Assembly: GCF_004366075.1 (NCBI RefSeq)
Contig: NZ_SODU01000002.1
Location: forward strand, 822,647 to 886,646
Source: Kribbella pratensis
Lineage (GTDB): Bacteria; Actinomycetota; Actinomycetes; Propionibacteriales; Kribbellaceae
DNA length: 64,000 bases
Direction of reading: 5' to 3'
In this document: positions 1 to 64,000 of the stretch, piece after piece
Layout: every line of letters begins with the position of its first letter
Position numbering within the stretch: position 1 is the stretch's first letter
Made by a program: the position numbers and the translations under genes
Notes under the pieces: model-generated
What the model saw: the letters and a program-made list of their open reading frames with translations, nothing else
The model's database searches: none
Told to the model about the DNA's origin: nothing

Positions 1-160
1 TGGTGCGCGCGTCGACGTGCTGCGGCACACTGGGAGCAGCCGGGGCCGGCGTACCGGGTCCGTCCGGGAGCGGAGCAGCCATGGCCGGACCGGCAAGGGT
101 CGTCAGGCTGAGCACAGCGGACGCGACCAGGATCGTCACCCGGGCATGGACGGTCCTCAT
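1..160 (-). CDS. Secreted protein, N-terminal part only (runs off the left edge)
   Basis: Reading leftward from an ATG at 160, 53 codons stay open to the window edge. The product begins with a short basic stretch, then a hydrophobic core (TILVASAVLSLTTLAG) ending in AMA-AP, a good signal peptidase I site. A Pro/Ala-rich segment typical of the linker after an export signal follows. No domain is visible in the part present, so only export can be inferred. It is divergent from the LacI gene at 306. Confidence 0.6.
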   Translation of the reverse strand, partial: MRTVHARVTILVASAVLSLTTLAGPAMAAPLPDGPGTPAPAAPSVPQHVDART

Positions 161-305
161 GGCTGGGAAGGCTAGTCACTCGCGCGCCGCAACGCCAGGT
201 TCTGACCGGATTGGTAGCGACCTGCCCGATACTCAGCGTGAGAACGGGTGAGTTCGGTAGGGTGACCGCCACCGCCCCCGGGGGGACGCACGAAAGGGTA
301 GGCCA

Positions 306-1319
306 GTGAATCTGCGAGCACCGGTGACATTGCTGGACGTGGCGCAGCGTGCGGGTGTGTCGGTCGCGACCGCCTCCCGCGTGCTCAACGGCGGGGACCG
401 GATCCCCCGTCCAGAGCTGCAGGAGCGGGTCAAGGCCGCCGCCGACGAGCTCGGCTACACGCCGAACGCGCAGGCGCAGGCGTTGGCCAAGTCGTCGACG
501 AACGTGGTCGGCATCCTGGTCCACGACATCGAGGACCCGTACTTCGCCGCGATCGCGAACGGCGTGATGCGGGCCGCGGACGAGCGCAACCTGCTGGTGA
601 TGATGGCCAGCACGTTCCGTGACTCCGACCGCGAGATCGCCTACCTGTCGTCGTTGCGCGCGCAACGAGCCCGGGCCGCGGTGATGATCGGCAGCCGGCG
701 GACCGACAGCGAGAGCCTGGCGCGGACGGCGACCGAGGTGGAGACCTTCCTCAACTCCGGCGCGGGTCTTGCCCTGGTCAGTCAGTCCGGGATGCCGGCG
801 CACACCGTTGAACCGGACAACCGTTCCGGGTCGGCGGATCTCGCGCGCGGGCTGGTCGGGCTCGGCTGGCGGAAGTTCGCCGTACTCGGAGGGCCGGAGA
901 GCCTTGCGACGGCACGCGATCGGCGGGACGGCTTCGTCGCCGGGCTGGCCGAGGCAGGGTTGGAGCCGGTGGCGGTCGAGTCCGGTGACTTCACTCGCGA
1001 CGGTGGGTACGCCGCCGCGGAGCAGCTGCTCGACCGCAAGGCCGATGTGGACTGCGTGTTCGCGGTGAACGACGTGATGGCGGTCGGTGCGATGTCGGCG
1101 TTGCGGGCGCGCGGTGTCGACGTACCTGGCCGGCTCGGTGTCGCCGGGTTCGACGACATCGCGACGCTGCGAGACGTGTGGCCGGGGCTGACGACCGTAC
1201 GGCTGCCACTGGAGCAGATGGGCCGCCGCGCGCTGGAGCTCGCCATCGAGGGCGGCGACGCGACGACCGAGACGTTCAAGGCGGAAGTAGTACTGCGGGA
1301 GAGCACCGCACGCGGCTGA
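306..1319 (+). CDS. LacI-family transcriptional regulator
   Basis: 337 aa, the usual LacI length. The N-terminal helix-turn-helix (about residues 8-29, TLLDVAQRAGVSVATASRVL) and hinge helix are followed by a periplasmic-binding-protein-like effector domain (about 60-335) with the typical strands VVGILVHDIEDPYFA and FAVNDVMAVGAM. The GTG at 306 has AAAGGG a few bases upstream and starts just before the HTH. The effector is unknown. The next gene, menB, starts 14 bases after the stop and may be cotranscribed, although menaquinone genes are not usual LacI targets. Confidence 0.9.
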   Translation: MNLRAPVTLLDVAQRAGVSVATASRVLNGGDRIPRPELQERVKAAADELGYTPNAQAQALAKSSTNVVGILVHDIEDPYFAAIANGVMRAADERNLLVMMASTFRDSDREIAYLSSLRAQRARAAVMIGSRRTDSESLARTATEVETFLNSGAGLALVSQSGMPAHTVEPDNRSGSADLARGLVGLGWRKFAVLGGPESLATARDRRDGFVAGLAEAGLEPVAVESGDFTRDGGYAAAEQLLDRKADVDCVFAVNDVMAVGAMSALRARGVDVPGRLGVAGFDDIATLRDVWPGLTTVRLPLEQMGRRALELAIEGGDATTETFKAEVVLRESTARG

Positions 1320-1333
1320 AATATGCTCGCCGG

Positions 1334-2236
1334 GTGACCGTCTCCGAGATCTTCGACCCGTCGGCCTGGAAGCAGGTGGACGGCTTCGAGCTGACCGACA
1401 TCACGTACCACCGCGCGGTCGACGCCGGTGTGGTGCGGATCGCCTTCGACCGGCCCGAGGTGCGCAACGCGTTCCGGCCGCAGACCGTCGACGAGCTGTA
1501 CCGCGTTCTGGACCACGCCCGGATGTCCACCGACGTCGGCTGTGTGCTGCTCACCGGTAACGGCCCGTCGCCGAAGGACGGCGGCTGGGCGTTCTGCTCG
1601 GGCGGCGACCAGCGGATCCGCGGCAAGGACGGTTACAAGTACGCAGAGGGTACGACGGCCGACTCGATCGACCCGGCGCGCGCGGGCCGGCTGCACATCC
1701 TCGAGGTACAGCGGCTGATCCGCTTCATGTCGAAGGTCGTGATCTGTGTCGTTCCCGGCTGGGCCGCGGGTGGCGGGCACAGTCTGCACGTGGTCGCGGA
1801 CCTCACGCTGGCATCCGCGGAGCATGCACGGTTCAAGCAGACGGATGCGGACGTGGCGTCGTTCGACGGCGGGTTCGGGTCGGCGTACTTGGCGCGGCAG
1901 GTCGGGCAGAAGTTCGCCCGCGAGATCTTCTTCCTCGGCGACGAGTACTCGGCCGAGGACGCGTACCGGATGGGCATGGTCAACAAGGTCGTTCCACACG
2001 CCGAGCTCGAAGCGGTGGCGCTGGAGTGGGGCAAGAAGATCTGCGCGAAGTCCCCGACCGCCCAGCGGATGCTGAAGTACGCGTTCAACCTGATCGACGA
2101 CGGGCTCGTCGGGCAGCAGCTGTTCGCCGGTGAGGCGACCCGTCTCGCGTACGGCACCGACGAGGCCGCCGAGGGCCGCGACGCGTTCCTGGAGAAGCGA
2201 TCGCCGGACTGGTCGCCGTACCCCTACGCTTTCTAA
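1334..2236 (+). CDS. menB: 1,4-dihydroxy-2-naphthoyl-CoA synthase (naphthoate synthase)
   Basis: 300 aa crotonase-fold enzyme of menaquinone synthesis. It closes the second ring of o-succinylbenzoyl-CoA to give DHNA-CoA. MenB hallmarks are present: the oxyanion-hole segment FCSGGDQ, PGWAAGGGHSLHVVADL, and FDGGFGSAYLARQVG near the active site, with a C-terminal end in SPDWSPYPY as in other MenB proteins. The frame is open further upstream, but the GTG at 1334 (VTVSEIFDPSAW) follows the LacI stop and matches the family length. No other men gene lies nearby. Likely cytoplasmic. Confidence 0.93.
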   Translation: MTVSEIFDPSAWKQVDGFELTDITYHRAVDAGVVRIAFDRPEVRNAFRPQTVDELYRVLDHARMSTDVGCVLLTGNGPSPKDGGWAFCSGGDQRIRGKDGYKYAEGTTADSIDPARAGRLHILEVQRLIRFMSKVVICVVPGWAAGGGHSLHVVADLTLASAEHARFKQTDADVASFDGGFGSAYLARQVGQKFAREIFFLGDEYSAEDAYRMGMVNKVVPHAELEAVALEWGKKICAKSPTAQRMLKYAFNLIDDGLVGQQLFAGEATRLAYGTDEAAEGRDAFLEKRSPDWSPYPYAF

Positions 2237-2269
2237 CACGATCTGGTGGTTAGTTAGCAGAAAAATGCG

Positions 2270-2316
2270 CGCGAACTGGTGACAGTTCGCGGTAAACGGC
2301 TTACGGTCGGGCGCTA
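2270..2316 (+). promoter_or_regulatory. Promoter with a palindrome over the -35 box; predicted leaderless start
   Basis: GTGACA (2279-2284), a 17-base spacer and TACGGT (2302-2307) place transcription start at about 2314, at the ATG (2316) of the next gene. A perfect palindrome, CGCGAACTG-GTGA-CAGTTCGCG (2270-2291), covers the -35 box, as an operator would. It could instead be a hairpin behind menB, but no T tract follows. The regulator is unknown; the LacI protein at 306 is a candidate. Confidence 0.5.
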
Positions 2317-3281
2317 TGAACAATCTCTCCCGCCGTGGGTTGCTCGCTGGTGCCGGTGCTGTGGTCGTCGCCGGAGCCGTAGGTGCGCCCGCCTCCGCGA
2401 ATCCGTTCACCCTGACTCCGACGCGCCGCTTCGTGCTGGACGGACCGGGTGGCGAGATGTTCCGCAGCAAGCCGCTGGCGGACGTGACGGTCATGCAGTC
2501 GATCGCCTTCGACAGTGCGAACCAGCGGCTCTTCACCGGGCAGTTGCGGGCCGGATCGCCTTCCAGCAGTGGTGATCTCACGCTGACGCAGCTCACGCTC
2601 GCCGGTGATGTCGTCGGGCACATGTACCTGAGCGGGTTCGGCCACGCGGTCTCGATCGGTGCGGAGACCGTCGGGCGTACGACGTACCTCTGGACCGAGA
2701 CCGACGTGGACACGGCGAACGCGCGTGGCCGGCAGATCGCCCGTTTCCGTTGGCAGGACGGCGCGACGCTGACGAAGGACTCGCCGGGGCTGCGCAGCTG
2801 GAAGCCGGTCGCGGACGGTGCCGTGTTCACGCCGTCGGTGGATCAGCAGCACGGGCGGATCGGGATCCGGCACACGCTGGCGGACGGGTTCCACATCAAC
2901 GTGTACTCGCTGGCCGCGGCACGCGCCGGTGACTTCTCACGGATGCTCGCGTCGTTCAAACAGCCCACGATGACCGCGGGCATCGACTTCCAGGGTTGGG
3001 CCCTGTACGGCTCGTACGTCTACCTGTGGGAGGGCGAGGCGTACGCCGGTACCTTCGATCCCGATCTGGCGACGTCGAAGCTCTGGGCGTACGACATCAA
3101 CAAGGGCGAGGTCGTCGAGTCCGTGAAGATCCTGGACGGCGCCGACCTGGTCTACCGCGAAGCCGAGGGCGTGGGCGTGTACGTCGACCCGCTCGGCTGC
3201 CCGCGCCTTTGCTTCGGCTTCGCCTCCGGCGTCACCGGCGACCGCCGCGCCAACCTCTTCTACCGCGACACTCTCGTGTGA
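2316..3281 (+). CDS. Tat-exported beta-propeller-like protein (P68 RBP/TagC-like)
   Basis: 321 aa. A twin-arginine signal (NLSRRGLLAGAGAVVVAGAV, cleavage near ASA) precedes a domain with repeated beta-strand segments: QSIAFDSANQRLFTGQL, LTLAGDVVGHMYLSGFGHAV, YLWTETDVD, GIDFQGWALYGSYVYLWEG. This resembles the secreted propeller proteins of actinobacteria often labelled phage-baseplate or TagC-like. The substrate is unknown; a cell-surface or glycan-binding role is an inference. There is no phage gene nearby, so a phage origin is not supported. Export is sure, the family moderately sure. Confidence 0.7.
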   Translation: MNNLSRRGLLAGAGAVVVAGAVGAPASANPFTLTPTRRFVLDGPGGEMFRSKPLADVTVMQSIAFDSANQRLFTGQLRAGSPSSSGDLTLTQLTLAGDVVGHMYLSGFGHAVSIGAETVGRTTYLWTETDVDTANARGRQIARFRWQDGATLTKDSPGLRSWKPVADGAVFTPSVDQQHGRIGIRHTLADGFHINVYSLAAARAGDFSRMLASFKQPTMTAGIDFQGWALYGSYVYLWEGEAYAGTFDPDLATSKLWAYDINKGEVVESVKILDGADLVYREAEGVGVYVDPLGCPRLCFGFASGVTGDRRANLFYRDTLV

Positions 3282-3282
3282 C

Positions 3283-3924
3283 CTACTGGGCGACGCCGTA
3301 CAGACGGTCGCCGGCGTCGCCGAGGCCTGGGACGATGTAGCCCTTTTCGTTCAGGTGGGAGTCCATGCCGGCGATGACGAGGTTGCACGGTACGTCGAGG
3401 TGGGTCAGTTCGTTCTCCACGCGCTTGACGCCTTCCGGGGCGGCCAGCAGGCAGATGGCGGTGATGTGGTCGGCGCCGCGGTCCACCAGGAACTGGATCG
3501 CTGCCGCGAGCGTGCCGCCGGTGGCGAGCATCGGGTCCAGGACGTAGCACTGGCGTCCGGACAGGTCCTCGGGAAGGCGTTCGGCGTACGTCGACGCGGT
3601 CAGGGTCTCCTCGTTCCGGACCATGCCGAGGAAACCGACCTCCGCGGTCGGGAGCAGCCGGGTCATGCCCTCGAGCATGCCGAGACCGGCGCGCAGGATC
3701 GGGACGACGAGCGGCTTCGGCGCGGCGAGCTTCACGCCCTGCGCCTCCGCGACCGGGGTCTGCACCGTGACCGGACCGGTCCGCACGTCCCGGGTCGCCT
3801 CGTAGGCGAGCAGCGTGACGAGCTCCTCGGTCAGCCGCCGGAACGTGGGTGAGTCCGTGTGCTCGTCGCGCAGCGCGGTGAGCTTGTGGGCGACGAGCGG
3901 GTGGTCCACGACGAGGATCTGCAT
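3283..3924 (-). CDS. upp: Uracil phosphoribosyltransferase
   Basis: 213 aa, normal Upp length. It converts uracil plus PRPP to UMP in pyrimidine salvage. The PRPP-binding loop is [10 protein letters not shown] (about residues 130-139); [14 protein letters not shown] and the uracil-binding C-terminal end [16 protein letters not shown] are typical. An upstream in-frame extension is open, but [10 protein letters not shown] is the family N-terminus, so the ATG at 3924 is chosen. It is convergent with the propeller gene, with stop codons one base apart. Cytoplasmic. Confidence 0.95.
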
Positions 3925-4026
3925 AAGGCCGAACGGTACCGTCGGCGATTCGCGGCGGGAAAGCGCGCCCGCTGTCAGACTGGAAGTGCATTGGATTGGC
4001 CCTGTCGCCCACCAGGGAGTAGTTCG

Positions 4027-4188
4027 ATGACCGAGAAGACGCCTGAGCAGCTCGACCGGCTGCGCCGCCGCGCCGCCTTTCTGCGCGAGCTCGACGAAAT
4101 GCGTGCCCTCCGCGACCGGATCGCGCCCCGGCGGGCCCGCGTCCGGCAGTTGCGCGAGGCGATGCGCAGAGCGACGTACCATCACTGA
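4027..4188 (+). CDS. Small basic coiled-coil-like protein
   Basis: 53 aa, about a quarter arginine, with heptad-like Leu/Ala spacing ([16 protein letters not shown] and [11 protein letters not shown]) suggesting one long amphipathic helix or short coiled coil. The ATG at 4027 has GGGAGTAG upstream. It sits between divergent upp and the TadA-partner gene. Composition and codon use match its neighbours, so it is probably real. No function can be assigned; nucleic-acid binding is only suggested by charge. Confidence 0.55.
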
Positions 4189-4263
4189 GGCGTAGACCGG
4201 TGTTGGCGGATCCGATATCGGCTTGAGATCGCCGGGACGCCGCAGACCTGCGACGATGATGCG

Positions 4264-4749
4264 GTGTCTGATGCCACGGTTACCGACCTGGACTTCGCGG
4301 TCGCTGCGTACACCGAGGACGGGAACTGGACCGTCACGCCGCTGGTACTGCGCGGTGAGCCCGATCTGTCCACGCTGGTGTCAGCACTCCGCCGGTATCC
4401 CGGTGAGGCCGGGGTGCTCGGCCTGGTGTCGGTCGACGAGGACTTCTTCGTCCTGGTCCGGGTGCTCGGCGGCCGCGCCCGGCTGCTGATCTCCGACGTG
4501 ACCGCCGCGACCGAGTGGCCGCTGGCCCGGCAGGTCGTGGACGAGCTCGACATCCCGCTGGCCGATGACGACGACGAGCAGGTGCCGGCCGGCGACCTGA
4601 CGATCGTCGCCGACCTCGGGATGACCGCGATGGACCTCGGCGCGCTGTGCGACGACGTCGACCTCTATCCGTACGAGATGCTCGAGGAGATCGCCGAGAC
4701 CCTTGGCTTCGGCAACCAGTTCCACGACGCCATCGAAGCCGTTGGCTAG
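4264..4749 (+). CDS. tRNA adenosine deaminase-associated protein
   Basis: 161 aa, acidic. It matches the actinobacterial family encoded immediately before tadA: a start like [16 protein letters not shown], a central [20 protein letters not shown], then a run of aspartates and the ending [22 protein letters not shown]. Its role with TadA is inferred from strict gene neighbourhood and not from any catalytic motif. The GTG at 4264 fits the family start. It overlaps the likely tadA start by eight bases, so the two are translationally coupled. Confidence 0.85.
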
Positions 4750-5209
4750 CCCGATCCTGCGGCAGGCGTGGTCGCGGTTGATGACGCTGGCCCTCGAGGA
4801 GGCCGAGCGGGCGTTGCCCGACGTACCGATCGGGGCCCTCGTGGTGGACGAGGGCGGGGAGATCATCGGGCGCGGCCACAACGAGCGTGAGGCGACCGGC
4901 GATCCGACCGCGCACGCCGAGGTGCTCGCGATCCGCGACGCGGCCCGCCACGTCGGTGAGTGGCGGCTGACCGGCTGCACGTTGGTGGTCACCCTGGAGC
5001 CGTGCACGATGTGCGCCGGGGCGATCGTGCTGTCCCGGCTGGATCGGCTGATCTTCGCGGCGTACGACGAGAAAGCCGGTGCGGTGGGGTCGCTCTGGGA
5101 CGTCGTACGGGACCGCCGGCTCAACCACCGGCCCGAGGTGATCGGCGGCGTGATGGCCGACGAGGCCGGTGCCCGGCTGCGCGATTTCTTCATCGGCCAC
5201 AGACCTTGA
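4742..5209 (+). CDS. tadA: tRNA-specific adenosine deaminase
   Basis: 155 aa from the chosen TTG. It deaminates A34 to inosine in tRNA-Arg(ACG). The zinc site is HAE (H58, E60) and PCTMC (C88, C91), the standard cytidine-deaminase-fold signature. Start choice is open: TTG 4742 overlaps the upstream stop and supplies the N-terminal helix containing a conserved Trp; ATG 4781 would shorten it by 13 residues; TTG 4703 would lengthen it. tRNA-Ser follows 13 bases after the stop. Confidence 0.92.
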   Translation: MASPILRQAWSRLMTLALEEAERALPDVPIGALVVDEGGEIIGRGHNEREATGDPTAHAEVLAIRDAARHVGEWRLTGCTLVVTLEPCTMCAGAIVLSRLDRLIFAAYDEKAGAVGSLWDVVRDRRLNHRPEVIGGVMADEAGARLRDFFIGHRP

Positions 5210-5222
5210 TATTGTCCTCGGC

Positions 5223-5313
5223 GGTGGCGTGTCCGAGCGGCCGAAGGAGCGCGCCTCGAAAGCGCGTGACGGGCAACCCCCGTCCGAGGGTTCAAATCCC
5301 TCCGCCACCGCCA
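5223..5313 (+). tRNA. tRNA-Ser (anticodon CGA), CCA encoded
   Basis: The acceptor stem GGTGGCG pairs with CGCCACC (5303-5309), followed by discriminator G and an encoded CCA (5311-5313). The anticodon stem CGCGC/GCGCG encloses the loop CTCGAAA, giving anticodon CGA. The long variable arm characteristic of serine tRNA is present, and the T loop TTCAAAT is intact. It reads UCG codons. The last 17 bases are repeated 101 bp downstream. Confidence 0.96.
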
Positions 5314-5414
5314 TTCGGTCAGATGGTTCCGCACGAAGTGTGGGACCATCTGACCGAATATCAAGTGCTGTGGGATTTGGGAGGAGCCTGCGACGGTTCC
5401 CTCCGCCACCGCCA
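5297..5414 (+). repeat. Duplicated 3' end of tRNA-Ser (17-bp direct repeat)
   Basis: TCCCTCCGCCACCGCCA, the 3' end of the tRNA including CCA, occurs at 5297-5313 and again, identical, at 5398-5414. Duplicated tRNA 3' ends flank elements integrated by tyrosine recombinases, so this may be the scar of a lost or very small insertion. Only about 84 bp lies between the copies, mostly a hairpin, and there is no integrase gene nearby. Confidence 0.55.
5314..5358 (+). terminator. Strong hairpin directly after tRNA-Ser
   Basis: Arms of 21 bases (5314-5334 and 5338-5358) pair throughout, with two G-U wobbles and a three-base GAA loop, starting at the base after the tRNA CCA. Position suggests a tRNA terminator or processing signal. 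No T tract follows, so an intrinsic terminator of the classic type is not proven; a mobile palindromic repeat is the alternative. The remaining DNA to 5521 shows no gene. Confidence 0.5.
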
Positions 5415-5521
5415 ACCGCCCTCCGGGGCGGCCAGATAGGCCGGAGACCCTGATGCTGTGTGATGCGTCAGGGTTTTCGTCTCTCTGGACCTGACTCGGG
5501 ACGCTCGACGAGAGGGCCCCT

Positions 5522-7033
5522 ATGGATGTTGCGGAGCTCGACGGGATTCTGCTCGCGGGCGCGGCGATTCTGCTCGTCGCCGTGGTCGCGGTGCGGTTCT
5601 CCGCGCGGCTCGGGCTCCCGTCGCTGCTGATCTACCTCGGGATGGGGCTGCTCCTGGGGGAGTCGGGTCCGGGGCACATCCATTTCGAGGACGCGCAGCT
5701 GGCGCATGCGCTCGGGTTCGCGGCGCTGGTGGTGATCCTGACCGAGGGCGGTCTGACCACCAGGTGGAACGAAGTACGGCCGGTCATGCCGCTCGGGCTC
5801 GTGCTGGCGACGGTCGGGGTCGCGGTCAGCGTCGGTGTCGTCGCCTGTGTGGCGCATTTCGTGCTGGGACTGAACTGGCAGTTGTCGGTGCTGCTCGGCG
5901 CCGTGACGTCGCCGACGGACGCGGCGGCCGTGTTCTCGGTGCTCAGACGGGTGCCGATCCGTCCGAGGCTGCGTGGGGCGCTGGAGGCGGAGTCCGGTCT
6001 GAACGACGCCCCGACGGTCCTGCTGGTCACGCTCGTCAGCACCGGCGAGGTCGGCGAGAAGGGCCTGCTGTGGTTCAGCGGCCTGGTCGTCTACGAGCTG
6101 GTCGTCGGCGCGCTGTTCGGACTGCTGATCGGGTGGGTGAGCGTCGGGCTGATCCGCCGCATGGCGCTCGGATCCGCCGGTCTGTACCCGCTGGCGGTGC
6201 TCTCGGTGGCGTTCATCTCGTACGCCGGTGGCTCGGTGCTGCTCCACGTGTCGGGGTTCGCGGCCGTGTACGTGACGTCGCTGGTGCTGGGACGGGCGGA
6301 GTTGCCGCACCGGATGGCGACCCGGTCGTTCGTCGACGGGATCGCCTGGCTCGCGCAGATCGGGTTGTTCGTGATGCTCGGGCTGCTGGCGTCGCCGGGG
6401 CGGTTCCGGTGGGACGACGTACTGGTCGCCCTGGTGATCGGCGTCGCGGTGACGGTCGTCGGGCGGTTCGCGTCGGTGGCGATCTCGGCGGCGCCGTTCC
6501 GGTTGCCGTGGCGAGAGCGGACCTTCATCTCGTGGGCGGGCCTGCGGGGCGCGGTGCCGATCGTGCTCGCCACCATCCCGCTCGCCGAACAGGTGCCGCA
6601 GGCGCAGCGGATCTTCGACGTGGTGTTCGTGCTGGTGCTGCTGTTCACGCTGCTGCAGGGGCCGTCGCTGCCGTGGCTGGCGAAGCGGCTGGGCGTCCTC
6701 GACGAGAACGCGGCGCACGAGGTGGACATCGACGTGGCGCCGCTGGAGTCGCTCGGCGCGGACATGCTTCAGGTGTACGTCCCGAGCGAGTCCCGGCTGG
6801 CGGGGGTCGAGATCACTGAGCTGCGGCTACCGCCCGGTGTCTCGGTCGCGCTGGTGATCCGCGGCGAGCGCGCCTTTGTCCCGGACCGCCGTACCGTGCT
6901 CCGGGCCGCCGACAACCTGCTCGTGGTCGCGCCCAGTCCGGTCCGCGAACAGACCGTCCGCCGCCTCCGCGCCGTCTCCCGAGCCGGCCGCCTGGCCGGC
7001 TGGTTCGGCGAACGCGGCCGCGAGAACAGTTAG
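5522..7033 (+). CDS. K+(Na+)/H+ antiporter, NhaP2/CvrA type with C-terminal RCK domain
   Basis: 503 aa. Residues about 5-390 form a CPA1-type antiporter of roughly 12 membrane segments. Segment LGAVTSPTDAAAVFSVLRR carries the ion-binding aspartate typical of the family, and ESGLNDAP follows. Residues about 405-490 form an RCK_C (TrkA-C-like) regulatory domain (LPPGVSVALVIRGERAFVP). This combination marks potassium/proton antiporters in the inner membrane. ATG 5522 has a GAGGG site. It is convergent with the LytR_C gene; their stop codons overlap. Confidence 0.88.
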   Translation: MDVAELDGILLAGAAILLVAVVAVRFSARLGLPSLLIYLGMGLLLGESGPGHIHFEDAQLAHALGFAALVVILTEGGLTTRWNEVRPVMPLGLVLATVGVAVSVGVVACVAHFVLGLNWQLSVLLGAVTSPTDAAAVFSVLRRVPIRPRLRGALEAESGLNDAPTVLLVTLVSTGEVGEKGLLWFSGLVVYELVVGALFGLLIGWVSVGLIRRMALGSAGLYPLAVLSVAFISYAGGSVLLHVSGFAAVYVTSLVLGRAELPHRMATRSFVDGIAWLAQIGLFVMLGLLASPGRFRWDDVLVALVIGVAVTVVGRFASVAISAAPFRLPWRERTFISWAGLRGAVPIVLATIPLAEQVPQAQRIFDVVFVLVLLFTLLQGPSLPWLAKRLGVLDENAAHEVDIDVAPLESLGADMLQVYVPSESRLAGVEITELRLPPGVSVALVIRGERAFVPDRRTVLRAADNLLVVAPSPVREQTVRRLRAVSRAGRLAGWFGERGRENS

Positions 7034-7593
7034 TTGGGGTTCTGGCCTGACGGGATCGGCTGCGGGCTGTGGATGACCGGGAGGCAGACCGTGGCGCCGG
7101 GGGCGACCGTGACCGACGGGATGCCCTTGAGCTTCACGGAGCCGAAGCCGGCGCCGATGACCAGGTCGACGGTGTGATCGGTGCGACCGTCGGCGACCAT
7201 GACCGCCTTCTGGTTCAGCTGACCCGCGACCAGGAGCATCTCGGGCGCGTCCGCGGCGGCACCGCGCAGCGCCACCACGTCGACCTTGTCCCCCTTGGGC
7301 TCGTTCGCGACCTTGTCGATGTTGAACCCACGCTGCTTGAGCGCCTCGGCCACCCGGCCGGCCGATCCCGCGCGGGCCCCGCCGTTGTAGACGTTCAGCA
7401 CGACCTGCTTCGGGACCAGACGGTTGTTGGTCAGTTTCTGCTCGGTGCAGGTCGGCTCGGCGCTACTGTTCACGAGCGAGTTCCAGCCCCACCAGCCCCC
7501 ACCGACGAGGATCCCCAGCAGGATCACCATCGTGATCGGCGTACGCCACCGGATCCGCGAGTGCGGTCTCGGTTGCGGATGGATCGCTGTCAT
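7030..7593 (-). CDS. LytR C-terminal domain protein, single-pass membrane
   Basis: 187 aa. About 20 cytoplasmic residues, one membrane segment (ITMVILLGILVGGGWWGW), then an extracytoplasmic LytR_C domain (VVLNVYNGGARAGSAGRVAEALKQRGF through the end). It lacks the LCP transferase domain that LytR_C usually accompanies, so a direct ligase role is unlikely; binding or regulation at the cell wall is an inference. The ATG at 7593 gives the short cytoplasmic tail. It lies 32 bases downstream of the VapB-like gene on the same strand, probably one operon. Confidence 0.85.
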   Translation of the reverse strand: MTAIHPQPRPHSRIRWRTPITMVILLGILVGGGWWGWNSLVNSSAEPTCTEQKLTNNRLVPKQVVLNVYNGGARAGSAGRVAEALKQRGFNIDKVANEPKGDKVDVVALRGAAADAPEMLLVAGQLNQKAVMVADGRTDHTVDLVIGAGFGSVKLKGIPSVTVAPGATVCLPVIHSPQPIPSGQNPN

Positions 7594-7625
7594 TTGCTCC
7601 TCCCCCCGTGAGCGGCAGCCATTGG

Positions 7626-7919
7626 TCAGTCCACTACCAGTACCCGTGCATGCAGGACCTGACGCTGCTGCAGCGCCGCACGGAGTGCGCGGTGCAGGCC
7701 GTCCTCGAGGTACAGGTCGCCCTTCCACTCCACCACGTGCGCGAACAGATCGCCGTAGAAAGTCGAGTCCTCGTCGAGCAGCGCGTTCAGGTCCAAAGTG
7801 CCCTTCGTCGTGACGAGTTCGTCCAGCCGCACCTGCCTGGGCGGCAGTGAAGACCAGTCCTTCGGCCGCAGCCCATGGTCCGGGTACGGCTTGTCGTCCC
7901 CGACACGCTTGAAGATCAC
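7626..7919 (-). CDS. Conserved actinobacterial protein, labelled VapB-like antitoxin in relatives
   Basis: 97 aa. The start MIFKRVGDDKPYPDHGL, the middle PPRQVRLDELVTTKGTLDLNALL, and YGDLFAHVVEWKGDLYLEDG are recognisable from actinobacterial proteins that automated annotation calls type II antitoxin, VapB family. No PIN-domain toxin lies next to it, and its partner here is a LytR_C cell-wall protein, so the antitoxin label is doubtful. Function unknown. Confidence 0.75.
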   Translation of the reverse strand: MIFKRVGDDKPYPDHGLRPKDWSSLPPRQVRLDELVTTKGTLDLNALLDEDSTFYGDLFAHVVEWKGDLYLEDGLHRALRAALQQRQVLHARVLVVD

Positions 7920-8077
7920 CCACCGAAGTCTAGCGGTGTGAAAGGTCCTGCGAGGAGGTCACGAATGTCACCGGAATAGTCCGCTGAGCGACTCAACCTT
8001 TCGATGCCGTTGGACGTCCCACAGGAACAGGGCACAGTGAGCGCGGTTCCGCGCCCACGACCATGGGGGTGAACGGT

Positions 8078-8782
8078 ATGCGAATTCTTCCCGAACTCGG
8101 CCTCGCAACCGCGGCGATCGCGTTGATCGGACTCGGTACGACGGTGCCGGCCGAGGCGATCACGGTGTCTCAGGTGAAGACGGCCCAGACCCGCCTGAAC
8201 GGTCTCGGCTGCACCTCGGGCCCGGTCGACGGCAAGGTCGGTGCGATGACCCAGGCGGCGACCGTCCGGTTCCAGTCAGCCAACGTCCTGAGTCAGACCG
8301 GTTCGCTGAACAGTACGACGTACGCCCGGCTGATGGCCTCGACCGCGAAGCGCTGCGACGTCCGCCCCGTGCCCGGTCGCTCGGGGACCGGGCGCCGGAT
8401 CGTGATCAGCCAGACGCAGAACTGGGTGTGGCTGATCGATGCCCGGGGCAAGGTGGTCCGGCAGGGCGGGATCATCGACAACCCGATGTACCTGAAGGCC
8501 GGCACGTATTCGAGCGGCTCGAAGTGCGGGCGGGCGGCGCGGGTACTGCGGAACACCGACGGCGGACGGCTCTACCTGAACCATTTCGTCCGGTTCGCAC
8601 CGTGCGGGGTCGGGTTCCACCAGATTCCGACGTACCAGTCGAACGGGCAGCAGATCCACGCCGACTGGCTGCTCGGGACGAACTACCGGGCCTCCCACGG
8701 CTGCATCCGGGTCTCGGCCTCGATGTCGGTCGCCATCTGGTCCTTCGCGGCGGGCGCGACGCGTGTGGTCGTGATGCGCTGA
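8078..8782 (+). CDS. Exported L,D-transpeptidase with N-terminal peptidoglycan-binding domain
   Basis: 234 aa. The signal peptide is about residues 1-27 (PELGLATAAIALIGLGTTVP, cleavage near AEA). A PG_binding_1 repeat follows (VKTAQTRLNGLGCTSGPVDG, about 30-85), then a YkuD catalytic domain whose signature is SHGCIRV with H207, C209 and R211. The fold makes 3-3 peptide crosslinks in the cell wall, although many actinobacterial members are small accessory enzymes. ATG 8078 is preferred to ATG 8063 because GGGGGTGA lies directly in front of it. Confidence 0.88.
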   Translation: MRILPELGLATAAIALIGLGTTVPAEAITVSQVKTAQTRLNGLGCTSGPVDGKVGAMTQAATVRFQSANVLSQTGSLNSTTYARLMASTAKRCDVRPVPGRSGTGRRIVISQTQNWVWLIDARGKVVRQGGIIDNPMYLKAGTYSSGSKCGRAARVLRNTDGGRLYLNHFVRFAPCGVGFHQIPTYQSNGQQIHADWLLGTNYRASHGCIRVSASMSVAIWSFAAGATRVVVMR

Positions 8783-8840
8783 CTGCGGAGGGCTAGCATT
8801 CGAGCGGGCAATTCCGTCAACCGGGGAAAGGCGCGCTCAG

Positions 8841-10382
8841 ATGGCCGAGAAAGCCGACGTCGTGGAGACCGTGAAGCAGGGGTACGCGTTCGAGGGGGCG
8901 GCGCTCGAGCTGGGTGCGCTGCTGGTCGACGACGAGCCGGCACCGGAGGCGGCGGTCCGGATCCCGCTGGGAATGATGAACCGGCACGGCCTGGTCGCGG
9001 GTGCTACCGGTACCGGTAAGACGAAGACTCTGCAGTTGATGGCCGAGCAGCTGTCCGCGGCCGGTGTCGCGGTGTTCGCCGCCGATATCAAGGGCGACCT
9101 GTCCGGCGTCTCGCAGCCGGGTGAGGGCAACGACAAGCTGCTGGTCCGGACCAAGTCGATCGGCCAGGACTGGACCGCGACCGGCTTCCCGACCGAGTTC
9201 TACGCGCTCGGCGGGCAGGGGACGGGCATCCCGATCCGCGCGACGATCACGTCGTTCGGCCCGGTGCTGCTGTCCAAGGTGCTGGGGCTCAACGACGTCC
9301 AGGAGTCGTCGCTCGGGCTGATCTTCCACTACGCCGACAAGGCCGGGCTGACGCTGCTCGACCTCAAGGACCTGCGGGCCGTCATCACGCACCTCACGTC
9401 CGACGAGGGCAAGGACGACCTGAAGGAGCTGGGCGGGCTGTCCGCGGCGACGGCCGGCGTGATCCTGCGATCGCTGATCGGGTTCGCGGACCAGGGCGCC
9501 GAGGCGTTCTTCGGCGAGCCGGAGTTCGACACGGCGGACCTGCTGCAGCAGCGTGACGGCAAGGGCGTCATCTCGCTGCTCGAGCTGCCGAACCTGCAGG
9601 ACCGGCCGGCGCTGTTCTCGACGTTCCTGATGTGGCTGCTCGCCGATCTGTTCCACGACCTGCCCGAGGTCGGCGACGTCGACAAGCCCAAGCTGGTGTT
9701 CTTCTTCGACGAGGCGCACCTGCTGTTCAACGACGCCTCGAAGGCGTTCCTGGACTCGATCGCGCAGACCGTCCGGCTGATCCGGTCGAAGGGCGTCGGC
9801 GTGTTCTTCGTGACCCAGACGCCGAAGGACGTGCCGGACGACGTCCTGGCGCAGCTCGGTTCGCGCGTGCAGCACCAGCTGCGGGCGCACACGCCGAACG
9901 ACGCGAAGGCGCTGAAGGCGACGGTGTCGACGTTCCCGAGCTCGTCGTACGACCTGGGTGAGGTGCTGACCCAGCTCGGGATCGGTGAGGCGATCGTGAC
10001 CGTGATGAACGAGAAGGGCGCGCCGACCCCGGTCGCGTGGACCCGGCTGCGGGCGCCGCAGTCGCTGATGGCGCCGGCGTCCGCGGAGCAGCTGACCGCG
10101 ACGGTGCAGGCGTCGGCGAACAACGCGAAGTACTCGCAGACGCTCGACCGCGAGTCGGCGTACGAGGTGCTCGCGGCGAAGGTGCAGGCCGGTGCCGCGC
10201 AGGCCGAGGCCGAGAAGCAGCAGCAGGAGCAGGCCAAGCAGGAGCCGCGGCCGCGGGCGCAGAAGCAGGAGAAGTCGATGGTCGAGCAGGTCGTCGGGTC
10301 GTCCGCCTTCAAGCAGTTCGCCCGTTCGGCCGGCCGGGAGATCGTCCGCGGCCTGTTCGGCGCAGCCCGCCGCCGGCGCTGA
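8841..10382 (+). CDS. HerA/FtsK-like ATPase of the DUF853 (YjgR) family
   Basis: 513 aa. Walker A GATGTGKT (54-61) lies in an N-terminal RecA-like core, Walker B is LVFFFDEAHLLF, and an arginine-rich FVTQTPKDVPDDVLAQLGSR segment follows. A charged Gln/Lys/Glu-rich linker (about 440-475) leads to a basic C-terminal end. The family is a predicted DNA-pumping or helicase ATPase whose role is not settled. ATG 8841 gives the family N-terminus. Gap to the L,D-transpeptidase is 58 bases; the diguanylate cyclase downstream has its own promoter. Confidence 0.88.
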   Translation: MAEKADVVETVKQGYAFEGAALELGALLVDDEPAPEAAVRIPLGMMNRHGLVAGATGTGKTKTLQLMAEQLSAAGVAVFAADIKGDLSGVSQPGEGNDKLLVRTKSIGQDWTATGFPTEFYALGGQGTGIPIRATITSFGPVLLSKVLGLNDVQESSLGLIFHYADKAGLTLLDLKDLRAVITHLTSDEGKDDLKELGGLSAATAGVILRSLIGFADQGAEAFFGEPEFDTADLLQQRDGKGVISLLELPNLQDRPALFSTFLMWLLADLFHDLPEVGDVDKPKLVFFFDEAHLLFNDASKAFLDSIAQTVRLIRSKGVGVFFVTQTPKDVPDDVLAQLGSRVQHQLRAHTPNDAKALKATVSTFPSSSYDLGEVLTQLGIGEAIVTVMNEKGAPTPVAWTRLRAPQSLMAPASAEQLTATVQASANNAKYSQTLDRESAYEVLAAKVQAGAAQAEAEKQQQEQAKQEPRPRAQKQEKSMVEQVVGSSAFKQFARSAGREIVRGLFGAARRRR

Positions 10383-10433
10383 AAGCATCGGCGATCGTTC
10401 TCAAGTCGTCATCCACAGCCGCGCCGACACCGA

Positions 10434-10471
10434 TTGGGACCTGACGCCCGCACGTCGTACCGTGTGAGGTG
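10434..10471 (+). promoter_or_regulatory. Promoter of the diguanylate cyclase gene, predicted leaderless
   Basis: TTGGGA (10434-10439), an 18-base spacer and TACCGT (10458-10463) put transcription start at or within one or two bases of the GTG at 10469. The GAGG just upstream is too close to act as a ribosome site, which also favours a leaderless message. Confidence 0.4.
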
Positions 10472-11812
10472 ATGGTTGCACAGAGTAGGCGAGCGATACG
10501 TTCCTGGGCGCTCTGGACCCTGACGGTCCCGGCGTTCGCCGTTGTCGTGCTCGTCGATCTGGCCGCGATCGGGTACGGCGTGCACGCGTTCACCGACCGC
10601 CCGACCTGGCACGGGCTGGACGTCGTGTTCGCGCTGACCGTGTCCGCGCTGATCTCCGTCGAGGGCGCTCGCCGGGTGGAGCGCCGGCGGCGGCGCGGCG
10701 GCGCACTGCACAAAGACATCGCCCCGGCGTGGATGATCGCCGCGGCGCTCATCCTGCATCCGGCGCTGGCGATCCTGGTCGCGGTGCTGCTGCGGATCTG
10801 GTGGCGGATCCGGGCCGGCAAGTGCATCCCGTACCGCTGGGCCTTCTCGACCGCCGTCCACGTCCTCGCGGTCGGCGCCGCGCACGCGGTCTTCGTCTCC
10901 GCGCGCGGCCTGACCGCCGACAGCGGCCTCGGCCTGGTCGTCTCGATGGTCGGCGGCGCGATCGCGTACGTCGTGACCGACACCCTGCTGTGCGGACTCG
11001 CGATCTCGCTGATCATCCCGGGCAGCAACCGCCGCGAGACAGTCGGCGGGCTGGACGATCTGTGCACCGACGCGACGGCCGCCACCTTCGGCTGCCTGCT
11101 CGCGGCGGCCTGCCTGATCAGCCCGTGGTTCGCGTTCGTCGCGATCCCGATCACGCTGACCGCGCAGCGCGCGCTGCTCCTCGGCCAGTTGGAGACCGAG
11201 GCCCAGACCGACCCGAAGACCAGCCTGACCCGGGTCGACTGGTGGCGCCGCCGGACCGAGCAGATGCTGCGCACCTCGCGGAACCAGCACGAGTCGATGG
11301 CAGTGCTGCTGATCGACATCGACCACTTCAAGCAGGTCAACGACCGGCACGGGCACCTGGTCGGCGACGAGGCGCTGCGCGCGGTCGCGACGATCCTGCG
11401 CAGCGCGATCCGGGCGAAGGACGTGATCGGCCGGTTCGGCGGCGAGGAGTTCGTGATCGCGCTCCCGGACACCGGCCTCGACGAGGCGACGGTGACCGCC
11501 GACCGGCTCCGCAACGCGGTCGCCAACAGCCCGCTGGCCGCGATGTGCGCCGGCGTACTCGACGACCCGGACCTGGACCCGGACACCTTTCGCCTGACCG
11601 TCAGCATCGGGGTCGCGGTGTACCCGACCGACGGGGCGACCGTGGACGACCTGCTGCTCCGCGCCGACCGCGCGATGTACGCCGCGAAGGCCGCCGGCCG
11701 GAACCGGGTCCGCCTGGCCGCCGACACCGTCCCGCTGCCCCGGCTGACCGCGTCGAGGCAATTCTCGGAACAGACAGAACCTTTGGCGCCCGCTCCGCGT
11801 CCTGTGAGGTGA
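10469..11812 (+). CDS. Membrane-bound GGDEF diguanylate cyclase
   Basis: 447 aa. About six hydrophobic segments (residues 12-235) form a membrane sensor of no recognised family. The GGDEF domain (about 260-430) has the metal and substrate motif DIDHFKQVNDRHGHLVGDEAL and an intact GGEEF signature (324-328). RAKD, five residues before GGEEF, is the RxxD inhibitory site, so product inhibition by c-di-GMP is expected. No EAL domain. The start is GTG 10469 or ATG 10472. Its 3' end carries the likely promoter of the sigma-factor gene. Confidence 0.9.
   Translation: MMVAQSRRAIRSWALWTLTVPAFAVVVLVDLAAIGYGVHAFTDRPTWHGLDVVFALTVSALISVEGARRVERRRRRGGALHKDIAPAWMIAAALILHPALAILVAVLLRIWWRIRAGKCIPYRWAFSTAVHVLAVGAAHAVFVSARGLTADSGLGLVVSMVGGAIAYVVTDTLLCGLAISLIIPGSNRRETVGGLDDLCTDATAATFGCLLAAACLISPWFAFVAIPITLTAQRALLLGQLETEAQTDPKTSLTRVDWWRRRTEQMLRTSRNQHESMAVLLIDIDHFKQVNDRHGHLVGDEALRAVATILRSAIRAKDVIGRFGGEEFVIALPDTGLDEATVTADRLRNAVANSPLAAMCAGVLDDPDLDPDTFRLTVSIGVAVYPTDGATVDDLLLRADRAMYAAKAAGRNRVRLAADTVPLPRLTASRQFSEQTEPLAPAPRPVR
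11777..11803 (+). promoter_or_regulatory. Likely ECF-type promoter of the first SigE-family gene
   Basis: GAACC (11777-11781), a 16-base spacer and CGTCCT (11798-11803) resemble ECF promoters (GGAAC...CGTC). CAGAACCTTT and GCGTCCT recur at 12761-12790 in front of the Pro/Thr-rich gene, which suggests one sigma factor reads both. It lies within the last codons of the diguanylate cyclase, about 30 bases before the ATG at 11834. Confidence 0.45.
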
Positions 11813-11833
11813 GGACGGCAGGACGGAGCGCAC

Positions 11834-12358
11834 ATGGCGGTAACGGGGAGTCGTGACGACGACTTCACGGCGTTCGTGCTGGCCAGATCCGCGCGGTTGG
11901 TGCACTTCGCGCGGGTGCTCTGTGGTGACGCCGGCCTCGCGGAGGATCTGGTGCAGACCGCGCTCGAGAAGGCGTACCTGCGCTGGGACCGGATCGAGAT
12001 GGCCGACCCGTTCGCATACGTCCGGCAGGCGGTGGTCAACCAGCACCTGTCCTGGGTACGGCGCCGGCCGTGGCGTGAGCGTCCCAGTGGCGACGCGGCG
12101 GAGCTCGACCTGCTCCTCGAAGCGGCCGTCGATCCGAGTGGCGGGGTCCATCGGCGAGTGGCGGTCGGGGCCGCGCTCGCCACGCTGAGCCGGCGCGAGC
12201 GAGCGGTCGTCGTACTGCGGTACGTCGAGGACCTCACCGAACGCGAGACCGCGGCGGTTCTCGGAGTAGCGATCGGGACGGTGAAGAGCGCGAACGCGCG
12301 AGCCCTGGACAAGCTACGGGCCGCGCCGGAGCTGAGCGGCGTGGGGGAGCGAACATGA
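11834..12358 (+). CDS. RNA polymerase sigma factor, SigE family (ECF-like)
   Basis: 174 aa, normal for the family. Sigma region 2 is about residues 12-75 (FARVLCGDAGLAEDLVQTAL, then YVRQAVVNQHLSWVRR); region 4 is about 110-165 with the helix-turn-helix TERETAAVLGVAIGTVKSANAR. It directs polymerase to ECF-type promoters. The stop overlaps the next start by four bases (ATGA), tying it to a membrane protein that may act as anti-sigma factor. Autoregulation is suggested by the promoter match upstream. Confidence 0.93.
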   Translation: MAVTGSRDDDFTAFVLARSARLVHFARVLCGDAGLAEDLVQTALEKAYLRWDRIEMADPFAYVRQAVVNQHLSWVRRRPWRERPSGDAAELDLLLEAAVDPSGGVHRRVAVGAALATLSRRERAVVVLRYVEDLTERETAAVLGVAIGTVKSANARALDKLRAAPELSGVGERT

Positions 12359-12759
12359 ACGACGAGCGCGGGACGCCGGCCGAGGAGCGGCTTCGGGTCG
12401 TGCTGGCACCGGACGATTCCATCGCGCCTCTCGATCCGGCGCGGGTGATTGCTGGTGCCCGTCGGCGGCGGACCCGGGGGCGGGTCGCTGCGGCTGGGGC
12501 TTCGGTTGCGGTCGTCGCTGTGGTGGCGGTCGCGGGAATCGCGGGCAGTGATCAGCTGCGGGGCGACGTACCGCAGCCGGCGAATCCTGGTCCGTCGCCG
12601 ACTGTCCGGACTCCGACCCCGACACCGACGCGCGCGACCCCCACCACACCTGAGCCGACGCCGACGATACCGCCCGGCGTGCGGCCGACCGGGCCGCCCA
12701 CGGCGCGACCTACGAGTACTCCGTCGGGTTTGCCCACCTCGACGCGCTCTGCCCGCTGA
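12355..12759 (+). CDS. Membrane protein partner of the sigma factor, Pro/Thr-rich outside
   Basis: 134 aa. About 43 cytoplasmic residues ending in RRRRTRGR, one membrane segment (about 45-62, AAGASVAVVAVVAVAGIAG), then a Pro/Thr/Ser-rich tail. There is no zinc-type anti-sigma motif (HxxxCxxC). Coupling to the sigma gene by a four-base overlap and its topology suggest an anti-sigma or signalling partner; this is inference. The same layout recurs at 15398. Confidence 0.72.
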   Translation: MNDERGTPAEERLRVVLAPDDSIAPLDPARVIAGARRRRTRGRVAAAGASVAVVAVVAVAGIAGSDQLRGDVPQPANPGPSPTVRTPTPTPTRATPTTPEPTPTIPPGVRPTGPPTARPTSTPSGLPTSTRSAR

Positions 12760-12762
12760 ACA

Positions 12763-12790
12763 GAACCTTTTCGCGACCCGGCTGCGTCCT
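12763..12790 (+). promoter_or_regulatory. Likely ECF-type promoter of the Pro/Thr-rich gene
   Basis: GAACC (12763-12767), a 17-base spacer and CGTCCT (12785-12790) match the sites at 11777-11803, including flanking CAGAACCTTT and GCGTCCT. It sits just after the stop of the membrane partner gene and about 40 bases before the ATG at 12830, which has GGAGGG in front. Confidence 0.45.
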
Positions 12791-12829
12791 TCAGCCCGAC
12801 CGAACATCAAAAAGGTGCGGAGGGCAACA

Positions 12830-13435
12830 ATGAACGAGGTAGGCCGGAAGCGGCGGATGACCCGGATCCTGCTGGGCGGGCTCGCGGCCGCGGCGGTGGT
12901 GGGCGTCGCAGTCGCCGGTACGGCGATGGCGCGCAGCGGCAACTCAGCCGCCGACACATCCGTCCAGGGCGGACCAACCGCCGCAACCCCCTCGCAGGCG
13001 ACCCCAACCGCAGCCACCCCGAGCGAGGCCGCCACCCCGACCCGCTCACCATCGTCACGGCCGGTCCCCCCGACCCTCCCGCCGACCCTCCCGCCAACCC
13101 TCCCGCCAACCCTCCCGTCAACGCCGTCTCCCACGTGCAGCCCAACCGCAGCGCCAACGCGCCCACCGACAGCGACGCCGAGCCTCCCGCCGACCGCGAC
13201 GCCGACTCGTCGGCCGGTTCCTACGCCTACCCGCTCACCGAGGGACTCTTCCTGCGCGACGCCGACGGTCTCGCCGACGCGGCCGCCTGCGCCGCGGGCG
13301 ACTCCGACGCGGTCTCCGCGTGCGGTGCGGCCGACGCCGACGGTGCCGGCTACCCCGTCTGTCGCGCCGACCCGGTGGTCTGAGCCGCGGGCGACTCCGA
13401 CGCAGCCGCCGACGGTGCCGTCGCGCGGTAAGTAG
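12830..13435 (+). CDS. Membrane-anchored or secreted Pro/Thr-rich repeat protein
   Basis: 201 aa. A basic N-terminus (NEVGRKRRMTR) and hydrophobic segment (ILLGGLAAAAVVGVAVAGTA) act as signal or anchor; an AMA site at about 32-34 could be cleaved. The rest is about 165 residues of low-complexity Pro/Thr/Ser/Arg, with PPTLPPTLPPTLPPTLPS and many PTPT or PTRSP units, as in extended wall-spanning stalks. No folded domain. ATG 12830 has a GGAGGG site. It is probably in the regulon of the sigma factor upstream. Confidence 0.7.
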   Translation: MNEVGRKRRMTRILLGGLAAAAVVGVAVAGTAMARSGNSAADTSVQGGPTAATPSQATPTAATPSEAATPTRSPSSRPVPPTLPPTLPPTLPPTLPSTPSPTCSPTAAPTRPPTATPSLPPTATPTRRPVPTPTRSPRDSSCATPTVSPTRPPAPRATPTRSPRAVRPTPTVPATPSVAPTRWSEPRATPTQPPTVPSRGK

Positions 13436-13527
13436 GGGCGGACCTCAGGCACTCACCAAGCCGACAGCCGCACGCCCACCGAGCAGTCGGTGAGCGTGCG
13501 GCCGTGGTGTTGGTGAGTGGCTGACGT

Positions 13528-14727
13528 TCAGCAGGCGCCGAAGCTGCCCGCCGAAACCCACGCCTTCGCGACGTACATGCCGGCGTTGACCCGCAGCCAC
13601 ACATTGCTCGTGCCCTGCGACCCGGTGACGCTCTCCCCAGTGGTCTGGCACTCGACGGTGACCTGAGCCGACTTGCCGGCCATCCCAACGACCGCGCCGG
13701 TCGAGTTCGGCGCGTTCCGCACGTTCAGATACCCGGACGAGATGGATACCGTCCCGCGCCCGCCGTCGCCGGTCCACAGGTACGTGACGTCGACCCACGA
13801 GTTGTCGGCCAGCTTGAGCGCGTCCCAGAACACGCCGTCCGCGAGGTCGATCCCCGCCGGGTTCGCGACGGTCCGGCCGAACTGGTCCTTCCCGCCGTTG
13901 TACCCGCTCTGGTACGCCGCCTGCGCCTCGGGCTTGCCCTGCGGCAGGTCCTTCCACATCTCGCGGGTCGCGCTCGGGTTCCAGTAGTCGTCCTTGGTGT
14001 TCCACGGTCCGACGTCCCACACCGGCTCGAACGCGCAGCGCGACGCGGTGCAGACCTTCACCGAGTACGTTCCGGATCCGGCGCCGGACAGGCCGCGTCG
14101 TGACGGCAGGGCGACGAAGTGGTCCCGGCTCACGATCACGTGGCCGTTGGCCGTCGTACCGCCGACCAGACCTTCACGCGTGGCGAAGACGTGCGACTTG
14201 AGCGGTGCCGCTTGGATCGTCATCCGTGGTACGGCGGCCTGGTCAGTGGGCTGCACCGTAACGTCGCCGACCCATGGGCTCGCGCCGGTCGACGGGGCGC
14301 TGACGATGATGCGGACCTGGACCTGGTCGCTCGCGCCGGGCAGCGCGGTCGGTGTACCGGCCTTGGCAGCCGTCCACTCCGACCACCTGTTGTTGACCCA
14401 CGACCGTACGTCGACCTCCGCCGACGAACCGTCCGGCGTACCAGAGGCGTAGCCGACGACCACGGCCGACGTGGGATCCGCGAACCGGACCGGTATGAGT
14501 TCGGCCAGGCCGGAGCGTTGCTTGATCTCGGTGGATCCGATCGCGGCCGGCGCGTCGCCGAGGACGATGTGGCTGCCGTCGACCTTGACGTTGCTGGATC
14601 CCGCGACGGGTCGGGCCGCGACCGAGACGGGGTCAGGGGTGGCGGCGGCGCTGGGCAAGGTTGCCGTAAAGATCGCGGCGGTCATCGCCAGACAGGCGGT
14701 GAGCGCGGTTGTACGGGTGATACGCAT
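13528..14727 (-). CDS. Exported protein with C-terminal SH3-like domain
   Basis: 399 aa. Signal peptide at residues 1-27 (ITRTTALTACLAMTAAIFTA, cleavage near SAAA). The middle (about 60-300) includes RSWVNNRWSEWTAA, as in sugar- or wall-binding actinobacterial proteins, and a Trp-rich VWDVGPWNTKDDYWNPSATREMW segment also known from secreted hydrolase-like proteins. The last 75 residues form a bacterial SH3 domain (GYLNVRNAPNSTGAVVGMAG). A cell-wall role is likely; catalysis is not shown. The ATG at 14727 is preferred to an upstream one because it begins the signal. Confidence 0.78.
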   Translation of the reverse strand: MRITRTTALTACLAMTAAIFTATLPSAAATPDPVSVAARPVAGSSNVKVDGSHIVLGDAPAAIGSTEIKQRSGLAELIPVRFADPTSAVVVGYASGTPDGSSAEVDVRSWVNNRWSEWTAAKAGTPTALPGASDQVQVRIIVSAPSTGASPWVGDVTVQPTDQAAVPRMTIQAAPLKSHVFATREGLVGGTTANGHVIVSRDHFVALPSRRGLSGAGSGTYSVKVCTASRCAFEPVWDVGPWNTKDDYWNPSATREMWKDLPQGKPEAQAAYQSGYNGGKDQFGRTVANPAGIDLADGVFWDALKLADNSWVDVTYLWTGDGGRGTVSISSGYLNVRNAPNSTGAVVGMAGKSAQVTVECQTTGESVTGSQGTSNVWLRVNAGMYVAKAWVSAGSFGAC

Positions 14728-14882
14728 GGGCGGAACCTCCGGGGCGGTGAAGGCTTGAGCACCCAATGTGACTCACAAACACCTCTTCTGCATAGCCCGT
14801 GAATAAATTTCTCGTGACTAGGCAGAACCCGATCGGTCACCCAGCGGGTTTGGACCGGTGTGACAGAGGCTGAGGAGAATCG

Positions 14883-15398
14883 ATGACCCGGACCGCGGAC
14901 GCCGACTTCGAGCGATTCGTCGTGGCGCAGTCGACCCCCTTGCTCCGCTTCGCGGAGATGCTGTGCGGCGATCGGCACACCGCCGAGGACCTGGTGCAGC
15001 AGGCGTTGATGCGGTCCTACCCGAAGTGGCACCGGCTGGAGGGCGACCCGTTGCGGTACGTCCGGCGGGTGCTGGTCAACCGATTCCTCTCCCAGGCCCG
15101 CCGGCGCTGGAACAACGAAGTACCCAGCGACCCGGTGCAGAACGACTGGGACCAGCGAGCGGTGGCGGACTTCGCCGGGGCGGTCCAGACCAGGGAGGCC
15201 GTGCTCTCGGCTCTCAGTGGTCTGACCGTCCGGGAGAGAGCCGTGGTCGCGCTGCGCTACTCGCAGGATCTCTCCGAGGCCGAGACCGCCGAGCTGCTCG
15301 GCATGGCGGCCGGGACCGTGAAGAGCACGGCCTCCCGGGCGCTGGCCAAGTTGCGTCTGGCACCCGACCTGATCGATACCGGAGTTGGAGGAAACTGA
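14883..15398 (+). CDS. RNA polymerase sigma factor, SigE family (ECF-like), second copy
   Basis: 171 aa. Region 2 (AQSTPLLRFAEMLCGDRHTAEDLVQQAL) and region 4 (LSEAETAELLGMAAGTVKSTASRALAKL) align with the sigma factor at 11834, but the linker differs. GAGGAGA precedes the ATG at 14883. The stop overlaps the next ATG by one base (TGATG). The CAGAACC...CGTCC promoter pair of the first module was not found in front of it, so its specificity may differ. Confidence 0.93.
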   Translation: MTRTADADFERFVVAQSTPLLRFAEMLCGDRHTAEDLVQQALMRSYPKWHRLEGDPLRYVRRVLVNRFLSQARRRWNNEVPSDPVQNDWDQRAVADFAGAVQTREAVLSALSGLTVRERAVVALRYSQDLSEAETAELLGMAAGTVKSTASRALAKLRLAPDLIDTGVGGN

Positions 15399-16465
15399 TG
15401 AGTGACGAGCAGCGGGTACACGACGCGCTCACGTACGAGATGGAGCCGTGGCAGCCGGACGCCAGCGACCTGATGCGGCGCGGCAAGCGGCTGAGCTGGC
15501 TGCGGCGCGGACTGGCCGCGGCGGGTGTCACCGCACTGGCCGGAACCGTTGCGACGGTGTCCGCCGCGGTCGGCGGACCGGCCCTGCCGGTGAAGAACCT
15601 GCTGGCCGGTGGCGGAAAGCCTCCGGTGCCGGCGGTGATTCCGACCGGTACGCCGACGGCGCCGTCGGTGGACCCGACGTGCCTGCCGCAGAAGCCGGAG
15701 AAGCCGCAGCTGCCCAAGGTGACGGTCTCGGTGAACAAGACCATCGACCCGAACAACCCGCCGACGCCGACGGTCCCGGGCAAGCCCAGCCTGCCGACCG
15801 CCAAGCCGACGCTGCCCGGCAAGCCGAGTCTTCCGACCACTCCGCCGTCGCTGCCGGGTAAGCCGCAGGTTCCGACGACCAAGCCGACACTGCCGACGCC
15901 GAGCTTCCCGACGACCAAGCCGAGCTGGCCGACCACGAAGCCGACCGGGAAGCCGACGCTGCCGACGGCCAAGCCGACGCTCCCGGGAACGCCGACCGTG
16001 CCGACCGCCAAGCCGACCCTGCCGACCCTGCCGACCCTGCCGACGACGAAGCCGACACTGCCCGGGAAGCCCACTCTGCCGACCGCCAAGCCGTCGCTCC
16101 CGACGACGAAGCCCAGCCTGCCCTCGGCCAAGCCGGTCCCGACGCCGACGGTGCCGGACTGCGTGGACGGCGTACCGACCGCGAAGCCGACCGCGCCGAA
16201 GCCGTCACTGCCGACCTTGCCGACGGTGCCGGGCAAGCCGACCGCCAAGCCGACTGCGCCGTCCCTGCCGACGGTCACGGTCTCCGGTGGCGTGGAGGTG
16301 ACCGTCGACCCGGGCAAGTCGCAGACCGCCGAGCCGACGCTCCCGGGCAAGCCGTCGATTCCGACGACCAAGCCGACGTTCCCGACCCCGTCCGAGAAGC
16401 CCAGCATCCCGACGCCGAGCTTCCCGACGACCTTCCCCACCGGCCACCCCTCCTCAAGCCGGTAG
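15398..16465 (+). CDS. Membrane protein with long Lys-Pro-Thr repeat tail, sigma-factor partner
   Basis: 355 aa. About 35 cytoplasmic residues, one membrane segment (about 36-58, GLAAAGVTALAGTVATVSAAV), then roughly 270 residues of degenerate repeats built on KPTLPGKPSLPTT and KPSLPTAKP, rich in Lys, Pro and Thr. Only two cysteines occur, at C88 and in VPDCVDG. The layout equals the protein at 12355 but the stalk is longer and more basic, suited to bind acidic wall polymers. A frame upstream is open, but the start coupled to the sigma gene is clear. A signalling role is inferred from coupling only. Confidence 0.75.
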   Translation: MSDEQRVHDALTYEMEPWQPDASDLMRRGKRLSWLRRGLAAAGVTALAGTVATVSAAVGGPALPVKNLLAGGGKPPVPAVIPTGTPTAPSVDPTCLPQKPEKPQLPKVTVSVNKTIDPNNPPTPTVPGKPSLPTAKPTLPGKPSLPTTPPSLPGKPQVPTTKPTLPTPSFPTTKPSWPTTKPTGKPTLPTAKPTLPGTPTVPTAKPTLPTLPTLPTTKPTLPGKPTLPTAKPSLPTTKPSLPSAKPVPTPTVPDCVDGVPTAKPTAPKPSLPTLPTVPGKPTAKPTAPSLPTVTVSGGVEVTVDPGKSQTAEPTLPGKPSIPTTKPTFPTPSEKPSIPTPSFPTTFPTGHPSSSR

Positions 16466-16498
16466 GGCACCCGCCACCGGCGAGTAGGTCACGCAGCC

Positions 16499-17002
16499 CT
16501 ACTCGCCGGTGGCACCATCCACCAGCTCGCGGGCCACGTCCAGGTGGCCCGCGTGCCGTGCGTATTCCTGTAAGACGTGGAACAGGATCCAGTTCAGGGT
16601 CGGCCGGTCGTCGGTCCCGAAGCGCCCGCCGGCCGCCGCGACCGTTGCCGGATCCTCGCCGGCGACCACGCTCCGGGTGAACTCGCCGCCCGCGTGCAGC
16701 TGGGCCAGCAAGCTTTCCAACGTGTCGTCGGGTTCGAGTGTCCAAGGGTTGTCCGGATCGTCCGCGGAGTCGCCCCAGGGGTGATCGACGGACTCGCCGG
16801 TGAAGCCCCAGCGCAGCCAGCGCCGCTCCATGAAGACCAGGTACTTCAGTAGCTCCAGCGGCGCCCATCCCGACGGCAGCCGACTGTTGCGCAGCTCGGC
16901 GTCGCTGAGCCCGACGAGCTTCGTCTCGATGATTTCGCGGTAGCGATCGAGGTACTGCAGATGCAGCTCGATCGTGTCGGCCAGATCGCGCGGGGGCTTC
17001 AT
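16499..17002 (-). CDS. DinB/DUF664-family protein
   Basis: 167 aa, four-helix DinB fold. Typical segments: the first helix HLQYLDRYREIIETKLVGLSDAELRNSRL, SGWAPLELLKYLVFMERRWLRW, and the C-terminal HVLQEYARHAGHLDVARELVDG, whose histidines usually bind metal together with one in the first helices. Members are often bacillithiol- or mycothiol-dependent transferases; the substrate is unknown. Its start overlaps the stop of the MmyB-type regulator upstream by four bases, so the two form one operon. Confidence 0.85.
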   Translation of the reverse strand: MKPPRDLADTIELHLQYLDRYREIIETKLVGLSDAELRNSRLPSGWAPLELLKYLVFMERRWLRWGFTGESVDHPWGDSADDPDNPWTLEPDDTLESLLAQLHAGGEFTRSVVAGEDPATVAAAGGRFGTDDRPTLNWILFHVLQEYARHAGHLDVARELVDGATGE

Positions 17003-17793
17003 GACAGTGACCGCAGATACTCGGCGGTTGCGTCGTCGGACGGGTAGAAGGACTCGATCATGAGCTCAGACACCGTGACGTCGAGCGGTGTGCCGAACGT
17101 GGCGATGGTGGTCAGGAGCGACAGTTCGCGGCCGTCGTGGGTGAGGTTGAACGGTACGACGACCTCGGCCGGCCCGGGTGGTGCCGGTTTGTCGTCGACG
17201 GCGTACCCGCGAAGTTCGTCGTACAGGTCCTGGAGTTCGGGGTCCGCGGTGCCGGCGACCTGGCGTTGCAGGCTCGCGAGCGCGGCGGCGCGGACCTCGG
17301 CGATGTTGGCGATCCGCCGGGCCAGGCCGTCCGGGTGCAGGGTCAGGCGGAGTGCGTTGATCGGTGCCTGTAGCAACTTCTCGTCGACGTCCGTGGTGAA
17401 GATCGCGATCCCGGTGTTGGCCTCGACGATGTTCCACCAGCGGTCGACGACCAGCGCCGGGTACGGCTCTTGTGCCTTCAGCAGACGACGCAGCGTCGTA
17501 CGGATCGCGAGCATCGACGGTGAGTGCAGTGACGCCTCGCTGTAGACCGGCGCGAACCCGCCCGCCAGCAGCAACTGGTTGCGGTCCCGCAGCGGTACGT
17601 CGAGATGCTCGGCCAGCCGCATCACCATCTCGCGACTCGGTTTCGACCGCCCGGTCTCCACGAAACTCACGTGCCGCGTGGACACCTCGACCCGGTTCGC
17701 CAGCTCGAGCTGGCTGAGCCGCCGGCGCTCCCGCCAGCCGCGCAGAAGCTCACCGACAGGGCGCTGGAACGTCTCCTCGATCGTCGCTGCCAT
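16999..17793 (-). CDS. XRE-family regulator with MmyB-like ligand-binding domain
   Basis: 264 aa. HTH at about residues 14-65 (LLRGWRERRRLSQLELANRV, VSTRHVSFVETGRSKPSREM), then the MmyB-like domain (about 95-260) with YPALVVDRWWNIVEANTGIAIF. In actinobacteria these regulators typically sit divergent from a small oxidoreductase or SnoaL gene that they control; here the SnoaL-like gene at 17919 is divergent and the DinB gene is downstream in the same operon. The promoter is leaderless (see 17800). Confidence 0.9.
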   Translation of the reverse strand: MAATIEETFQRPVGELLRGWRERRRLSQLELANRVEVSTRHVSFVETGRSKPSREMVMRLAEHLDVPLRDRNQLLLAGGFAPVYSEASLHSPSMLAIRTTLRRLLKAQEPYPALVVDRWWNIVEANTGIAIFTTDVDEKLLQAPINALRLTLHPDGLARRIANIAEVRAAALASLQRQVAGTADPELQDLYDELRGYAVDDKPAPPGPAEVVVPFNLTHDGRELSLLTTIATFGTPLDVTVSELMIESFYPSDDATAEYLRSLS

Positions 17794-17799
17794 GCTCCG

Positions 17800-17828
17800 A
17801 CCGTAGCGGGTGGCCCTCGACCTGACAT
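17800..17828 (-). promoter_or_regulatory. Leaderless promoter of the MmyB-type regulator
   Basis: On the minus strand ATGTCA (17828-17823), a 17-base spacer and TACGGT (17805-17800) are followed six bases later by the ATG at 17793, so transcription should start at the initiation codon. No ribosome site is seen. Confidence 0.45.
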
Positions 17829-17918
17829 AGACAGCGCCATTACCTCTGACGTCATCGACGGTACGCCGGACCTGGCGGCAAGGTTCTGGTCATCGCAACC
17901 GATCGAGGAGGAAACACC

Positions 17919-18281
17919 ATGAACGCAACGACTCTCGCCGACCAGTACTTCGCGATGTGGAACGCCGCCGACGCCGACCACCGGGCCGAGCTCATCGCCG
18001 GGACCTGGACCGACGACGCAACCTTCCAGGACCCGAGCTTCGAGACCGCCGGGCATGACGAGCTGAACAAGCTGGTCGGCGCCGCGCAGCAGATGTTCCC
18101 GGGCTTGTCGTTCGTCCGCATCGGCGACATCGACGAGCACCACAACTACCTCCGCTGGGCCTGGCACCTGAAGGCCGAAGGGCAGGAGGCAGTCGCCGGC
18201 GGCACCGACATCGTCGTGCTCGACGCCGACGGGAAGATCCGGCAACTCATCGGGTTCCACGACTTCGCGCCGGAGCACTGA
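17919..18281 (+). CDS. SnoaL-like / NTF2-fold protein
   Basis: 120 aa. The start LADQYFAMWNAADADHRAEL, ATFQDPSFETAGHDEL and the ending LIGFHDFAPEH are typical of SnoaL-like polyketide-cyclase-fold proteins, which bind small hydrophobic ligands; catalysis is not evident. A very good GAGGAGG site precedes ATG 17919. It is divergent from the MmyB-type regulator, a common actinobacterial pairing that suggests control by it. Confidence 0.85.
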   Translation: MNATTLADQYFAMWNAADADHRAELIAGTWTDDATFQDPSFETAGHDELNKLVGAAQQMFPGLSFVRIGDIDEHHNYLRWAWHLKAEGQEAVAGGTDIVVLDADGKIRQLIGFHDFAPEH

Positions 18282-18331
18282 GGCACATTAATTCGGTGGA
18301 GGGTGCTCGCCGCACGTGCGCAGGATGGAAC

Positions 18332-19069
18332 ATGCTCACCACCGAAGAGCTGGACGTTTTCGAGCGCGACGGGATCGTGAAGATCCCGTCCGCGTTCTCC
18401 TCCGACGAGGCCGCGGGGATGCGGGACGTGCTGTGGAACGAGCTGTCCGCGCGGCATGCCATGGATCGCGACGACCGTTCGACCTGGACGCCGTTGCGAC
18501 CGACCGGTCTGAAAACCACCAAGTTCGATCGGCGCGCGCACGCGATCCTCGGTCCGCGGGTGCGGTCGGCGCTCGACGGGCTGCTCGGCGAATGGGTCGA
18601 GCCGAAGCACCAGGGCCAGGTGCTGGTCACGATGCCGGAGGGCGTGCCGTGGGCGGTGCCGCATCGGCAGTGGCACACGGACGCCGGTTTCGAGAGCGAG
18701 ACCGGCGCTGTGAAGATCTGGGCGTTGTACGGCGATGTCGGACCGGGGGGCGGCGGGACTCCGCAGGTCGCCGGCTCGCACAAGGTGATCGAGCGGTTCT
18801 TGACCACGACGGACGAGCGCGACTTCAAGACGGTCCGCGATCAGGTGCTGCGGTCGGATCCGTGGTTCCGCAACCTGACGTCGGAGCAGCGCACGGTCGA
18901 CCCGATGGAGCCGGCCGAGCTCGACGGACTGCCGGTCCGCGTCGTCGAGCTCACCGGTCAGGCCGGTGACGTGTACCTGACGCATCCGTGGATCCTGCAC
19001 TCGATCGCGCCGAACGCGGCCGACACTCCACGGATGATGCGCAGCCGGTTCATCTGGAAAGCTCAGTGA
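18332..19069 (+). CDS. Phytanoyl-CoA dioxygenase-family Fe(II)/2-oxoglutarate oxygenase
   Basis: 245 aa. The iron ligands are probably H115 and D117 (QWHTDAG) and a distal histidine in VYLTHPWILHSIAPN; an arginine after it (RMMRSRF) would bind 2-oxoglutarate. GDVGPGGGGTPQVAGSHK is typical of the PhyH family. The substrate cannot be told. ATG 18332 is preferred to the earlier start at 18296 because AGGATGG lies before it and family homology begins there. The 3' end overlaps the convergent APH-like gene by 20 bases. Confidence 0.87.
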   Translation: MLTTEELDVFERDGIVKIPSAFSSDEAAGMRDVLWNELSARHAMDRDDRSTWTPLRPTGLKTTKFDRRAHAILGPRVRSALDGLLGEWVEPKHQGQVLVTMPEGVPWAVPHRQWHTDAGFESETGAVKIWALYGDVGPGGGGTPQVAGSHKVIERFLTTTDERDFKTVRDQVLRSDPWFRNLTSEQRTVDPMEPAELDGLPVRVVELTGQAGDVYLTHPWILHSIAPNAADTPRMMRSRFIWKAQ

Positions 19070-19907
19070 CCAGTCGCGCGCACCGCACCGGGTCCTCGGT
19101 GAGGCCGACGGAGAGTCCCCAGAGCCAGTAGTCGACGGTTCGCCAGATCACCCAGTCGCGCGCCCGGTCCCGATCGAGACCCGCTTCCCGGACCGCGATG
19201 TCGAAGTACCGGACGATGTCGTCCATCTTGTCGAGGTCCCACCACAGCACCCGGCCGAGGTCGTACTCGATGTCCCCGCGGAACAGCACCGGGTCGACGG
19301 TCAGCCACTCCTCCCGTTGCCCGGCGAGCACCTGACCGGAGTGGAAGTCACCGTTGACCGCGAGCGTCGAGGTGGTCTCGGACGGCGCGACGTCGAGCGC
19401 CTCGCGCAGGATCGCGATGTCGAACGGCCGGCCGAGTCGCTCCCATTCCGGCTCCAGTTGCGCCGATCGCGTCGTGACGATATCCGTGGTCGATCGCGCG
19501 TCGTCCGGCGCGGGTACGGCGAGCCGGCGCATCAGCTGCCCGAGTACAGCGACCGCCTCGTCGACGGGCCGGGTCGTCAGCGGTGTGGACAACCGCTCCA
19601 GCAACATCGCTCCGGCCTCGACGTCGGCGTCGTACAGCTGGGCCATGCCCCGGCCTGCCCACCAACGGAGCGCCCAGGCCTGCTCGGCCACCTCCACTCC
19701 CGGCGGCGACATGCGCAGTACGAACTCCTCGCCGCTCCGCGTGACCGGTACGACGACCGCGTTCGACCCGTGTGCAACCGCTCCCACGACCGTCAGATCC
19801 CACCGCCCGCACTGCCGCTCGACCGCCATCGGCAGATCCCGCAACCAGTCCGCGCCCTCGGTCCACCACCGCGGCATCCGCAGAAACTCCTCAGGCAACT
19901 CGATCAC
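19050..19907 (-). CDS. Aminoglycoside/hydroxyurea phosphotransferase-like kinase (APH(6)/hur family)
   Basis: 285 aa. The kinase-like catalytic loop is VNGDFHSGQVLAG, and WLTVDPVLFRGDIEYDLGRVLW supplies the metal-binding aspartate, as in the APH(6)/hydroxyurea kinase family. The N-terminal lobe includes NAVVVPVTRSGEEFVLRMSPPG. Such genes are common chromosomal kinases of unknown substrate in actinobacteria, so resistance should not be assumed. GTG 19907 begins the family N-terminus; a TACGGT -10 box lies six bases in front (19919-19914) but no -35 is evident, and the palindromic element begins right there. Confidence 0.85.
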   Translation of the reverse strand: MIELPEEFLRMPRWWTEGADWLRDLPMAVERQCGRWDLTVVGAVAHGSNAVVVPVTRSGEEFVLRMSPPGVEVAEQAWALRWWAGRGMAQLYDADVEAGAMLLERLSTPLTTRPVDEAVAVLGQLMRRLAVPAPDDARSTTDIVTTRSAQLEPEWERLGRPFDIAILREALDVAPSETTSTLAVNGDFHSGQVLAGQREEWLTVDPVLFRGDIEYDLGRVLWWDLDKMDDIVRYFDIAVREAGLDRDRARDWVIWRTVDYWLWGLSVGLTEDPVRCARLVTELSR

Positions 19908-19920
19908 CCGGTCACCGTAG

Positions 19921-20082
19921 CGGCTGCCTGAGAGCCCCGCGCCTACTGCGCGGCACCCGGCGGGCACCTCGCCGCACTGGAGGAAAGGCCACGATGAAAC
20001 CACATCGAGGCCTTCCCTCCAGCACGCCGAGGCACTCCGCCGGGCACCTGCTCGCTACGGCGCAGGGCTCCCAGGCACCCGC
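19921..20082. repeat. 162-bp imperfect palindrome between divergent genes
   Basis: Two arms of about 75 bases, similar on opposite strands, meet at a six-base centre AAACCA. The inner part is nearly perfect: CTGGAGGAAAGGCC (19977-19990) against GGCCTTCCCTCCAG (20009-20022), with CGATG/CATCG next to the loop. The outer ends also match: CTGCCTGAGAGCCCCGCGCC at 19924-19943 against GGCGCAGGGCTCCCAGGCAC at 20059-20078. It lies between two divergently transcribed genes, so it is not an ordinary terminator; a MITE- or REP-like element is likely. It replaces the expected -35 of the APH-like gene. Confidence 0.7.
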
Positions 20083-20150
20083 GCCGGGGCAACCCGGGGC
20101 ATTCAGCTGATTTGGAAATGCCCTCCCCGGCGGCGGGATCGAGGATCATG

Positions 20151-20960
20151 ATGTTGGGCATGGGCGGAGAGGTTGACCAGGACGGGTTGCAGTTCGACGC
20201 GGAAGTTTCCCGGCAGATCGAAGCGGTCTACACCACGTCGGACATGGTCGAGCAGCGTCGGGCGGTGCGGGCGGCACTGGCGTTGCGTCCCGGCGACCGG
20301 GTGCTGGACGTCGGCTTCGGGCCGGGGTTACTGGCTGCGGAGATGGCCGGCGAGGTGGGACCGAGCGGGCGGATCTGCGGGATCGACATCAGCGAGAGCA
20401 TGCTGGCGATCGCCCGGACCCGCGCCGACGTCCCCGGCGGACCGGGCCTCGAACTCGAACTCGGCTCGGTCGCGCGGATCCCGCACCCCGCGGAGAGCTT
20501 CGACGTGGTGGTGTCCACGCAGGTCTTCGAGTACGTCGACGACGTCGCGGCCGCACTGGAAGAGGTACGGCGGGTGCTCCGGCCGGCGGGTCGCGTCGTA
20601 CTGCTGGACACAGACTGGGGTTCGGTGGTCTGGCGATCGAGTGACGACGAGCGGATGGCCCGCGTACTGACCGCGTTCGAGGACCACTTGGCGGATCCGC
20701 ATCTGCCCCGGACGCTGGCCGACGTACTGGCGAAGACCGGTTTCACGCCGACCCATCAGCAGGTGGTGCCGATCCTCAACACGGCGTACGACCAGCACAC
20801 GTACAGCGGCGGGTTGATCGACATCGTGTCGGACTTCGTCCCCGGACATGCCGGCGTGACGGAGGAGGAGGCGCTTGCCTGGGCGGACGATCTGCGCGGT
20901 CTCGGCGCGAGCTACTTCTTCAGCCTGAACAGGTACTTGTTCGTCGCCTCGGCGCTCTGA
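20151..20960 (+). CDS. Class I SAM-dependent methyltransferase
   Basis: 269 aa. Motif I is RVLDVGFGPGLLAAEMA, an acidic residue follows in ICGIDISESML, and ESFDVVVSTQVFEYVDD plus VRRVLRPAGRVVLLDTDW complete the Rossmann core. It resembles UbiE/COQ5-type small-molecule methyltransferases. Start is uncertain among ATG 20148, 20151 and 20160; GAGG at 20141-20144 favours the first two. The substrate is unknown and no partner gene lies next to it. Confidence 0.88.
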   Translation: MLGMGGEVDQDGLQFDAEVSRQIEAVYTTSDMVEQRRAVRAALALRPGDRVLDVGFGPGLLAAEMAGEVGPSGRICGIDISESMLAIARTRADVPGGPGLELELGSVARIPHPAESFDVVVSTQVFEYVDDVAAALEEVRRVLRPAGRVVLLDTDWGSVVWRSSDDERMARVLTAFEDHLADPHLPRTLADVLAKTGFTPTHQQVVPILNTAYDQHTYSGGLIDIVSDFVPGHAGVTEEEALAWADDLRGLGASYFFSLNRYLFVASAL

Positions 20961-21015
20961 ACTTTCCGGACCTCGGCGGGCGCATCCTGGGAGAGACACA
21001 CCCGCCGGGCCGGTC

Positions 21016-21041
21016 GTTCTCCCGCCCCTCAGTGGGAGAAC
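21016..21041 (+). terminator. Hairpin downstream of the methyltransferase gene
   Basis: GTTCTCCC (21016-21023) pairs perfectly with GGGAGAAC (21034-21041) across a ten-base loop, about 55 bases after the methyltransferase stop. No T tract follows. The rest of the interval 20961-21261 shows no gene. Confidence 0.35.
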
Positions 21042-21261
21042 TCGCGGCTCGGTGAACACCACCCATGCCCGAATGGCACTGACCGAACCGCGGGACCACC
21101 TACAGGTACCCCACTTCGCGGCTCCGCACACACCCCGGCACGCGATCCGGTCGGAAAACTTCACGTTCCTCAAACCTTCGCCGGTAGTACCTGACCTGAC
21201 AGCGGCCTAGGCTGGTTCGCGATTTTCGCGGTGCGCGGGCACCAAGGGGGAGGGAACAGCA

Positions 21262-21381
21262 ATGCCGGAAGGGTTCGACGACGAGTTGACCGAAGAGCAG
21301 CTGGACGAGTTGGAGGCGCTCGGCGCGGCCGAGGACGCGGAGCGGATCCTCGGGGCCGGGGCCGGTGGAAAAGATGCCTGA
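21262..21381 (+). CDS. 39-residue acidic ORF coupled to the following hydrolase
   Basis: An excellent ribosome site, AGGGGGAGGG, precedes ATG 21262. The product is 39 aa, with eleven Glu/Asp in the first 21 residues (EGFDDELTEEQLDELEALG) and an AEDAERILGAG helix. The stop overlaps the ATG at 21374 of the M15-like gene (ATGCCTGA). The strong site and the overlap support translation; a coupling leader or a small partner protein are both possible. No family recognised. Confidence 0.55.
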   Translation: MPEGFDDELTEEQLDELEALGAAEDAERILGAGAGGKDA

Positions 21382-22126
21382 GGCAAGGATTTCCTGGCGC
21401 GGCTTCACGATGAACAAACGCACCGTGGCGATGGCCGAGGCCGCGGAGCAGCTGTACCACTCGAAGTTCGCGATCCTGCAGGGGTCGTACAACGCCGGCG
21501 GCGTGGACGCCTCGGCCGGTACCCACGACGGCGGTGGCGCGGTCGACATCGACGTACGGACGAAGAGCGCCGCGCAGCGGGTCGCGGTGGTGAAGGCGCT
21601 CCGGCAGGTTGGGTTCGCTGCCTGGTTGCGGACACCCGCGCAGGGCAACTGGCCGTATCACGTGCACGCGATCGCGGTCGACGACAAGGACCTGTCCCGC
21701 GGCGCCGCGCATCAGGTGGCGGAGTATCACCGGAAGCGGAACGGGCTGGCCGACCGCGGCCCGGACGACGGACCGCCCGGGTACTACGGGATGACCTGGG
21801 AGCTCTACCTGAAGGCGCACCCGCCGAAGGAGCCGGTGCCGGACTCGACGATCTCGCTGGCCGCGATGGAGTACGCGCGCACGCACGACGCGATGACCGG
21901 CGTGTGGGGCGCGGACCGGGCCCGGGTGATCGCCTGGGCGGCGCACCCGCGGGTCGGTGCGATCACGAAGGCCGAGACGGTGCCGGCGGCCGGCGTACCG
22001 TGGCACCTGCATTTCCAGCGGGTGATCCGGAAGGTGCAGCTGCACTTCAAGCTCGAGGTGACCGGGATCTTCAACACCGCGGTCGCCGGGGTGATGAAGC
22101 GGTACGGGTACAAGATCGTCGCTTGA
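21374..22126 (+). CDS. M15-like (D-Ala-D-Ala peptidase fold) protein with C-terminal peptidoglycan-binding-like domain
   Basis: 250 aa. GSYNAGGVDASAGTHDGGGAVDIDV and WPYHVHAIAVD carry the His-Asp-His zinc pattern of the M15/Hedgehog fold. The last 60 residues (VGAITKAETVPAAGVPWHLHFQRVI and TGIFNTAVAGVMKRYG) look like a PG_binding-type helical repeat. There is no signal peptide, so it may act on muropeptides inside the cell or leave by another route. GTG 21365 and ATG 21410 are alternative starts. A strong terminator follows. Confidence 0.75.
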   Translation: MPEARISWRGFTMNKRTVAMAEAAEQLYHSKFAILQGSYNAGGVDASAGTHDGGGAVDIDVRTKSAAQRVAVVKALRQVGFAAWLRTPAQGNWPYHVHAIAVDDKDLSRGAAHQVAEYHRKRNGLADRGPDDGPPGYYGMTWELYLKAHPPKEPVPDSTISLAAMEYARTHDAMTGVWGADRARVIAWAAHPRVGAITKAETVPAAGVPWHLHFQRVIRKVQLHFKLEVTGIFNTAVAGVMKRYGYKIVA

Positions 22127-22160
22127 GCATGCCCGACCAGGTACGTCGCTTGAGCATCGA

Positions 22161-22194
22161 CAAGGCCCCACCGGTAGCAGCCGGTGGGGCCTTG
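22161..22194 (+). terminator. Rho-independent-like terminator after the M15-like gene
   Basis: A perfect 14-bp stem, CAAGGCCCCACCGG with CCGGTGGGGCCTTG, and loop TAGCAG lie 35 bases after the stop. The T tract is short (TTGG), as usual in high-GC genomes. It can serve both this gene and the convergent small operon ending at 22300. Confidence 0.75.
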
Positions 22195-22299
22195 GTGGTC
22201 CACTACCGCCCGGGCATCCCCGGTGCAGCTGTGGAGGTGGAGAGCGGAACCGACGCCGATGCAGGGGTCAAGACGTCAGCTCCGCTTGCCTGTGTGGAG

Positions 22300-22623
22300 T
22301 TATCTCGAGTCGGCCGCCCAGACGTGCGCCTGGTGGAACTCGAGGTGTTGCCGCATCGCCGCCGGAGTGCCGGCGGTGCTGCCGAACCCGAGGTGGTTCA
22401 TGGTCGGTACGACGACAGCGTGGACCTCGGACCGCTTCACCTCGTCGAGCAGCGCGTGGAACGCCGCGGACTCGGCCGCATCGCGCTCGGTGTAGACGGT
22501 TCCGAGGGTGAACCCCTCGGCGCTGGCGAAGGCGACGAGTGAATCGGTCGCCGCGGCCAACTCCTCCGCGCAACTCAGCGCGTCGGCCCGTACGTACCCG
22601 AGCAGCGTCGGCCGGGTGGTCAT
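22300..22623 (-). CDS. Resolvase-like protein lacking the catalytic serine
   Basis: 107 aa. It follows the serine-recombinase N-terminal fold: LLGYVRADAL, SLVAFASAEGFTLGTVYTER, FHALLDEVKRSEVHAVVVPTMNHLG. In true resolvases the first strand is YxRVS with the nucleophilic serine; here it reads YVRAD, and the arginine-rich DRLGR region is NHLG, with no DNA-binding domain. Recombination is therefore improbable; a regulatory or structural role is possible. The start overlaps the upstream 60-aa gene by four bases. Confidence 0.65.
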   Translation of the reverse strand: MTTRPTLLGYVRADALSCAEELAAATDSLVAFASAEGFTLGTVYTERDAAESAAFHALLDEVKRSEVHAVVVPTMNHLGFGSTAGTPAAMRQHLEFHQAHVWAADSR

Positions 22624-22802
22624 CGGTCTGCGTCCACCAGCACCGGCTCGCTCGTCACCCGGAGGGACGCGAACCGGCGGCGCATGGCTTCCTCGTACTG
22701 CACTGCCTGCTCCGCCATGGCGGTGTGATCCGCGATCGGGTGAGCGCCGAACCAGACCCGCACGCGACGGTGCGTTGTTGGGGTCTCCAGCGTCTCGGTC
22801 AT
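22620..22802 (-). CDS. Small conserved protein cotranscribed with the resolvase-like gene
   Basis: 60 aa: a short polar N-terminus, then RRVRVWFGAHPIADHTAMAE and a helical Arg-rich segment EEAMRRRFASLRV. The ATG at 22802 has GGAACTGCG upstream, a moderate ribosome site. Its stop overlaps the resolvase-like start (ATGA). The pattern RRVRVWF..HPIADHT is one I associate with small conserved streptomycete proteins, but no function is known. Confidence 0.6.
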   Translation of the reverse strand: MTETLETPTTHRRVRVWFGAHPIADHTAMAEQAVQYEEAMRRRFASLRVTSEPVLVDADR

Positions 22803-22829
22803 CGCAGTTCCTTCGGCGTCTAGGTCCTA

Positions 22830-22942
22830 CGCCGGACGGCTTTGTCCGGCGTTGAGATAAAGAACACCTCACTGGTGGGCACCTTCGGAACACTTTGGTA
22901 GGGACCTTTACAGAGGCCTAACGCAGAGTAGGGAAACCCTAC
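22830..22942 (-). promoter_or_regulatory. Upstream region of the small operon: leader hairpin and palindrome
   Basis: GTAGGG-AAA-CCCTAC (22928-22942) is a perfect palindrome suited to an operator. Closer to the gene, CGCCGGAC...GTCCGGCG (22830-22851) forms an 8-bp stem that would sit in the mRNA leader. A TTGACC box lies further upstream at about 22957-22952, but no -10 with good spacing was settled. The stretch 22860-23090 is visibly less GC-rich than its surroundings. Confidence 0.35.
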
Positions 22943-23077
22943 GAACGCGCAGGTCAACGCCCTCTCAGTCGGACCGTCAGGCGGCCCGGAAACTCTGTCA
23001 AGAATGGTTGCAGCTATTTGCAGATAACGATTCGGCGTCGCGAATTGTTCGACGGGCAAAGAAATGTGGATGTCCTG

Positions 23078-24365
23078 CTAACTGTTTGCACCGGCGCGCT
23101 CACGCACCGGAATGCAGGCCGTCACAACGCCGAGCACAGCGCCCGCCAGGGGTACTGCGAGCCCGGTGCGGAATCCGCCGGCGGTCAGTTCGTCGCCCGC
23201 CGCCAGAACCGCCGCCACCGCGGCCAGTCCGAGTGCGGATCCGAACTGGAACGACGTCGTCAGTACGCCGCTCGCCAGCCCCTGCTCCTCCTCGGCGACC
23301 CGCTCGGTCGCGGCGATCGTCAACGGCCCATAGGCGAGCGCGAAGGCGAGCCCGAGCAACAGGAACCGTTGCCGAATCGGGTCACCAGCCACGGCGTGAG
23401 GGTCGGTGCGAGAACGGCGTCGATGCCGTCACCATCAGGGCCAATCCGGTCTCCAACTCGGACCAGCCACGCAATTCCTGCAGGTAGAGCACCGCGATGA
23501 ACTGGAATCCCACGAACGATCCAACCAGGAGGATCGCCCCGAGATTCGCCCGGATCAGGGCCGCGTTCCGCAAGAGTCCGAGCCTGATCAACGGCGCGTC
23601 GACCCGCCGCTCGATCGTCACGAAGGCCCCGAGCAACACGAGCCCGGCGGCAGTGGTGGCCACTGTCTGTGCGGCCGGTACGTCGGGCGCCCGCACTACG
23701 GTTGCCACCAGCAACAACATCGATCCGGTCAGCGTCAACGCCCCGGCCAGGTCGAAGCCGCCGCGGTGCACGGTTCGCGCGGTGTCCCGGGGGATCAGCG
23801 CGACGGCACCGGCCAGGATGACGGCCGAGACGATCACCGGCGCGAAGAAGACCCATCGCCAGTCGATCGCGGTGAGCAGTCCGCCCGTGACCATACCCAG
23901 CGAGAAGCCTCCGGCGGCGGTCCCGGCGTACACAAGCAAAGCCTGGTTGCGTTGGGGTCCGTCCGGGTAGGTCGTGGTGATGATCGACAAGCCGGCCGGG
24001 GTCATGAACGCGGCCGCGATTCCAGTGACGAAGCGCGCCAGGATCAGTACCCAGCCCTCGGTGGCGAACCCGCCGAGGCCGCTGAACAGCAGGAACACCA
24101 CCAGCCAGCCGACGAACATCCGGCGTCGGCCGAGCAGGTCGGCGGCGCGACCGCTGGGCAGCACGAACCCGCCGTAGCTGAGGGCGTAGGCGCTGACGAT
24201 CCATTGCAGTGCGCCGGTGGTCAGGCCGAGCTCGGCGCGGATGGACGGCAGCGCGACGCCCATCATCGACACGTCGATGCCTTCCAGGAAGATCGCGCCG
24301 CAAAGGACGAACAGAACGGCCCAGGCGCGGCCGGTCAGCCGCTCCGGGGTGACGGTTGACGACAC
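23078..24365 (-). pseudogene. MFS exporter gene broken by two single-base deletions
   Basis: The first 315 or so codons from GTG 24365 encode a normal DHA2/EmrB-like exporter: AWAVLFVLCGAIFLEGIDVS, motif A GRAADLLGRRRMF, motif C-like AAGGFSLGMVTGGLL. After ETGLALMVT the sense jumps to the next frame (GIDAVLAPTLTPWLVTRFGN) near 23427, then to the third frame (RFLLLGLAFALAYGPLTIAA) near 23367, which runs to 23078. Each jump fits loss of one base from a GG or CC pair. Real decay and sequencing error cannot be told apart here. The divergent HxlR gene is also shortened. Confidence 0.75.
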
Positions 24366-24688
24366 GTGAGACTCCCCGGACCGGCGACAAGTGGTCCCTG
24401 CTGGTGATTGCGCTGCTGGACAACCGGTGCATGCGGTTCACCGAGCTGAAGAAGACGATCGACGGCATCAGTCAGCGGATGCTCACGGTCACGCTGCGCC
24501 AGTTGGAACGTGACGGCCTGGTCAGCCGGACAGTGCACCCGGTCGTGCCGCCGCGCGTCGACTACGAGCTCACCCCGCTCGGCGTCACGCTGCACGCGAC
24601 GATCCAGTCACTCGTCACCTGGACCGAGACCCATCAGTCAGAGATCGCCACTGCACGGGCCAGGTATGACGCGCTCAGCTCCTCGTGA
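24356..24688 (+). CDS. HxlR-family regulator, N-terminally shortened
   Basis: 110 aa winged-helix protein: GDKWSLLVIALLDNRCMRFTELKK, IDGISQRMLTVTLRQLERDGLV, and VPPRVDYELTPLG are diagnostic. Family members normally have 15-20 more residues, including a cysteine (CP.R.VLDRIGDKW), before GDKWS. Here only ten residues precede it, from a TTG at 24356 that overlaps the MFS start by ten bases. A deletion at the shared promoter is likely, so expression and redox sensing are in doubt. Confidence 0.7.
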   Translation: MTTRETPRTGDKWSLLVIALLDNRCMRFTELKKTIDGISQRMLTVTLRQLERDGLVSRTVHPVVPPRVDYELTPLGVTLHATIQSLVTWTETHQSEIATARARYDALSSS

Positions 24689-25847
24689 AGCTCGCTGGAT
24701 GCCTTGGTACGACGAGCAGCGTCAGCCCCGCGGCGCAGACAGCAAGTCCTGCGATGACGTTGAGCGTGACGGGCAGACCGAGTGCAACCGTGGTCGCGGG
24801 TGCTGCTAGCGCACCGATTAGCAGTGCGAGTGAGTCGGCGGCGAAGAAGATCGCGCTCACGCTCGCGAGCACTTCCCGTGGGGCGGTGCGCTGGATGGTG
24901 GTCTGGGCAGTAATGAGGAGGATGCTGCCGGGGAGGCCGATGAAAGCCGCGCCGACGATCGCGATCGGGATGTTCGGGGCGTTGAAGAGTCCGAAGAACG
25001 CTGCGGCTGTGGCGAGTTGGGTCAGGGTGAGGAGTTCGCGGGTTCCGAGGAGGCGGGCGGCTTTCGTGCTCAGGGCGGCGCCGATGAGGTATCCGGCGCC
25101 GAGGCCGGAGATCAGGTAGCCGACGACGTACCCGGGCGCTTGTAGGCGGTTGACCGTGAACGGTACGAGGAGCGCGGTCAGGCCGGCGTTCGCGGTGAGG
25201 AAGACCGTCTGGCCGACGAGGATGCCGCGCAGGGCGCGGTGCCGGATCGTGGCGCGGAATCCTTCGAGCGGTCGTGGTGGTGCGCCCGTGGTCGCGTGCC
25301 GGCGGGTGCGGACCGTCGCGATGGTTGCTGCTGACAACAAGTAGCTGGCGATGTCGACGGCGAGCACGAACTTGATCCCGGGGCCGGCCAGCAACAGCGC
25401 GCCGAGCGGCGGTGCGGCCAGGCGGATCGCGCTGCTGGTGACGGCGTTGATCGCGTTCGCGGTGGCCAGTTCCTTGCCGGTGCCGACGACCGCCGGGAGC
25501 AGTGCGCGGGCGGCCGGACGGAAGACCGTCGTCGCGGTGTTCTCGAGCAGGATCGCGAGGTAGATCGGCCAGACGTGGTCGCGGTCTGCGAACAGAATCA
25601 GTCCGACCGCGGCCGCGCTGACGAGATCGGCGATCCACATCGCCCGGGCCAGGTTCCACCGGTCCAGCAGTACGCCGGCCCACGGGCCGATGAGGAGCGC
25701 CGGAAGGGCCTCAAGCGCCAAGGTCAGCCCGGTCGCCACCGCCGACCCGGTCAGCGCGAACACGTGGAACGGAATCGCGACCACCAGGAGCCAGGACCCG
25801 ATCCCTGAGATCGCGCCGCTGAACCATAGCCGCCGGAAGTCCCTCAC
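24675..25847 (-). CDS. MFS transporter (MFS_3/enterobactin-exporter-like)
   Basis: 390 aa, about 11-12 membrane segments starting with FRRLWFSGAISGIGSWLLVV, then GLTLALEALPALLIGPWAGVLLDRW (motif A equivalent) and ELATANAINAVTSSAIRLAAPPLGALLL, typical of the MFS_3 exporter family. GTG 25847 places the first helix at once; the frame is open much further upstream but that part has no homology. It is divergent from an XRE regulator. The 3' end overlaps the HxlR gene by 14 bases. Confidence 0.87.
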   Translation of the reverse strand: MRDFRRLWFSGAISGIGSWLLVVAIPFHVFALTGSAVATGLTLALEALPALLIGPWAGVLLDRWNLARAMWIADLVSAAAVGLILFADRDHVWPIYLAILLENTATTVFRPAARALLPAVVGTGKELATANAINAVTSSAIRLAAPPLGALLLAGPGIKFVLAVDIASYLLSAATIATVRTRRHATTGAPPRPLEGFRATIRHRALRGILVGQTVFLTANAGLTALLVPFTVNRLQAPGYVVGYLISGLGAGYLIGAALSTKAARLLGTRELLTLTQLATAAAFFGLFNAPNIPIAIVGAAFIGLPGSILLITAQTTIQRTAPREVLASVSAIFFAADSLALLIGALAAPATTVALGLPVTLNVIAGLAVCAAGLTLLVVPRHPASFTRS

Positions 25848-25857
25848 GCCGCCGGAA

Positions 25858-25876
25858 TCTATCTTGTCGAGATAGA
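25858..25876. promoter_or_regulatory. Palindromic operator between the MFS and XRE genes
   Basis: TCTATCT-TGTCG-AGATAGA is a perfect inverted repeat with seven-base arms, 11 bases in front of the MFS start and about 30 in front of the XRE start. A related half, GAAGATAGGTC, overlaps the XRE start region. The XRE protein at 25910 is the natural candidate to bind it and control both genes. Confidence 0.5.
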
Positions 25877-25909
25877 CAACGGCAAGAGTGTTCTGTGAAG
25901 ATAGGTCGT

Positions 25910-26314
25910 ATGGAGCTTGGTGACGTCCTGCGCGATCGGCGGAAGGCGGCCGGGCGGACGATCGCGTCGGTCGCCGTCGACGCCGGCCTGTCCGTGCCGT
26001 ACATCGCGAACCTGGAGAACGGGCGCGGAAATCCCACGATCGCCGCGCTGGACCGGCTCGCGACTGCGCTCGGGGCGCGGCTCGACGTACGCATCGGCGA
26101 CGAGGCTCCCTCACCGTCGCCGTCGGTCGGCGCCGAACTGGTGGCGGGCTCCGAGCGGGTCGACAGGGTTCTCGCCGCGGTGGCCGGTGGAAGGTCGCGA
26201 GCCGCCACCCGGCGCGAGTTGATCGCGACTCTCGACGCGCTCGCCGTACTGCTGGGCCGTCCGCCGGGCCCCGCTGACCTGAGCCGGCTTCTCGACCTGC
26301 TCCAGCTCGCCTGA
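25910..26314 (+). CDS. XRE-family helix-turn-helix regulator
   Basis: 134 aa. HTH at about residues 5-55: LGDVLRDRRKAAGRTIASVA, AGLSVPYIANLENGRGNPTIAALDRLATAL. The C-terminal half is Ala/Leu/Arg-rich and helical with a 30-residue Ser/Pro linker. ATG 25910 gives the usual MELGDVL start; GTG 25895 would add five residues. It is probably the repressor of the divergent exporter. Confidence 0.87.
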   Translation: MELGDVLRDRRKAAGRTIASVAVDAGLSVPYIANLENGRGNPTIAALDRLATALGARLDVRIGDEAPSPSPSVGAELVAGSERVDRVLAAVAGGRSRAATRRELIATLDALAVLLGRPPGPADLSRLLDLLQLA

Positions 26315-26375
26315 CCCGGCCGCGCTCTCGCTGTCTCGGTCGCGCTGGTTCATCGAGGGTCGTAGGGTCCTGGGT

Positions 26376-27152
26376 ATGGAGATCGGTGCGCGGATCGCCG
26401 CGGCTCAACTGACCGGAGCCGCACGATCGAAACGTCAGGTGGTCGCCGGGCCCCTCGCCGGTCTGCTGCACGACAAGGACGACTGGTACCTGTCCGGCCT
26501 GCTCGCGGCCGAACCTGGTCAGCCGTTCTCGCCGGACGACCTCCCGTGGGCGCTCGACACGATCCGCCAGGCTTTCGCGGCCGAAGGGCGCTGGCTGAGC
26601 GCGGAACTGGTCGAGGAGGCGAACCCCGGTCTGGCCGAGGCGCTCGCGGCGAACGGGATGACGCTCGTGTCCCGCCTGCCGCTGCTCGTCGTCTCACCGG
26701 CCGAGTTGGTCGTGCCAGAACTCCCGGACGGCGTGACGGTGCGCGTCGTGGCGTCGGACGAGGAGCAAGAGGTGGCGAACGCGGTGTCGGCGGAGGCGTA
26801 CGAGATGGATACCGCCGGCTCCGCGTTCAAGCCGGATCCTTTGGATGGCGGAGCAGTTCTCGTGTACGCCGACGACGTACCGGTAGCGACCGCGGCGTGG
26901 ACCGCGGTCGCTGACGAGGTGTCCGAGGTTGCGGGGGTCGGGACGGTTCACAGTCATCGACGGCGCGGGTTCGGTGGCATCGCGACGGCGTACGCGACGT
27001 TGAAAGCGTTCGAGCTGGGTGGGGTGACGCTCGCTTGGTTGACACCGGGGGACGACGGCGCGGACCGGGTGTACCGGCGGCTGGGATATGGGCCCAGGGC
27101 AACGGCTGTGCACCTTGGCGATCCTGGTGGTCATCTGGCCGACTTGCGCTGA
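26376..27152 (+). CDS. GNAT-family N-acetyltransferase
   Basis: 258 aa. The catalytic GNAT domain is the second half (about 115-245): VTVRVVASDEEQEVANAVSAEAY, VLVYADDVPVATAAWTAV, then the acetyl-CoA loop VGTVHSHRRRGFGG and the final strand ADRVYRRLGYGPR. The first 110 residues form a degenerate second lobe, as in tandem GNAT proteins. The substrate is unknown. ATG 26376 is preceded by GGGTCCTGGGT, a weak ribosome site. The next gene begins two bases after its stop. Confidence 0.85.
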   Translation: MEIGARIAAAQLTGAARSKRQVVAGPLAGLLHDKDDWYLSGLLAAEPGQPFSPDDLPWALDTIRQAFAAEGRWLSAELVEEANPGLAEALAANGMTLVSRLPLLVVSPAELVVPELPDGVTVRVVASDEEQEVANAVSAEAYEMDTAGSAFKPDPLDGGAVLVYADDVPVATAAWTAVADEVSEVAGVGTVHSHRRRGFGGIATAYATLKAFELGGVTLAWLTPGDDGADRVYRRLGYGPRATAVHLGDPGGHLADLR

Positions 27153-27154
27153 TC

Positions 27155-27703
27155 ATGACGGTGCGGGCGGAGATTGTCGCCGAGGACGGCTCGGGCTGGC
27201 TCCGGCTTTGCGAGGGCCTGTCTGAGGAGCAGGTGGATCGGCTTGTCGAGCTCTGGGTGGGGGAGGCTGCGTCGCCGCGGGCGTCTGTTGAGCGTCTGCT
27301 GGCCGGCGACAGGAGTGTGTTCGGTGGGGTCCGGTTGACCGATGCTGGAGCACGGGTCGATCCGGGTTGCTGCCTGCTGCTGGAGGACTGGCGGAGTTGG
27401 GTCGGGGTCGAGAGCGGCGGTTGGCCGGACGTCGGGCACGACGGCCCATGGCCGGAACGCGACGCTCTCGGGCTGACGATCTGGCCTCGCGGTGCGGAGG
27501 ACTGGCGTTCGGAGCCGGTGCGCGAAGGACTGCCGGTGCGGGTCCTGTACGGCGAGGTGCCTGAACTGCGCCGCTCGGTCCAGGCCGACCTCTTCGGCTT
27601 CCTCGAGAGCCTGCGACGCTGGGCCAACACCCACTGCCCCGACCGCGCCGCTGCCGTGGTCGCGCACGCCGACCACGTCTTCGCAATCACCGCCCCGGCC
27701 TAG
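27155..27703 (+). CDS. Protein of unknown function
   Basis: 182 aa. It contains SEEQVDRLVELWVGEAASPRA, a central VDPGCCLLLEDWRSWVGVESGGW and several Trp-rich strands, and ends in AAAVVAHADHVFAITAP. No signal or membrane segment. It resembles small actinobacterial proteins that follow regulators or acetyltransferases, but no named family is recognised. ATG 27155 lies two bases after the upstream stop, so it is cotranslated with the GNAT gene. Confidence 0.6.
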   Translation: MTVRAEIVAEDGSGWLRLCEGLSEEQVDRLVELWVGEAASPRASVERLLAGDRSVFGGVRLTDAGARVDPGCCLLLEDWRSWVGVESGGWPDVGHDGPWPERDALGLTIWPRGAEDWRSEPVREGLPVRVLYGEVPELRRSVQADLFGFLESLRRWANTHCPDRAAAVVAHADHVFAITAPA

Positions 27704-27776
27704 CTGACTCCCTGCATACACGTTTCCTGGCACGCCGATCATGTGATGTTTCCCCTTGTGGATAAGGGAAAACAGC

Positions 27777-27821
27777 CTGGCACCTTGTCTCCATGAAGCA
27801 TAGAATCGAACACATGTTCGA
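27777..27821 (+). promoter_or_regulatory. SOS-box promoter of the DUF222/HNH gene
   Basis: TCGAACACATGTTCGA (27806-27821) is a perfect LexA site of the Gram-positive/actinobacterial type (TCGAAC-N4-GTTCGA). It overlaps the last base of a -10 box TAGAAT (27801-27806), with CTGGCA (27777-27782) 18 bases upstream as -35. Transcription would start at about 27813, so the ATG at 27814, inside the box, is the likely leaderless start. Damage-inducible expression under LexA is expected. Confidence 0.75.
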
Positions 27822-29814
27822 GGAAGATCTGGAGTCGCTCCCGACCCGCGACCTGCTGGAAGGCGCCGCCGAATGCCGCGCCATCGCCAGCCGGGCCGAC
27901 GCGCGGCTGCTGGAATGCGCCCAGGTCTACGCCGACCGATTCCACCCCTCCGTCTGCGAACCCCGCCCGACCCGCCGCGCCGGCGACGGCCGCGAACGCG
28001 CCGTGGTGCTCGGCGGTGACGGCTGTCCGGAGATCGCCGAGTTCGCGATCGCCGAGTTCGCCGTCGTCATCGGGGTCTCGCCCGGCATCGGCCGCGACCT
28101 GCTCGCCGACGCCCTCGCCCTCCGCCACCGCTTCCCCCGCACCTGGACCCGCATCCAGGCCGGCGACGCCACCCCCTGGAAAGCCCGCCAAATCGTTCGG
28201 GCCTGCACAAAACTCGACCACGCCGCCGCGGAATACGTCGACCGCAAGGTCGCCGCGATCATCGACACCATCTCCCCGTACCGGCTGGAAAAGATCGCCC
28301 GCGCCGCCCGCCACCACGCCGACCCCACGCGCGCCACAGACGAGGCCACCGACGCCGCCGACGACCGCGGCGTGCACATCGGCCGCGGCGACGCCCACGG
28401 CAACAAAACCATCTACATCAAAGCCGCCGCCGCAGCCGTCAACCGCTGCAACGCCACCATCACCGACATCGCCGAAGCCCTCAAAACCCTCGGCGACACC
28501 CGCCCGGTCCAACACCGCCGCGCCGAAGCCATCGACATCCTCGCCGACCCCCGCTTCACCCAAGAACTCCTCACCCAAGCCCACAACCAACCCCACCCAA
28601 CCCCGCCAGACACCAAGCACGAACCCCCAACACCCGACAACCCAACGATGCCGGAGGACGCGGCGGCGCAAGACAACTCAGTGGTGCAGCATCCAGTGGT
28701 GCGGGACGACGCGGTGGTGCAGCACCATGCGGCGGGGCCGAACGGTGCGCTGGGGCATGGCAGCCCGGCGGTGCAGGACAGCCCAGCGGTGCAGGACAAC
28801 GCGGTGGTGCTCGAGCCAGCAGCCTCGCTCGAGACACCGGACTCTCTCGAACGTGCGGGGTCGCTCGAACCACTGGACTTGCCGGAGTCGCCGGGGTCGC
28901 TCGATCTGCTGGAGCCGGCGGGTCCGCCGGACGATCCGTGGCTGGAAGCCGCAGCGCCGTACAACCCCGACCCACCAACCGACCCGTTCGACCGACGGAC
29001 ACCATCCGAACCCGCCCACTCACGAACCGAACCCGGTGAGGGTCCGGCGATAGATGCTGCCGCGCTGCGGTCGCTCCGCGCCCGGCTCGCGCAGATCAAG
29101 AACGACGCCTACGCCAACCCGAGCTACCCCAACCACCCCAACGCCCAGAGCGGTCAGCCCGAACCAGGCGGTCCGCATGGTCTCGGCAGTTCAGGTAACC
29201 CGGGCAGCTCAGGCGAGCTCGCGTGCCCAGAGACTCCAGCGCAACCGGTCGGCGAGACTAAGGGACAGTTGCGCCCGGGGATGGCGCGGACAGGACGGGC
29301 ACGGACAGGACAGGCACGTCCGGGGCAGACCGAGGTGGTCGTGCATCTCACCGATCACACTCTCGCCACCGGAACCGGCGTACTGCGCGCCGAAACCATA
29401 GGACCGCTGCTCGCGACTCAATTGGCCGAGGTCATCGGCTACGGCCCCTACACCGTCAAGCCCGTGATCGACCTGAACGATGCGGTCAGCGTCGACGCGT
29501 ACGAGATTCCCCCCCGCATCCGCGAACGCGTCAAACTCATCCACCCCGTCGAACTCTTCCCGTACGGCACCCGCGAAACCACCAACACCATCGACCTCGA
29601 CCACATCGAGCCGTACGACCCCCATGGACCCACCGGGCAGACGAGCACCAAGAATCTCGCGCCTCTCGGCCGCTTCGGGCACCGGGTGAAGACCCACGCC
29701 CGCGGCTGGACCGTCCACCGCATCGACTACAAGACACTCAAATGGACCACACCCCACGGCTTCACCTTCCACGTCGACCCCACCGGCACCCACCGAGTTG
29801 ACCCACCGAGTTGA
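27814..29814 (+). CDS. DUF222 / HNH endonuclease-domain protein (13E12 type)
   Basis: 666 aa. The DUF222 domain is about residues 5-250 (LLEGAAECRAIASRADARLLE, VSPGIGRDLLADALALRHRFP, PWKARQIVRACTKL, YRLEKIARAARHHADPT). A variable, repetitive linker (about 265-475, with VVQHPVVRDDAVVQ, SPAVQDSPAVQDN and LE-rich units) leads to a second conserved part and a C-terminal HNH motif (NTIDLDHIEPYD, TKNLAPLGRFGHRVK). The family is a predicted DNA nuclease, often SOS-induced in mycobacteria. ATG 27793 lies inside the promoter, so ATG 27814 is chosen. The last codons belong to a tandem repeat. Confidence 0.88.
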   Translation: MFEEDLESLPTRDLLEGAAECRAIASRADARLLECAQVYADRFHPSVCEPRPTRRAGDGRERAVVLGGDGCPEIAEFAIAEFAVVIGVSPGIGRDLLADALALRHRFPRTWTRIQAGDATPWKARQIVRACTKLDHAAAEYVDRKVAAIIDTISPYRLEKIARAARHHADPTRATDEATDAADDRGVHIGRGDAHGNKTIYIKAAAAAVNRCNATITDIAEALKTLGDTRPVQHRRAEAIDILADPRFTQELLTQAHNQPHPTPPDTKHEPPTPDNPTMPEDAAAQDNSVVQHPVVRDDAVVQHHAAGPNGALGHGSPAVQDSPAVQDNAVVLEPAASLETPDSLERAGSLEPLDLPESPGSLDLLEPAGPPDDPWLEAAAPYNPDPPTDPFDRRTPSEPAHSRTEPGEGPAIDAAALRSLRARLAQIKNDAYANPSYPNHPNAQSGQPEPGGPHGLGSSGNPGSSGELACPETPAQPVGETKGQLRPGMARTGRARTGQARPGQTEVVVHLTDHTLATGTGVLRAETIGPLLATQLAEVIGYGPYTVKPVIDLNDAVSVDAYEIPPRIRERVKLIHPVELFPYGTRETTNTIDLDHIEPYDPHGPTGQTSTKNLAPLGRFGHRVKTHARGWTVHRIDYKTLKWTTPHGFTFHVDPTGTHRVDPPS

Positions 29815-29885
29815 CCCGCCCGAGTTGACCCCGCCGAGGTGAGCCGCCGAGGTGACCCGCCGAGGTGACCCGCCCGAGTCGCCGC
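29793..29885 (+). repeat. Tandem repeat of 13-14 bp across the 3' end of the DUF222 gene
   Basis: About seven units of CCGAGTTGACCCGC, drifting to CCGAGGTGACCCG, begin inside the last codons and continue past the stop. Because units are 13 or 14 bases, gain or loss of one would change the reading frame and thus the C-terminus. Slippage is the likely origin. Confidence 0.75.
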
Positions 29886-30059
29886 GTCCCAGCTGAGTCG
29901 CCCGCGCAGACCCGGACAACCCACCGGGCAGAACGCCGCACCGAACGGTGCTGCCCCCGACGCCACCGTCGAAGCGCCGTTCGAGCCGCTGATAGAGCGG
30001 CCCCCTCCCCGGATGAGGCACCGGGTAGACCCGGATGAGGCGCCGCGCTGATCCGGTTG

Positions 30060-30500
30060 CGTGGCCTGCGTGGGGCGGCGTGACGCCGGGCACGCGTTAT
30101 GCGGGGGCGGGGCAGCGGCGCGGCGCGCGGCGGGCTCCGCGGCGGGGCGTCGCGCGGGGCGGGTTTCTCGCGGCGGGCAAGCGGCGTGGGGCAGGGTGAT
30201 GCCGGGCAGGCGTTATGCGGGGGCGGGGCAGCGGCGGGGTACGGCGACCGCCGCCGGCCACCTCGCCCTCGAAGCCGACGGTGCCGTCACCGGTGCCGGG
30301 TGCGGCGAGGGCGTGGGGCGCCGGGACGTCGCGCGGGGCGGGTTGCTCGCGGCGGGTAAGCGGCGTGGGGCGGCGTGATGCCGCACGGGGCGGCGGCGCG
30401 GGGGCGTGAGGCGGGGCGGGTGTGATGCGAGGGTGGGGTGGCGCGGGGGCGTGAGGTGGGGCTGAGCGTGCGGTGGCGCGGGGGCGTGGTGTGGGGGCGG
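30060..30500. repeat. Gene-free G-rich repetitive region
   Basis: About 440 bases with extreme G bias on the plus strand and no convincing gene. Two related units are visible: GCGTTATGCGGGGGCGGGGC at 30094-30113 and at 30210-30229, and a longer block beginning GTCGCGCGGGGCGGGTT at 30149 and again at 30328. Runs such as GGGGGCGGGGCAGCGGCGGGG could form G-quadruplexes. The interval 29886-30060 also holds nothing recognisable. Origin unknown; decayed repeats are likely. Confidence 0.6.
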
Positions 30501-30502
30501 GG

Positions 30503-31102
30503 TTACTGCGGCTTCTCGGTTGGTTGTAGGAGGCGGGTGATGGTTGTGTGGAGGGTTTTGTTGGCGGTTCGGGTGGTGAGGCGGCCGGTGGATACGGATT
30601 CGCCGGCGGCGTGGCCGAGGGTGATGAGGGTGGTGACCAGCCAGTGGGCGGGGAGGTCGCGGGTGATCTCGCCGGCGCGTTGACCTCGGCGGATCAGGCG
30701 CTCGAAGCGGTCCGCCACTGGGTCGTGGCGCTCGTCGTGGGTGCGGCCCGGCGGCGTGTTGTGGGATAGGTGTAGCAGGAGCGGGTGGCGTTCGAACGTT
30801 CGCCAGGCCAGGTCGACGAGGCCTAGGACGTTGCCGAGAGCCGGGCCTTGGTCGAGGTCGAGTGCGTCGATCGCTTCGAGGGTCTCAGCGGTGAGCTCGT
30901 CGAGGGCGGCGTTCAGCAGTACGTCGCGGGACGAGAAGTGCGCGTACACGGTCTGCCTGGTGACGTGGGCCGCCTCGGCGATCCGTTCCAGGCTCGCGTC
31001 GGGCTGCTCGTCGAGCAGGGCGATCGCCGCGGCCAGGATCGCCGTACGGCTTCGGTCCGCGTCCGCTCGGCGCCGGCGTCGTACCGGCTTGTTCTCTGAC
31101 AC
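30503..31102 (-). CDS. TetR-family repressor
   Basis: 199 aa. The DNA-binding domain is about residues 14-60: SRTAILAAAIALLDEQPDASLERIAEAAHVTRQTVYAHFSS is the TetR HTH. The C-terminal half is a ligand-binding helical domain with AWRTFERHPLLLHLSHNTPP. The GTG at 31102 (VSENKPVRR) is chosen: a -10 box lies seven bases upstream, and the longer alternative would overlap the divergent gene. It probably represses itself and the SnoaL/HMA pair through two identical palindromes. Confidence 0.9.
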   Translation of the reverse strand: MSENKPVRRRRRADADRSRTAILAAAIALLDEQPDASLERIAEAAHVTRQTVYAHFSSRDVLLNAALDELTAETLEAIDALDLDQGPALGNVLGLVDLAWRTFERHPLLLHLSHNTPPGRTHDERHDPVADRFERLIRRGQRAGEITRDLPAHWLVTTLITLGHAAGESVSTGRLTTRTANKTLHTTITRLLQPTEKPQ

Positions 31103-31145
31103 CTTGTCAAGGTTAGTGGAACGACTTATCTTTGACAGCATGTCA
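31097..31145. promoter_or_regulatory. Two TetR operators and a symmetric pair of leaderless promoters
   Basis: TGACA-N3-TGTCA occurs twice, at 31097-31109 and 31133-31145, 36 bp centre to centre. Plus promoter: TTGTCA (31104-31109), 16 bases, TTATCT (31126-31131), start near ATG 31140. Minus promoter: CTGTCA (31138-31133), 17 bases, TAACCT (31115-31110), start near GTG 31102. Each palindrome covers the -35 of one promoter and the start codon of the other gene, so one repressor can close both. Confidence 0.65.
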
Positions 31146-31520
31146 GATTTAAGCGCACGGGAGTTCGTGGCGGACTTCTTCGAGTCGTTCACCCGGGAGG
31201 TCGTCGCAGGGGGCGACGCGGCGACGGTCGTGGACCGGTACTACACGCCTGACATCGAGCAGGTCGCCGACGGCATCACGCTCGACCGGCAGCGGCTGAT
31301 CGACCACCTCCGACCGGTGCGGAAGAATGTGGTCTCCTGCTCGTACGACGTGCACGAGGCGATCCGCACGAGTGATCGGGTGGCCGCGCGATTCACGATC
31401 CACGCGGAGCTGCGGCGCGGGCGGAAGATCTCGACCGAGGTGTATCTGTTCGGCGAGCTGGCCCCGGACGGCCGAATGCGCCGTACGACGCAGGCGACGC
31501 GCGATGTGAGTGCGTCATGA
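31140..31520 (+). CDS. SnoaL-like / NTF2-fold protein
   Basis: 126 aa: REFVADFFESFTREVVAGGDAATVVDRYYTPDIEQVADG, then IDHLRPVRKNVVSCSYDVHE and AARFTIHAEL.RGRKISTEVYLFGEL, the NTF2-like alternation of one helix pair and a curved sheet. Such folds bind small ligands or form dimers; no catalytic residues can be assigned. The ATG at 31140 lies inside a TetR operator and next to the predicted transcription start, so it is leaderless. Its stop overlaps the copper-chaperone-like gene by four bases. Confidence 0.75.
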   Translation: MSDLSAREFVADFFESFTREVVAGGDAATVVDRYYTPDIEQVADGITLDRQRLIDHLRPVRKNVVSCSYDVHEAIRTSDRVAARFTIHAELRRGRKISTEVYLFGELAPDGRMRRTTQATRDVSAS

Positions 31521-31717
31521 CAACGTTTCGGGTGCTGGGGATGACGTGCAGCCACTGCGTCGGGTTCGTCACCGAGGAGCTCGAGACGCTGCCCGGTGTC
31601 GAGTCGGTCCAGGTGGATCTGCCGACCGGAATGGTTGCCCTGGTCACCGATCGGCCCGTCGACCCGGCCGCGATCCGGACCGCTGTGGAGGCGGCCGGCT
31701 ACGAGGCCGAGGTGTGA
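31517..31717 (+). CDS. Heavy-metal-associated (CopZ-like) protein
   Basis: 66 aa, a single HMA domain. The metal site is GMTCSHC, and the ferredoxin-like fold is visible in TTFRVLGMTCSHC, VTEELETLPGVESVQVDL and AIRTAVEAAGYEAEV. It is typical of a copper(I) chaperone, but there is no CopA ATPase or CsoR nearby; instead it is cotranslated with a SnoaL-like protein under a TetR repressor, which is unusual. Its 3' end overlaps the convergent DHFR-fold gene by 19 bases. Confidence 0.88.
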   Translation: MTTFRVLGMTCSHCVGFVTEELETLPGVESVQVDLPTGMVALVTDRPVDPAAIRTAVEAAGYEAEV

Positions 31718-32256
31718 CGAGCCGCGCGACGGTAGGTGAGTAGGGCGACGCCGCTAGGGAAGGACCGAGAGTCGGTCAACGTCAGCGGCAGTGGTGAGTT
31801 GTCCGGGAAGAGGCGGCGGCCGGTGGCGATGACGGTGGGGTAGATGAACAAGCGGTACTCGTCGACGAGCTCCGCCGCGATCAGTTGATGGGTGACGTCG
31901 ATGCTGCCCGTGCAGATGATGTCCCCGCCGGTGGTGTCCTTCAGGCGGCGTACGTCGTCCAGCCCGCGAAGAACCGTGGTCGGTTCCCATCCCGGATCGT
32001 CCAGTGTCGAGCTCACGACGTACTTCTGGACTCGGTTCAGGTACGCCGAGATGCCCGACGAATCGTCCGTCTGGGCAGGCCAATAGCCGCGCATCTGCTC
32101 GAACGTCACGCGGCCGGTCAGGAACGCGTCCGCTCGCGTCATCTGTTCGCGCAACGCGTCGAGTACCTCCGGTCCGCTGTCGGCCGGTCCGAACCAGTCA
32201 CCCGCTTCGATCACACCGTCGACGGTGACGTTCTGGGTGACGATCAGGTCGCGCAT
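31699..32256 (-). CDS. Dihydrofolate reductase-fold (RibD C-terminal-like) protein
   Basis: 185 aa. The start MRDLIVTQNVTVDGVIEAGDWF, ADAFLTGRVTFEQMRGYW, and LKDTTGGDIICTGSIDVTHQLI with DEYRLFIYPTVIATGRRLF are diagnostic of the RibD_C family of NADPH-type reductases. Many actinobacterial paralogues have no known substrate and are not true folate enzymes. ATG 32256 has AAGGAGGATC in front, a very good ribosome site. Confidence 0.9.
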   Translation of the reverse strand: MRDLIVTQNVTVDGVIEAGDWFGPADSGPEVLDALREQMTRADAFLTGRVTFEQMRGYWPAQTDDSSGISAYLNRVQKYVVSSTLDDPGWEPTTVLRGLDDVRRLKDTTGGDIICTGSIDVTHQLIAAELVDEYRLFIYPTVIATGRRLFPDNSPLPLTLTDSRSFPSGVALLTYRRAARHTSAS

Positions 32257-32314
32257 CAGGATCCTCCTTGCTCGATTCACCCGGTACGTCGGAGCCGATC
32301 GTCACCCTTCGACG

Positions 32315-34771
32315 TCAGCGGACAGTAAAACCGGCCTTGCGGAACGCGTCGGCGAGCGAGGTCTCGTCCATCGGCGTCTCGGACTGGTTGCCGCGACCAC
32401 CGGACCCCCGGTTGCCGCCGCGACCACCCTGACCGCCCTGGCCGCCGGACCCGCCGGGTCCACGGCCCTGCCCACCCGGTCCGCGGCCGCCGGGGCCCCG
32501 CCCCTGACCGCCCTGGCCGCCACCCTGACCACCGCCTTGACCGCGGCCCTGGCCGGATTGACGGCCGCCCTGGCCCCCGGTCTGACGCCCGCCCGAGCCC
32601 AGCTCGTCGTCCAGGCGCAGCGTGAGGGAGATCCGCTGGCGCGGGATGTCGACCTCGAGCACCTTCACCATCACGATGTCGCCCGGCTTGACCACCTCGC
32701 GCGGGTCCTTCACAAAGTTCTTCGACAGCGCCGACACGTGCGCCAGCCCGTCCTGGTGCACACCGATGTCGATGAACGCGCCGAACGCGGCCACGTTCGT
32801 GACCTGGCCCTCGAGCTTCATCCCCGGCTTCAGGTCCGCGATCTTGTCCACACCCTCGGCGAACACCGCGGTCTTGAAGGCCGGCCGCGGGTCCCGGCCC
32901 GGCTTCTCCAGCTCGGCCAGGATGTCGGTCACCGTCGGCAGACCGAACATGTCGTCGACGAAGTCCGCCGCCTTCAGCCGCTTCAGCTCCGTCGACCCGA
33001 TCAGCGACTTCAGGTCGGAGCCGGTCGCGTCGAGGATCCGCCGTACGACGGGATAGGCCTCCGGGTGCACGCTGGACGCGTCGAGCGGGTCGTCGCCGTC
33101 GGGGATCCGGAGGAACCCGGCCGCCTGCTCGAACGCCTTCGGTCCGAGCCGCGGGACCTCCTTCAGCGCCGTACGCGACGTGAACGGGCCGTTGACGTCG
33201 CGGTGCTGGACGATGTTGTCCGCCAGGCCGGGCGTGATGCCGGAGACCCGGGTGAGCAGCGGCGCGGACGCCGTGTTCAGGTCGACGCCGACCGCGTTCA
33301 CACAGTCCTCGACGACCGCGTCGAGCGAGCGGGACAGGGAGTTCTCCGGGAGGTCGTGCTGGTACTGGCCGACGCCGATCGACTTCGGGTCGATCTTCAC
33401 CAGCTCGGCCAGCGGGTCCTGCAGGCGGCGCGCGATCGAGACCGCGCCGCGCAGCGAGACGTCCATCCCAGGCAGCTCCTGGGACGCGAACGCCGACGCG
33501 GAGTAGACGGACGCGCCGGCCTCGGACACGACGGCCTTGGTGAGCTTGAGCTCCGGGTGCTTGGCGATCAGCTCGGCCGCCAGCTTGTCGGTCTCGCGCG
33601 ACGCCGTACCGTTGCCGATGGCAATCAGCTCGACGTTGTGCGCGGCCGCCAGCGCGGCCAGGGTGGCGATCGACTTGTCCCACTGGTTCTGCGGGACGTG
33701 CGGATAGATGACACCGGTGTTGACGACCTTGCCGGTCGCGTCGACGACGGCGACCTTCACGCCGGTGCGGAAGCCCGGGTCGAGACCCATCGTGGCGCGG
33801 GTGCCGGCCGGGGCGGCCAGCAGCAGATCGCGCAGGTTGGCCGCGAACACCCGGATCGCCTCGTCCTCGGCGATCTGCCGCAACCGCATCCGCAGGTCGA
33901 TGCCGAGGTGCACCAGGATCTTCGTCCGCCACGCCCAGCGGACCGTCTCCACCAGCCACTTGTCGGCCGGGCGGCCCTGGTTCTCGATGCCGACCTTGCG
34001 GGCGATGGTCGTCTCGTACTCCGTCGGCCCGTCCGCTTCCACACCCGCGGGCAGCGGCTCAACGGTGATCGTCAGCACGTCTTCCTTCTCGCCGCGGAAC
34101 AGCGCGAGGATCCGGTGCGACGGCATCTTCGTGAACGGCTCGTCGAACTCGAAGTAGTCCGAGAACTTCGCGCCGTCGGTCTCCTTGCCCTCGCGGACGG
34201 TGGAGGCCAGCCGGCCCTGCTGCCAGAGCCGCTCGCGCAGCTCACCGATCAGGTCGGCGTCCTCGGCGAACCGCTCGACGAGGATCGCCCGGGCGCCGTC
34301 GAGCGCGGCCTGCGGGTCGGGTACGTCGGCGTTCACGAACACCGCGGCGGCGGCGATCGGCTCGACGTCCGGGTCGGCCATCAGCCCGTCGGCGAGCGGC
34401 TCGAGGCCGTTCTCGCGGGCGATCATCGCCTTGGTACGGCGCTTGGGCTTGAACGGCAGGTAGATGTCCTCGAGCCGCGACTTGGTGTCGGCCTCCAGGA
34501 TCGACGCCTTCAGCGCGTCGTCGAGCTTCCCCTGGCTCTCGATCGAGTCGAGCACGGTCTGCCGGCGCTCCTCGAGCTCCCGCAGGTACCGCAGGCGCTC
34601 CTCGAGGGTGCGCAGCTGGGCATCGTCCAGCATCCCGGTGACCTCTTTGCGGTACCGCGCGATGAACGGGACCGTCGACCCCTCGTCCAGCAGCGCCACC
34701 GCTGCCCGCACCTGGTTCTCACCGACCTCCAGCTCGCCGGCAATCCGCTGCTCGATCGACTGCACCACCAC
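32315..34771 (-). CDS. tex: Tex-like S1 RNA-binding protein with RGG-like tail
   Basis: 818 aa. Tex order is complete: N-terminal helical domain ([26 protein letters not shown]), central YqgF-like RNase H fold ([21 protein letters not shown]), helix-hairpin-helix region ([20 protein letters not shown]), and a C-terminal S1 domain ([21 protein letters not shown]). A Gly/Gln/Arg tail of about 75 residues follows. Tex acts in transcription or RNA handling; its exact role here is unknown. Three consecutive GTG codons (34771, 34768, 34765) could start it, with GAGGGGA upstream. Confidence 0.92.
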
Positions 34772-34917
34772 GTTCGATTCCCCTCTACCGACAACAACCA
34801 CCGAGCATTCTGCCCCGGTCAGGCCCCATATCCTTCCCCATCCCACCCCCCACCCCGAAACCGCACCTCATCCACCTGTGGACAACCCGTGCGATCATCC
34901 TCTCGGGGAGGGAACAG

Positions 34918-35334
34918 ATGAGCCAGTTCAGCAAGTTCGTCGAGCGCAGCTTCACTCCGCCGCCGGCAGCGGCCCGGGCCATCAACGTGCTCTTGCTGAC
35001 GGGCGTGACCGTTCAGGCGGTGGGGACGCGTCGCTTGGAGGACGTCCTGCTAGCTATATTCCTGTTCGGGATGTTGGTGCCTGCAGGCATTAGTGCAAAG
35101 GGCTTCACTTGGCTGATCGGACGCATGCAGGCCCACCCGGTGCTGAGCTCGGTGTACGTGGCGCTGCTGCTGACCTGTGGGGGCTTTGCGCTCTTGGCCC
35201 ACGTCCTGCCCCGGCGGACGAGTCTTCTGGTGGCTGTCGGGCTGGCGTTGTCGTCCAGGGTCGTCGCTGAGATCCGACGCCGCCGGGACGCCGCGAGCTC
35301 CCCGCGACTGGATGGGCGCGGGGAGCTCGGTTAG
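34918..35334 (+). CDS. Small integral membrane protein, unknown function
   Basis: 138 aa, about four hydrophobic segments (AINVLLLTGVTVQAV, VLLAIFLFGMLVPAGI, VLSSVYVALLLTCGGFALL, SLLVAVGLALSSRVVAEI) between a polar start and a basic tail RRRRDAAS. GGGAGGGAAC precedes ATG 34918. It is divergent from tex. No family is recognised. The terminator hairpin at 35295-35328 is encoded in its last codons. Confidence 0.65.
   Translation: MSQFSKFVERSFTPPPAAARAINVLLLTGVTVQAVGTRRLEDVLLAIFLFGMLVPAGISAKGFTWLIGRMQAHPVLSSVYVALLLTCGGFALLAHVLPRRTSLLVAVGLALSSRVVAEIRRRRDAASSPRLDGRGELG
35295..35328. terminator. Bidirectional terminator between convergent genes
   Basis: A perfect 12-bp stem, GAGCTCCCCGCG with CGCGGGGAGCTC, and a ten-base loop lie at the very 3' end of the small membrane protein gene, seven bases from the convergent exporter stop at 35341. 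It can serve both strands. Confidence 0.6.
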
Positions 35335-35340
35335 TAGGGA

Positions 35341-36828
35341 TCAGGCGGCTTCGAGGACGAGGTCCTCGTTGTCGGACTGCTCTGCGGGCTGCTGCTTGGC
35401 CGGGCGCATGACCGTGACGGCGATGGCTACTGCGGCGGCGACGATTACTGCGGCGATGGCGAAGGAGAGGTGGTAGCCGTCGGTTAGGGCGTCCAGGGCG
35501 GGCTTGGTGTCGGCTACCGCGGCGGTGCGGGTGGCGGACAGGGTGGCCAGGACGGCCAGGCCGAGGGCGGCGCCGACCTCGCCCATGGTGCCGATGAGGC
35601 CGGACGCCAGACCGGCGTCCTCGGGCTTCACGTCCGACATCGACAGGCCCATCAGAGCCGGGAAGCAGATGCCGCCACCCAGACCCAGCAGCACCAGCAC
35701 CGGCAGGACGTGGACGACGTAGTTGCCACCGACCGGTGCCTGTGTGAACAGGGCCAGTCCGACCACGATCAGCGACAGCCCGAAGATCAGCGGGCGGCGC
35801 GGGCCGAACCGCATCACCAGCTTCTCGGAGTACCTGACCGACAGCAGCCCCATCACCACGGTGGTCGGCAGGAACGCCAGTCCGATCTCCAGAGCGTCGT
35901 ACCCGAGCACGCGCTGCAGGTACAGCGAGCCGAGGAAGAAGATGCCGAACATCCCGGAGGCGGACAGTGCCTGGACCAGGTTCGCGCCGGTCAGGGTGCG
36001 GGAGCGGAAGATCCGCAGCGGCACCAGCGGGTTGGCGGCGGTCGCCTCGCGGACGATGAATCCGGCCAGCAGCACCAGCGTCACCGCAGTCAGCACCAGC
36101 GTCCGCGGAGCGGTCCAGCCGAGCTCAGCAGCCGGCTTGACGATGGTGAACACGCCGACCATCAGCGCCGCGGTGATCAGCACCGCACCCGGTACGTCGG
36201 TGCCCTTGCCGATCCCCAGGCCCTTGTCCTTCTCGATCAGTTTCACGGCGAAGACGATGGTCAGCACGCCGATCGGCAGGTTCACGAAGAAGATCCAGTG
36301 CCAGCTGATCGCCTGCGTCAGTACGCCGCCTGCCAGCAGGCCGATCGACCCACCGGCGGACGCGACGAACGCGTACATGCCGATCGCCTTGGCCTGCTCC
36401 CGCGGCTCGGGGAACAGTGTCACGATCATGCCCAGGATCACTGCCGAGGTCAGCGCGCCGCCAACCCCCTGGATGAAGCGGGCGATGACCAGCATCTCCT
36501 GCGACTCAGCCAGACCGCAGAGCACAGAGGCGGCGGTGAAAACAACCAGTCCGGCGGTGAAGACGTTCCGCCGACCGAGGAGGTCGCCCAGCCGACCGGC
36601 CAGGAGCAGGAGGCCGCCGAACGCGATCAGGTACGCGTTCACGACCCACGCGAGGGAGGAGCTGGTGAAGCCCAGGTCGTCCTGGATGGCCGGCAGGGCT
36701 ACGTTCACCACGGTCACGTCGAGCACGATCATCAACATGCCCGCGCAGAGGGTGTAGAGCGCCAGCCAGCGCGAGCGGCCGCCCTGCGCAGCCGGCGCAG
36801 TCGCCAGGGTGTCGGTCGTCGCGTACAT
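35341..36828 (-). CDS. DHA2-family (14 TM) MFS drug exporter
   Basis: 495 aa, roughly 14 membrane segments. MLMIVLDVTVVNVALPAIQ is the TM1 motif D1 with its membrane-embedded aspartate; motif A is GRLGDLLGRRNVF; motif C is GGSIGLLAGGVLTQ. It is typical of EmrB/QacA proton-driven multidrug exporters. ATG 36828 has AAGGAGA in front. No regulator lies adjacent: the gene upstream is the DUF624 protein on the same strand, 59 bases away. The substrate is not predictable. Confidence 0.9.
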   Translation of the reverse strand: MYATTDTLATAPAAQGGRSRWLALYTLCAGMLMIVLDVTVVNVALPAIQDDLGFTSSSLAWVVNAYLIAFGGLLLLAGRLGDLLGRRNVFTAGLVVFTAASVLCGLAESQEMLVIARFIQGVGGALTSAVILGMIVTLFPEPREQAKAIGMYAFVASAGGSIGLLAGGVLTQAISWHWIFFVNLPIGVLTIVFAVKLIEKDKGLGIGKGTDVPGAVLITAALMVGVFTIVKPAAELGWTAPRTLVLTAVTLVLLAGFIVREATAANPLVPLRIFRSRTLTGANLVQALSASGMFGIFFLGSLYLQRVLGYDALEIGLAFLPTTVVMGLLSVRYSEKLVMRFGPRRPLIFGLSLIVVGLALFTQAPVGGNYVVHVLPVLVLLGLGGGICFPALMGLSMSDVKPEDAGLASGLIGTMGEVGAALGLAVLATLSATRTAAVADTKPALDALTDGYHLSFAIAAVIVAAAVAIAVTVMRPAKQQPAEQSDNEDLVLEAA

Positions 36829-36887
36829 TCCGGTTCTCCTTGAGTTCGTCGTAGTGGCCTTACACCTCTACGTCGAACCAGGAGGGG

Positions 36888-37505
36888 TCAGATTGACACG
36901 TCTTCAGAAGTTTTTTCTCGAGGCGGTCGAGACAGCGCGTACGCCGTGAGTGCCGGGACCAGTCCGGACCCCACAAGGAGCAGTGTCGGCACCTGTGACG
37001 ACAGCGCGAACCAGGTGAGCAGTACGACGACCCCGCCGGCCACGGGGAGCGGCCGGCGCAGCAGGAACAGGTTGGCGGACCGGAACAGCGACTTGAACGT
37101 GGAGGTCTCCGGCGCCGCGGGCAGGATCGCCAGCCCGCTCAGGTACAGCCCCAGGATCATTCCGGTGAGCGGGACCAGGACGGCGAGCGCGAAGATCCGC
37201 ACCGGACCCTGCGCGTTCGCCCAGAAGGAGAGGCCGAACGCCAGCAGCACTGCACCGACCCACAGGCCGAACGCGGGCAGCCAGAACTGCTTCATCGCCC
37301 AGCGGAACTCCCGGAAGAACCGCCGCATCAACTTCGGCTTCTCCTGGCTGATCGCGTCCGGCACCACCCGCTGCATCGCGAACGCGGCCGGGAACAACGT
37401 CAGGATGCCCAGACTGATCACCACGAAGACCAGCTGCAGCATCAGCAGGTCGCCGACGACCGTGAGCCGCGAGAGCACGCTGGTCGTCCGGTTGGCCTTC
37501 TCCAC
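36888..37505 (-). CDS. DUF624 (YesL-like) membrane protein
   Basis: 205 aa with about five membrane segments (LLMLQLVFVVISLGILTLFP, WLPAFGLWVGAVLLAFGLSF, IFALAVLVPLTGMILGLYLSG, VAGGVVVLLTWFAL, LLLVGSGLVPALTAYAL). The YesL/DUF624 family is found beside sugar ABC uptake operons, as here. Its exact job is unknown; assembly or regulation of the importer is suspected. GTG 37505 has GAGGAGA in front. It is divergent from the DeoR/LacI hybrid regulator. Confidence 0.85.
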   Translation of the reverse strand: MEKANRTTSVLSRLTVVGDLLMLQLVFVVISLGILTLFPAAFAMQRVVPDAISQEKPKLMRRFFREFRWAMKQFWLPAFGLWVGAVLLAFGLSFWANAQGPVRIFALAVLVPLTGMILGLYLSGLAILPAAPETSTFKSLFRSANLFLLRRPLPVAGGVVVLLTWFALSSQVPTLLLVGSGLVPALTAYALSRPPREKTSEDVSI

Positions 37506-37536
37506 CGATCGTCTCCTCGTTCCGTACGGGCGGGTC

Positions 37537-37560
37537 CTGATCGTATGATCACGAACAATC
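37537..37560. promoter_or_regulatory. Putative operator between DUF624 and regulator genes
   Basis: CTGATCGTATGATCACG (37537-37553) shares CTGATCG-A/T-ATG and a TGATCA core with the site at 38661-38681 in front of the solute-binding gene. The common sequence, and the absence of other regulators, suggest the DeoR/LacI hybrid binds both and controls itself, DUF624 and the transporter. Confidence 0.45.
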
Positions 37561-37581
37561 ACGTAGAGATCAGGGGACTGC

Positions 37582-38664
37582 ATGCTTGCACAGGAGCGCC
37601 ACGAGCTGATCCTGCGTAGCCTGCGCCGGCACGGGCGGCTGCGGGTGGCCGACCTGGTCGCCGAGCTGGGCGTCTCCGCGATCACAGTACGCCGGGACCT
37701 GGCCGAACTGGACTCAGCCGGGCTGCTCCGCCGGGTGCACGGCGGCGCGATCGGCACCGGAACCGCCGAGCAGGGGACGCACGGGAGCCGCCTGACGATC
37801 GGCATCGTCGTACCGAGCGCGACGTCGTACTACTCCGACGTGATCCGCGGAGCCGAGGCGATGGCCGACCGGTACGGCGCGCGCCTGGTCCTCGGCGTTT
37901 CCGGGTACGACGTGGCGACCGAGCGCGAGCGGCTCGACAAGGTGCTCGGGATCGGGGTCGCCGGCCTGCTGATCAGCACCGCGCTCGGCGACGGCGACGC
38001 GGACCGGCTCGACTCGCGGCTGGACGACATCGACGTACCGGTCGTGCTGATGGAGCGCGCGTTCGGGTTTCCCCAGGTGGCCCGCGAGTACGACTACGTC
38101 CGCACCGATCACGCGTACGGCGCGATGCTGGCGCTGCGGCACTTCGTGGCGCTCGGGCATCGCCGGATCGCGATCAACCTGCAGGCCACGGTCACGGCGT
38201 ACTGGCTGCGTCGGGGGATCGAGTCGGCCGCGAAGGCGCTCGGCGTGGAGGTGTTCCTCTCGCCGGTCGACCTGCCGATGCGCGGCGACGACCCCGGCGC
38301 GGTCGCCCAGCTGGACGCGTTCCTCGCCGAGTGCGAGTCGTTCGGCAGTCGCGCCGTACTGGTCCACTCCGACGAGCACGGCGCCCGCCTGGTCGAGCGC
38401 GCGATGGAGCGGGGCCTCCGCGTCCCCGAGGACCTGGCCGTCGTCGCCTACAACGACGTCACCGCCGCGCTGGCCGTCGTCCCGCTCACCGCGGTCTGCC
38501 CGCCGCGCCATGCCCTCGGCGAGACCGCCTGCGACCTGTTGCTCCGCAAACTCCAGGCGCCGGCGATGCCCGTACAGCACCTCAGCCTGCTTCCGACGCT
38601 CAACATCCGGACCTCCTGCGGGACCGCGACGGCGGAACAGAATCTCGCCGTGTTCCGGTTCTGA
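37582..38664 (+). CDS. Hybrid regulator: DeoR-type HTH with LacI-type sugar-binding domain
   Basis: 360 aa. Residues 1-55 are a DeoR-family winged helix (QERHELILRSLRRHGRLRVA, ELGVSAITVRRDLAELDSAGLLRRVHGG). Residues about 70-345 are a LacI/GalR periplasmic-binding fold (IGIVVPSATSYYSDVIRGAE, LRHFVALGHRRIAINL, VVAYNDVTAALAVVPLTAVC), not the usual DeoR phosphosugar domain. The effector is therefore probably a free sugar or oligosaccharide. It lies between DUF624 and the ABC importer and is the likely repressor of both. Confidence 0.88.
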   Translation: MLAQERHELILRSLRRHGRLRVADLVAELGVSAITVRRDLAELDSAGLLRRVHGGAIGTGTAEQGTHGSRLTIGIVVPSATSYYSDVIRGAEAMADRYGARLVLGVSGYDVATERERLDKVLGIGVAGLLISTALGDGDADRLDSRLDDIDVPVVLMERAFGFPQVAREYDYVRTDHAYGAMLALRHFVALGHRRIAINLQATVTAYWLRRGIESAAKALGVEVFLSPVDLPMRGDDPGAVAQLDAFLAECESFGSRAVLVHSDEHGARLVERAMERGLRVPEDLAVVAYNDVTAALAVVPLTAVCPPRHALGETACDLLLRKLQAPAMPVQHLSLLPTLNIRTSCGTATAEQNLAVFRF

Positions 38665-38722
38665 TCGAATGTGATCATTCGAGCGCCAAGGTATTGACGA
38701 GGAAAGCCCTTTCCCATACTTT
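38661..38722 (+). promoter_or_regulatory. Operator and promoter of the sugar ABC operon
   Basis: A perfect palindrome, CGAATG-TGAT-CATTCG (38666-38681), is followed by TTGACG (38694-38699), a 17-base spacer and TACTTT (38717-38722). Transcription start at about 38729 leaves a 49-base leader before the ATG at 38778. The palindrome sits just upstream of the -35, where a LacI-type regulator can act. Confidence 0.65.
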
Positions 38723-38777
38723 CGCTGCACTTGGGGTCGCGGGCCCCGGCTGAACAAGTCAGCGAAGGAGTTCCCCT

Positions 38778-40048
38778 GTGAGACGTGGAGTGGGACTGAC
38801 CCTGCTGGCCGCAGCGCTCAGCGTTCTGGTCAGCAGTTGTGGCAACGGGGTGATCGACAAGAGCACCGACGGGGTGCCGCCGGCCGAGGCGACCGGGACC
38901 CTGCGGGTGCTGGTCCCGTCGTTCCCGCCCAGCACCAAGGGCCGGGAGGCGTTCCAGAAGGTCGTCGACGACTTCCACAAGACCTATCCGAAGATGAAGG
39001 TCGAGCCGGACTTCGCGACGTACAAGAACCTCAACGAGAAGATGTCCACCTCGATCGCGGCCGGAATCCCGTACGACGTGATGGTCACCGGCGTCGGCTG
39101 GGTGCAGCCGTTCGCCTCGAAGAACATCTTCGAGGACCTCGGCAAGTACGGCGTGACGCCCGACGTCATCAAGGAGAAGAGCACTCCCGCGCTGATCCCG
39201 GCAGTGACGTACGACAAGAAGCTGTACGCGTACCCGCTGGTCGCGGACGCCCGCGCCGTCGCGCTCCGCAAGAGCGCCTTCCGCGAGGCCGGTCTCGACC
39301 CGGACAAGCCGCCGACGTCGCTGGCCGACATCAAGGTCGCCGCCGAGAAGCTCACCAAGCGGGACAAGAACGGCAACATCACCCGCAGCGGCTTCGACCT
39401 AGCCTCCGCGACCGGCTTCCGGCAGTCGTTCACCACCTTCCTGGCCGCAACCGGTACGCCGCTGTACGTCGGCGGCGAGCCGAACTTCGACAACAAGGCC
39501 GGCCTGGACACCCTGCTGTGGATCAAGTCGATGATCAACAACGTCCAGCCGTACGGCCAGACGAACGCCGCTCAGCAGCCTCTCGTGCTCACTGGTGAGG
39601 CCGCGATGGGGATCGTCAACGGCGGCGTGGACTGCTCGGCCGACGGCATCGGGCAGAAGAACTGCGACGACCTGAAGTTCTTCCGCTTCAACAGCGGCAA
39701 GGAGATCGAGTACGTCGGCGGCGACCTGGCGTCGATCGGGTCGCGCAGCCGGCACAAGGACGCGGCCTGGTCGTTCATCCAGTCCATGACCAAGCCGACG
39801 AGCCTGGATCTGATCGCCAAGCTGAACAAGAAGGTCCCGGCGTACAAGGACGCGAGCAACTCGCCGCAGGCGAAGTCGAACCCGTTGAGCCAGTTCGTCG
39901 CCGACGGCCTGGTCTACGCGGTCAACGAGAACGAAGTGCCGTCCAACTGGCTCGAGATGCGCGGCAACTTCGACATCCAGCTCACCCAGGCGGTCCTTGG
40001 ACAGAAGGATCCCGCCAAGGTGCTGCACAACCTGGCAGGACAGTCCCG

Positions 40049-40052
<4 letters not shown>
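38778..40052 (+). CDS. Sugar ABC importer, solute-binding lipoprotein
   Basis: 424 aa. Lipoprotein signal: hydrophobic TLLAAALSVLVSSC with C21 as lipidated cysteine. The mature part is a family 1 extracellular solute-binding protein: TGTLRVLVPSFPPSTKGREAF, NEKMSTSIAAGIPYDVMVTG, YAYPLVADARAVALRKSAF, NGKNITR-like acidic loops, and a WSFIQSMTKPTSLDLIAKL hinge. The ligand is probably an oligosaccharide. The stop overlaps the next start by four bases. Outer face of the membrane. Confidence 0.92.
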
Positions 40053-40979
<927 letters not shown>

Positions 40980-40987
<8 letters not shown>

Positions 40988-41882
40988 CGTTTCGTTGCCG
41001 GCGGCGGCCGCGGCCAAGCCGTCCGTACTCCGGCCCGGCCGGATCCTGCTGTACGTCGTCCTCACGGTCGGCGCGATCCTGATGATCACGCCGTTCGTGT
41101 GGATGCTGCTGACCGCGTTCAAGAGCAACCTGGAGATCGCGAAGTTCGGGTGGCTGCCGTCGGAGCTGCGCTGGCGGAACTTCGTCGAGGCGATGCAGAC
41201 CGCGCCGTTCCTCACGTACTTCCGCAACAGCCTGTTCATCGCGGTCGGCGAGACCGCGTTCACGCTGGCGGTCTGTACGACGGCCGGCTACGCGCTGGCG
41301 AAGCTGCCGATCCGCGGCGGCAAGACGCTGCTGAACTACTTCATCGTGCTGCTGCTGGTGCCGTTCCAGATCATCCTGGTGCCGCTGTTCCTGATCGTGA
41401 AGTCGATCCCGCTGTTCGGCGGCAACAACATCCTCGGGCACGGCGGGATCGGCTGGCTGAACTCGTGGTGGGGCCTGATCATCCCGCTCGGCGCGGCGCC
41501 CTTGTTCACGTTCCTGGCGCGGCAGTTCTACGTCTCGCTGCCGGACCAGCTGGCGCAGGCGGCGCGGGTCGACGGGCTCGGCGAGTTCGGGATCTTCTGG
41601 CGGATCATGACCCCGCTGATCAAGCCGGCGTTGATCACGATCGCGGTCTTCCAGATCGAGGCGGCCTGGAACGGGTTCCTCTGGCCGCTGATGATCACCA
41701 CGTCGGACGACCTGCGGCCGCTGCAGCTCGGGCTGGCGATCTTCTCCCAGAACCCTGCGGAGATCCAGTGGCCGTACCTGATGGCCGGTACGGCGCTCGC
41801 GACGCTGCCGATGATCGTGCTGTTCGTGTTCGCCCAGAAGCGGTTCGTCGAAGGAATGGCGAACGTGGGGATCAAGGGCTAG
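40980..41882 (+). CDS. Sugar ABC importer, permease (MalG-like)
   Basis: 300 aa with six membrane segments (first: ILLYVVLTVGAILMITPFVWMLL). The EAA loop is AQAARVDGLGEFGIFWRIMTPLIKP. ATG 40974 is an alternative start adding two residues; 40980 has AAGG at better spacing. It ends the operon: a strong hairpin follows and no glycoside hydrolase is encoded, so the sugar cannot be named from context. Confidence 0.93.
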
Positions 41883-41905
41883 CGGATCGGGGGCAGATCC
41901 TCGAA

Positions 41906-41937
41906 CAGGTGCTCACCCCGCCCCGGGTGAGCACCTG
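41906..41937 (+). terminator. Terminator of the sugar ABC operon
   Basis: A perfect 13-bp stem, CAGGTGCTCACCC with GGGTGAGCACCTG, and loop CGCCCC lie 24 bases after the last stop. No T tract, as common in this genome type. The DNA from 41938 to 42132 shows no gene. Confidence 0.75.
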
Positions 41938-42132
41938 CGAGGCCCCCTCCACATGCGGTGGTCCCGAAGAAACACCGGAACTTCCCACTAGGTCCCCCCT
42001 GCTGGGTCGTTCACCCGTTTATCGGCGGAGTGTGCCGCCTGTTACAGCATTCGTGAGGATTTTTCGCCGGTTCCCGAAATGATTTCCCGAAGACGGCAGG
42101 AAGTACGACGTATCGCGACGACCTGTACACAA

Positions 42133-42666
42133 TCAGTGCATATGGCTGTGGACGACGTACCGGACGATCGGCTCGAGGTCCGTCGTACCGAGGAGTTCCA
42201 GGGCGTTGGTGGCGCGGAGCGTGGCGAGGCCGTGGATGTTGGTCCACAGGGCGGTGGCGCGGAGGCCGGCGTCGTCGGGGTGGATCCGGGCGACCAGGTC
42301 GACGAAGTTCTGGAACAGCGGGAGCGAGGTCGCGCGGAGGTTGCCGCCGGAGCCGGCCAGTAGGTCGTGGCGGAAGATCAGGTCGAACATGCCGGGGCGT
42401 TCGGCGGCGAACTCCAGGTAGTTCTTGGCAGCCGCCACCAATTGTTCTTCGGGTGCTCCGCCGCTCGTCTCGAGCCGGGCGGCGAGATCCTGCAGTCCGG
42501 TGGCGGCGATCGCGGCCAGCAGCGCGCCGTGGGTGGGGAAGTAGCGTCGCGGTGCGCCGTGCGAGACGCCTGTACGGCGGGCGATCGCGCGCAGCGTGAG
42601 GTCGGCGAGGCCGTCCTCCTCGAGGAGTTCGACCCCGGCCTGGACGAGCCGGTCGGGCAGTGCCAC
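42133..42666 (-). CDS. TetR-family regulator
   Basis: 177 aa. HTH at about residues 10-52: VQAGVELLEEDGLADLTLRA, ARRTGVSHGAPRRYFPTHGALLAAI. The ligand-binding half has AAERPGMFDLIFRHDLL and LWTNIHGLATLRATNALELL, the WHG-type pattern. The GTG at 42666 is chosen because CAGGAG lies about 10 bases upstream and the TetR fold starts there. It is divergent from the leader and the F420-reductase/hemerythrin gene, its probable target. Confidence 0.88.
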   Translation of the reverse strand: MALPDRLVQAGVELLEEDGLADLTLRAIARRTGVSHGAPRRYFPTHGALLAAIAATGLQDLAARLETSGGAPEEQLVAAAKNYLEFAAERPGMFDLIFRHDLLAGSGGNLRATSLPLFQNFVDLVARIHPDDAGLRATALWTNIHGLATLRATNALELLGTTDLEPIVRYVVHSHMH

Positions 42667-42668
42667 GT

Positions 42669-42713
42669 AGACATTGTCTCCTGTTTGGGCTGACCCTGCG
42701 GTCCGGGTACGAT
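42669..42713 (+). promoter_or_regulatory. Palindrome and promoter for the leader ORF and fusion gene
   Basis: AGACA-T-TGTCT (42669-42679) is a palindrome next to the TetR start. TTGGGC (42685-42690), a 17-base spacer and TACGAT (42708-42713) put transcription start at about 42720-42721, exactly the GTG of the 18-codon ORF. The palindrome lies just upstream of the -35, within reach of the divergent TetR protein. Confidence 0.5.
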
Positions 42714-42720
42714 CTCCGGC

Positions 42721-42777
42721 GTGACTGCCGGGTCGGCCTTGAGCCATTCACGAGTTGGGTTCCCGGCTGCGCGCTGA
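42721..42777 (+). CDS. Predicted leaderless 18-aa leader peptide
   Basis: GTG 42721 begins at the predicted transcription start and runs 18 codons (VTAGSALSHSRVGFPAAR) to TGA 42775-42777. It is in the same frame as the downstream gene, which reopens after the TGA. It lacks the RRHVDLC-like motif of cysteine leader peptides. It could be a regulatory leader, or the remnant of a longer N-terminus cut by a nonsense codon. Too short to judge by codon use. Confidence 0.4.
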   Translation: MTAGSALSHSRVGFPAAR

Positions 42778-42799
42778 GCGCCGCGCGGGCCCCGCCGCC

Positions 42800-42848
42800 C
42801 GCTTCTCTCTGTCTGCAAAACCCTTTTTCACGACACCAGAGAGAAGCG
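42800..42848 (+). promoter_or_regulatory. RNA hairpin that would bury the ribosome site of the fusion gene
   Basis: CGCTTCTCTCTG (42800-42811) pairs perfectly with CAGAGAGAAGCG (42837-42848) across a 25-base loop. The 3' arm contains AGAGAGAAG, the only purine-rich ribosome site in front of the coding region at 42853. When folded, translation should be blocked; some event must open the stem. This looks like a translational switch. Confidence 0.6.
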
Positions 42849-42852
42849 AATC

Positions 42853-43665
42853 CTGAACGATTTCACTGCACAACTCATTGCGGAGTTCAAGGCGAACGAC
42901 GGGCGCGTCGGCGGGCCTTTCGAGAACTCCAGGTTGTTGCTCCTGACAACCACCGGCGCGCGGACCGGGCAACCGCGCACCGCGATCCTCGGGTACTACC
43001 CGGACGGTGACCGCGTCCTCGTCGTCGGCTCGGCCGGTGGCAGTCCGAAGCACCCGGACTGGTACCACAACCTGCTCGCGAATCCGGAGGTCGGCGTCGA
43101 CCTCGGGCTCTTCGACTATCGAGCAACGGCAGTCGTACTGCGTGGCACCGAGCGGGACGAGGTCTTCGCCCGACTCGTCGAGGCCGATCCGGGGTGGGGC
43201 GAGTACCAGAAGCAGACGACCCGGACCATTCCGGTCGTGGCGCTGGTCCAGCAACCGGGACCGCCTGCTGCCCGCGGGTCTCTTGCTGAGATGTTGAAGA
43301 CCATCCACTCCGCGTTCCGGCGGGAACTGGCCTTGATTCGGCATGAGATCGCGACCTCCGGGACGCTGGGCGCGCAACTCCGCATCAACTGCCTGACCGT
43401 CTGCCAGGGCCTGCACTACCACCACACCGGCGAGTCGACCGGGTTGTTCCCGGCCCTGGTCGAGCAGCACCCGGAGCTGACCGACGTCATCGCCGTACTG
43501 CAGAAGGAACACGACCAGATCGCAGTACTGCTCGCTGAGCTCGAGCAGCTGGTCGATGCAGACGTCCTGGACCAGGTGGACGAGCTGATCGCTCAGCTCA
43601 ACGCCCACCTGGACCGCGAAGAGGCGGCACTGCTGCCTTATCTAGAGGGGCCTCTGCGCCAGTAG
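42853..43665 (+). CDS. Deazaflavin (F420)-dependent reductase fused to a hemerythrin-like domain
   Basis: 270 aa from the CTG at 42853. Residues about 1-135 are a Ddn-like F420-dependent nitroreductase (FKANDGRVGGPFENSR, LLLLTTTGARTGQPRT, PKHPDWYHNLLANPEVGVDL). Residues about 140-265 are a hemerythrin-like four-helix domain with possible iron ligands in GLHYHHTGESTGLFP, QKEHDQIA and AHLDREEAALLP. The family N-terminus (NDF..QLIAEFKANDG) requires a start at or before 42853. There is no ATG, GTG or TTG in frame between the TGA at 42775 and TTG 42934, so CTG (with AGAGAGAAG before it) is likely. A redox or oxygen/NO-responsive role is inference. Confidence 0.8.
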   Translation: MNDFTAQLIAEFKANDGRVGGPFENSRLLLLTTTGARTGQPRTAILGYYPDGDRVLVVGSAGGSPKHPDWYHNLLANPEVGVDLGLFDYRATAVVLRGTERDEVFARLVEADPGWGEYQKQTTRTIPVVALVQQPGPPAARGSLAEMLKTIHSAFRRELALIRHEIATSGTLGAQLRINCLTVCQGLHYHHTGESTGLFPALVEQHPELTDVIAVLQKEHDQIAVLLAELEQLVDADVLDQVDELIAQLNAHLDREEAALLPYLEGPLRQ

Positions 43666-44397
43666 TGCGTAGGAGTTGGGGAGCTGGCCGGACCACGCTG
43701 CGGCGTTCGTGTCGTCCTGCGGGCGCCAGAACGGTTCGGCGTACTCCTCGAGGACCTGGAGCCGTAGGCCGGCCTTGGTGACCGCAGTGACGATCTGGCC
43801 GAGGGTCCACTGCCACTCCTGGGCGCCGTTGCCCGGGAACGTGTCGTTGATGTGCGACTCGGCGAAGTAGCTCCGGTCCGGCCGGATCCGCGGCTCGTCC
43901 TCGTCCCAGGTCCACAGCGGTACGGCCGGGTGGCTCTCGTACACGAAGAGATGTCCACCCGGCCGCACCACGCGCGCGGCATCGCGTGCCCACGCGTCGA
44001 TGTCGCGCATCCAGATCAGTGCGCCCTTGCCCGTGTACACGAGGTCGACGGACGCGTCCCGCACCGGTACGCCGGGAACCTCGGCGACGACGTACCGACA
44101 GGCCGTCCCCACCTCCCGCGCCCGCCGCTGCGCCGCGCCGGCCGCCACGGAGCTGTAGTCCACGCCGATGACGCTCTTCGCCCCTGCCTTCACCAGCGCG
44201 ACGTCATCAAGCCCATGCCCACTCTGGAAGTGCACCACCACGGGCCCCTCCGCCAGCACCGGCCCCAACAACTCCCGCTCTCGAGCGAACAGCCCGCCTT
44301 CCCCACGAGCCTCCTCCAGCAACTCGTCGTACTCGTGAACGTGCTTCTGAGAAGCCCGCTCCCACACCAGCCGATTGCCCGCGACCACCTCGTCCAT
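43642..44397 (-). CDS. Class I SAM-dependent methyltransferase
   Basis: 251 aa. Motif I is VVHFQSGHGLDDVALVKAGA, an atypical version of the GxGxG loop; IGVDYSSVAAGAAQRRAREV supplies the acidic ribose contact, then ASVDLVYTGKGALIWM and AARVVRPGGHLFVYESHP. It matches the Methyltransf_11-type proteins of actinobacteria with unknown substrate. It is convergent with the fusion gene (24-base overlap). The ATG at 44397 lies nine bases from the upstream gene's stop. Confidence 0.85.
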   Translation of the reverse strand: MDEVVAGNRLVWERASQKHVHEYDELLEEARGEGGLFARERELLGPVLAEGPVVVHFQSGHGLDDVALVKAGAKSVIGVDYSSVAAGAAQRRAREVGTACRYVVAEVPGVPVRDASVDLVYTGKGALIWMRDIDAWARDAARVVRPGGHLFVYESHPAVPLWTWDEDEPRIRPDRSYFAESHINDTFPGNGAQEWQWTLGQIVTAVTKAGLRLQVLEEYAEPFWRPQDDTNAAAWSGQLPNSYALLAQRPL

Positions 44398-44405
44398 GCC
44401 CTAAG

Positions 44406-44876
44406 TCAGCCTGACCCGAGCTGTTCCAGCAACCGCATATCGTGCAGATCCACCGGCCTGAGCTGGTAGCCCTGGTGCGCCCGGAGTTGCGCACTGATCG
44501 GCATACACCGCACCAGCCGCCCACCGATCCGGCCCTCGACGGCGGGGGGTATGAGATAGGTGTTCCCGTCGAAGTCGAGCTGCTCGGTTCCACCGCCGGC
44601 GACCGGCGTACTCGGATGCAGGTCCACCCGATGCCCTTCGGCCGCATGTGCCAGCTGCACGGTGACCTGCACGAACCGTGCATCCGTCACGGCGTACCCC
44701 AGCCCTTCCAGCACCTCCACGACCTGGTCCAGCTGCGGCCTGACCACACCGAGGTCCAGGTCTCCGTGCGGCCGCGTCTGGCGCCCGACCAACGCATCCA
44801 CGCCCCATCCGCCGTCCACCCAGACATCCAATGGCTCCAGTGCGTCGAGGAGTTGCAGTACTCGTTCCGGCGTCAC
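44406..44876 (-). CDS. Nucleotidyltransferase of the ANT/Lnu-like superfamily
   Basis: 156 aa. VWVDGGWGVDALVGRQTRPHGDLDL has the Gly-rich turn and the paired aspartates (DLDL) of the nucleotidyltransferase fold, as in ANT(2'')- and lincosamide-modifying enzymes; VDLHPS gives the third acidic position. Chromosomal homologues are frequent, so resistance is not implied. It lies between the methyltransferase and the FtsX-type permease on the same strand with short gaps. Confidence 0.82.
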   Translation of the reverse strand: MTPERVLQLLDALEPLDVWVDGGWGVDALVGRQTRPHGDLDLGVVRPQLDQVVEVLEGLGYAVTDARFVQVTVQLAHAAEGHRVDLHPSTPVAGGGTEQLDFDGNTYLIPPAVEGRIGGRLVRCMPISAQLRAHQGYQLRPVDLHDMRLLEQLGSG

Positions 44877-44889
44877 CGCACGCCTTCCT

Positions 44890-47205
44890 TTATTCGTTGT
44901 GGAGGACCTCGGCGATCGTGGTGCGGGCTGCTGTGCGGGCGGGGAAGTAGGCGCCCGCGGCGGAGATCACGATGCCGGCGAGGACCAGCAGGGCAAGCAG
45001 GCCCGCAGGGTATACCTCGAGCATGAAGTCCGGCAGTTCAATTTGGGCGCCGTTGGCCATAGCGGGGACGACCAGGCGGTGGGCGACGATGCCTACCGGG
45101 ATGCCTAGCAGGCCGCCGACGGCTCCTAGGGCGATCATCGAGGTGACGACCATCAGGGTGACCTGTGCGGGCGTCATGCCGATCGACTTGAGCATGCCCA
45201 GGTCGCGGCGGCGTTCGCGGGTGTTGAGTACGACGGTGTTGAAGACACCGAGCGCGGCAACGGTCCCGAGCATCAGCGTGAGGAGTACGACGGTCGCGAG
45301 TACGACGGCCACGAACGTGCCGGCGTCCTGACCCTCGGTCTCCTGCAGCCCGGAGTCCTTCGCCTGCACGGCTTTGACTACCGCGTCCAGGTCCGTCCCG
45401 GGCTTCACGTTGACCTCGTAGATGTTCGCGCGCAGGTCAGGTGCGATCAGCGCCAGTGTCGCCCAGTTGGACAGCACCTCGTCGCCGGAGTTGTACATCG
45501 CCTTCCCGACGATCTGCGCCCGTACGCTCTTGCCCTTCGACTGCAGCGTGATCGTGTCGCCGACGGCCAGACCGCGTTGCTTCAGGAACCGTTCCGACAC
45601 CACCACCTGTCCCGGACCGTCGAACCAGCGCCCGGCGAGTATCCGATAGCCGACCTGCTCGAAGTCGCCGCGGTAGAACGACACGCGGAGGTCCGACTGT
45701 GTACCAGCCAGCCGCATCTCCAGGTCAGCCATCGCCGCCACCGACGTGACGCCAGGCGCAGAACGCAGTACGGCCTCGTCCTCGGCATCGGTCAGCTTCG
45801 CACCAGGTGGTGCACCCGGTCCTTCTGGCCCGGAGCCGTTCGGACCCGCGAAGATCGCCAGGTCAACAGCACCCGCTCGACTCGCAGCTGTCTGGTACGT
45901 CGTCAGCGACTTCCCCAGGCCCACGGCCAACGTCACGCTGGTGACGCCGAGCACCACAGCCGCGAGCGTCAACGCCGTACGTCCAGGACGAGCGAAGGGC
46001 AGCCCCAGGCCCAGACTGACCGACCGGGGCAGCCGGGTCCCGCTCAGCACCCGCTGCACCCGTAGACCTCGCCCAGCTCGCGGTGCGCTCCCCGCGCTGA
46101 TCGCCTGCGCCGCTGACAGGCTCCGCGCCTTTAGAGCCGGTAGGAACGCGGAGAGCGCAACGAGCGCAGGTACGCCGAGTAGCGTGACTACGTCGACCCA
46201 GATCGGGACGCTCGTCCCACCGGCGCCGTAGTTCTCGAAAGCCCGTGTCAGTAGGGATGTGGCGAGTACGTTGCCTAGGACAACACCGCCGGCGCACCCG
46301 ACGACAGCAGGGATCGAAACCATCCCCAGGTACACCGTCAGTACCTGTGTCGGTGTGAACCCCAGTGACTTCAGCACACCGATGTGCTTGAACCCTGCGA
46401 CCACAGCACCACTGACGACGTTGGCCACGATCAGTACGGCGACAGCGAGCCCCAGCCACCCGAACACCATCAGGAACGGTATGAAGGTGTTCGGCTGACC
46501 CGCTGTGAGAGCCCGCAGCGCCAGGTACGACTGGGTGCCGATGAGCGCATCGCTCGGCAAACCAGCCGTTACAGCCTTCTGTCCGGCCGTGAGCTCTGCG
46601 TTGGTGGCGGCGTGGGTGAAGCGGTAGAGCATCTGTGTCGACGTCGGATGCAGTGCGTTCAACTGCTCCGGCGTGACCCACGCGTCGGCCGACTGACTCA
46701 CGCTGTACGCGAATCCGACGATGGTGAGCGTCTGTCCCCCGGCGGACAGTGTCCCGTTCAGCTGCGGCTTACCGCGACCACTGGACTCTGTCGGGTTCCG
46801 GTTGAGCACGATCTCGCCGGGTTTGGTCGCCCAGCGGCCCTTCCACACGTTGAGCCGGTCGACAGCGCCACCGGGATCCGCACGCCCCACAGCTACCAGT
46901 GACCCCATCATCTGAGGTTGAGCGAGGTCGAGCGTCACCTGGGGGAACGGTCCGCCGACAGCTGCCGCACTGCGCGCTGCCTCTGTCAGCTGTGCATCAG
47001 TCACCTTGCTGCGGTCGTACGACGCAGTCAGCTGCGAACCGCTCTGCTTCGCGTACGCACGGTCGAACGGACCGCTCGACGCAGCCAGCAGGCCCAGTGC
47101 GACGACGATCATCGTGGTGGAGAGCAGTACGACGACGCCGATCACCACTGTCTGCACACGACGACGCCGTACAGCCGCTCGCGCTACAGGCCACACGGCG
47201 CTCAC
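44890..47205 (-). CDS. ABC transporter permease, FtsX-like (two FtsX modules)
   Basis: 771 aa. TM1 is near residues 18-40 (VVIGVVVLLSTTMIVVALGLL), a large extracytoplasmic domain follows, then an FtsX block (AVLIVANVVSGAVVAGFKHIGVLKSLGFTPTQVL), a second TM and outside domain (about 400-610), and a second FtsX block (TVVLNTRERRRDLGMLKSIGMTPAQVTL). This is the MacB/YknZ-like duplicated architecture of actinobacteria, often for export of peptides, lipids or drugs. Its start overlaps the ATPase stop by four bases. Confidence 0.92.
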   Translation of the reverse strand: MSAVWPVARAAVRRRRVQTVVIGVVVLLSTTMIVVALGLLAASSGPFDRAYAKQSGSQLTASYDRSKVTDAQLTEAARSAAAVGGPFPQVTLDLAQPQMMGSLVAVGRADPGGAVDRLNVWKGRWATKPGEIVLNRNPTESSGRGKPQLNGTLSAGGQTLTIVGFAYSVSQSADAWVTPEQLNALHPTSTQMLYRFTHAATNAELTAGQKAVTAGLPSDALIGTQSYLALRALTAGQPNTFIPFLMVFGWLGLAVAVLIVANVVSGAVVAGFKHIGVLKSLGFTPTQVLTVYLGMVSIPAVVGCAGGVVLGNVLATSLLTRAFENYGAGGTSVPIWVDVVTLLGVPALVALSAFLPALKARSLSAAQAISAGSAPRAGRGLRVQRVLSGTRLPRSVSLGLGLPFARPGRTALTLAAVVLGVTSVTLAVGLGKSLTTYQTAASRAGAVDLAIFAGPNGSGPEGPGAPPGAKLTDAEDEAVLRSAPGVTSVAAMADLEMRLAGTQSDLRVSFYRGDFEQVGYRILAGRWFDGPGQVVVSERFLKQRGLAVGDTITLQSKGKSVRAQIVGKAMYNSGDEVLSNWATLALIAPDLRANIYEVNVKPGTDLDAVVKAVQAKDSGLQETEGQDAGTFVAVVLATVVLLTLMLGTVAALGVFNTVVLNTRERRRDLGMLKSIGMTPAQVTLMVVTSMIALGAVGGLLGIPVGIVAHRLVVPAMANGAQIELPDFMLEVYPAGLLALLVLAGIVISAAGAYFPARTAARTTIAEVLHNE

Positions 47206-47912
47206 GCCGTACGCTCCAGGCTGCGTTCGCCGGCAATCTGCCCGTCGACGAAGTCGATGACCCGGCTGGCGCAGCGTGTCGCGAGTTGCTGGTCGTGTGT
47301 CACCAGCAGAAGCGTCTGGCCGATCTGGTTGAGGTCCAGGAGCAGGTCCATCACCTGCTCGCCGGCACGAGTGTCGAGTGCACCTGTCGGTTCGTCGGCG
47401 AGGAGGATGGCTGGGCGGTTCATGAGCGCACGCGCGACCGCGACTCGTTGCCGCTCGCCACCACTCAGCTGGGACGGGTAGGTGTTGCGGCGACCGGCTA
47501 TGCCCAGCTCCTCGAACAGCTCGAGTGCGCGCTTTCGTGCGTGCGCGGCCGACGTACCGGTGAGCTGCGCGGCCAGTGCGACGTTGTCGAGCGCTGACAG
47601 GTCGTCCAGCAGGTTGAAGAACTGGAAGATCATCCCGATCCGTCGGCGCCGGAACAGCGCCAGCCCTTTCTCGTCCAGCGTCCCCAGGTCGTCGCCGTGC
47701 ACCACGACGGACCCTGAGGTCGGCCGGTCCAGCCCGGCGACCATGCTGAGCAGGGTCGACTTGCCACTGCCGGACGGTCCCATCACCGCGACCGCCTCAC
47801 CGGCGTGGATCTCCAGCGACACTCCGTCGAGTGCGGCGGATTCGCCGTACTCCTTGCGTACGGCGGTGAGCTGTACGACTGCCTGTCCGTTGTCGTCCGT
47901 CATGCTGCTCAC
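47202..47912 (-). CDS. ABC transporter ATP-binding protein (MacB/LolD type)
   Basis: 236 aa. Walker A GPSGSGKST (45-53), Q-loop MIFQFFNLLDDLSALDNV, signature LSGGERQRVAVARAL, Walker B ILLADEPTGALD, and switch histidine LLLVTHDQ. This class partners with FtsX-like permeases, here the next gene. It is divergent from a histidine kinase whose start lies about 120 bases away, so the two-component system probably controls this transporter. Confidence 0.95.
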   Translation of the reverse strand: MSSMTDDNGQAVVQLTAVRKEYGESAALDGVSLEIHAGEAVAVMGPSGSGKSTLLSMVAGLDRPTSGSVVVHGDDLGTLDEKGLALFRRRRIGMIFQFFNLLDDLSALDNVALAAQLTGTSAAHARKRALELFEELGIAGRRNTYPSQLSGGERQRVAVARALMNRPAILLADEPTGALDTRAGEQVMDLLLDLNQIGQTLLLVTHDQQLATRCASRVIDFVDGQIAGERSLERTA

Positions 47913-48032
47913 GCTAGGGCCGGCAGGCGACCGCTGACGTCACCCTGCCGAGGTAATGTCCGCGCGCTGTCATCCTGGAGATGTACGGCGTGCGTCTGGC
48001 GGATGATGCGCTTGGGGGGACGGCTTGGGACA

Positions 48033-48833
48033 GTGGACCTCGTGATGTGGTTCCTTGTGGCGTTGCCGGCCGTGGCCGCTGGTCTGCTCGCGTTCGCATA
48101 CGTGCGGGCGCGGCGTGCCCACACGCGGGCGCTGGAGGAGCGCGGGTGGTTGCTGGAGCGCGAACGGGAGACAGCGGCGCGGAACGCGGTGGACGCGGAG
48201 CGGGCCCGGATAGCGCACGACCTGCACGACATCGTGAGCCACAACGTCAGCGTCATGGTCATCCAGACCGGTGCGGCCCGGCAGGTGCTGGCAACCTCAC
48301 TGAACGAGGCGGAGGCAGCCCTGCTTGCGGTAGAAGCTGCAGGCCGCGACACCATGGCTGAACTGCGGCACCTGCTCGGGCTACTCGCACCTAAGGCCGA
48401 CGGCTTCGAGGACGACGCCCTCGCTCCCCAGCCGAGTCTGACTCGTCTGAGCGAGCTGATCGACCGGATCGCGTTCGCCGGTCTCCCTGTCGAGGTGCGG
48501 ATCTCTGGGGATCCGTACCCGCTTCCGACCGGCTTGGACGTCACGGCGTACCGCGTCATCCAGGAGGCGCTGACCAACGCGCTCAAGCACGGCGACGGCG
48601 TCAGGGCCGAGGTAACCGTCCGCTACGCGCCACACGCGTTGCGGGTCGAGGTCCTCAACTCCGGCCCGAGCGTCCTGACTGGCAGCGGTCGTCCAGTGGG
48701 AGTTGACGGTGAAGGCCGGGGGCTCCTCGGCCTCAAGCAACGGGTCGCCGTGTACGGCGGCCAGCTCGACGCCCGCCGGCGCCTCGGTGGGGGCTTCCGC
48801 GTCCGCGCCAAGCTCCCGCTGGAGCGCCCGTGA
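48033..48833 (+). CDS. Sensor histidine kinase (HisKA_3/NarL-type partner)
   Basis: 266 aa. A short membrane anchor (about residues 3-24, LVMWFLVALPAVAAGLLAFA) without an extracytoplasmic sensor, a linker helix, the dimerisation/phosphoacceptor segment ERARIAHDLHDIVSHNVSVM with H65 as the likely phosphorylated residue, and the HATPase domain (VIQEALTNALKHG, DGEGRGLLGLKQRV). Several starts are possible (ATG 48003, 48006, 48045); GTG 48033 follows GGGGGGACGG. It is a bystander-type kinase that may sense through the divergent ABC transporter. Confidence 0.9.
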   Translation: MDLVMWFLVALPAVAAGLLAFAYVRARRAHTRALEERGWLLERERETAARNAVDAERARIAHDLHDIVSHNVSVMVIQTGAARQVLATSLNEAEAALLAVEAAGRDTMAELRHLLGLLAPKADGFEDDALAPQPSLTRLSELIDRIAFAGLPVEVRISGDPYPLPTGLDVTAYRVIQEALTNALKHGDGVRAEVTVRYAPHALRVEVLNSGPSVLTGSGRPVGVDGEGRGLLGLKQRVAVYGGQLDARRRLGGGFRVRAKLPLERP

Positions 48834-49489
48834 CCACGCGCGTGGTGATCGCGGACGACCAGGCCCTGGTACGCACCGGCTTCCGTATGATCCTCACCGC
48901 CCGCGGCATCGAGGTCGTCGGCGAGGCCGCGGACGGTGCCGAAGCAGTCGACGCCGTACGCCGTCTGCACCCGGACGTCGTCCTGATGGACATCCGCATG
49001 CCCACGATGGACGGTCTGGAAGCCACTCGCCGCATCCTGGCCACCCCGACCGACTGCCGCGTCCTGATCCTCACCACGTTCGACCTCGACAGCTACGTGT
49101 ACGCCGCCCTGGCCGCCGGCGCCAGCGGCTTCCTCCTGAAGGACGTGACGCCCGAACACCTGGCCGCAGCCGTCCGCCTGGTCACCACCGGCGACGCCCT
49201 CTTGTCACCCTCCATCACCCGCCGCCTGGTCGAACGCTTCGCCACCCCGGCAGCGGCCCAACCCGCCATCCACCGCGACCTGTCCAACCTCACGCCCCGC
49301 GAACTGGAAGTCCTCACCCTGATGGGCCAAGGCCTGTCCAACACCGAGATCGCGACCACCCTCACCCTCAGCGAAGCCACCGTGAAGACCCACGTCGCCC
49401 GAATCTTCGCCAAACTAGCCCTCCGAGACCGCTCCCAAGCCGTGGTCCTCGCCTACGAAACCGGCCTGGTCACCCCCGGAGAGCGCTAA
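48830..49489 (+). CDS. LuxR/NarL-type response regulator
   Basis: 219 aa. Receiver domain with acidic pocket D9-D10, phosphorylation site D54 (VVLMDIRMP), and LILTTFDLDSYVYAALAAGASGFLLKD. The C-terminal LuxR HTH is about residues 152-205 (LTPRELEVLTLMGQGLSNTEIA, LSEATVKTHVARIFAKL). The GTG start overlaps the kinase stop by four bases. Probable target: the divergent ABC transporter operon. Confidence 0.95.
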   Translation: MTTRVVIADDQALVRTGFRMILTARGIEVVGEAADGAEAVDAVRRLHPDVVLMDIRMPTMDGLEATRRILATPTDCRVLILTTFDLDSYVYAALAAGASGFLLKDVTPEHLAAAVRLVTTGDALLSPSITRRLVERFATPAAAQPAIHRDLSNLTPRELEVLTLMGQGLSNTEIATTLTLSEATVKTHVARIFAKLALRDRSQAVVLAYETGLVTPGER

Positions 49490-49492
49490 CCC

Positions 49493-49522
49493 TTGCTGAT
49501 TGACTTCCGGGTCAACTAGATT
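49493..49522 (+). promoter_or_regulatory. Promoter and palindrome of the zinc-ribbon methyltransferase gene
   Basis: TTGCTG (49493-49498), an 18-base spacer and TAGATT (49517-49522) form a likely promoter, about 33 bases before ATG 49555. A palindrome, TTGAC-TTCCGG-GTCAA (49500-49515), fills the spacer, as an operator would. No regulator is assigned. Confidence 0.4.
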
Positions 49523-49554
49523 CGCCACCTTCTCAATCGCGGGGACGGATCGCC

Positions 49555-50436
49555 ATGCGTGACGAAACGGTATGCATTCTGTGTGCGGCGCGGGGACCTT
49601 TCCGCCGTCGCTTCACCAAGGACGACTACGGCATCGCCGAATGCCTGACGTGCGGCCTCGTTCAGCTCCAGCCCACGCCGACACCGGAAACCCTCCGCGC
49701 CCTGTACGAGACAGACTCGTACTTCGGCGGTGAGGGCTCGGGCTACTCGGAGTACGAGAGCCAAGAGCCGGAGTACCTCGCAACCTTCCGGGAGGACGTC
49801 CGCCGGATCGCCGAGTTCGCCCCGTCCGGCAAGGTCCTGGAGGTGGGCTGCGGCTACGGCTACTTCCTTCAGTGCGCGCTGCAGGCCGGGTATGACGCCT
49901 ACGGCATCGATCTCTCACCAACCGCGGTCAAGTGGGCGTCGGAGCGGCTGCCGAACCGGGTCTTCTGCGGTTTGCTGGAGGAGGTGCCGGAGATCCAGGG
50001 CCAGCAGTACGACGTGATTTTCGGATCGCACCTCATCGAACACCTCACCGAACCAGGCGCGTTCCTCGAGCGCGCCGGCAAGCTGCTCCGGCCGGGCGGT
50101 CTGCTCGTCCTGGTAACGCCCAACATCGCAAGCCTGCTGTCGCGGGCGTCCGGCCGACGATGGGTGTCCTACAAGATCCCCGAGCACGTCAGCTACTACG
50201 ACCCCCGCACAATCACAGCTCTCCTGGACCGCGCCGGCTTCTCCGTCCGCGCCGTCGACAGCGCCTACCAGTACTACGCCCTCCCGTTCGTGGCCAGCCG
50301 CGTCCGTGAACTCCTGGACCCCGTCTCCCGCCTCATCCCACCCATCGAGCGCCTCCGCCCCCTAACCACCCGCCGAATCCGAGTAACCAGCGGCTCGATG
50401 CGAGTAGTCGCAACCCGGAACGACACACCCCTCTGA
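49555..50436 (+). CDS. SAM-dependent methyltransferase with N-terminal zinc ribbon
   Basis: 293 aa. The N-terminus carries CILCAARG and CLTCGLV, a four-cysteine zinc ribbon, followed by YFGGEGSGYSEYESQEPEYL, as in the TDP-sugar C-methyltransferase-like family (Methyltransf_13/23). Motif I is KVLEVGCGYGYFLQCAL; HLIEHLTEPGAFLERAGKLLRPGGLLVLVTPN follows. The substrate could be a sugar or lipid; no sugar cluster is nearby. A hairpin terminator and tRNA-Ser follow. Confidence 0.85.
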   Translation: MRDETVCILCAARGPFRRRFTKDDYGIAECLTCGLVQLQPTPTPETLRALYETDSYFGGEGSGYSEYESQEPEYLATFREDVRRIAEFAPSGKVLEVGCGYGYFLQCALQAGYDAYGIDLSPTAVKWASERLPNRVFCGLLEEVPEIQGQQYDVIFGSHLIEHLTEPGAFLERAGKLLRPGGLLVLVTPNIASLLSRASGRRWVSYKIPEHVSYYDPRTITALLDRAGFSVRAVDSAYQYYALPFVASRVRELLDPVSRLIPPIERLRPLTTRRIRVTSGSMRVVATRNDTPL

Positions 50437-50452
50437 CCTCGTACAACAGCAG

Positions 50453-50482
50453 AAAGGCCCCACCGCGAACAGTGGGACCTTT
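50453..50482. terminator. Hairpin between the methyltransferase and tRNA-Ser genes
   Basis: AAAGGCCCCAC (50453-50463) pairs with GTGGGACCTTT (50472-50482), 11 bp with one mismatch, loop of eight. The A-rich/T-rich ends suit termination on either strand: for the methyltransferase gene and for the tRNA, whose 3' end is 24 bases away. Confidence 0.6.
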
Positions 50483-50505
50483 CAACAACTGCCCTCTCGG
50501 GGAAG

Positions 50506-50593
50506 TGGCGGAGGATACGAGATTCGAACTCGTGAGGGGTTGCCCCCAACACGCTTTCCAAGCGTGCGCCCTAGGCCTCTAGGCGAATCCTCC
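50506..50593 (-). tRNA. tRNA-Ser (anticodon GGA), CCA encoded
   Basis: On the minus strand the acceptor GGAGGAT pairs with ATCCTCC, followed by G and an encoded CCA (50508-50506). The anticodon stem ACGCT/AGCGT encloses TTGGAAA, anticodon GGA. Long variable arm (TTGGGGGCAACCCCTC) and TTCGAAT loop are present. It reads UCC and UCU codons and is the second serine tRNA of the window. Confidence 0.97.
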
Positions 50594-50701
50594 AAGCGGA
50601 GAGAATACCGAGGCGCAGCGGGAATCCGAAATCGGGGCGGGAACCTGAGGGGCGCCGGCGCGGTCGGACCCTAGGGTCAGCGGATGGGTGACGAGAAGCA
50701 G

Positions 50702-51517
50702 CTAGCCGAGCAGGGCTGGAGCTAGCGCGCGCCACTGCTCGATGGGCTGGGGGCCTGTTACTCCGGTGATCACGTTGACGGCGACGTGGTTCGCGCCGGC
50801 GTCGAGGTGCTCGGTCAGCTTGGACTTGATGTCCGCCGGACTGCCCCAGGCGGCGAGTGAGTCGACCATGTGGTCGGGCAGTTCGGACAGGTCGCTCTCA
50901 CTGAAGCCCTGCCGCTTCAGCGAGGCGGCGTACCCAGGGATGCGCGGGAAGAAGTTGATGGTGTCCCGTGCGATCGCCCGAGCCCGGTCCGCGTCTGTCT
51001 CCAGTACGACGAGGTGGCTGACGGCCAGGAGCTTGTCCGGACCAAGGACCTTCCGCGCCTCAGCGGAGTACGCCGCGCTGGTCAGGAACGGGTACGCGCC
51101 GGCGGACCGGTCCGCGGCGAGCTTCAGCATCCGTGGACCAAGCGCAGCGAGCACTCGACGCTCCACAGGTACGTCCAGCTCGTCCAGGTACGCGTTGAGC
51201 GTGGCGATCGGTTTGGCGCCGTGCGCCCCACCCAGACCGACGGTGAACCGTCCCGGCGCAGATGCCTCCAGCTCGGCGTACGTCGTACTCACGTCGGCCG
51301 CGCTGTACTTCACCACCGCCAGGATCCCGCTGACGAACTTGATCGCCGTCGTCGCGCCCACCAGATCGGTGATGGTCTGCAGGCCCGGCAGCGGGCCGCC
51401 GGACAGCCAGATCGCCGGATACCCGAGTTCTTCGGCCGCCCGCGCCGCCGCGATGGACTCCGCACTGCTGTCGAGCCCGGTCGTGATACCGAAGGGGCCG
51501 AATTGATGATCCGTCAC
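50702..51517 (-). CDS. LLM-class F420-dependent oxidoreductase
   Basis: 271 aa, a luciferase-like monooxygenase TIM barrel. FGITTGLDSSAESIAAARAAEELGYPAIWLSGG, ITDLVGATTAIKFVSGIL, GRFTVGLGGAHGAK and VPVERRVLAALGPRMLKLAADRS match the F420-binding actinobacterial subfamily (TIGR03620-like). The substrate is unknown. It adds to the F420-linked theme with the fusion protein at 42853. Stand-alone gene; ATG at 51517. Confidence 0.88.
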   Translation of the reverse strand: MTDHQFGPFGITTGLDSSAESIAAARAAEELGYPAIWLSGGPLPGLQTITDLVGATTAIKFVSGILAVVKYSAADVSTTYAELEASAPGRFTVGLGGAHGAKPIATLNAYLDELDVPVERRVLAALGPRMLKLAADRSAGAYPFLTSAAYSAEARKVLGPDKLLAVSHLVVLETDADRARAIARDTINFFPRIPGYAASLKRQGFSESDLSELPDHMVDSLAAWGSPADIKSKLTEHLDAGANHVAVNVITGVTGPQPIEQWRALAPALLG

Positions 51518-51563
51518 TGAACCAGAGTGATCCTGATCGGGTCCGGCCGCCAGGGGTGTTCGC

Positions 51564-51899
51564 TCAGAGCGTTCGCAGGGGATCGTGGCCGACCGACATC
51601 AGCCGGTGCCGCCAGTGCGCGTCCCCGGCCGTGGGCTCCGGTTCGTCACCACGCTGCTGACGAACCCGCCGTACGACGCGCTCCATCGCCGCCATGTCGT
51701 CGTCCGTGAGATCGGCCCGCCGCTTGCCGAGGATGTGCACCACGTGCTCCCCGAGCTCGTGGCCCGTCTCGTCCGGCGTCGGCTCGGTCGCCTCGCCCGC
51801 GGCATCCGTCCGCAGCCAGTCCTCGAGCTCCCTCGACGTCATGTTCACCAGTTGGTGGAATTCGTTCCACAGGTCATCGCTGACCCGGTTCTCGGCCAT
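51564..51899 (-). CDS. DUF3140 family protein
   Basis: 111 aa. SDDLWNEFHQLVNMTSRELEDWLRTDAA and HELGEHVVHILGKRRADLTDDDMAAMERVVRRVR are the core of the DUF3140 family of small actinobacterial proteins, sometimes proposed to bind DNA. It ends in a polar region with HWRHRLMSVGHDPLRTL. The ATG at 51899 has GGAGGTAGTG in front, a very good ribosome site; the frame is open further upstream but unsupported. Confidence 0.88.
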   Translation of the reverse strand: MAENRVSDDLWNEFHQLVNMTSRELEDWLRTDAAGEATEPTPDETGHELGEHVVHILGKRRADLTDDDMAAMERVVRRVRQQRGDEPEPTAGDAHWRHRLMSVGHDPLRTL

Positions 51900-51996
51900 C
51901 ACTACCTCCTCCGTAGGCGGGTACCCACAGCAGCGAGCCGAAATCAGGGCCCGGCCGATTCCCGGATGGCGAGGGGGATCCCGTACACTTCTTGCT

Positions 51997-52085
51997 GGTT
52001 CCCCGCGTGGCGGTATCTCGCCCAATCCCCCCAGGGCCGGAAGGCAGCAAGGGTAAGTGAGCTCTTCCGGGTGCGCGGGGAATCC
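51997..52085 (+). ncRNA. ffs: Signal recognition particle RNA (4.5S type)
   Basis: The apical region holds the SRP signature: CCAGGGCCGGAAGGCAGCAAGGGTAA with its GGAA tetraloop and the symmetric and asymmetric internal loops bound by Ffh. The ends pair: GGTTCCCCGCG (51997-52007) with CGCGGGGAATCC (52074-52085). It is the short form lacking an Alu domain, as usual in actinobacteria. Exact ends are estimated. nadE starts 40 bases later. Confidence 0.93.
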
Positions 52086-52124
52086 TCATGTCTAGGCTCG
52101 GTCCTCCCGAGACAGAGGAGCGCG

Positions 52125-52943
52125 ATGAACCCCGAGAGTCGTTACCTGCAGGAACTGATCATCGCGGAGCTCGGTGTGCCCGCGACGTTCGAGGTGGACA
52201 ACGAGGTCGAGCAGCGGGTCGAGTTCCTCGCGGAGCGACTGCGGCGGACCGGCGCGACGGCGTACGTGCTCGGGATCAGCGGCGGCGTCGACTCCGCCAC
52301 GGCGGGCCGCCTCTGCCAGCTCGCGGTGGAGCGGGTCCGGTCGGAGGGTGGTCAGGCGACGTTCGTCGCGATGCGGCTGCCGTACGGTGTGCAGGCCGAC
52401 GAGGCGGACGCGCAGCGCTCACTCGAGTTCATCAAGCCCGACGAGACCCTCGTCGTCGACGTGAAGCCGGCCACCGACGCCATGGTCGAGGCGGTGCGGC
52501 ACTCCGGCCTCGGCGACCGTGAGGACTTCCACGTCGGCAACATCAAGGCCCGTCAGCGCATGGTCGCGCAGTACCTCGTGGCAGGTGCCCGCGGCGGTCT
52601 GGTGGTCGGCACCGACCACTCGGCGGAGGCGGTGATGGGCTTCTTCACCAAGTACGGCGACGGCGCCTGCGACCTGACGCCGCTGTCCGGGCTCACGAAG
52701 CGGCGCGTCCGCGCCGTCGGCGAGCGGCTCGGCGCATCACCGGACATCACCGGCAAGGTGCCGACCGCGGACCTGGAGACGAACAACCCGGGCGTCCCGG
52801 ACGAGACCGTCCTGGGCGTGACGTACGACGAGATCGACGACTTCCTCGAGGGCCGCGACGTGGACGAGAAGGCCGCGAGCACGATCATCGCGACACACCG
52901 CCGTACGGCCCACAAACGAGCCGTCCCCCTCGCCTTCAGCTGA
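52125..52943 (+). CDS. nadE: Ammonia-dependent NAD+ synthetase
   Basis: 272 aa. The ATP-pyrophosphatase loop SGGVDS is at 52-57; VVGTDHSAEAVMGFFTKYGDGACDLTPLSGLTK and ADLETNNPGVPDETVLGVTYDEIDDFLEG are typical of the short, E. coli-like NadE. There is no N-terminal glutaminase domain, so ammonia is the nitrogen donor. GAGGAG precedes ATG 52125. It amidates deamido-NAD to NAD in the cytoplasm. Convergent with the hydrolase gene, eight-base overlap. Confidence 0.95.
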   Translation: MNPESRYLQELIIAELGVPATFEVDNEVEQRVEFLAERLRRTGATAYVLGISGGVDSATAGRLCQLAVERVRSEGGQATFVAMRLPYGVQADEADAQRSLEFIKPDETLVVDVKPATDAMVEAVRHSGLGDREDFHVGNIKARQRMVAQYLVAGARGGLVVGTDHSAEAVMGFFTKYGDGACDLTPLSGLTKRRVRAVGERLGASPDITGKVPTADLETNNPGVPDETVLGVTYDEIDDFLEGRDVDEKAASTIIATHRRTAHKRAVPLAFS

Positions 52944-53784
52944 GGAACTCCGTCACCAGCCGGGCGAAGAGGTCCGCTTGCTCGGCGTGCAGGAAGTGCC
53001 CGGCGCCGGTCGCGTAGTAGTAAGTGCCTTCCGGTACGTCGGAACGGAACAGCTCGATCTCCCGCGGGCTGGTGGCCGGGTCGTGCTCGCCCTTGATCAG
53101 GAGAGCCGGCTGCGTCAGTTGACCGAGGTACTGCAAGAGGGGCTCCACGAAGCCGGCTGACTTGGTGATCTCGCTGGAGAAATGGCCGGAGCGCTCGTGG
53201 TACTCGTCGGGGAGCTCAATGCCGGCGGGTAGCTGCAGATCCTGGGAGTCCGGGCCGAGGTACATCCCCATGCGCTTGTCGCCGAGCTGGGCGAGCAGTG
53301 CGATCCGCTCGTCCCACATTTGCTTGGTTGCCGGACCGGTGTGTGGCGGGAGCTGGACACCCGGGAGAAGTGGCAGTGCGGCGCGGACGAGGTTCTCGGT
53401 GGCGAGCGCCATGTCCCAGGCGGGGTTCTCGAAAACGACGCGGGTGACCGAGTCCGGGTGCGCGACGGCGTACCGGAGTGCGAGGCGGCCGCCGTACGAA
53501 TGACCGAGCAGGGACCACCGCTCGATTCCGAGGTGCTCGCGTAGCGCCTCGAAGTCGGCGATCAGGTCCTGTTCGTCCACCGGACCGGTGAGTGCGTCGG
53601 ACCGCTGTACGCCGCGCTGGTCGACACCGATCAGATGGAAGTCCCTGGCGAGCCGGTCGCCCTGGAACGCCATGAAGTCGTACGAGCCCGCACCGGGGCC
53701 GCCGTGGACGAAGAGCAGTGGCGGCGCATCTGTGCGGCCGCGCTGGTCGACGTACAGCCTGGTGTCACGGACCTCCGTCAGCAT
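52936..53784 (-). CDS. Alpha/beta hydrolase, proline iminopeptidase-like
   Basis: 282 aa. The oxyanion motif is LLFVHGGPGAGSYDF, the nucleophile elbow GHSYGG, a catalytic Asp probably in IKGEHDPATS and His in GAGHFLHAEQ. DQRGVQRSDALTG matches the DQRG.G.S motif of prolyl aminopeptidases. A cap of about 60 residues covers the core. Substrate unknown: peptidase or esterase. No signal peptide, so cytoplasmic. Confidence 0.88.
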   Translation of the reverse strand: MLTEVRDTRLYVDQRGRTDAPPLLFVHGGPGAGSYDFMAFQGDRLARDFHLIGVDQRGVQRSDALTGPVDEQDLIADFEALREHLGIERWSLLGHSYGGRLALRYAVAHPDSVTRVVFENPAWDMALATENLVRAALPLLPGVQLPPHTGPATKQMWDERIALLAQLGDKRMGMYLGPDSQDLQLPAGIELPDEYHERSGHFSSEITKSAGFVEPLLQYLGQLTQPALLIKGEHDPATSPREIELFRSDVPEGTYYYATGAGHFLHAEQADLFARLVTEFLS

Positions 53785-53809
53785 GACCGGAGCGTAGTGC
53801 GCGCCTGGT

Positions 53810-54214
53810 TCAGGCGGTGTGGGCGAGTTGTAGCTGGCGGACGCGGTTGGCGAGGCGGGCCAGGCGGATGGTGGCGATGTTCCGGTACGCCGGGCGGAGG
53901 ACCGTCGCGAGCGGGCCCGACTGCTCGAACGTGTGGGTGACCCGGCTGTCCGCCCCGATGGTCCACACGCCGACCTCGCGGAACCCGGGGACCTGCCAGA
54001 CGATCTCGACGCGGTCCGCCTCGACCACTGTGTACTGCAGCTCGCCGGAGAAGCCTGGACGCACGCGGAGCGCGTAGCGGGTCCCCGGGTTCGTCTCGCG
54101 GGGGCCGTCGATGGCGATGAACGCCTCGTTCCACTCCGGCAGGCCCAGGGCGTCCAGCAGCACCTGCCGGATCGCCGCCTGGCCGGCGTGGATGGTCTCG
54201 GTGGCCTGTTCCAT
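53810..54214 (-). CDS. SRPBCC (START-like) family protein
   Basis: 134 aa. The pattern AIRQVLLDALGLPEWNEAFIAIDGP, then RYALRVRPGFSGELQYTVVE, VEIVWQVPGF, and a long final helix NIATIRLARLANRVRQLQL is a Bet v1/START-like ligand cavity. The ligand is unknown. It starts two bases after the MarR stop on the same strand, so it is in the MarR operon and probably responds to the same signal. Confidence 0.82.
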   Translation of the reverse strand: MEQATETIHAGQAAIRQVLLDALGLPEWNEAFIAIDGPRETNPGTRYALRVRPGFSGELQYTVVEADRVEIVWQVPGFREVGVWTIGADSRVTHTFEQSGPLATVLRPAYRNIATIRLARLANRVRQLQLAHTA

Positions 54215-54216
54215 GA

Positions 54217-54693
54217 CTAGTTCTCCTGGTGGGCGAGTGCGGGACCCCGACGGCGGGCCAAGGCAGCCCCGGTCGGGAAGGCGTCGGCTAGCGAGCGCAG
54301 GGTCGAGATCGTCTCGTCGAGCGCCTGGCCGGCGAGACGGTCGTCCATGGTGCGGTGCAGCCGGTTCTCCGCGGTGATGATGCGGCGGTGCAGCGCGCGG
54401 CCCTGCGGAGTCAGGCTGAGCGCGAGATAACGCCGGTCGACCTTGTCGATGCCGCGTTTGACCAGGCCCTGCGCGACGAGCCGGTCGACGAGACGGCTCG
54501 GACTGTTGCCGGTCTCGCAGACGAGCAGCCCGCCGAGAGCGTTCAGCGTCAATGGGCCGTGGTCGCGCAGCACGCGCAGAACCTCTGCCTGGGAAGGCGT
54601 TATGCCGAGCGGGCGCAGCTCCGCCGCGAGCAGGCGGTTGCCCTCACGCTGGATCGCCAGCACGAGATAACGAAGCTCCTCGACAACCTTCAT
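54217..54693 (-). CDS. MarR-family regulator
   Basis: 158 aa. Winged helix at about residues 30-100: LRPLGITPSQAEVLRVLRDHGPLTLNALGGLLV, SPSRLVDRLVAQGLVKR, and the wing KVDRRYLALSLTPQGR. The dimerisation helices are at both ends. The ATG at 54693 lies at the predicted transcription start, so the message is leaderless. A palindrome in its promoter suggests autoregulation with the SRPBCC gene as cargo. Confidence 0.92.
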   Translation of the reverse strand: MKVVEELRYLVLAIQREGNRLLAAELRPLGITPSQAEVLRVLRDHGPLTLNALGGLLVCETGNSPSRLVDRLVAQGLVKRGIDKVDRRYLALSLTPQGRALHRRIITAENRLHRTMDDRLAGQALDETISTLRSLADAFPTGAALARRRGPALAHQEN

Positions 54694-54700
54694 GGCAGAT

Positions 54701-54728
54701 ATATTACACGACACGTGTGTCATGTCAT
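54701..54728 (-). promoter_or_regulatory. Leaderless MarR promoter with operator
   Basis: On the minus strand ATGACA (54728-54723), a 16-base spacer and TAATAT (54706-54701) are followed seven bases later by the ATG at 54693. The palindrome ACACGTGT (54711-54718) lies in the spacer, where a bound MarR dimer would block polymerase. Confidence 0.55.
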
Positions 54729-54856
54729 CTGTTGGTCGTGAGTGTCTCGGCAACTGTTGCCTGAGGCGACAGTTCCGGATGAGTTCCGGAGGAGTGCCGG
54801 AGAAAGTCCGGTTGAGGTCATGGTCAAGGTGACACCGCGACTGGCACAGTGTCTGC

Positions 54857-56482
54857 ATGAAGGGTCTGATGCAGAGTTACCAGCTGTCCCTGGACACGAT
54901 CTTCCGGCGGGCGGAGCAGTTCTACCCGGACAAGACCGTCTACACAGGCGGTCCGGCACCGACGAACGTGACGTACGGCGAGTGGGCGGACCGGACCAGA
55001 CGCCTGGGCGGGGTGCTGGACACGCTCGGGATCAGCCCTGACGGCCGCGTCGCCACCTTCGCGTGGAACTCGGGACGTCACCTCGAGCTGTACTTCGCCG
55101 CGCCCTGCACCGGCCGGGTGCTGCACACGCTGAACATCAGACTCTTCCCCGATCAGGTCGTGTACATCGCGAACCATGCCGAGGACGAGGTCGTGTTCGT
55201 CGACCGCTCGCTGCTCGGGTTGTTCCTGCCGTTGCTGGAGCGGCTGCCGAAGGTTCGCCATGTCGTCGTCATGGACGACCTGCCGGCGGGGGCGCCGTCG
55301 GCGGAGATCCCGGACGACCCGCGGTTCCACGACTACGAGGAGCTGGTCGCCGCGGCCCAACCGGTGGAGTTCCACGTCGAGGACGAGAACCAGGCTGCCG
55401 CGATGTGTTACACGAGCGGTACGACGGGAAACCCGAAGGGCGTCGTCTACTCACACCGGTCCACCTGGCTGCACTCGATCGGTGTGCTGACCAACGCCGG
55501 CATCGGACTCGCCGAGACCGACACCGTGATGCCGGTCGTGCCGATGTTCCACGCGAACGCCTGGGGCCTGGCACACGCGGCGCCGATGGCCGGTGCGTCG
55601 CTGGTGTTCCCAGGGCCGGACATGAGCCCGCAGGGGATTCTCAAACTGCTCCAGGAGCAGGAGGTCACGCTGTCGGCGGGCGTACCAACGATCTGGCAGG
55701 GTTTGCTGCCGCTGCTCGAAGGGGTGGAGTTGCCGAAGTTGCGTCGGATCCCGTGCGGTGGGTCCGCGGTACCGGAGGCGCTGTCGGAGGCGTTCCGTGC
55801 GAAGTTGGGCCGGCCGATCCTGCAGGCGTGGGGGATGACGGAGACCAGCCCGGTGGCGACCGCGGCGCACGTGCCCGAGCGGAACAAGGACCTTCCGGAG
55901 GAGGAGCAGGCGCATCTGCGGGCGCGGGCCGGTCTGCCGTTGCCGGGGGTCGAGGTGCGGATTGTCGAGCCCGGTTCGATCACGCCGTTGCCGTGGGACG
56001 ACGAGGCGACCGGCGAGCTGCAGGTGCGTGGACCGTGGATCGCTGCGGAGTACTACCGGCCGGACGACGGGGTGCAGCTGAACACGGAGGACGGGTGGAT
56101 GAAGACCGGGGACGTCGCCGCCATCGATCAGTACGGGTCGGTGCGGATCGTCGACCGGACGAAGGACCTGGTGAAGTCCGGCGGCGAGTGGATCAGCTCG
56201 GTCGAGCTGGAGAACCTGCTGATGGCCCATCCTGCGGTGAAGGAGGCCGCGGTGATCGGCGTACCGCATCCGAAGTGGGACGAGCGGCCGCTGGCGTGTG
56301 TCGTTCTTCAGGAGGGTGCGAGCGCGACGGGCGAGGAGATCCTCGAGTACCTGCAGCCGTTGGTCGCGAAATGGTGGCTCCCCGATGCGGTCGAGTTCAT
56401 CGACGAGGTCCCGAAGACGTCAGTTGGCAAGTTCTCGAAGAAGGACCTCCGCAGCCGCTTCGCGAACTACCACTTGAAGTAG
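54857..56482 (+). CDS. Fatty-acyl-CoA synthetase (AMP-dependent, ANL superfamily)
   Basis: 541 aa. Adenylate-forming motifs in order: A3 YTSGTTGNPKG (about 185-195), A5 QAWGMTETSPV, A7 WMKTGDVAAID, A8 RIVDRTKDLVKSGGEWIS, A10 PKTSVGKFSKKDLR with the catalytic lysine. The long form and PMFHANAWGL resemble medium/long-chain acyl-CoA ligases used in fatty-acid degradation. ATG 54857 is chosen; ATG 54869 would drop four residues. There are no beta-oxidation genes adjacent. Confidence 0.92.
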   Translation: MKGLMQSYQLSLDTIFRRAEQFYPDKTVYTGGPAPTNVTYGEWADRTRRLGGVLDTLGISPDGRVATFAWNSGRHLELYFAAPCTGRVLHTLNIRLFPDQVVYIANHAEDEVVFVDRSLLGLFLPLLERLPKVRHVVVMDDLPAGAPSAEIPDDPRFHDYEELVAAAQPVEFHVEDENQAAAMCYTSGTTGNPKGVVYSHRSTWLHSIGVLTNAGIGLAETDTVMPVVPMFHANAWGLAHAAPMAGASLVFPGPDMSPQGILKLLQEQEVTLSAGVPTIWQGLLPLLEGVELPKLRRIPCGGSAVPEALSEAFRAKLGRPILQAWGMTETSPVATAAHVPERNKDLPEEEQAHLRARAGLPLPGVEVRIVEPGSITPLPWDDEATGELQVRGPWIAAEYYRPDDGVQLNTEDGWMKTGDVAAIDQYGSVRIVDRTKDLVKSGGEWISSVELENLLMAHPAVKEAAVIGVPHPKWDERPLACVVLQEGASATGEEILEYLQPLVAKWWLPDAVEFIDEVPKTSVGKFSKKDLRSRFANYHLK

Positions 56483-56488
56483 GGGTGC

Positions 56489-57304
56489 TCAGGCGAAGCT
56501 GACGTGGAAGTGGTTCTGGAGGTGCGCGAGGGTTACGTCCACGAACTCTTGAGGCCACTCGCCGCCGGTTCGTTCGGCGAGGGCGGTGCCGCGGGTGATG
56601 AACTGGCGGCAGATGTACTGGTGCGCCGCGATGATGTCCGCGAGCTCGGTGCCGGCGGCCGGGATGGACTCCAGAGCGGCGCGTTGCTCGTCGGACAGGA
56701 ACGCGTTCAGGCGCTTGGCTCCGCCGTTTCGGCGTACGCCGCGTTCGGCGAGCATGAGCGCGATGAGCTGGTCGCGGACGACGCCGATGCCCTGATTGCC
56801 GACGATCCGCTCGTCGCGCCCGAGGACCGTGACCAGATTTCCGAGGAAGTAGAAGAAGAGGTTCACGGTGGCGGCCGGCCAGTACGGTTCCCCGGGCCGG
56901 CCACCCTTCGGTGCGAGATCGCCCTCCGGGAACAGGGTCCCGTCCCGGTCGAACAGCACCCGTACGCCGTCGTACTGGAACCGGTCGAACGAGGCGAGCG
57001 GATGCACGATCAGATCGACGTGCAACCAGTCCGCCGTGATCCCGACCCCGCCGATCATCCCCGGCAGCCGGTCCGCCAGCACGGTCGGCCCGGCGAGCTC
57101 CCGCAGTACGTCGTCCCAATGCTCCGTGAACCACTCGGTGCTGTCGTCGGTCACCACCAGATGTACGTCGACATCGCTGAACCGATCGGATGCGCCTGTC
57201 GCGTAACTGCCGATCAGGTACACCGCCAGGACCCGCGCGTCGCCGCGCAGTACCTCTCCCGCGCGCGCGATCACCGCCTGCTGCCGCTGGTCCCCAGTCG
57301 TCAC
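56489..57304 (-). CDS. Nucleotidyltransferase domain protein (pol beta superfamily)
   Basis: 271 aa. YLIGSYATGASDRFSDVDVHLVV contains GS and DVD of the minimal nucleotidyltransferase fold; WLHVDLIVHPLASFDRFQYDG supplies the third acidic residue. The C-terminal half is helical (NLFFYFLGNLVTVLGRDERIV, DQLIALMLAERG), as in aminoglycoside adenylyltransferase-like proteins with an added HEPN-like bundle. Substrate unknown. Convergent with the acyl-CoA synthetase; divergent from dnaX. Confidence 0.82.
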   Translation of the reverse strand: MTTGDQRQQAVIARAGEVLRGDARVLAVYLIGSYATGASDRFSDVDVHLVVTDDSTEWFTEHWDDVLRELAGPTVLADRLPGMIGGVGITADWLHVDLIVHPLASFDRFQYDGVRVLFDRDGTLFPEGDLAPKGGRPGEPYWPAATVNLFFYFLGNLVTVLGRDERIVGNQGIGVVRDQLIALMLAERGVRRNGGAKRLNAFLSDEQRAALESIPAAGTELADIIAAHQYICRQFITRGTALAERTGGEWPQEFVDVTLAHLQNHFHVSFA

Positions 57305-57374
57305 CGGACCACCCTAGGACGCTCAGCAGGGCGGGGGCGGGGAATTGTCCGCGGGCGGCGCTAGGGTTGCGGGC

Positions 57375-60194
57375 GTGGAAGCGCCCCTTGCCTTGTACCG
57401 CCGGTACCGCCCGGACACGTTCGCGCAAGTGATCGGGCAGGACCACGTCACCGCGCCGCTGCGGAACGCGCTGAGCAACAACCGGGTGAATCACGCCTAC
57501 CTGTTCTCCGGGCCGCGCGGATGCGGAAAGACCACCAGCGCGCGGATCCTCGCCCGGGCGATCAACTGTGAGAAGGGACCGATCGCCGAGCCGTGCGGGG
57601 TGTGCAAGTCGTGCACCGATCTGGCGCGCGGCGGGCCCGGCAGTATCGACGTGATCGAGATCGACGCGGCGTCGCACGGTGGTGTCGACGACGCCCGTGA
57701 CCTGCGCGAGCGGGCGTTCTTTGCGCCGGTCGAGAGCCGCTACAAGATCTACATCATCGACGAGGCGCACATGGTGACCACGCAGGGCTTCAACGCCCTG
57801 CTGAAGCTGGTCGAGGAGCCGCCGCCGCACCTCAAGTTCATCTTCGCCACCACCGAGCCCGACAAGGTGATCGGGACGATCCGGTCGCGGACGCACCACT
57901 ATCCGTTCCGCCTGGTGCCGCCGAAGGTGCTCGCGGACTACATGGCGACCCTGTGCGAGTCCGAGGGTGTGTCGATCGAGCCGGCCGCGCTGCCGCTGGT
58001 CGTGCGGGCCGGCGCCGGGTCGGTGCGTGACTCGCTGAGCGTGCTCGACCAGTTGATCGGTGGTGCGGGGCCGGCCGGGGTGACATACGAGCTGGCGGTC
58101 GCGCTGCTCGGGTTCACGCCGGACTCGCTGCTCGACGCGTGCGTGGACGGGTTCGCGGCGCATGACAGCGCGGCGGTGTTCGAGACGATCGAGAAGGTTA
58201 TCGAGACCGGTCAGGACCCGAAGCGGTTCGCCGAGGACCTGCTGCGGCGGCTGCGGGACCTCGTCATCCTGTCCGCCGTGCCGACGGCTGTGACCTCCGG
58301 GCTGATCGAGGCCGCTGAAGACCAGGCGGAGCGACTGCAGACGCAGGCCGCTGGGATCGGCCCGGCGGAGCTGACGCGGGCGGCGGACATCGTCGCGGAG
58401 GGCTTGCTGGACATGCGTGGCGCGACCGCGCCCCGTCTGCAGCTCGAGCTGATCTGCGCGAAGGTGCTCCTTCCAGGGGCCGACGACTCCACGAACGGCA
58501 TCCAAGCCCGCCTCGACCGCATGGAACGCCGCCTCACGATCGGAGTCCCCGGAGGCTCGGCGGATGCTGCAGCGGTCAGCGCAGGTAGGCCGGACTCCCC
58601 CCAAGCACCTGCTGCTACGCCGGGCGCTGCCGCCACGAGCAGAGCGGCCGCCCGAGCCGCCGCAACCACAGGCAATCGCCCAGCACTCACCGAGCCACCC
58701 AGTGCACCGCCCGCTCAGGCTGGCCCAGACGTCGCAGTTGCTCCGGGCAGCACGGCCGGCGCGAGCGATGGGGCTGGCAGCGGTGGTCAGTCGGCGGGCA
58801 GCGGACCGGAGGGTGCGTCTGGCGGTGACGCATCTGTGGCTGCTGTGTCCGGTGCTGGGGTTGGTGGCGACGAGGCCAGGCGGTCTGGTGGCGGTGCCGG
58901 GCCTGCGACACAGGGCTCTAATGGCGGTGCCGGGCCTGCGGCGCAGGGCTCTGGTGGTGGGGCGCGTACGGGTGCCTGGGGTGACGAGGCCGCTGCACAG
59001 GTCAGTTCACCTGCACAGCCCAGCACTCCGGCACAGTCCAGTGCGCCTGCGCAGGCTGGTGGGGTCGGGGCCGTTGGGTTGGGGGATATTCGGCGGTTGT
59101 GGCCTGAGGTTTTGGAGGCGGTGAAGGCGCAGCGGCGGTTCGCTTGGATCATGCTGAGTCAGAACGCTCAGGTGATCGCGATCGACGATCAGACGCTCAC
59201 ACTCGGGCTGGTGAATGCTGGTGCCCGGGAGAGCTTCGCGCGTTCGGGAAGTGACGAGATTCTTCGCCAGGCGATGATCGACACCATTGGCGTCGATCGC
59301 CGGGTCGAGGCTGTCGTCGACCCGTCGACCGACCCGGGAGCGGGGGGCGGCTCGGCCGCCCGGCCCGGCCCGCAATCAGGCGGACCTGCTAACTCAGGTG
59401 ATTCCAGCCCACAGTCCGGTGGCGCCGGCGGCCCTGGGGCTGCAGGTCCCGGCAGCCCGACCGCTGATGCAGGCGGCGCAGGCATCAGCGGTCCAGGTGC
59501 AGGCGGATCGGGTGCAGGCGGTCCAGGTGGCGGACCGGGTGCAGGTGGGCCGGGTGGCGGACCGGGTGCAGGTGGGCCGGGTGCGGGTGGGCCCAGTGTG
59601 AGCGGTTCGGAGACGGGCGGTCCGGGGGGTGCGAGGGCAGGTGGTCCCGGCGTGAGCAGTCCCGGGGCTGGCGGTTCAGGTGCTGGCGGTTCAGGTGCTG
59701 GCGGTTTGGGTGCAGCTGGATCAGGTGCGGGTGTAGTAGGCCGAGTAGGTGCGGGCGGCGTTGATTCTGGAGCGGCGGGTGTTGCGGCTCGGGGGACTGG
59801 GGATGAGGGGCGGACCGGGCAGTGGGGGGATGGGCCTGGGGCGGTTGCTTTGCAGGAGCCGCCTGATTCTGAGTTCGACGTACCGCCGGAAGATCCTTGG
59901 ATGGACGGGCCGGCCGCACGGCCTGCGAGGCAGCAGCCGGCGCAGCAGTCTGCGGCGGAGCGGCGGGAGCAGGCCGGGAGTAAGCGTCGGGCGGCTGAGG
60001 CCGCGGTTGCCGCTGAGCAGGCGCGGCAGGCGGCTTCTGCGGCCGCGGCTGCTCCTGAGGTGCCGCTGACTCCCGAAGAGGAAGCCGACTCGATCGGCGA
60101 GGACGACGTCGTCCTGGAAGAGGACTCCCGTTCGCACACGGACCTCCTCCGAGAAACCCTCGGAGCCCAGATCATCACCGAAGAACCCAACTGA
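57375..60194 (+). CDS. dnaX: DNA polymerase III subunit gamma/tau
   Basis: 939 aa clamp-loader ATPase. Walker A GPRGCGKT (46-53), four zinc cysteines (CEKGPIAEPCGVCKSC), Walker B IIDEAH, sensor 1 KFIFATTEPDKV and SRC-like RSRTHHY lie in the first 370 residues. Beyond this it is unusual: an Ala/Ser/Gly/Pro linker (about 390-570), a folded block (IRRLWPEVLEAVKAQRRFAWIML) that binds tau partners in relatives, then about 150 residues of GAGGPGGGPGAGG repeats before a polar tail. GTG 57375 starts the family N-terminus. Confidence 0.95.
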   Translation: MEAPLALYRRYRPDTFAQVIGQDHVTAPLRNALSNNRVNHAYLFSGPRGCGKTTSARILARAINCEKGPIAEPCGVCKSCTDLARGGPGSIDVIEIDAASHGGVDDARDLRERAFFAPVESRYKIYIIDEAHMVTTQGFNALLKLVEEPPPHLKFIFATTEPDKVIGTIRSRTHHYPFRLVPPKVLADYMATLCESEGVSIEPAALPLVVRAGAGSVRDSLSVLDQLIGGAGPAGVTYELAVALLGFTPDSLLDACVDGFAAHDSAAVFETIEKVIETGQDPKRFAEDLLRRLRDLVILSAVPTAVTSGLIEAAEDQAERLQTQAAGIGPAELTRAADIVAEGLLDMRGATAPRLQLELICAKVLLPGADDSTNGIQARLDRMERRLTIGVPGGSADAAAVSAGRPDSPQAPAATPGAAATSRAAARAAATTGNRPALTEPPSAPPAQAGPDVAVAPGSTAGASDGAGSGGQSAGSGPEGASGGDASVAAVSGAGVGGDEARRSGGGAGPATQGSNGGAGPAAQGSGGGARTGAWGDEAAAQVSSPAQPSTPAQSSAPAQAGGVGAVGLGDIRRLWPEVLEAVKAQRRFAWIMLSQNAQVIAIDDQTLTLGLVNAGARESFARSGSDEILRQAMIDTIGVDRRVEAVVDPSTDPGAGGGSAARPGPQSGGPANSGDSSPQSGGAGGPGAAGPGSPTADAGGAGISGPGAGGSGAGGPGGGPGAGGPGGGPGAGGPGAGGPSVSGSETGGPGGARAGGPGVSSPGAGGSGAGGSGAGGLGAAGSGAGVVGRVGAGGVDSGAAGVAARGTGDEGRTGQWGDGPGAVALQEPPDSEFDVPPEDPWMDGPAARPARQQPAQQSAAERREQAGSKRRAAEAAVAAEQARQAASAAAAAPEVPLTPEEEADSIGEDDVVLEEDSRSHTDLLRETLGAQIITEEPN

Positions 60195-60280
60195 TCGTCA
60201 CCCGACCACCCGCCCGGCCGCCCGGCCCCCGGGCATGAGACCGGACAAAAGGCGACCGCCCGGACCCCTGGTGTGGGCTT

Positions 60281-60985
60281 GTGACGGATGCTGGGCTCGT
60301 GGTCGATGAGGACGTCGTAGCAGCGCTGGCGGGCAGCTTTCTCGGGAGGCTGCCACCGGACGTCGTGGGGCAGTTGCTCGCGGCAGGACACCGAACGGAT
60401 TACCCGGCGGGCAGCACGATCTACCGGGAGGGATCTGCTCCCAAGGCGCTCCTGGTCGTGAACGGGCTCTTGCGCGTTTACATGACCTCGCCAGAGGGAC
60501 GGCAGGTGACCGTGCGGTACGCGCGGAACTGCGACGTACTCGGAATCGCCGTACTGGTAGGAGGGCCGGCGGATGTCGGTGCACAGACGCTCGCGGACTG
60601 CACGCTGTTCCGGATCGATGGCGCGACCTTGACCGCCGTCGGGCGCAACGACAGCTGCGTTGCGTGGGCCTTGGCCGAGGAGCTCGGCCGCAGGCTGTAC
60701 GAGAACCTGCAACAGACCGCGATCAACGCGTTCGGCACCGTCCGGCAACGGGTCGCCGGTCACCTGCTGGATCTCGCCTCGGCGCAGCAGCGTCCGCGCG
60801 GCGACCTCGTCGCACGGGTAACCCAGCAGGACCTCGCCGATGCCGTCGGCTCGGCACGTGAGGTGGTGGCGCGAGTACTCCGGGACTTCCGGCTGGCCGG
60901 CCTGGTCGCGACCGCACCGGACCGGATCCAGATCCTCGACGCTGACGGCCTGTACGACCAGTCGTGGAACCCGGCCGCCGGGTGA
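60281..60985 (+). CDS. Crp/Fnr-family transcriptional regulator
   Basis: 234 aa. A cyclic-nucleotide-binding-like barrel (about 25-130): PAGSTIYREGSAPKALLVVNGLLRVYMTSPEGRQVTVRYA. A dimer helix and a C-terminal HTH (about 165-220) follow: VARVTQQDLADAVGSAREVVARVLRDF. The cAMP-binding arginine/serine pair is not clear, and no Fnr cysteines are seen, so the signal is unknown. It precedes, by 112 bases, the MBL/SRPBCC pair it may control. Confidence 0.9.
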   Translation: MTDAGLVVDEDVVAALAGSFLGRLPPDVVGQLLAAGHRTDYPAGSTIYREGSAPKALLVVNGLLRVYMTSPEGRQVTVRYARNCDVLGIAVLVGGPADVGAQTLADCTLFRIDGATLTAVGRNDSCVAWALAEELGRRLYENLQQTAINAFGTVRQRVAGHLLDLASAQQRPRGDLVARVTQQDLADAVGSAREVVARVLRDFRLAGLVATAPDRIQILDADGLYDQSWNPAAG

Positions 60986-61097
60986 TCGCGGTCACCGGAG
61001 CCCACTACAAAAGTCACAGACACGTGGAGACCGCGGGCCGAAGACTGATGCTCTCGGACCCGAATCGGTCGGGCCGATCGCCAGTCGAGGAGGCCAG

Positions 61098-61991
61098 ATG
61101 TCCAGCGAAGCGAACACGTCGCAAGCGCTCCGCGGAAATGCAGACCCGATCAAGGCGGTGTCGGTCATCAGCACCGGCAGTGTCGAGATCCACCCCGAGC
61201 ACGCACTCGGTACGAAGAAGCCGCTGTACTGGTGGTTGCTCACCTCGCGCCGGTGGTTGCCGCCTCGGCCGATCAACGTCTACGTCATCGAACACGCGAA
61301 GGGTCTGCTGCTGTTCGACACCGGCCAGGATCGGGCCTCGGTGACCGACGACTCGTACTTCCCCGGCGGGTTCCCGGGCATCGTCTACGAGCGGCTGGCC
61401 AAGTTCCACATCGGCGCGGACGAGACGCTCGACACTCAGTTGGCCACCCTCGGGTACGCCGCTTCGGATGTCAGCACTGCGGTGATCTCACACCTGCACC
61501 AGGACCATATCGGGGGGATCCCTCGACTCGGCGGTGCCGAACTGCTGATCACTCCGGCGGAATGGGCCCAGCTGACCGGCTTCTCTCCTGAGTCACGCGG
61601 ATTCCTCCGCGCGCACATCGACGTACCGGGCGCCAAGTGGAAGCACGTCAGCTTCGAACCGGTCACCGACACGGCGCTGGCGCCGTTCACCGAGTCGCTC
61701 GACCTGATGGATGACGGCTCGCTGGTCCTGCTCCCGACGCCGGGGCACACGCCGGGCTCGGTCTCACTTCTCGTACGGCGGCGCGCACAGCCGCCGCTGT
61801 TGCTCGTCGGAGATCTCACGTACGAGGCCTCGCTGCTCGAACGACGGCAACTACCTGGTGTCGGGAACCGTGATCAGCTCGCGAGGACCACCGAGAACGT
61901 CCTGGCCCTCGCCGGACGACTGCCCGGCTTGGTCATCCTTCCGGCGCATGACCCGACGGCGGCGGACCGGCTGCTCGGGGCCTCGCGATGA
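61098..61991 (+). CDS. Metallo-beta-lactamase-fold hydrolase (N-acyl homoserine lactonase-like)
   Basis: 297 aa. The dizinc motif is HLHQDHIGG, followed by PTPGHTPGSVSLL, the bridging aspartate in LLLVGDLTYE, and the last histidine in ILPAHDP. The layout and INVYVIEHAKGLLLFDTGQD match the AHL lactonase-like subfamily, although actinobacteria also use this fold on other lactones. GAGGAGG lies in front of ATG 61098; the longer open frame upstream is unsupported. It overlaps the SRPBCC gene by four bases. Confidence 0.9.
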   Translation: MSSEANTSQALRGNADPIKAVSVISTGSVEIHPEHALGTKKPLYWWLLTSRRWLPPRPINVYVIEHAKGLLLFDTGQDRASVTDDSYFPGGFPGIVYERLAKFHIGADETLDTQLATLGYAASDVSTAVISHLHQDHIGGIPRLGGAELLITPAEWAQLTGFSPESRGFLRAHIDVPGAKWKHVSFEPVTDTALAPFTESLDLMDDGSLVLLPTPGHTPGSVSLLVRRRAQPPLLLVGDLTYEASLLERRQLPGVGNRDQLARTTENVLALAGRLPGLVILPAHDPTAADRLLGASR

Positions 61992-62434
61992 GCGCGGCGC
62001 GGCAGCTGCGATTCACCAACACGATCACGATCGACCGGCCACCGGCCGAGGTGTTCGAGTACTTGGCTCATCTCGAGAACGTGCCGCGGTGGAACTATGC
62101 GATCGGTGAGACCCGGAAGATCACCAATGGACCGGTCGGCGTCGGGGCGCGTTACCTGCAGACCCGGACGATCCCGGTCCACGCCGAGGAAACCCTGGAA
62201 ATCACCGAGTTCGAGCCTGACCGGGGACTCAGCCTCAGCGGAACGCTGAGCTCGATGCCTGCGCGCATCAGTTACACGCTCCATCCGGACGGGAATGCGA
62301 CCACCCTGACCAACACCATCGAGCTGCAGCCGCCGCGCCACCTGGCGCTGGTGGCGCCGATCGCGGTCCGTCGGATCAAGTCCGCGGTCGCGGCCAACCT
62401 CGCAGTACTCCAGGAGATCCTCGAACGCGCCTGA
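61988..62434 (+). CDS. SRPBCC (START-like) family protein
   Basis: 148 aa. FTNTITIDRPPAEVFEYLAHLENVPRWN is the standard opening of the polyketide-cyclase/SRPBCC fold; TRTIPVHAEETLEITEFEPDRGLSLSG and the final helix RRIKSAVAANLAVLQEIL complete it. It binds a hydrophobic ligand; no catalytic residue can be named. Translationally coupled to the lactonase-like gene, so they likely act on related compounds. Confidence 0.87.
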   Translation: MSAARQLRFTNTITIDRPPAEVFEYLAHLENVPRWNYAIGETRKITNGPVGVGARYLQTRTIPVHAEETLEITEFEPDRGLSLSGTLSSMPARISYTLHPDGNATTLTNTIELQPPRHLALVAPIAVRRIKSAVAANLAVLQEILERA

Positions 62435-62574
62435 GCGGACCGTGGACGAAGCTGTCCACAGGGGTGTGGAAAAACTGGGGAGACTGGTCGGTTTCTGGGG
62501 GTGGGTGGGGTTGTCCGCCGGACCGGCTAGTGTTGAGGCTCCGGTTGTTGAGCGGTTCGGACGAGGAGATCGCA

Positions 62575-63174
62575 GTGTTCGACGGTGGCGGTGCTGGGGG
62601 CTTCGATATGTCCAACCTGCTCGCGCAGGCACAGGCGATGCAGAACCAGTTGATGGAAGCGCAGGCCGACCTGGAGGGTCAGGAGATCGAAGGATCCGCC
62701 GGCGGCGGTCTGGTGACCGCCCTGGTGTCCGGCACTGGCGAGCTTCTCAGCCTGGACATCAAGAAAGAGGCCGTCGACCCGGACGACACCGAGACGCTGG
62801 CCGACCTGATCGTCGCCGCGGTCCGGGACGCCTCGGAGAACGCGAAGCAGGCCGCGGCCGCCGCGATGGGTCCGCTGGCCGGTGGGCTGGGCGGCGCGTT
62901 CGGCGGTGAGGGCGGCTTCCCCGGCTTCGGCGGCGCGCCCGGCGGCGGTTCGTCCGCCCCAGCCGGCTTCGGCCTGCCCGGTGCACGGCCCGCGGTCGAG
63001 TCGGGCGACGACGCCGACGGGAACGACGCCCCCCAGACCAACCGGCCGAGCGGCCCCGCCAACCCGGGCTCGGCCAACGAAGGTCAGGCACGCCCAGGCG
63101 CGGACGACCGCGGTGGAGTCGGGTTCGTGAACCCGGGCAGCTCGGCCGGCGAGCCCGGTCAGAACCCGGGCTGA
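62575..63174 (+). CDS. ybaB: YbaB/EbfC nucleoid-associated protein with long tail
   Basis: 199 aa. The YbaB core (about residues 11-105) shows [20 protein letters not shown] and [29 protein letters not shown], then [22 protein letters not shown]. The remaining 95 residues are Gly/Pro/Asn-rich ([20 protein letters not shown]). Family members bind DNA as tweezers-like dimers and sit between dnaX and recR. GTG 62575 has GAGGAG in front. recR follows two bases after its stop. Confidence 0.93.
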
Positions 63175-63175
63175 C

Positions 63176-63775
63176 GTGTACGAGGGGGCCGTTCAGGATC
63201 TCATCGACGAGCTGGGGAGGTTGCCTGGTGTGGGTCCGAAGTCCGCGCAGCGGATCGCGTTCCATCTGCTGGCGGCCGACGAGACCGACGTACGGCGGCT
63301 CGCGCATGTGCTCGTGCAGGTGAAGGAGAGGGTCAAGTTCTGCGAGATCTGCGGCAACGTCTCCGAGGAGACGCAGTGTCGGATCTGCCGGGACCCGCGA
63401 CGCGACCTGAGCCTGATCTGTGTGGTCGAGGAGGCCAAGGACGTGGTCGCCATCGAGCGCACCCGCGAGTTCCGCGGCCGGTACCACGTGCTCGGCGGGG
63501 CGATCTCGCCGATCGAGGGCATCGGGCCGGACGAGTTGCGGATCAAGGAGCTCATGCAGCGGCTGGCGAGCGGTGAGGTGACCGAGATCATCCTGGCCAC
63601 CGATCCGAACCTCGAAGGTGAGGCGACCGCAACGTACTTGAGCCGTCTGCTGCGGCCCATGGGGTTGCGCGTCACCCGATTGGCTAGTGGACTTCCAGTA
63701 GGCGGTGACCTCGAGTACGCCGACGAGGTGACCCTCGGACGGGCGTTTGAAGGGCGACGATCGATCGATGACTGA
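63176..63775 (+). CDS. recR: Recombination protein RecR
   Basis: 199 aa, exact family length. Helix-hairpin-helix [21 protein letters not shown]4 zinc finger [16 protein letters not shown], Toprim domain [27 protein letters not shown], and C-terminal Walker-B-like [17 protein letters not shown]. Works with RecO and RecF in gap repair. GTG 63176 is two bases from the ybaB stop. It overlaps the DUF5063 start by eight bases. Confidence 0.97.
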
Positions 63776-64000
63776 ACCAACAGATATTGCAGAGCGGGCA
63801 CTGAGCACGGACTCCGAGGATCTCGAGGAGTTCGCGGAGCAGATCGCGGACCAGGTCCGGAGCTTCCTGATCTCGGTCCGCGACATCGCCGCGCAGCCGG
63901 ACGAGGACGGGGTCGACGAGGGCCTCGCCTCGCTGCCGTACCTGCTGCTCGAGGTGAGCCAGTTGCTGCTCGCCGGCGGCCGGCTCGGCGCGTTCGAGGA
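63768..64000 (+). CDS. DUF5063-family protein, N-terminal part (runs off the right edge)
   Basis: 77 complete codons from ATG 63768 are open to the edge. [20 protein letters not shown] and [19 protein letters not shown] match the DUF5063 protein that follows recR in streptomycetes and relatives. Function unknown; coupling to recR by an eight-base overlap is the main clue. Probably helical and cytoplasmic. Confidence 0.8.

Follow-up and report, generated by a model that had tools for sequence, protein, structure and literature searches.

A conserved leaderless reading frame with overlapping RNA helices, resembling a ribosome-position attenuator, precedes an F420H2-dependent quinone reductase-hemerythrin gene in Kribbella and other genes in actinomycetes

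The window, meaning the whole stretch of 64,000 nucleotides that we analyzed, comes from the 8.4-Mb genome of Kribbella pratensis. It contains a gene for a two-domain protein that is preceded by a short leader open reading frame (ORF) and several potential RNA hairpins (Table 1). The original prediction placed a promoter, GTG 42721 and TGA of the leader ORF, two complementary arms, and CTG 42853 ahead of this gene, and we re-found all of them where it had put them. Its view of the product as an F420-reductase/hemerythrin fusion was borne out by Pfam, which recognized an F420H2_quin_red and a Hemerythrin domain. Three helices in Table 1 had not been part of that prediction: P1 in the ORF, P3 after its stop codon, and the alternative hairpin AT.

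Table 1. Features of the leader and the following gene in the window, with the evidence for each
Feature	Position	Strand	Evidence or remark
Leader promoter, -35-like element TTGGGC	42685..42690	+	107 of 188 leaders have TTG here; spacing chosen as the best of four, no control
-10 box TACGAT, 7 nt upstream of the leader start, predicting a leaderless transcript	42708..42713	+	TAnnnT conservation
Leader ORF, GTG start, 18 codons plus TGA (42775-42777), peptide VTAGSALSHSRVGFPAAR	42721..42777	+	34 of 34 leader-bearing Kribbella orthologs
P1 strand 1, GCCGGG	42727..42732	+	12 both-side-changed cells in P1, alignment A2
P2, small inner hairpin GGC...GCC (42735-42737 with 42743-42745)	42735..42745	+	GGC/GCC invariant in A2
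P1 strand 2, CCCGGC, common to AT	42762..42767	+	Alignments
AT, alternative hairpin of P1 strand 2 and the post-stop 5' side of P3, around the stop codon; excludes P1 and P3	42762..42789	+	Minimum free energy fold of the 180-nt window leader
P3, GCGGGC-cccgcc-GCCCGC, terminator-like, 7 nt after TGA	42785..42802	+	Perfect-stem excess over shuffles
Anti-SD arm CGCTTCTCTCTG	42800..42811	+	Perfect complement of the SD arm
Pyrimidine/T tract after P3, overlapping the anti-SD arm	42803..42812	+	T excess over background
SD arm CAGAGAGAAGCG, holding the purine-rich ribosome site	42837..42848	+	Perfect complement of the anti-SD arm
CTG-started F420H2-dependent quinone reductase-hemerythrin fusion, 270 aa	42853..43665	+	Pfam PF04075, E 1.9e-36; PF01814, E 3.5e-17

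Between the leader promoter and a divergent TetR-family gene (Pfam TetR_N and TetR_C_33) lies a palindrome, AGACATTGTCT (42669-42679), which is perhaps a TetR operator. The palindrome is present in eight Kribbella loci and absent from other loci that keep the leader. TetR was rejected as the cause of the leader because the leader is retained in relatives whose upstream sequence is unlike that of the window. Upstream of the TetR gene, on the forward strand at 38778-41882, ORFs resemble by eye a solute-binding protein and two membrane permeases.

We searched the protein against 38 Kribbella genomes and found the gene in 35, with a match confined to residues 8-114 in G036 and 58% identity in G031. 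The leader precedes the gene in 34 of these 35 genomes, and G005 has the gene without the leader. A covariance model trained on 61 leaders, four of them from Kribbella, gave one strong match (E of 1e-13 or better) per genome in 34 of the 38 genomes and no strong match in G005, G006, G016, or G030. The Kribbella leaders, which were located by a motif demanding A or G as the first base, have the consensus RTG ACT RCC GGG TCG GC... through TGA. Conservation of the 18-codon ORF among close relatives, proposed earlier as a check, was found in 34 of 34 leader-bearing orthologs, at a length of 18 or 19 codons. That the window leader shares its frame with the gene had been taken as a clue. As merely 14 of the 34 orthologs have both in the same frame, we regard this as coincidence.

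Scanning public genomes with the pattern TGACTGCCGGGTCGGC, 15-33 free bases, and CCCGG yielded at least 118 loci, whose leaders have letters in common by construction. Although 15 to 33 bases were allowed, the spacing was 24, 27, or 30 nt in 116 of the 118 listed loci and 21 and 22 nt in the other two, and it was thus divisible by three in 117. At an E of ≤0.01, the covariance model matched 52 of 394 genomes of the class; strict filters lose weak matches. We took 54 of the 56 listed model matches as loci, leaving out weak ones in G407 and G408. Three of the 54 are non-leaders (L243, L245, and L246; weak and without an RTG leader), so the leader is present in at least 47 of the 394 genomes. The pattern scan, the covariance model, and gene homology combined gave at least 202 leaders, at least 191 of them distinct, all with 18-20 codons and TGA. 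Left out of these counts were L094 (a pattern match with 15 codons, a TAG end, and no known gene downstream), L169 (from an Acidobacteria metagenome-assembled genome, with a spacing of 22 and an internal stop), and L221 (an own-genome duplicate). A further exact leader match in the genome of the window (C1:900865) was rejected, as by eye it resembles a piece of a coding sequence and has a model E of only 0.012. Judged from these comparisons, the 18-codon GTG ORF is one copy of a leader family conserved in actinomycetes.

Downstream genes were classified by tblastn against six representatives, so other kinds of gene can show only as unclassified. The 118 listed pattern loci comprised 57 F420 reductase genes, one more distant relative, 38 VOC genes, 14 S1 genes, four unclassified loci, and four with too little sequence. 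The sequence was long enough at 114 of the listed loci, and at 110 of these the following gene is an F420H2-quinone reductase(-hemerythrin), a VOC, or a small S1-domain gene. Within the unclassified group, the product at L079 is S1-like by eye, and L094 and L169 were set aside. The 30 strong model loci were followed by F420 reductase (22), VOC (7), or S1 (1) genes. The 24 weak ones were followed by VOC (7), F420 (2), or S1 (2) genes, were too short (1), or remained unclassified (12); these twelve are the three non-leaders and nine loci with look-alike proteins, one of which, when tested, belonged to the dienelactone hydrolase family (E 1.3e-34). Pfam found Glyoxalase in two VOC representatives and no family in the third, and the S1 assignment had an E of 5.5e-07. 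A second leader subfamily (L229, L230, L232-L237, L239, and L242; mostly MTTGTA..RHTRIGDP...) stands before dienelactone hydrolase-like genes, with L236 being too short, and in several of its members P1 is ACCGGG/CCCGGT. By these assignments, the leader precedes a few stress- or detoxification-type genes in many actinomycetes.

The two elements of the leader promoter are 17 bp apart. A sigma-70 promoter scan of the window did not list this promoter, and we therefore grade it as weak in sigma-70 terms. The position claimed for its -10 box is backed by conservation, with TAnnnT lying 6-8 nt before the RTG start in 188 of 191 distinct leaders. In the cited passage of a study of Streptomyces lividans, the distance from the -10 box to the transcription start averages 6.3 nt (PMC8079986).

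Among the 191 distinct leaders, 133 start with GTG and 58 with ATG, a purine being also what is expected of a transcription start and, in Kribbella, what the search motif itself required. TGA ends all 191 leaders but only 88 of 130 downstream genes. By the original prediction, a sense codon at the TGA position of a relative would point to a nonsense mutation; none of the 191 leaders had one, and we rejected that idea. At the eighth codon before the stop, CGA accounts for 120 of 144 Arg codons, compared with 3.8% of Arg codons in downstream genes. The macrolide-type R-x-R sequence is a ribosome arrest motif. It was rejected as a universal sensor because codon -8 is other than Arg in 47 of the 191 leaders. 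The last two codons are free to vary. Leader codons had no synonymous excess: 11 of 50 changes were synonymous (14.0 expected) and 39 altered the amino acid. Thus, the peptide has no visible conservation beyond codons that are also fixed by RNA pairing, and translation rather than the peptide seems to be important, or else RNA pairing holds the letters. Measured against a ribosome-mediated attenuator, the ORF has a conserved frame, stop, and promoter position in 191 leaders, yet no synonymous excess. We infer from the former that it is translated.

Two alignments were used for the RNA. Alignment A1 holds 61 of the 118 listed pattern loci: the last 38 loci were excluded, the first 80 were reduced to 70 by removing near-identical and short sequences and L094, and nine with irregular post-stop parts were removed by hand. 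Alignment A2 holds 73 sequences found by gene homology or by the model, most near-identical ones having been removed. P1 is almost wholly fixed by construction in the pattern set. In A2, its first pair is A-U in nine leaders and unpaired in eight, its last pair is A-U in three and unpaired in one, and the next pair of P2 is changed on both sides in 11 of 73 and unpaired in 28. None of 500 shuffles attained the covariation score or the both-side cell count of P1 plus P2, but 110 had as many pairs changed on both sides and 488 as many pair types. Sliding P1 and P2 by +3 nt gave a covariation score of 0.100 versus 0.089, yet only 38.5% pairing. For AT, covariation was weak, with shuffles out of 500 attaining the paired percentage (5), the score (27), the both-side cells (72), the pair types (242), and the pairs with both-side changes (496).

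Mean z scores against shuffles over the 191 leaders were -0.94 for P1, -1.29 for AT, and -0.90 for P3 (in Kribbella, -0.87 for P1 and -0.73 for AT), and all 30 shuffles were beaten by 40 leaders for AT, 22 for P3, and 5 for P1. A perfect P3 stem of at least 6 bp was found in 130 of 190 leaders, compared with 10.9% of shuffles. At least four T's occur in the next ten bases in 49% of 157 perfect-stem leaders, against a background of 4.2%; about half of the stem-bearing leaders have fewer than four. P3 shares CGC 42800-42802 with the stem formed by the anti-SD and SD arms (SD stem). As drawn from these alignments and folds, P1, AT, and P3 form three overlapping helices that resemble an attenuator, in which P3 would terminate transcription.

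We calculated P3 probabilities for 157 perfect-stem leaders by folding them with a ribosome placed on the RNA, using textbook footprint lengths. The mean was 0.67 for free RNA, 0.65 with the ribosome at codon 2, 0.79 with its A site at the eighth-last codon, and 0.34 with the A site on the stop codon; P3 is thus disturbed most by a ribosome that lingers at UGA. Earlier stalls allow AT only partly, raising its probability from 0.28 in free RNA to 0.30-0.34. In TnaC-type arrest, a ribosome held at the stop codon could mask the RNA that follows. A TnaC-like pause at UGA that blocks P3, with UGA and the preceding PAxx as the sensor, would fit the drop to 0.34, the presence of UGA in 191 of 191 leaders, and the start of the stem 5-9 nt past the stop in 140 of 158 perfect-stem leaders. 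However, P1 strand 2 accounts for CCG at -4, the two final codons are variable, and unlike TnaC, the leader has no conserved peptide beyond the pairing-fixed codons and, in the window, no Trp. We consider such a pause unlikely, if the most serious competitor to a switch set by ribosome position along the leader.

Constraint on the letters could also come from a structured RNA sensor, binding a ligand or a protein, whose 5' end is translated by accident and in which the ORF is secondary. Compensatory changes in P1 and the missing synonymous excess agree with this, as do letters outside P1 that are largely kept even in the non-pattern set (TGA at 2-4, GGC, and GCC). An RNA sensor does not call for a spacing in multiples of three (117 of 118 listed pattern loci), an in-frame TGA in 191 leaders, or RTG at the expected transcription start, and Rfam had no match in window positions 42400-43000 up to an E of 1 nor in six other loci at the gathering threshold. 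We regard it as distinctly improbable.

The ribosome site of the gene was claimed to be hidden in a hairpin of perfectly complementary arms. This proved correct: the 12-nt arms, separated by 25 nt, are 100% complementary, and the CTG lies 4 nt beyond the second arm. The 91-nt RNA around this SD stem has a z score of -3.66, and 1 of 200 shuffles was as good. The window has seven sites with perfect inverted repeats of at least 12 bp whose loops do not exceed 30 nt, and five whole-window shuffles had none, so the SD stem is neither chance nor unique. The other six, at 5313, 16473, 22161, 35294, 41906, and 59459, are perhaps terminators.

Hiding of the ribosome site recurs in relatives, the mean probability of an unpaired site in Kribbella being 0.20 compared with 0.39 when the upstream part was shuffled, and lower in 29 of 34 leaders. 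Beyond shuffles, it was found before 39 of 49 VOC genes, 14 of 18 F420 genes outside the homology-found Kribbella set, and 9 of 10 dienelactone hydrolase genes (one of them truncated), with a weak 9 of 15 in the S1 group. Only sequences whose start and site could be recognized and whose start lay at most 230 nt past the stop were counted, and in Kribbella the longest purine run served as the site. The arms also co-change between species, as looked for in the stem-covariation check, with examples being CTTTCTCTG/CAGAGAAAG in L018 and TCTCTGC/GCAGAGA in L030. No comparable stem was obvious by eye in eight long-leader species (L019, L022, L024, L026, L031, L032, L071, and L072). Before the start, these Kribbella have an extra GC-rich stretch with a recurring TTCGTCATGCCC or close variants, and the shorter leaders L025 and L029 have a stretch similar to the TTCGTCATGCCC region.

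A hidden ribosome site, as a translational attenuator would have, is therefore present in silico. The further claim that translation of the leader opens the SD stem did not survive folding: in the window, the probability of an unpaired site was 0.04 in all four states, including free RNA, the ribosome at CGA codon 11, and the ribosome at the stop codon. The stem is local, lies downstream of the assumed footprint, and in these folds is indifferent to the leader ribosome. In the folding model, the hairpin that could respond is P3, just after TGA. Purely translational attenuation of the erm/toiL type, in which the ribosome site is released when a ribosome stalls on the leader, has a described precedent in toiL (PMC12121999, in the passages cited) and draws on the excess of site hiding over shuffles, which is least clear in the S1 group. 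It is less probable still than an RNA sensor, given the site paired in every state folded for the window and the pairing of leader codons -10 to -5 with post-stop nucleotides 30-60, which was no better than in shuffled sequence. We give almost no credence to a decayed or nonsense-interrupted N-terminal extension with a chance hairpin, which the single frame of the window leader and gene might suggest but which is refuted by the counts (same frame in 14 of 34, TGA intact in all 191) and by recurrence of the leader before unrelated genes.

The CTG start withstood comparison as well. As had been stated, no in-frame start lies between TGA 42775 and residue 28, the first ATG, GTG, or TTG being a TTG at codon 28. 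CTG without an ATG one codon before is retained in 22 of 34 leader-bearing orthologs and also in G005. The other 12 comprise ten with ATG one codon before, one with ATG at the position itself, and the G031 ortholog (L072), whose expected start position is occupied by none of ATG, GTG, TTG, or CTG. Between the upstream stop and the CTG, 14 of the 22 have no ATG, GTG, or TTG, and eight have one at least 42 nt upstream. The codon before CTG is ATC, ACC, or GTC, so initiation at ATC cannot explain all 22. Initiation at CUG has been the subject of a structural study, in the part cited here (PMC11497404).

Directly visible in the sequences are the conservation of the frame, the stop, and the place of the promoter, compensatory change in P1, P3 with its T tract, sequestration of the ribosome site, the CTG, and the gene associations. 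Taken together, we favor, at a probability of roughly 60%, a conserved actinomycete cis-regulatory leader that acts as a ribosome-position attenuator, with a Kribbella variant that adds an SD lock and CTG. Translation of the leaderless 18-20-codon ORF would begin at the very 5' end of the transcript, and the position of the ribosome, the likely switch, would select P1 inside the ORF, AT across the stop codon, or P3 after it. P3 with the T-rich tract would be a terminator or barrier, and AT formation or masking by the ribosome would block it. In many Kribbella, the ribosome site is hidden by a separate hairpin, which together with the CTG start may form a second lock limiting translation of the gene. 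Our guess is that the signal is slowed translation. More tentatively, and with the odds somewhat against it, this one leaderless upstream ORF (uORF) element, anchored at the start of its transcripts, may sense the state of the ribosome throughout actinomycetes, a role so far unrecognized, and control a small set of protective genes that have no other relation to each other (F420-dependent reductases with hemerythrin, VOC, dienelactone hydrolases, and S1-domain genes), an evolutionarily maintained CUG start serving Kribbella as an additional low-leak lock.

One shared control element ties together genes of obscure role, so the signal sensed would reveal the purpose of the enzymes. The family also offers nearly 200 natural leaders whose ~57 bases serve leaderless initiation, RNA folding, and coding at once, as well as 22 genomes in which a CUG start is seemingly kept. 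Searches of open PubMed Central full text for leader letter strings (MTAGSA, VTAGSA, and core motifs) returned no paper relevant by title. The leader family is real, conserved, and, by that search and the Rfam stretches, undescribed, and it probably works most like a ribosome attenuator.

Several known systems are comparable as far as the cited passages describe them. Streptomyces trpL, leuL, and ilvL are, as here, leaderless leader peptides followed by hairpins (PMC8079986). Unlike them, our leaders have no stretch of codons for a single amino acid, and none of the classified downstream genes is biosynthetic, so these marks of an amino-acid attenuator are missing. Escherichia coli toiL-topAI likewise combines a uORF with a hidden ribosome site (PMC12121999), but the toiL hairpin joins the two, whereas the SD stem here lies downstream of the ORF and is unresponsive in silico. 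The actinomycete wblC/whiB7 and ARE-ABCF genes are controlled by uORF-mediated transcription attenuation (PMC12421871 and PMC7157823). Much as proposed for the leader here, theirs pair a short uORF with a terminator/antiterminator, and ribosome inhibition is the signal there. The WblC/WhiB7 box is given as GAAAWY, 3 nt upstream of the -35 element (PMC7157823). At that place, non-Kribbella leaders have an A/T-rich spot in 32 of 73 F420 loci (9 in the control) and 17 of 48 VOC loci (1 in the control), and Kribbella leaders in 5 of 36 (2 in the control), with exact GAAAWY at exact spacing in 2 of 73 F420 and 0 of 48 VOC loci, which is at most suggestive of a WblC box before leader promoters. By description, the wblC and ARE-ABCF systems are set apart by other uORFs where these are named (tiaA and are5sc) and by other target genes. 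The Kribbella-type ORF differs from both in being leaderless by promoter position and in overlapping the first helix.
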